Shown here piece after piece: positions 1-9,536 of a stretch of 9,536 nt of DNA. Position 1 is the stretch's first letter; each line of letters starts with the position of its first letter. The notes under the pieces are model-generated. The model was not told the origin of the DNA and did no database searches. It worked only from the letters and a program-made list of their open reading frames with translations. A program made the position numbers and the translations under genes. Location of the stretch: assembly GCA_019058515.1 (NCBI GenBank), contig JAHPYY010000075.1, forward strand, positions 1 to 9,536, given 5' to 3'. Origin of the DNA: Promethearchaeota archaeon (GTDB lineage Archaea > Asgardarchaeota > Lokiarchaeia > Sigynarchaeales > SOKP01).

Positions 1-174
1 AAAACAGTCTTCACCTCTTCAGACGGAGGTTATATTCTTATACAAAAAAGTCTATATTAGACGACTACTAGATTAAACACATAGTGGATAACCTATTTAA
101 ATGTATAGAGAATATCACTCTAGTAATGTTCCGTTTATCCTACGACAAAAAGGAATTAAATTTTTTACGTGATA
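1..174. other. Left-edge stretch, no supportable gene
   Basis: AT-rich sequence with no convincing gene. Two plus-strand frames are open from the window edge: one stops at TAG 58-60 (it reads TVFTSSDGGYILIQKSLY at its end) and one stops at TAA 74-76. Either could be the last codons of a gene entering from the left, but about 20 codons with no recognisable motif cannot settle it. The missing C-terminal half of the methyltransferase remnant would also fall here on the minus strand. I could not find its later motifs, so that part appears deleted or beyond recognition. Confidence 0.3.
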
Positions 175-527
175 CTAATTAATAAGGTTATTACAATAAC
201 TGTTAAACACAAAATAGCAAATAATTTTTCTTTTAAAGTTTTCTCTATTGAAAATCTCATCATAAATTGGTTTTAGATCAAATCTAGCTTTACTATCGCA
301 GTGTAAATAGAGGTCCCGCTTGTCTCTTTTAGTGTTCTATGCATCTCCCTTACTCTAATTGACATAAACTCTAGATATTCAGCCAGAGAAATCCATCTAT
401 CATTAAACTCCTTGTAATCGACTCCTGTATAAAATGGAGGATCAATGTATATTAAATCAATAAAATTTGAATCGAGACTTCTCAGAAATCTCAAATTTTC
501 TGCCAATCAGACCGTGTTGATTTTCAT
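175..527 (-). pseudogene. Broken DNA methyltransferase (N6-adenine/N4-cytosine type), 5' part only
   Basis: This is the remnant of an amino-group DNA methyltransferase of the kind found in type III restriction systems and as phage or solitary enzymes. The catalytic motif IV is intact (DLIYIDPPFYTG), preceded by the family-typical LAENLRFLRSL and followed by EYLEFMSIRVREMHRTLK. Two lesions are visible. First, reading from the ATG at 525-527 gives MKINTV, then an in-frame TGA (507-509), then LAENLRF. Second, after SGTSIY the current frame ends at a TAA after KLDLI, while the -1 frame continues with the expected LHCDSKARFDLKPIYDEIF and then NRENFKRKII. The junction ATTTACAC, against an expected ATTTATTTACAC, suggests loss of one ATTT copy. 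The second frame closes at TAG 175-177 without the AdoMet-binding FxGxG region. Only about 115 codons survive of a family usually over 250, so it should be inactive. The divergent neighbour starts 36 bp away. Confidence 0.85.
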
Positions 528-533
528 GTGATT

Positions 534-558
534 TTTTAATATTATAGAATATTAAAAA
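534..558. promoter_or_regulatory. Divergent TATA-like promoter region between methyltransferase remnant and 564 gene
   Basis: Only 36 bp separate the ATG codons at 527 (minus) and 564 (plus). The tract TTTTTAATATTAT, centred near 540, lies about 24 bp before the plus-strand ATG. The tract ATATTAAAAA, centred near 552, lies about 25 bp before the minus-strand ATG. This spacing fits archaeal TATA boxes driving leaderless transcripts in both directions. In DNA this AT-rich such tracts also arise by chance, so the support is mainly positional. Confidence 0.35.
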
Positions 559-563
559 AGATT

Positions 564-944
564 ATGGATATGAAACGTTTAAACTCAAAATTCTTAAAAA
601 CATACAATAAATACGATTTCTCAATTTTGAAAGAAAATAAAATTGGGTTAGTTGGTTCAATCCGTTTTAAACATCAATTCATTGAAATTGAATCAATCCT
701 GCAAATAATCTATAAAAAATTTGTGTCAATATGTTCGGTGGATGGTTTACTGAACAAAAGCGAATTTTCATCCGACGAATGGGAAGCGTTACAGGTAATT
801 TGCATTAAAAAACTTGAAGATCAAGATGCTATTTTAGTACTTGATGTAAATGGATATATTGGAGAACATACAACAGAAGAAATTGAATATTTCGTTAATA
901 TTCTCAATAAACCAGTCTATTATTTATCTAAAATCCTTAAATAA
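564..944 (+). CDS. Nucleoside 2-deoxyribosyltransferase-like protein (phage-type small family)
   Basis: This is a 126-residue soluble protein. After a basic N-terminal extension of about 25 residues it reads KIGLVGSIRFKHQFIE, which matches the GSTRFKEQF start of a widespread small family related to nucleoside 2-deoxyribosyltransferases and the SLOG/DUF4406 fold. Near the C-terminus the matching signature is DAILVLDVNGYIGEHTTEEIEYF followed by NKPVYYL, where family members read VGGYIGESTxxEIEYA and GKKVRYL. The family is predicted to bind nucleotides or nucleosides. Its reaction is not established and I do not assign one. The middle part (residues 50-75) is divergent. The start is the first ATG; a second ATG two codons later is equally possible, and there is no clear Shine-Dalgarno site. 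The family is frequent in phages and mobile elements, which suits its position opposite a broken methyltransferase. Confidence 0.7.
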   Translation: MDMKRLNSKFLKTYNKYDFSILKENKIGLVGSIRFKHQFIEIESILQIIYKKFVSICSVDGLLNKSEFSSDEWEALQVICIKKLEDQDAILVLDVNGYIGEHTTEEIEYFVNILNKPVYYLSKILK

Positions 945-992
945 AGTAAAAAATTTAATTATTGAAAATAGTAATATTCAATCCAATTATCA

Positions 993-997
993 GAGGT
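993..997 (+). promoter_or_regulatory. Shine-Dalgarno core GAGGT before the GPN GTPase
   Basis: GAGGT lies seven bases before an ATT codon that opens the GPN-loop GTPase frame. It is complementary to the CACCTCC end typical of archaeal 16S rRNA. It decides the proposed start, because no ATG, GTG or TTG exists in that frame between the upstream stop TAA (972-974) and the P-loop. Confidence 0.55.
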
Positions 998-1004
998 TAA
1001 TCTA

Positions 1005-1781
1005 ATTTTACTAAACTACTTTATTGGAACCGCGGGAAGCGGGAAATCAACGATTACTGGATATTTGAAAAGCTATATTTTGAATAGAAATCCCGAGATA
1101 TCGGTTATCGCATTGAATTTAGATCCTGGGGTGGAAGTGTTACCCTATTCCCCGGATATTGATGTAAGAGACTACATCGTATTAAAAGATGTAATGAATG
1201 AGTTTCAACTTGGACCTAACGGTGCTATGATTTTAGCATCTGACTTGATGGTTAATTTTTTGGACGATATTAGAGATGAAATAGACGATTTGAATCCAGA
1301 TTGGGTATTAGTCGATACAGCAGGACAACTTGAGCTTTTCGCTTTTAGAGACACAGGTCCACTCATTGCGAGTTCTTTAGGGTTTGGTTCAATCCAAAAA
1401 GCGGTTACCTTTCTTTTCGATTCAAACTTGGTGTTAAGGCCAAACGGGTTTATCTCCACATTATTGTTAGCTGCTTCAGTGCAGTTCAGATTCCAAACAA
1501 TCCCCCAAATTAATATTTTATCTAAATCAGACTTAATCGACGAAGATCAGATTGATTTAATTATTAATTGGAGCCAGGATTTCATGGCGTTAGAAGACTC
1601 TACAAGCCAATTAGAGAGAGGATTAATAAGAGAATTATCAATGTTAATATCTGATGTGTTTGTTCAACTTGGCTCAACTGCAGAGCTATTACCATGTTCT
1701 ATTAAAGAAGAAAGAGGACTGGATCTAATATTTGGGGCTTTGCAGAGGGTTTTTGACGATGACTCCTCAAAATTTTATTAA
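1005..1781 (+). CDS. GPN-loop GTPase (archaeal ATP/GTP-binding protein)
   Basis: This is a P-loop GTPase of the GPN family. Archaea usually have one copy, and the eukaryotic paralogues GPN1-3 help assemble RNA polymerase II; the archaeal role is less clear. Counting from the proposed start, the motifs are: G1 GTAGSGKST (8-16), NLDPG (38-42), the diagnostic Gly-Pro-Asn in LGPNGAM (70-72), G3 DTAGQLE (from 104) and G4 SKSD (173-176). The 258-residue length is close to the roughly 250 usual for archaeal members. The first conventional start is a TTG at 1065, but using it would remove the whole P-loop. The frame is open upstream to 975 with no ATG, GTG or TTG. GAGGT at 993-997 is well placed for ATT at 1005, which would give ILLNYFIGTAG. 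A rare ATT start is therefore the best reading, though a base error in the assembly cannot be excluded. The gene follows the 564 gene after 60 bp and may share its transcript. Confidence 0.88.
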   Translation: MLLNYFIGTAGSGKSTITGYLKSYILNRNPEISVIALNLDPGVEVLPYSPDIDVRDYIVLKDVMNEFQLGPNGAMILASDLMVNFLDDIRDEIDDLNPDWVLVDTAGQLELFAFRDTGPLIASSLGFGSIQKAVTFLFDSNLVLRPNGFISTLLLAASVQFRFQTIPQINILSKSDLIDEDQIDLIINWSQDFMALEDSTSQLERGLIRELSMLISDVFVQLGSTAELLPCSIKEERGLDLIFGALQRVFDDDSSKFY

Positions 1782-1819
1782 ACTTATTCTATAAATGAGT
1801 TTAATTATAAGAACTTACT

Positions 1820-1829
1820 TTTAATAATA
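1820..1829 (+). promoter_or_regulatory. TATA box of the nucleotidyltransferase gene
   Basis: TTTAATAATA is centred 25 bp before the ATG at 1850 and the gene has no Shine-Dalgarno site. This is the spacing expected when transcription starts at or next to the ATG, so a leaderless mRNA is likely. Confidence 0.45.
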
Positions 1830-1849
1830 TAGATTCAGACTAATTTAAT

Positions 1850-2947
1850 ATGAAGATAATCGGTCCAATCGCCGGAATTGGCTCTAGACTTAAACCCTTT
1901 ACATTGTCAAAACCGAAAGCGTTTGTAAGGGTGGCGGGTAAAACGGTATTGGATCATATTCTAGAAAAATTCAACAATACTTTTGACAACGCTACAGAAT
2001 TAATTTTGATCGTTGGATACAAAAAACGCCAGATTATTGATTACGTAAAAGAAAATTACGAAGATAAGTTTAAGTTGACTTTTTTAGAACAAATTCCGAG
2101 GAAATACGAAGAAGATATACCAATCTTTTGGGGATTAGGCGAAAGCGTCTATATTGCTCGAGAAAGGTTTTCCTTCGCTGAGAATGGAAAGGATGAAGAT
2201 GATAAACGCGAAGGAGCACTAATATTTCTGGGAGATATGATTATACTGGACGAGTATTCTTACATAATGTACCGATACTACGAATCAAGTGTAGATGGCA
2301 TTATAACTGTAATGGAAGTACCAAAGGATCAAGCTAGCTCATATGGAATTGTGGTAACCGACGAAAAAAATATAATAACAAACCTCGTAGAAAAACCCCA
2401 AACTTATGTATCTAACTTAGCAATAGCCGGAATTTACGCTTTTTCAAAAAAAACTCTTCACGCTCTTTTTAAACATCTCAAAAAATACTTGGATGAAAGA
2501 ACCGAAAATTCTTCAGAAATTTATCTAACAGAAAGTTTACAGGATTTAGTTAATGATGGATTCAGAATAGCCGCTGTAAAATTAAAAAAGGGAATCTTAG
2601 ATTTTGGAAGACCTTCTGAAGTTTTAAATGGGAATAAGCACTTGCTTAAAAAAATCTCGGTAAGCAAAGAGGATTTTCAAAGTTTAAACGTAATATGCGA
2701 GCGTTCATACATAAAAAATCCCATTCATATAGGGAAAAACTCAAATATTTTTAACTCTGTAATAGGGCCCTATTGTTCAATAGGCGATAATACAACCATT
2801 GAAAATTGTATCATTTCAGATTCGGTCATTGAAAGGAATTCATCTCTTAAAAACATCATAACTCATTCCTCTATTATTGGAAGTGATGTAAAAGTCGAGA
2901 ACATTATAAAAGATAACCTAATAATTGGAGATAAAAGTGTTTTTTGA
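1850..2947 (+). CDS. Sugar-1-phosphate nucleotidyltransferase with left-handed beta-helix domain
   Basis: This cytoplasmic enzyme would join a nucleoside triphosphate to a sugar 1-phosphate, giving an NDP-sugar for glycans or glycosylation. The N-terminal nucleotidyltransferase domain (about 1-250) opens with GIGSRLKPFTLSKPKAF (9-25), matching the family GxGxRLxPxT...PKP loop. It continues with a GLGESVYIAR segment, GDM (D129, the usual metal-binding Asp position), VEKP (180-183) and LDFGRPSEVL with D251 as the second acidic site. Residues from about 290 to the end are hexapeptide-like repeats (HIGKNSNIFNSVIGPYCSIG and onward), the left-handed beta-helix of RmlA-long, GlmU and Sulfolobus ST0452-type proteins. 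An acidic insertion around 95-120 is unusual. The helix stops after about 75 residues with no extra tail, so an acetyltransferase activity cannot be read from the sequence. Sugar and nucleotide are not predictable. It stands alone, with its own promoter. Confidence 0.85.
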   Translation: MKIIGPIAGIGSRLKPFTLSKPKAFVRVAGKTVLDHILEKFNNTFDNATELILIVGYKKRQIIDYVKENYEDKFKLTFLEQIPRKYEEDIPIFWGLGESVYIARERFSFAENGKDEDDKREGALIFLGDMIILDEYSYIMYRYYESSVDGIITVMEVPKDQASSYGIVVTDEKNIITNLVEKPQTYVSNLAIAGIYAFSKKTLHALFKHLKKYLDERTENSSEIYLTESLQDLVNDGFRIAAVKLKKGILDFGRPSEVLNGNKHLLKKISVSKEDFQSLNVICERSYIKNPIHIGKNSNIFNSVIGPYCSIGDNTTIENCIISDSVIERNSSLKNIITHSSIIGSDVKVENIIKDNLIIGDKSVF

Positions 2948-2966
2948 GTAGTTCGAAATTCCATCC

Positions 2967-2984
2967 AATATTTCTTGAAATATT
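2967..2984. repeat. Short inverted repeat AATATTTC-TT-GAAATATT
   Basis: Perfect 8-bp arms separated by TT begin 20 bp after the nucleotidyltransferase stop codon. As RNA it could form only a weak, all A-U stem with a CTTG loop, so it could be a feeble 3'-end structure. It could equally be a protein-binding palindrome. No strong T-run follows it. Confidence 0.3.
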
Positions 2985-3092
2985 AAAATCATAATTGATG
3001 GTTCGCACAAAATGAGTAAAGAAAAAAAAAGTAAGAACTATTAAATTGACAATCACTTCTTATGAATATTTTAGAATATTATTAATAACATG

Positions 3093-3121
3093 ATAATCAA
3101 ATATTGCATATAATTGATTAT
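3093..3121. promoter_or_regulatory. Inverted repeat around the TATA box of the GIFT gene (candidate operator)
   Basis: Perfect arms ATAATCAA (3093-3100) and TTGATTAT (3114-3121) enclose 13 bases. The TATA-like CATATAAT (3108-3115) lies inside and overlaps the right arm. The ATG of the GIFT-domain gene is about 28 bp after the TATA centre. A protein bound here would block TBP, so this is a candidate repressor site; no regulator is identified. Confidence 0.4.
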
Positions 3122-3139
3122 TTCAAATAACGAAATACT

Positions 3140-4483
3140 ATGCCTTATAAAATTGCATTTGATTCTTCCCACAAGGAAAGAGGGAGTATAGAAAAGAATT
3201 ATAGTCAACTAAAAGAGCTTTTAGAATCGAATAATTTTCAGTGCGATAACTTCGCGGAGCCAGGCATTAATCAAACAAATATAACTAGCTATGATATTCT
3301 AGTATTCGCTTGCCCTGATTTCGCGAAGATATCTCGTCAAGAGATTGCCGAAATTGAGAAATGGGTTTCCCGAGATGGAGGCGGACTACTGATTCTATCC
3401 CACGCGGGAGGAGATAAAGGAAGAAGTAGCAATTTAAGCGAACTAAGCGAACGATTTGGGATAGCGTTTGAAAACGACCAAGTATTAGACGAAAAGAAGA
3501 ATATTATGGACATTGAGAATTTACCACTGATTACTGAATTTATACCTCCACATCCGATAACACAAAATGTAAATGAAATATGTTTTAGAGCAGGATGCTC
3601 GCTGTCGGTTGTTGGAAATGCGTTTTCGATATGCTCTTCCAATGAAACATCTGAGCCTTTCTCGTGTCCATTGATTTGCATCTCTCAACCAGAAAATGGC
3701 AGAGTTTGCGCTGTAGGAAGTTACGAGATGTTTAGAAATGATATTGGGGGTGGATTAACCTACGGAGACCATAGCAAACTTATTTTAAACATATTTAACT
3801 GGTTAATATCTGACAAAAGAATATTTTCTGAACATGAAGCAGTAGTAGAATCCGCTGAAGAGGGAGAAATTACCGATGTAGCTGAAGTAGAGGAAGCTTC
3901 TCTCGAAACTACCGAAGAAGAGAAAATAACAATCCCCAAATTAACCTTATCAGAAATTACTAGTAAAAATGACATTATTAATCTACTTAACTCTTTTTCA
4001 ATCCAACTAGATACAATGAAATTGACCGTCGAAAATATAGTTAGCGCTCTTTCCGAATCATCTTCTGAAAGTAATTCTGATCTTAGCAACGACAATGACA
4101 TTGTAAAGGAAATTTTTGGTCCATCCAAATTATCAGAATTACCTCCAAAACCAAAATCCATCAAAAATAGCGGTGAACCTGTTCAAATTAAAGCACCAAA
4201 AATGGAAGAAGTAATCGACACAAAATCTACGAAAATCGGAAAGAAGGGCGTTAAACCCTCTAAAATTGGAGACGAGTTTGAACAGATACAAGAGGAAATA
4301 GAACGATTGGAGAAAAAACTAACCTCTATTTACAACTTATTGTCATTTCTCGATAAAAAATATAACTCAGGCAAGATCACCGAAAAAGAATACAAAAAGC
4401 AGAAGAGTAAGCTTCAAAAAGACATTGAAAACACGCGGAAGCGATTAAAAGAAAGGAATAAGTCCTTAGAAGAGGGATCCTAA
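3140..4483 (+). CDS. GIFT-domain protein resembling eukaryotic IFT52, with C-terminal coiled coil
   Basis: This 447-residue soluble protein has no signal peptide or membrane span. Residues 1-227 form a GIFT-type (GATase-like, DUF4350-related) domain. It starts KIAFDSSHKE and continues with DILVFACPD, an EKWVSRDGGGLLILSHAGG strand-loop, NLSELSERFGIAFENDQV, CSLSV and GRVCAVGSYEMF, then ILNIFNWL. The order and wording follow my recollection of IFT52 (GPREKF, GGDVFVMLGEGGE, NINFLLEEYGI, GKLAVLGSCHMF, VFQWL). After an acidic linker rich in Glu (230-265) and a charged disordered middle, residues 378-447 form a coiled coil containing LDKKYNSGKITEKEYKKQKS, a helix-turn-helix motif common at archaeal C-termini. 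GIFT domains lack the amidotransferase catalytic Cys and are thought to act in protein or carbohydrate binding. The partner and process here are unknown. The neighbour HMGL gene converges 6 bp away and gives no functional clue. Confidence 0.72.
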   Translation: MPYKIAFDSSHKERGSIEKNYSQLKELLESNNFQCDNFAEPGINQTNITSYDILVFACPDFAKISRQEIAEIEKWVSRDGGGLLILSHAGGDKGRSSNLSELSERFGIAFENDQVLDEKKNIMDIENLPLITEFIPPHPITQNVNEICFRAGCSLSVVGNAFSICSSNETSEPFSCPLICISQPENGRVCAVGSYEMFRNDIGGGLTYGDHSKLILNIFNWLISDKRIFSEHEAVVESAEEGEITDVAEVEEASLETTEEEKITIPKLTLSEITSKNDIINLLNSFSIQLDTMKLTVENIVSALSESSSESNSDLSNDNDIVKEIFGPSKLSELPPKPKSIKNSGEPVQIKAPKMEEVIDTKSTKIGKKGVKPSKIGDEFEQIQEEIERLEKKLTSIYNLLSFLDKKYNSGKITEKEYKKQKSKLQKDIENTRKRLKERNKSLEEGS

Positions 4484-4489
4484 TGTGCT

Positions 4490-5809
4490 TTAGGATTGTT
4501 TAGGTTTAAAATCTTCTGGAACGTAAGGTTGAGCGTATTTGTTTACAATCTCGAAGAATTCTCTGTCGCTCACGCCTTTTGTTATTCTTTTTAGTTCGCT
4601 TTTAATGACTTGGAATGAGTTTCTGATATCTTCTTTAGAGGAGGATTCATGCTTAGTTTTCACCTCGTTCACGATTTTTCTAATTATTTCATTGGGAATC
4701 TCGAGATCAAGTACTTTAATTTTTTCCTTTAACGCGTGAAGGACGGAAGAGGACCCTGAAAATTTTCCTAAATAAAAACTCCGCCTTCTTCCAACGATGC
4801 GAGGATTTATGGGTTCGTAAGTTAAAGGATGAGCAAGAATAGCAGCGATATGAAGACCACTTTCATGGGAAAAGGCATACTCTCCGACTATTGGTTTATT
4901 TTGTGCTAAAGGTTGACAAAAATATTTTTCGCAAGTCTCGCTTAGCTCAGGAAGTTTCGTCAGATCTATACCCGTGTCAATTCCAATTCTATGGAGATTT
5001 GTCGCTACTTCCTCTAGCGAAGCGTTACCTGCTCTTTCACCGTATCCATTAATGCATGTGTGAGGATATCTGCAACCTTCAAACACGCCTGTAATCGTAT
5101 TTGAAACTGCTAATCCAAAGTCATTGTGCGTATGAATTCCCATAAGCACTTTCTTATTAGTTTGATTATACACTTCAGATCGAACTTTTCTAATTAGATA
5201 CGAAGTAGATTGAGGGGTAAGAACTCCTACCGTGTCTCCAATGACAATTCTTTCAGCTCCGGCGTTAATCGCCTCTTTAAAAACATTAATGATGTGAGTA
5301 AACTCTGCTCTGGTACAATCTTCAGACACCCAGTTTACTCTTAGACCGTTATCTTTAGCATAAAATAGTGCCGATTTAATTTGCTCAAGCTCTTGTTCCT
5401 TTGTCAATTTTAACGTTTTCATGAAGATTGGAGATATAGGCATAAACACGACGATTTCTTCTAAATCGGCGTCGATACACGCGTCGATATCTGTTTTTTT
5501 TGGCCTTGAAATACCTACAATAGTAGCGTGTTTACAATCCTCGTTCACAATCGTTTTTACGATCTTTTTTTCATATTCTGAAACCGCAGGATATCCAACA
5601 GCGATGATTTTGACACCAATCTCGTCCATCAGTTTAGTTAAATGAATTTTTTCTTCTAAAGTCAAGTGCACAGTAGGGCTTTGCTCTCCATCGCGTAAAG
5701 TCTCGTCCCATATGCAAACTTTATCCGGTAAGTCGTATTTGCTTAATGCAAAATTATTGTAATCGATAAGGAGTTGATTGAGCTCTTCCTTACTAAATTT
5801 ATAGCTCAT
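4490..5809 (-). CDS. LeuA/homocitrate synthase-family acyl-CoA condensing enzyme
   Basis: This is an HMGL-like TIM-barrel enzyme of the group that condenses acetyl-CoA with a 2-oxo acid (2-isopropylmalate, citramalate or homocitrate synthase). Seen in the sequence: DETLRDGEQSP (35-45) with catalytic Arg39 and metal-ligand Asp40; HTH (H226, H228), the metal-binding histidines; NGYGERAGNASLEEV (from 254); and EYAFSHESGLHIAAIL with YEPINPRIVGRRR and LGKFSGSSSV in the linker subdomains. At 439 residues the C-terminal part is short (about 70 residues) and there is no leucine-type allosteric domain, unlike full-length LeuA. That favours a homocitrate- or citramalate-type enzyme or an unregulated isopropylmalate synthase; the substrate cannot be fixed by eye. 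A TATA box 26 bp before the ATG indicates a leaderless message. The Lrp-type gene lies 187 bp upstream on the same strand, with a palindrome between them. Confidence 0.88.
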   Translation of the reverse strand: MSYKFSKEELNQLLIDYNNFALSKYDLPDKVCIWDETLRDGEQSPTVHLTLEEKIHLTKLMDEIGVKIIAVGYPAVSEYEKKIVKTIVNEDCKHATIVGISRPKKTDIDACIDADLEEIVVFMPISPIFMKTLKLTKEQELEQIKSALFYAKDNGLRVNWVSEDCTRAEFTHIINVFKEAINAGAERIVIGDTVGVLTPQSTSYLIRKVRSEVYNQTNKKVLMGIHTHNDFGLAVSNTITGVFEGCRYPHTCINGYGERAGNASLEEVATNLHRIGIDTGIDLTKLPELSETCEKYFCQPLAQNKPIVGEYAFSHESGLHIAAILAHPLTYEPINPRIVGRRRSFYLGKFSGSSSVLHALKEKIKVLDLEIPNEIIRKIVNEVKTKHESSSKEDIRNSFQVIKSELKRITKGVSDREFFEIVNKYAQPYVPEDFKPKQS

Positions 5810-5831
5810 TATTATTTAGCTATGTTAAATA

Positions 5832-5839
5832 ATTTTATA
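5832..5839 (-). promoter_or_regulatory. TATA box of the LeuA-family gene
   Basis: On the minus strand TATAAAAT is centred about 26 bp before the ATG at 5809, which has no Shine-Dalgarno site. This is the clearest archaeal core promoter in the window and predicts a leaderless transcript separate from the upstream Lrp gene. Confidence 0.55.
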
Positions 5840-5894
5840 TTAATTTAAATATTAGACATTAAATAAACTGAGCCATTCAAGAAGTTTACGCGAA

Positions 5895-5912
5895 TTTAAC
5901 AATATTGTTAAA
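5895..5912. promoter_or_regulatory. 18-bp perfect palindrome upstream of the LeuA-family gene (candidate operator)
   Basis: TTTAACAATATTGTTAAA is identical on both strands. It lies between the Lrp/AsnC gene and the LeuA-family gene, about 56 bp upstream of the latter's TATA box. Symmetric AT-rich sites of about this size are bound by Lrp/AsnC dimers, and the regulator gene is next door. The link is inference; an upstream position is compatible with activation or with cooperative wrapping. Confidence 0.5.
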
Positions 5913-5996
5913 AAAGTTATTCTTAAAAGCGTACTATAGCGATGATATTAAACCAAAATGTTATAAAGAGAAAATAAGTAATTAGCTAATTGGTAA

Positions 5997-6422
5997 TTAC
6001 TTTATAATATCTGTTATAAAACAAGTTTCTTTAATAGAGACTCCTTGAATCGCGCTTATCTTGCTTTCTATTAATGGATTAAATTCTTCGATGGAACCTA
6101 TCTCTACTTTAAGAAAGAGACCACAATCCCCCGAAAGTCTCCAAATGTCCGTGATTTCTTCGATACCTCTTAATTCTTTCAAAATTCTTTTTATATCTTT
6201 AAAATCAGGTTCTATTTTTACGGTAGCTCGCGTTTTAGGTTTTGTATTGATACTGTATTGAATCGTGTATCTCTGGATGATCCCTTCTTTTTCTAACCTT
6301 CTAACTCGTCTTCTTACCGTTGCTTCAGTTTTCCCGACTCTTTTTGATATGTCGTTAAATGAAACGCGGCTATTTTCTTTTAATTCCTCTAAAATTCGCA
6401 AATCAATAGGATCTGTAATAAT
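5997..6422 (-). CDS. Lrp/AsnC family transcriptional regulator
   Basis: This is a feast-famine regulator. The N-terminal winged HTH reads VSFNDISKRVGKTEATVRRR and VRRLEKEGIIQRY. It is followed by the RAM ligand-binding domain (ATVKIEP, DIWRLSGDCGLFLKVEI, SIEEFNPLIE, IQGVSIKET). Such proteins sense amino acids and control nearby biosynthesis genes; the LeuA-family gene lies just downstream. The only conventional start is TTG at 6401, which gives 134 residues but removes the conserved N-terminal DPID. In frame upstream the sequence reads IITDPIDLRILEEL with no ATG, GTG or TTG before a TGA (6447-6449). GAGGT (6428-6432) is placed for ATT at 6422 (or 6419), giving about 141 residues, the usual family size. 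An ATG at 6450 opens a different frame that ends one base before this ATT, so a frameshifted or reinitiated start is also possible. The regulator call is firm; the exact start is not. Confidence 0.88.
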   Translation of the reverse strand: MITDPIDLRILEELKENSRVSFNDISKRVGKTEATVRRRVRRLEKEGIIQRYTIQYSINTKPKTRATVKIEPDFKDIKRILKELRGIEEITDIWRLSGDCGLFLKVEIGSIEEFNPLIESKISAIQGVSIKETCFITDIIK

Positions 6423-6423
6423 T

Positions 6424-6450
6424 CTATACCTCTTGATAGATAATTTTCAT
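6424..6450 (-). other. Eight-codon upstream ORF before the Lrp gene
   Basis: ATG at 6450 opens MKIIYQEV and stops at TAG one base before the proposed ATT start of the Lrp gene. The ATG lies 26 bp after a TATA-like tract (6471-6480), exactly where a leaderless start is expected here. GAGGT lies inside the uORF. Skipping one T would join MKIIYQEV to RIITDPIDLRIL, the conserved Lrp N-terminus, so it may be a leader for reinitiation, a +1 frameshift site, or an assembly error. Confidence 0.45.
6428..6432 (-). promoter_or_regulatory. Shine-Dalgarno core GAGGT before the Lrp gene
   Basis: On the minus strand GAGGT is followed after five bases by ATT (6422) and after eight by a second ATT (6419). 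The spacing suits either. It is the same core seen before the GPN GTPase and before the small gene at 8711. Confidence 0.5.
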
Positions 6451-6470
6451 ATAAATGTCGAAAAATAATA

Positions 6471-6480
6471 ATTATAATTA
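6471..6480 (-). promoter_or_regulatory. TATA-like box upstream of the Lrp gene
   Basis: TAATTATAAT on the minus strand is centred about 26 bp before the ATG of the eight-codon upstream ORF. That places the likely transcription start at that ATG and not at the Lrp coding frame. Confidence 0.4.
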
Positions 6481-6521
6481 AAAAATGTGAAATATCTATA
6501 TTAAGTTTTGTTATGAAAATA

Positions 6522-6604
6522 GGAATAGAATGATCAGTTATTGAATCTATTCCATTCAATCTATAAAAAAATGAAGTTTTTTAACCATTAAATGATTAAA
6601 AACC
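6522..6604. promoter_or_regulatory. Cluster of inverted repeats between divergent Lrp and xylulokinase genes
   Basis: Three inverted repeats lie in the 255-bp divergent spacer. GGAATAGA (6522-6529) pairs with TCTATTCC (6546-6553). Overlapping it, ATTGAAT (6540-6546) pairs with ATTCAAT (6554-6560) around seven bases. Further on, TTTTTAA (6578-6584) pairs with TTAAAAA (6596-6602). Lrp-type regulators often bind several symmetric sites upstream of their own gene, so autoregulation or shared control is possible. I found no strong TATA box at the usual distance before the xylulokinase ATG; the nearest is a weak TTATTAAATAA about 36 bp away. Confidence 0.4.
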
Positions 6605-6705
6605 AATACTAATTTTTTACATTTTTTATGAATCTATTGACAATTACGTTTAATTTCAATAAGTTATTAAATAACCTAATTACCGTGTAAATTCAAGTAT
6701 TTTTC

Positions 6706-8325
6706 ATGCCCGATTTATTTCTTGGATTAGATTGTTCTACACAGAGCCTTACGGGAATAGTCGTCGACTATGAAAAAGCCGAGACGATTCTTAAGAGTAC
6801 CGTCATATATGACGAAGATATATCTCATTTTGGCACCAAAAATGGCGTGCTTTATTTTAACGATCCTAAAGTAATTCACGCTCCTCCTTTAATGTGGATT
6901 GAGGCTCTAGAAAAGTTGTTTGGGATCATTAAAAGCGAAATAACTCTTAAAGAAATTATATGCATTTCTGGGTCTGGTCAACAACACGGAACAGTTTATC
7001 TAAATGAAAAATTTAGCAACACCCTTTCCAACTTAGATTCTAAAAGGTCACTTTCTTCGCAGCTTGATAAATGCTTTTCGCGAACTACAGCTCCAATTTG
7101 GATGGATTCTAGCACTTTCGAAGAATGTTGTGAAATTAGAGAAAAGCTAGGTGGAGCAGAAAGAACAATTGAACTTACGGGATCTAACACATTTGAACGG
7201 TTCTCTGGCCCTCAAATTAGAAAATTCTTCAAAACAAAGCCAGTACAATATCAAAAAACATCTATTATACATCTTGTAAGCTCTTTTTTGGCTTCGGTGC
7301 TAATAGGGAAAAATGCTCCTATAGATCATGCCGATGGAGCGGGGATGAATTTAATGAATATTAAAACTTTTAAGTGGGATGACAAAGCGTTGAAATCTAC
7401 GGCTCCAAATCTTAGAAAAAAATTACCTACCCTCGTTAAATCAAATACCATTCTTGGAAAGATATCACCTTTTTTTGTCGAGCGTTTTAAGTTTCACAAG
7501 GACACTTTAATTAACACGTGGTCTGGAGATAATCCAAATAGTTTAATTGGGGTTGGTTTAATAAAAAGTGGAAAAGCTTGCATAAGTTTAGGAACAAGCG
7601 ATACCTATTTTAGCTTCATGAAAAATCTTTACCTTGATTATAAAGGCGAGGGACATGTGTTCGGATCCCCAACGGGTGAGTATATGAGCTTGATTTGCTT
7701 TAAAAATGGAGCGATAACTAGAGAAATGGTAAAAAACAGATACCAACTTTCTTGGGAGAAATTCACAGATATTTTAAAACGCACTCCTGCCGGTAATCAT
7801 GGAAAAATAATGCTTCCGTATTATTTACCAGAAATTGTTCCATTAGTACTCGAGCCAAAAATCCATAAATTTGGATTTGAGGAAGATACAATGAGTAGTA
7901 ACATACGGGGAGTAATAGAGGCGCAAATACTTAGTATGAGACTTCACTCATCATGGATAAAAGAGAACCCCACAGAAATTTACGTAACAGGAGGGGGATC
8001 TCAGAATAGAGCGATATTGCAGACAATAGCAGATGTATTTCAAACTCCCGTGAGACAATCCAAGAGTTCCGATTCAGCGGCATTAGGAGCAGCTATTAGA
8101 GCAATCAAGTCTTATTACAATTATTTTGGACTCGATGTAACTTGGGAAAAAATTATTCAAAAATTTTTAATAGATGACGAGACAATCGTTCTTGTGCCAG
8201 ATCCTGCTAAAAAAGAAATGTATGAGGAGTTATTGAGGTTATATCTAAAATTTGAGAAACATGTTTTGCATAAATCAAAAAGCCCTGAAGAAGAGAGAAT
8301 TAGATTTGTTAAAAGATATTTCTAG
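6706..8325 (+). CDS. xylB: Xylulokinase, FGGY family, eukaryotic XYLB type
   Basis: This sugar kinase is predicted to phosphorylate D-xylulose to xylulose 5-phosphate using ATP. FGGY landmarks: GLDCSTQSLTG (7-17, D9); SGSGQQHG (88-95), the sugar-binding loop; PIWMDSST (130-137); WSGDNPNS with the catalytic Asp275; SLGTSD (294-299) and VTGGGSQNR (427-435), the ATP-binding motifs; and SAALGAAIRA near the end. The 539-residue length and several segments (LMWIEALE, LTGSNTFERFSGPQI, LVSSFLAS, PIDHADGAGMNL, CFKNGAITRE) follow human XYLB (536 residues, from memory) far more closely than E. coli XylB (about 484). No xylose isomerase, dehydrogenase or transporter is in the window, so the pathway (xylulose use, or ribulose-monophosphate-type pentose supply) is open. 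The last 30 residues are a charged tail. It is transcribed alone, divergently from the Lrp gene. Confidence 0.88.
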   Translation: MPDLFLGLDCSTQSLTGIVVDYEKAETILKSTVIYDEDISHFGTKNGVLYFNDPKVIHAPPLMWIEALEKLFGIIKSEITLKEIICISGSGQQHGTVYLNEKFSNTLSNLDSKRSLSSQLDKCFSRTTAPIWMDSSTFEECCEIREKLGGAERTIELTGSNTFERFSGPQIRKFFKTKPVQYQKTSIIHLVSSFLASVLIGKNAPIDHADGAGMNLMNIKTFKWDDKALKSTAPNLRKKLPTLVKSNTILGKISPFFVERFKFHKDTLINTWSGDNPNSLIGVGLIKSGKACISLGTSDTYFSFMKNLYLDYKGEGHVFGSPTGEYMSLICFKNGAITREMVKNRYQLSWEKFTDILKRTPAGNHGKIMLPYYLPEIVPLVLEPKIHKFGFEEDTMSSNIRGVIEAQILSMRLHSSWIKENPTEIYVTGGGSQNRAILQTIADVFQTPVRQSKSSDSAALGAAIRAIKSYYNYFGLDVTWEKIIQKFLIDDETIVLVPDPAKKEMYEELLRLYLKFEKHVLHKSKSPEEERIRFVKRYF

Positions 8326-8354
8326 CAAATCTTTTTCAGGTAGGGACATCATTC

Positions 8355-8534
8355 TTAAAAATAGGGGAAAAAAAGAAGTAAAAATGTAGCATTTAAAAAA
8401 ATAAATTTGATTTTAGATTGTTTCTGTTTATTTCTCACTCTCTTTTTATTTATATCTTTATCTTTTTTAGCTGTTTGTTTTGCTTTCTTTACGGTTTTAG
8501 CGGTTTTGACTATATTTTTTCCTGCAGAATTAGC
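8355..8534 (-). other. Open Lys-rich reading frame beyond the stop of the small gene
   Basis: Directly after TAA 8535-8537 the same frame runs on for 59 codons to TAA at 8355-8357. The first 43 or so read ANSAGKNIVKTAKTV, then further Lys/Ala/Gln-rich sequence (KKAKQTAKKDKD, INKKRVRNKQKQ). It then passes into T-tracts (near 8394-8401 and 8368-8376) that may serve as the transcript's terminator. The composition matches the upstream 58-residue protein. There is no start codon in the segment, so it is a readthrough extension, a tail lost by nonsense mutation, or chance in A-rich DNA. Confidence 0.35.
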
Positions 8535-8711
8535 TTATTCTTCTATATTCTCTTTTTCCGTATCCTTAGCAATATTAGGTTCTTTCTTTACAGCTTTTTT
8601 AACCGAATCTCCTAAGGATTTGGCTCCACTTGCTACTCCTTCACCCACCTTAACTAAACCATCCTTTAGTTTTAAGCCACTTTCCTTTAGTTTTTCTTTT
8701 AAATTTACCAT
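8535..8711 (-). CDS. Small Lys/Ala-rich protein (58 residues), function unknown
   Basis: This small basic protein opens MVNLKEKLKESGLKLKDGLV and continues with VGEGVASGAKSLGDSVKKAV, ending in the acidic tail EKENIEE. The repeated Lys/Val/Ala pattern suggests one long amphipathic helix. It has no Cys, no membrane span and no signal peptide. It could be a small DNA- or membrane-surface-binding protein, in the style of histone H1 tails or apolipoprotein-like helices, but I recognise no family. The start is well supported: the AGAGGTGA Shine-Dalgarno site is four bases before the ATG, the best ribosome site in the window, with a TATA-like ATATATTTATTA about 33 bp upstream. The two plus-strand frames that cover it encode only Phe/Leu/Ser-rich mirror sequence and are not genes. 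It is tail-to-tail with the xylulokinase gene. Confidence 0.65.
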   Translation of the reverse strand: MVNLKEKLKESGLKLKDGLVKVGEGVASGAKSLGDSVKKAVKKEPNIAKDTEKENIEE

Positions 8712-8716
8712 AATTT

Positions 8717-8723
8717 CACCTCT
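8717..8723 (-). promoter_or_regulatory. Strong Shine-Dalgarno site of the small Lys-rich gene
   Basis: AGAGGTG (extended by A at 8716) on the minus strand has the longest match in the window to the expected archaeal anti-Shine-Dalgarno. Its position before ATG 8711 supports a real gene at a locus otherwise easily missed. Confidence 0.6.
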
Positions 8724-8796
8724 AAATAAACTTTTTTTAATAAATATATCTAATCCTAAAGGTGCAAGAGAGCATAGTATATAAAAATTTTTGTTT

Positions 8797-8812
8797 GATT
8801 TATATATAAATC
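8797..8812. promoter_or_regulatory. 16-bp perfect palindrome GATTTATATATAAATC
   Basis: The sequence equals its own reverse complement and contains TATATATA. It is flanked by near-symmetric A/T tracts (AAAATTTTT on the left, AAAATTTTTT on the right), making an imperfect symmetric element of about 35 bp. It lies about 90 bp upstream of the small minus-strand gene. It could be an operator or a bidirectional TATA element. Confidence 0.35.
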
Positions 8813-9103
8813 GAAAATTTTTTCTGACTCAAACCAGCTGAGATAAAGTTTTTTAGGTTTTATTTAATCAGTTTATTTTGTTTTACAAAAACACTTATTC
8901 TCAGGTGGTTATGTTATCTCTGGGTAATGAACTCCGTAGGAAAACCCAAGTTAAAGCAATTACACGATGCCCTTTCTTCTGTTGAATCGGAAATACATTC
9001 TTTATAATCATTCAACCCATTTTTATGGAATTGTTAGAAACTTTAATTTGCTATCATTTGTATGTTGCGTAGAGAATACTTTAATTATAATCGAGTTTTT
9101 GTA

Positions 9104-9113
9104 ACTATAATCA
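9104..9113 (+). promoter_or_regulatory. TATA-like box of the TrmB-family gene
   Basis: ACTATAATCA is centred about 25 bp before the ATG at 9133. There is no Shine-Dalgarno site, so a leaderless transcript is likely. Confidence 0.4.
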
Positions 9114-9132
9114 CAATATTTGTATTTTTTGC

Positions 9133-9513
9133 ATGTCGTCAGAAATACCTGAAGCTACAAAGGAAAGTTTACGAGCGATAGGACTAACCGATTACGAAAT
9201 CGCTATCTATTTAACATTAATTTCACGAGGGCCAATGGATGCTCGAGAACTCTCAGATACCTCGGGCGTCCCCTATTCTCGTATCTACAATATTCTAACT
9301 CAGTTAGAAAAAGAAAAAAAGTGGATTATTAAAGAAGAAGAATCCCGCCCTTCAAGATATTTTGCTAAGCACCCTGATGAAGCCTTGATAATCGCAAAAA
9401 AACAATATAACGATTTGTTTGATACCCATTCTAATAAAATCATAAATTCTTTGACACCAATTTATCAATCTCATGATACTCCTATAAAAATTGCTCTTTA
9501 CATCCATAGGTGA
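9133..9513 (+). CDS. TrmB-family transcriptional regulator, N-terminal part, possibly interrupted
   Basis: This regulator's N-terminal TrmB winged helix is complete: LRAIGLTDYEIAIYLTLISR, GPMDARELSDTSGVPYSRIY, NILTQLEKE and the wing ending SRPSRYFAKHPDEAL (about residues 10-90). A dimerising helix follows (IIAKKQYNDLFDTHSNKI), then KIALYIHR and a TGA, giving 126 residues. TrmB-type proteins usually continue for 100-200 residues, from a strand like IWIIRG into helices and a ligand-binding domain. Here the frame directly beyond the TGA reads RDVCLNRA up to the window edge, which fits that continuation with TGA in place of a Gly codon. It may therefore be a recent nonsense mutation, a sequence error, or a genuinely short DNA-binding protein. 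TrmB regulators usually control sugar uptake or metabolism. No target is obvious here apart from the nearby sugar kinase, which is speculative. Confidence 0.75.
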   Translation: MSSEIPEATKESLRAIGLTDYEIAIYLTLISRGPMDARELSDTSGVPYSRIYNILTQLEKEKKWIIKEEESRPSRYFAKHPDEALIIAKKQYNDLFDTHSNKIINSLTPIYQSHDTPIKIALYIHR

Positions 9514-9536
9514 CGGGATGTTTGTTTAAATAGAGC

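Follow-up and report, generated by a model that had tools for sequence, protein, structure and literature searches.

An IFT52-like GIFT-domain protein from a core, mostly single-copy family of Asgard archaea

The window analysed here, a 9,536-nucleotide stretch of DNA from a Promethearchaeota archaeon (contig JAHPYY010000075.1), carries an open reading frame situated exactly where the initial annotation had placed it. Its product exhibits a predicted modular structure in which an N-terminal GIFT domain is followed by disordered and helical segments (Table 1); both the acidic linker and the C-terminal helices described in that annotation were recovered by structure prediction.

Table 1. Features of the window discussed in the text.
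Feature	Position	Strand	Evidence
GPN-loop GTPase	1020..1781	+	ATP_bind_1, 146.4 bits; P-loop before first listed start codon
Sugar-1-phosphate nucleotidyltransferase-like gene, directly upstream	1850..2947	+	NTP_transferase, 91.6 bits
Asgard IFT52-like GIFT protein gene	3140..4483	+	ORF, ATG start, 447 aa
GIFT domain, residues 1-229	3140..3826	+	IFT52_GIFT match
Acidic linker, predicted disordered, residues 230-275	3827..3964	+	pLDDT <50 at 235-265; little conserved among homologues
Predicted helix, residues 276-307	3965..4060	+	Structure prediction; conserved ISxKSELxxLLxxFxNQI motif opens helix
Second disordered linker, residues 308-375	4061..4264	+	pLDDT <50 at 308-335 and 337-374
C-terminal helical hairpin, SHOCT-like, residues 376-446	4265..4477	+	pLDDT >90 over most

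This frame is a real gene, since it has 551 homologues (E≤1e-3; 7990 candidates scored) and relatives with 35-63% identity at 67 loci in genome contigs (L001-L067). Among the best 120 of the 551 homologues, every one carries PF23355 according to a precomputed column, and the named organisms are mostly Promethearchaeota, Lokiarchaeota, Hodarchaeota or alike; 60 of the 67 loci lie on contigs labelled Lokiarchaeota or Lokiarchaeia. The nearest rows in the homologue, locus and tree comparisons are Lokiarchaeia, which settles in favour of an Asgard host a point that the initial annotation had left conditional. One locus, L065, is labelled Candidatus Bathyarchaeota; its phylum set is nearly identical to that of a Lokiarchaeon, so the label is probably wrong.

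Genome-wide searches covered a sample of 195 Asgard genomes from a larger group, with 14 control genomes as the sole comparison of this kind outside Asgard. The IFT52_GIFT model (PF23355) matched 187 of the 195 at E≤1e-3 (178 above the cut-off, with 1-11 matches per matching genome) and none of the 14 controls, two of which matched PF09822 (one above cut-off). A profile of family A, to which the window protein belongs, found 154 of the 195 genomes at 1e-20 and 129 at 1e-60 or better, which corresponds to orthologue level. Among the matches listed, places scoring at least 233 bits occurred once per genome, with two in G004 and G149, and the next place scored 200 bits. Family A is a core, mostly single-copy GIFT-domain family of Asgard archaea. 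On plasmids, tblastn with Chlamydomonas schloesseri IFT52 returned no match; the window protein matched one record, the Asgard protein L078 two, and L086 eight, these last at E 2e-3 or weaker except for a Nonomuraea record at 2e-8. Two unusual arrangements were observed: an Asgard ORF (L079:1-2232:-) in which a GIFT domain precedes a protein-L-isoaspartate methyltransferase (PCMT) domain, and a Lokiarchaeia contig with tandem GIFT ORFs (L052:2412-4588), the second of which (234 aa) is divergent and lacks the C-terminal hairpin.

The genomic context was compared across L001-L067, where some contigs end early and each locus was centred on the longest non-overlapping ORF that covered the match. 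Immediately before the GIFT gene and on its strand, 56 of the 67 loci have the NTP_transferase gene; 50 have the GPN-loop GTPase as the second gene upstream, and in 33 the GIFT gene is followed by an HMGL-type synthase gene on the opposite strand; at L064 the centre seems to be an antisense ORF and the neighbours may be misread. Two families without a Pfam match at E≤0.001 also recur, one of about 326 aa (e.g. L029:4870-5847:+) three genes upstream in 33 of the 67 loci and one of about 128 aa (564-944 in the window) four genes upstream in 27. In the window, the P-loop of the GTPase (GTAGSGKST) lies in frame upstream of the first ATG, GTG or TTG, the stretch from the preceding stop codon to the P-loop has no usual start, and the 5' end of this gene reflects either a rare start codon or a sequence error. 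The DNA methylase ORF (N6_N4_Mtase) at 1-506 on the minus strand encodes 77 aa, compared with about 267 aa in typical relatives, and another frame seems to hold more of it, as expected of a frameshift or pseudogene. In other Asgard lineages the neighbours of family A include genes for a DNA ligase, DNA polymerase B, isopropylmalate dehydrogenase or a HIT protein. Because these neighbours differ, no general function can be read from the context, and an operon-based assignment was not adopted.

The N-terminal 229 or so residues matched IFT52_GIFT in two stretches with 58.1 bits (E 9.3e-16), well above the curated cut-off of 27.2, which assigns the domain to the GIFT superfamily. A phmmer search of the PDB retrieved three IFT52 sequences, two from Chlamydomonas and one from mouse (E 6.4e-9, 2.6e-8 and 4.7e-5), the three remaining rows having E values of at least 1.9. 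Identity between the GIFT domain and 14 eukaryotic IFT52 rows amounted to 23-29%; within it, GRVCAVGSYEMF corresponds in the alignment to GRIAVLGSCAMF of Chlamydomonas IFT52 and the FNWL region to the end of IFT52, as the initial annotation had described. HHalign paired an alignment of 32 sequences (A1), picked solely for their similarity to the window protein, with an alignment of 28 eukaryotic IFT52 sequences over 213 columns of the GIFT domain (99.1%, E 1.3e-18). With a profile built from 25 Asgard GIFT proteins (A2), IFT52 was retrieved at 2.5e-32 and chains of other GIFT-fold proteins were absent at E≤0.01; five further rows matched its coiled-coil part. Because the IFT52 Pfam model had been used to collect A2 and most Asgard comparators outside L001-L067, these comparators lean towards IFT52. 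The predicted structure has its best PDB fold match in IFT52 crystal structures, the cryo-EM IFT52 chains ranking below the best OST48 chain. The IFT52-type GIFT domain is thus the best Pfam, PDB sequence and PDB fold match of the protein.

The IFT52 HMM scored up to 109 in family A (median 72, n=45), 79 in family B and 75 in family C; outside Asgard it reached 34 in Actinomycete DUF6421 and 27 in haloarchaeal DUF4350 proteins, and five Asgard OST48-like proteins reached 27-47. Conversely, the family-A HMM scored IFT52 up to 111 (median 97), family B 162, family C 165, DUF6421 78 and DUF4350 47. Set against the GIFT families tested, the affinity to IFT52 is specific in sequence, and specific in fold where the IFT52 crystal structures are concerned. 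Judging by sequence similarity, family A is the closest to IFT52 among the prokaryotic GIFT families tested.

Beyond the GIFT domain the likeness is one of layout. In IFT52 (IFT-B1; PF23355, PF23352 and PF21178), according to the available portions of two reports, the protein bridges IFT-B by way of a GIFT domain associated with IFT-B2, a disordered middle that passes through IFT88/IFT70 and a C-terminus paired with IFT46 (PMC10191852, PMC7561706). The window protein shares the order of N-terminal GIFT domain, disordered middle and helical C-terminus, but its tail differs: neither IFT52_central (PF23352) nor Itf52_C (PF21178) was found in it at E≤1 (Pfam), and HHalign gave a probability of 0.1 for each. 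Hence the comparison to the overall layout of IFT52 made in the initial annotation holds for the order of the parts, whereas those after the GIFT domain have no detectable IFT52 homology, and no cilium is implied. Searches for partners and missing regions were run on Asgard genomes other than the window's own; IFT52_central was matched in 0 of 195, Itf52_C in 0 of 3, and IFT46, which had been named as a possible partner, was above cut-off in 0 of 195, all three being weak negatives because the control genomes were silent as well. The sole IFT46_B_C match at E≤1e-3 in the 195 genomes was L191 (G052:C41:42745-43038), at 21.8 bits for a cut-off of 22.2, within a 979-residue open frame. The possibility that the window protein is IFT52 itself was rejected on the missing central and C-terminal regions and the IFT46 result.

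The C-terminal hairpin, with its GKITEKEYKKQ motif, is what we take to be a SHOCT-like element (PF09851); the hairpins are alike, yet the C-terminal piece scored 15.7 bits, under the SHOCT cut-off of 27. A hairpin profile matched 63 of 66 family-A ORFs of L001-L067, 25 of the 47 remaining family-A ORFs (20 of 42 once the Loki-type L070, L072, L077, L117 and L141 were set aside, L052 being counted in another class) and 0 of 16 family-B ORFs.

With GIFT homology, predicted fold, layout and family distribution calculated, we consider it somewhat probable that the family-A protein is a cytosolic scaffold or adaptor combining a GIFT domain with a coiled coil, from the mostly single-copy Asgard family closest to IFT52 among those tested. 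We infer a cytosolic location, in which the GIFT domain would dock on a partner, or bind a small ligand, at the end of a long acidic disordered tether, and the C-terminal helices would oligomerise the protein. Such an arrangement would follow the modular logic of IFT52, in which IFT-B is bridged through a GIFT domain, a disordered middle and a dimerisation domain at the C-terminus.

A scaffold or adaptor is the most likely reading, and a ligand-binding protein is its main rival. The latter would be a GIFT protein that binds, or acts on, a small molecule such as a sugar or nucleotide-sugar and is partnered with the neighbouring nucleotidyltransferase, its likeness to IFT52 reflecting shared domain ancestry only, and we regard it as possible, on balance doubtful. 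In its favour, the NTP_transferase gene is the immediate upstream neighbour at 56 of the 67 loci. A sugar-binding role was proposed for GIFT domains, which take their name from GldG and IFT52 (Beatson and Ponting 2004, as cited in the available part of PMC7226087), and the fold neighbours of the predicted domain include ThuA and GH42-type domains. The residues Glu68, Gly80, Gly91, Asn98, Pro173 and Gly187 are common to family A and IFT52. Three others are retained in the window protein and replaced in IFT52: Asp117 (33 of 34 family-A and 10 of 14 family-B rows; Arg in all 14 IFT52 rows), His138 (32 of 34 and 14 of 14; Arg or Lys in all 14, the alignment being gappy near this position) and Cys153 (34 of 34 and 12 of 14; Ala or Ser in 13 of 14). 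Since they are conserved in families A and B and replaced in IFT52, they may form a site for ligand binding or catalysis that these Asgard families retained and IFT52 lost. Against a sugar-related role, the two rows of family C keep the Asp and Cys and have Ser in place of the His, the two bacterial rows lack both His and Cys, no enzyme family was above cut-off for the window protein in Pfam or NCBIfam, and the nucleotidyltransferase link is not general, given the different neighbours in other Asgard lineages.

Far less probable is that the window protein is simply one of the common archaeal GldG-like ABC-transporter auxiliaries or DUF4350 proteins, with no special affinity to IFT52. ABC_transp_aux (PF09822), DUF4350 and the DUF6421 N-terminus have a GIFT-like domain in common with it, and the first scored 34.2 bits, barely below its cut-off of 34.7; DUF4350 (PF14258) gave 23 bits (E 1.1e-4) for a cut-off of 30.4. 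Among the A2 members, all 25 matched IFT52_GIFT at E≤0.01, 22 ABC_transp_aux, 20 DUF4350 and 6 OST48_N, and several of ten Asgard paralogues scanned singly also exceeded the ABC_transp_aux or DUF4350 cut-off. However, IFT52_GIFT scores far higher on the window protein and was the top GIFT-type family in all ten paralogues, NCBIfam returned nothing at E≤0.1, none of the other scanned ORFs of the window matched an ABC transporter family in Pfam, and five non-Asgard DUF6421/DUF4350 comparators fell under the IFT52_GIFT cut-off (20.6, 13.8, 11.8, not listed and 17.4). The placement with bacterial GldG/DUF4350 proteins that would have undone the proposed IFT52 affinity did not occur. The contexts of these families differ too, in that haloarchaeal DUF4350 genes have MoxR genes in their vicinity and DUF6421 proteins have a large C-terminal domain behind the GIFT-like part. 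Two Actinomycete DUF6421 proteins (L107:2983-5109:+ and L168:1486-3609:+) have an N-terminal GIFT-like domain with DUF4350 above cut-off.

OST48/WBP1 is the GIFT subunit of oligosaccharyltransferase. OST48_N (PF03345) did not match the window protein at E≤1 (Pfam); it was found in 8 of the 195 Asgard genomes, above cut-off in 4, and at no family-A place among the matches listed. Three of these four genomes (G015, G087 and G166) also hold family-A members (L109, L082 and L084). In genome G169 the OST48_N match overlaps a divergent IFT52_GIFT match. The five Asgard OST48-like ORFs that were read have a hydrophobic stretch at their start, as judged by eye. Asgard WBP1 has been reported only in Heimdallarchaeia, including Njordarchaeales, as far as the available part of a 2023 study goes (PMC10307638). 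The best IFT52 match of all, at 113 bits, is L078, with which L109 groups in the 66-row tree, and this clade may represent a heimdallarchaeial branch.

Trees were built four ways, with AU tests on three. Sampling reduced 146 GIFT domains to 75 with less than 75% identity to each other, three fragments being left out; the 66-row tree was derived from 95 rows by removing 14 divergent Asgard loci, the duplicate of a Nonomuraea row entered twice (once under an Asgard label), 11 near-copies and three haloarchaeal rows. In this tree, which had bacterial DUF6421 as its outgroup, a single branch (88/97) separated the 34 family-A rows from the others, and the 14 IFT52 rows stood beside family A with support of 65/17; placing IFT52 with family B (p 0.253), with family C (p 0.19) or with bacteria outside all Asgard (p 0.476) was not rejected. 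A 57-row tree on stricter columns, which further omitted six eukaryotic rows and L130, L073 and L066 and kept eight eukaryotic rows, supported IFT52 with family A at 77/75, and again neither the L078 clade (p 0.255), families B and C (p 0.383) nor bacteria (p 0.442) was rejected as the partner of IFT52. When four of the five Asgard OST48-like rows were added (L194 was left out, its domain lying only partly in the kept letters), family A formed a firm clade (100/99) with IFT52 outside, weakly grouped with the OST48-like rows (64/72), and IFT52 with family A was not rejected (p 0.24). This tree goes against the pairing of family A and IFT52 seen in the other two. In summary, the kinship is firm and the trees and AU tests leave the exact descent of IFT52 unfixed. 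The suggestion of a precursor of a ciliary transport component thus stands as to specific IFT52 affinity and falls short as to precursor, the protein not being an IFT52, three tree alternatives having AU p values of 0.19-0.48 and the OST48-like grouping being weak.

Transfer of IFT52 from a eukaryote to Asgard archaea would fit the shared specific affinity but is the least credible explanation, as Asgard archaea hold several diverse GIFT families, IFT52 is a single clade (100/100) across its 14 diverse rows, and the Asgard rows lie outside eukaryotic IFT52 in the 66-row, 57-row and OST48-added trees.

IFT52 probably arose from the Asgard GIFT pool, with a changed C-terminal part and loss of the Asp, His and Cys residues. 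More tentatively, and with considerable doubt, eukaryotic IFT52 might descend from family A itself, a core protein of GIFT domain and coiled coil with a putative Asp/His/Cys ligand or active site. The archaeal host would then have passed on family A, the site would have been lost, a middle region that threads through TPRs and a tail that binds IFT46 would have been gained, and the scaffold role would have been reached before or during the origin of cilia. In the literature covered, which left bioRxiv and most subscription papers outside its scope, IFT52 was not paired with Asgard or Promethearchaeota, and an earlier description is possible; the available text of PMC10307638 does not mention IFT, intraflagellar, cilia or GIFT, nor does a 2026 study of Asgard tubulins (PMC13394414) mention IFT, intraflagellar or cilia.

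How the intraflagellar transport machinery originated is among the open questions of eukaryogenesis, and one IFT-B subunit now gains a concrete archaeal candidate source, whose GIFT domain is, by the sequence comparisons made, the closest to IFT52 among the families tested. This parallels the Asgard WBP1 reported, in the part of PMC10307638 available, as a source for the GIFT subunit of oligosaccharyltransferase. That family A is the closest prokaryotic match to IFT52 among those tested and is present in most of the sampled Asgard genomes suggests that this piece of the cilium was rooted before cilia, and the idea that GIFT served as a ligand-binding or docking module before cilia becomes testable.
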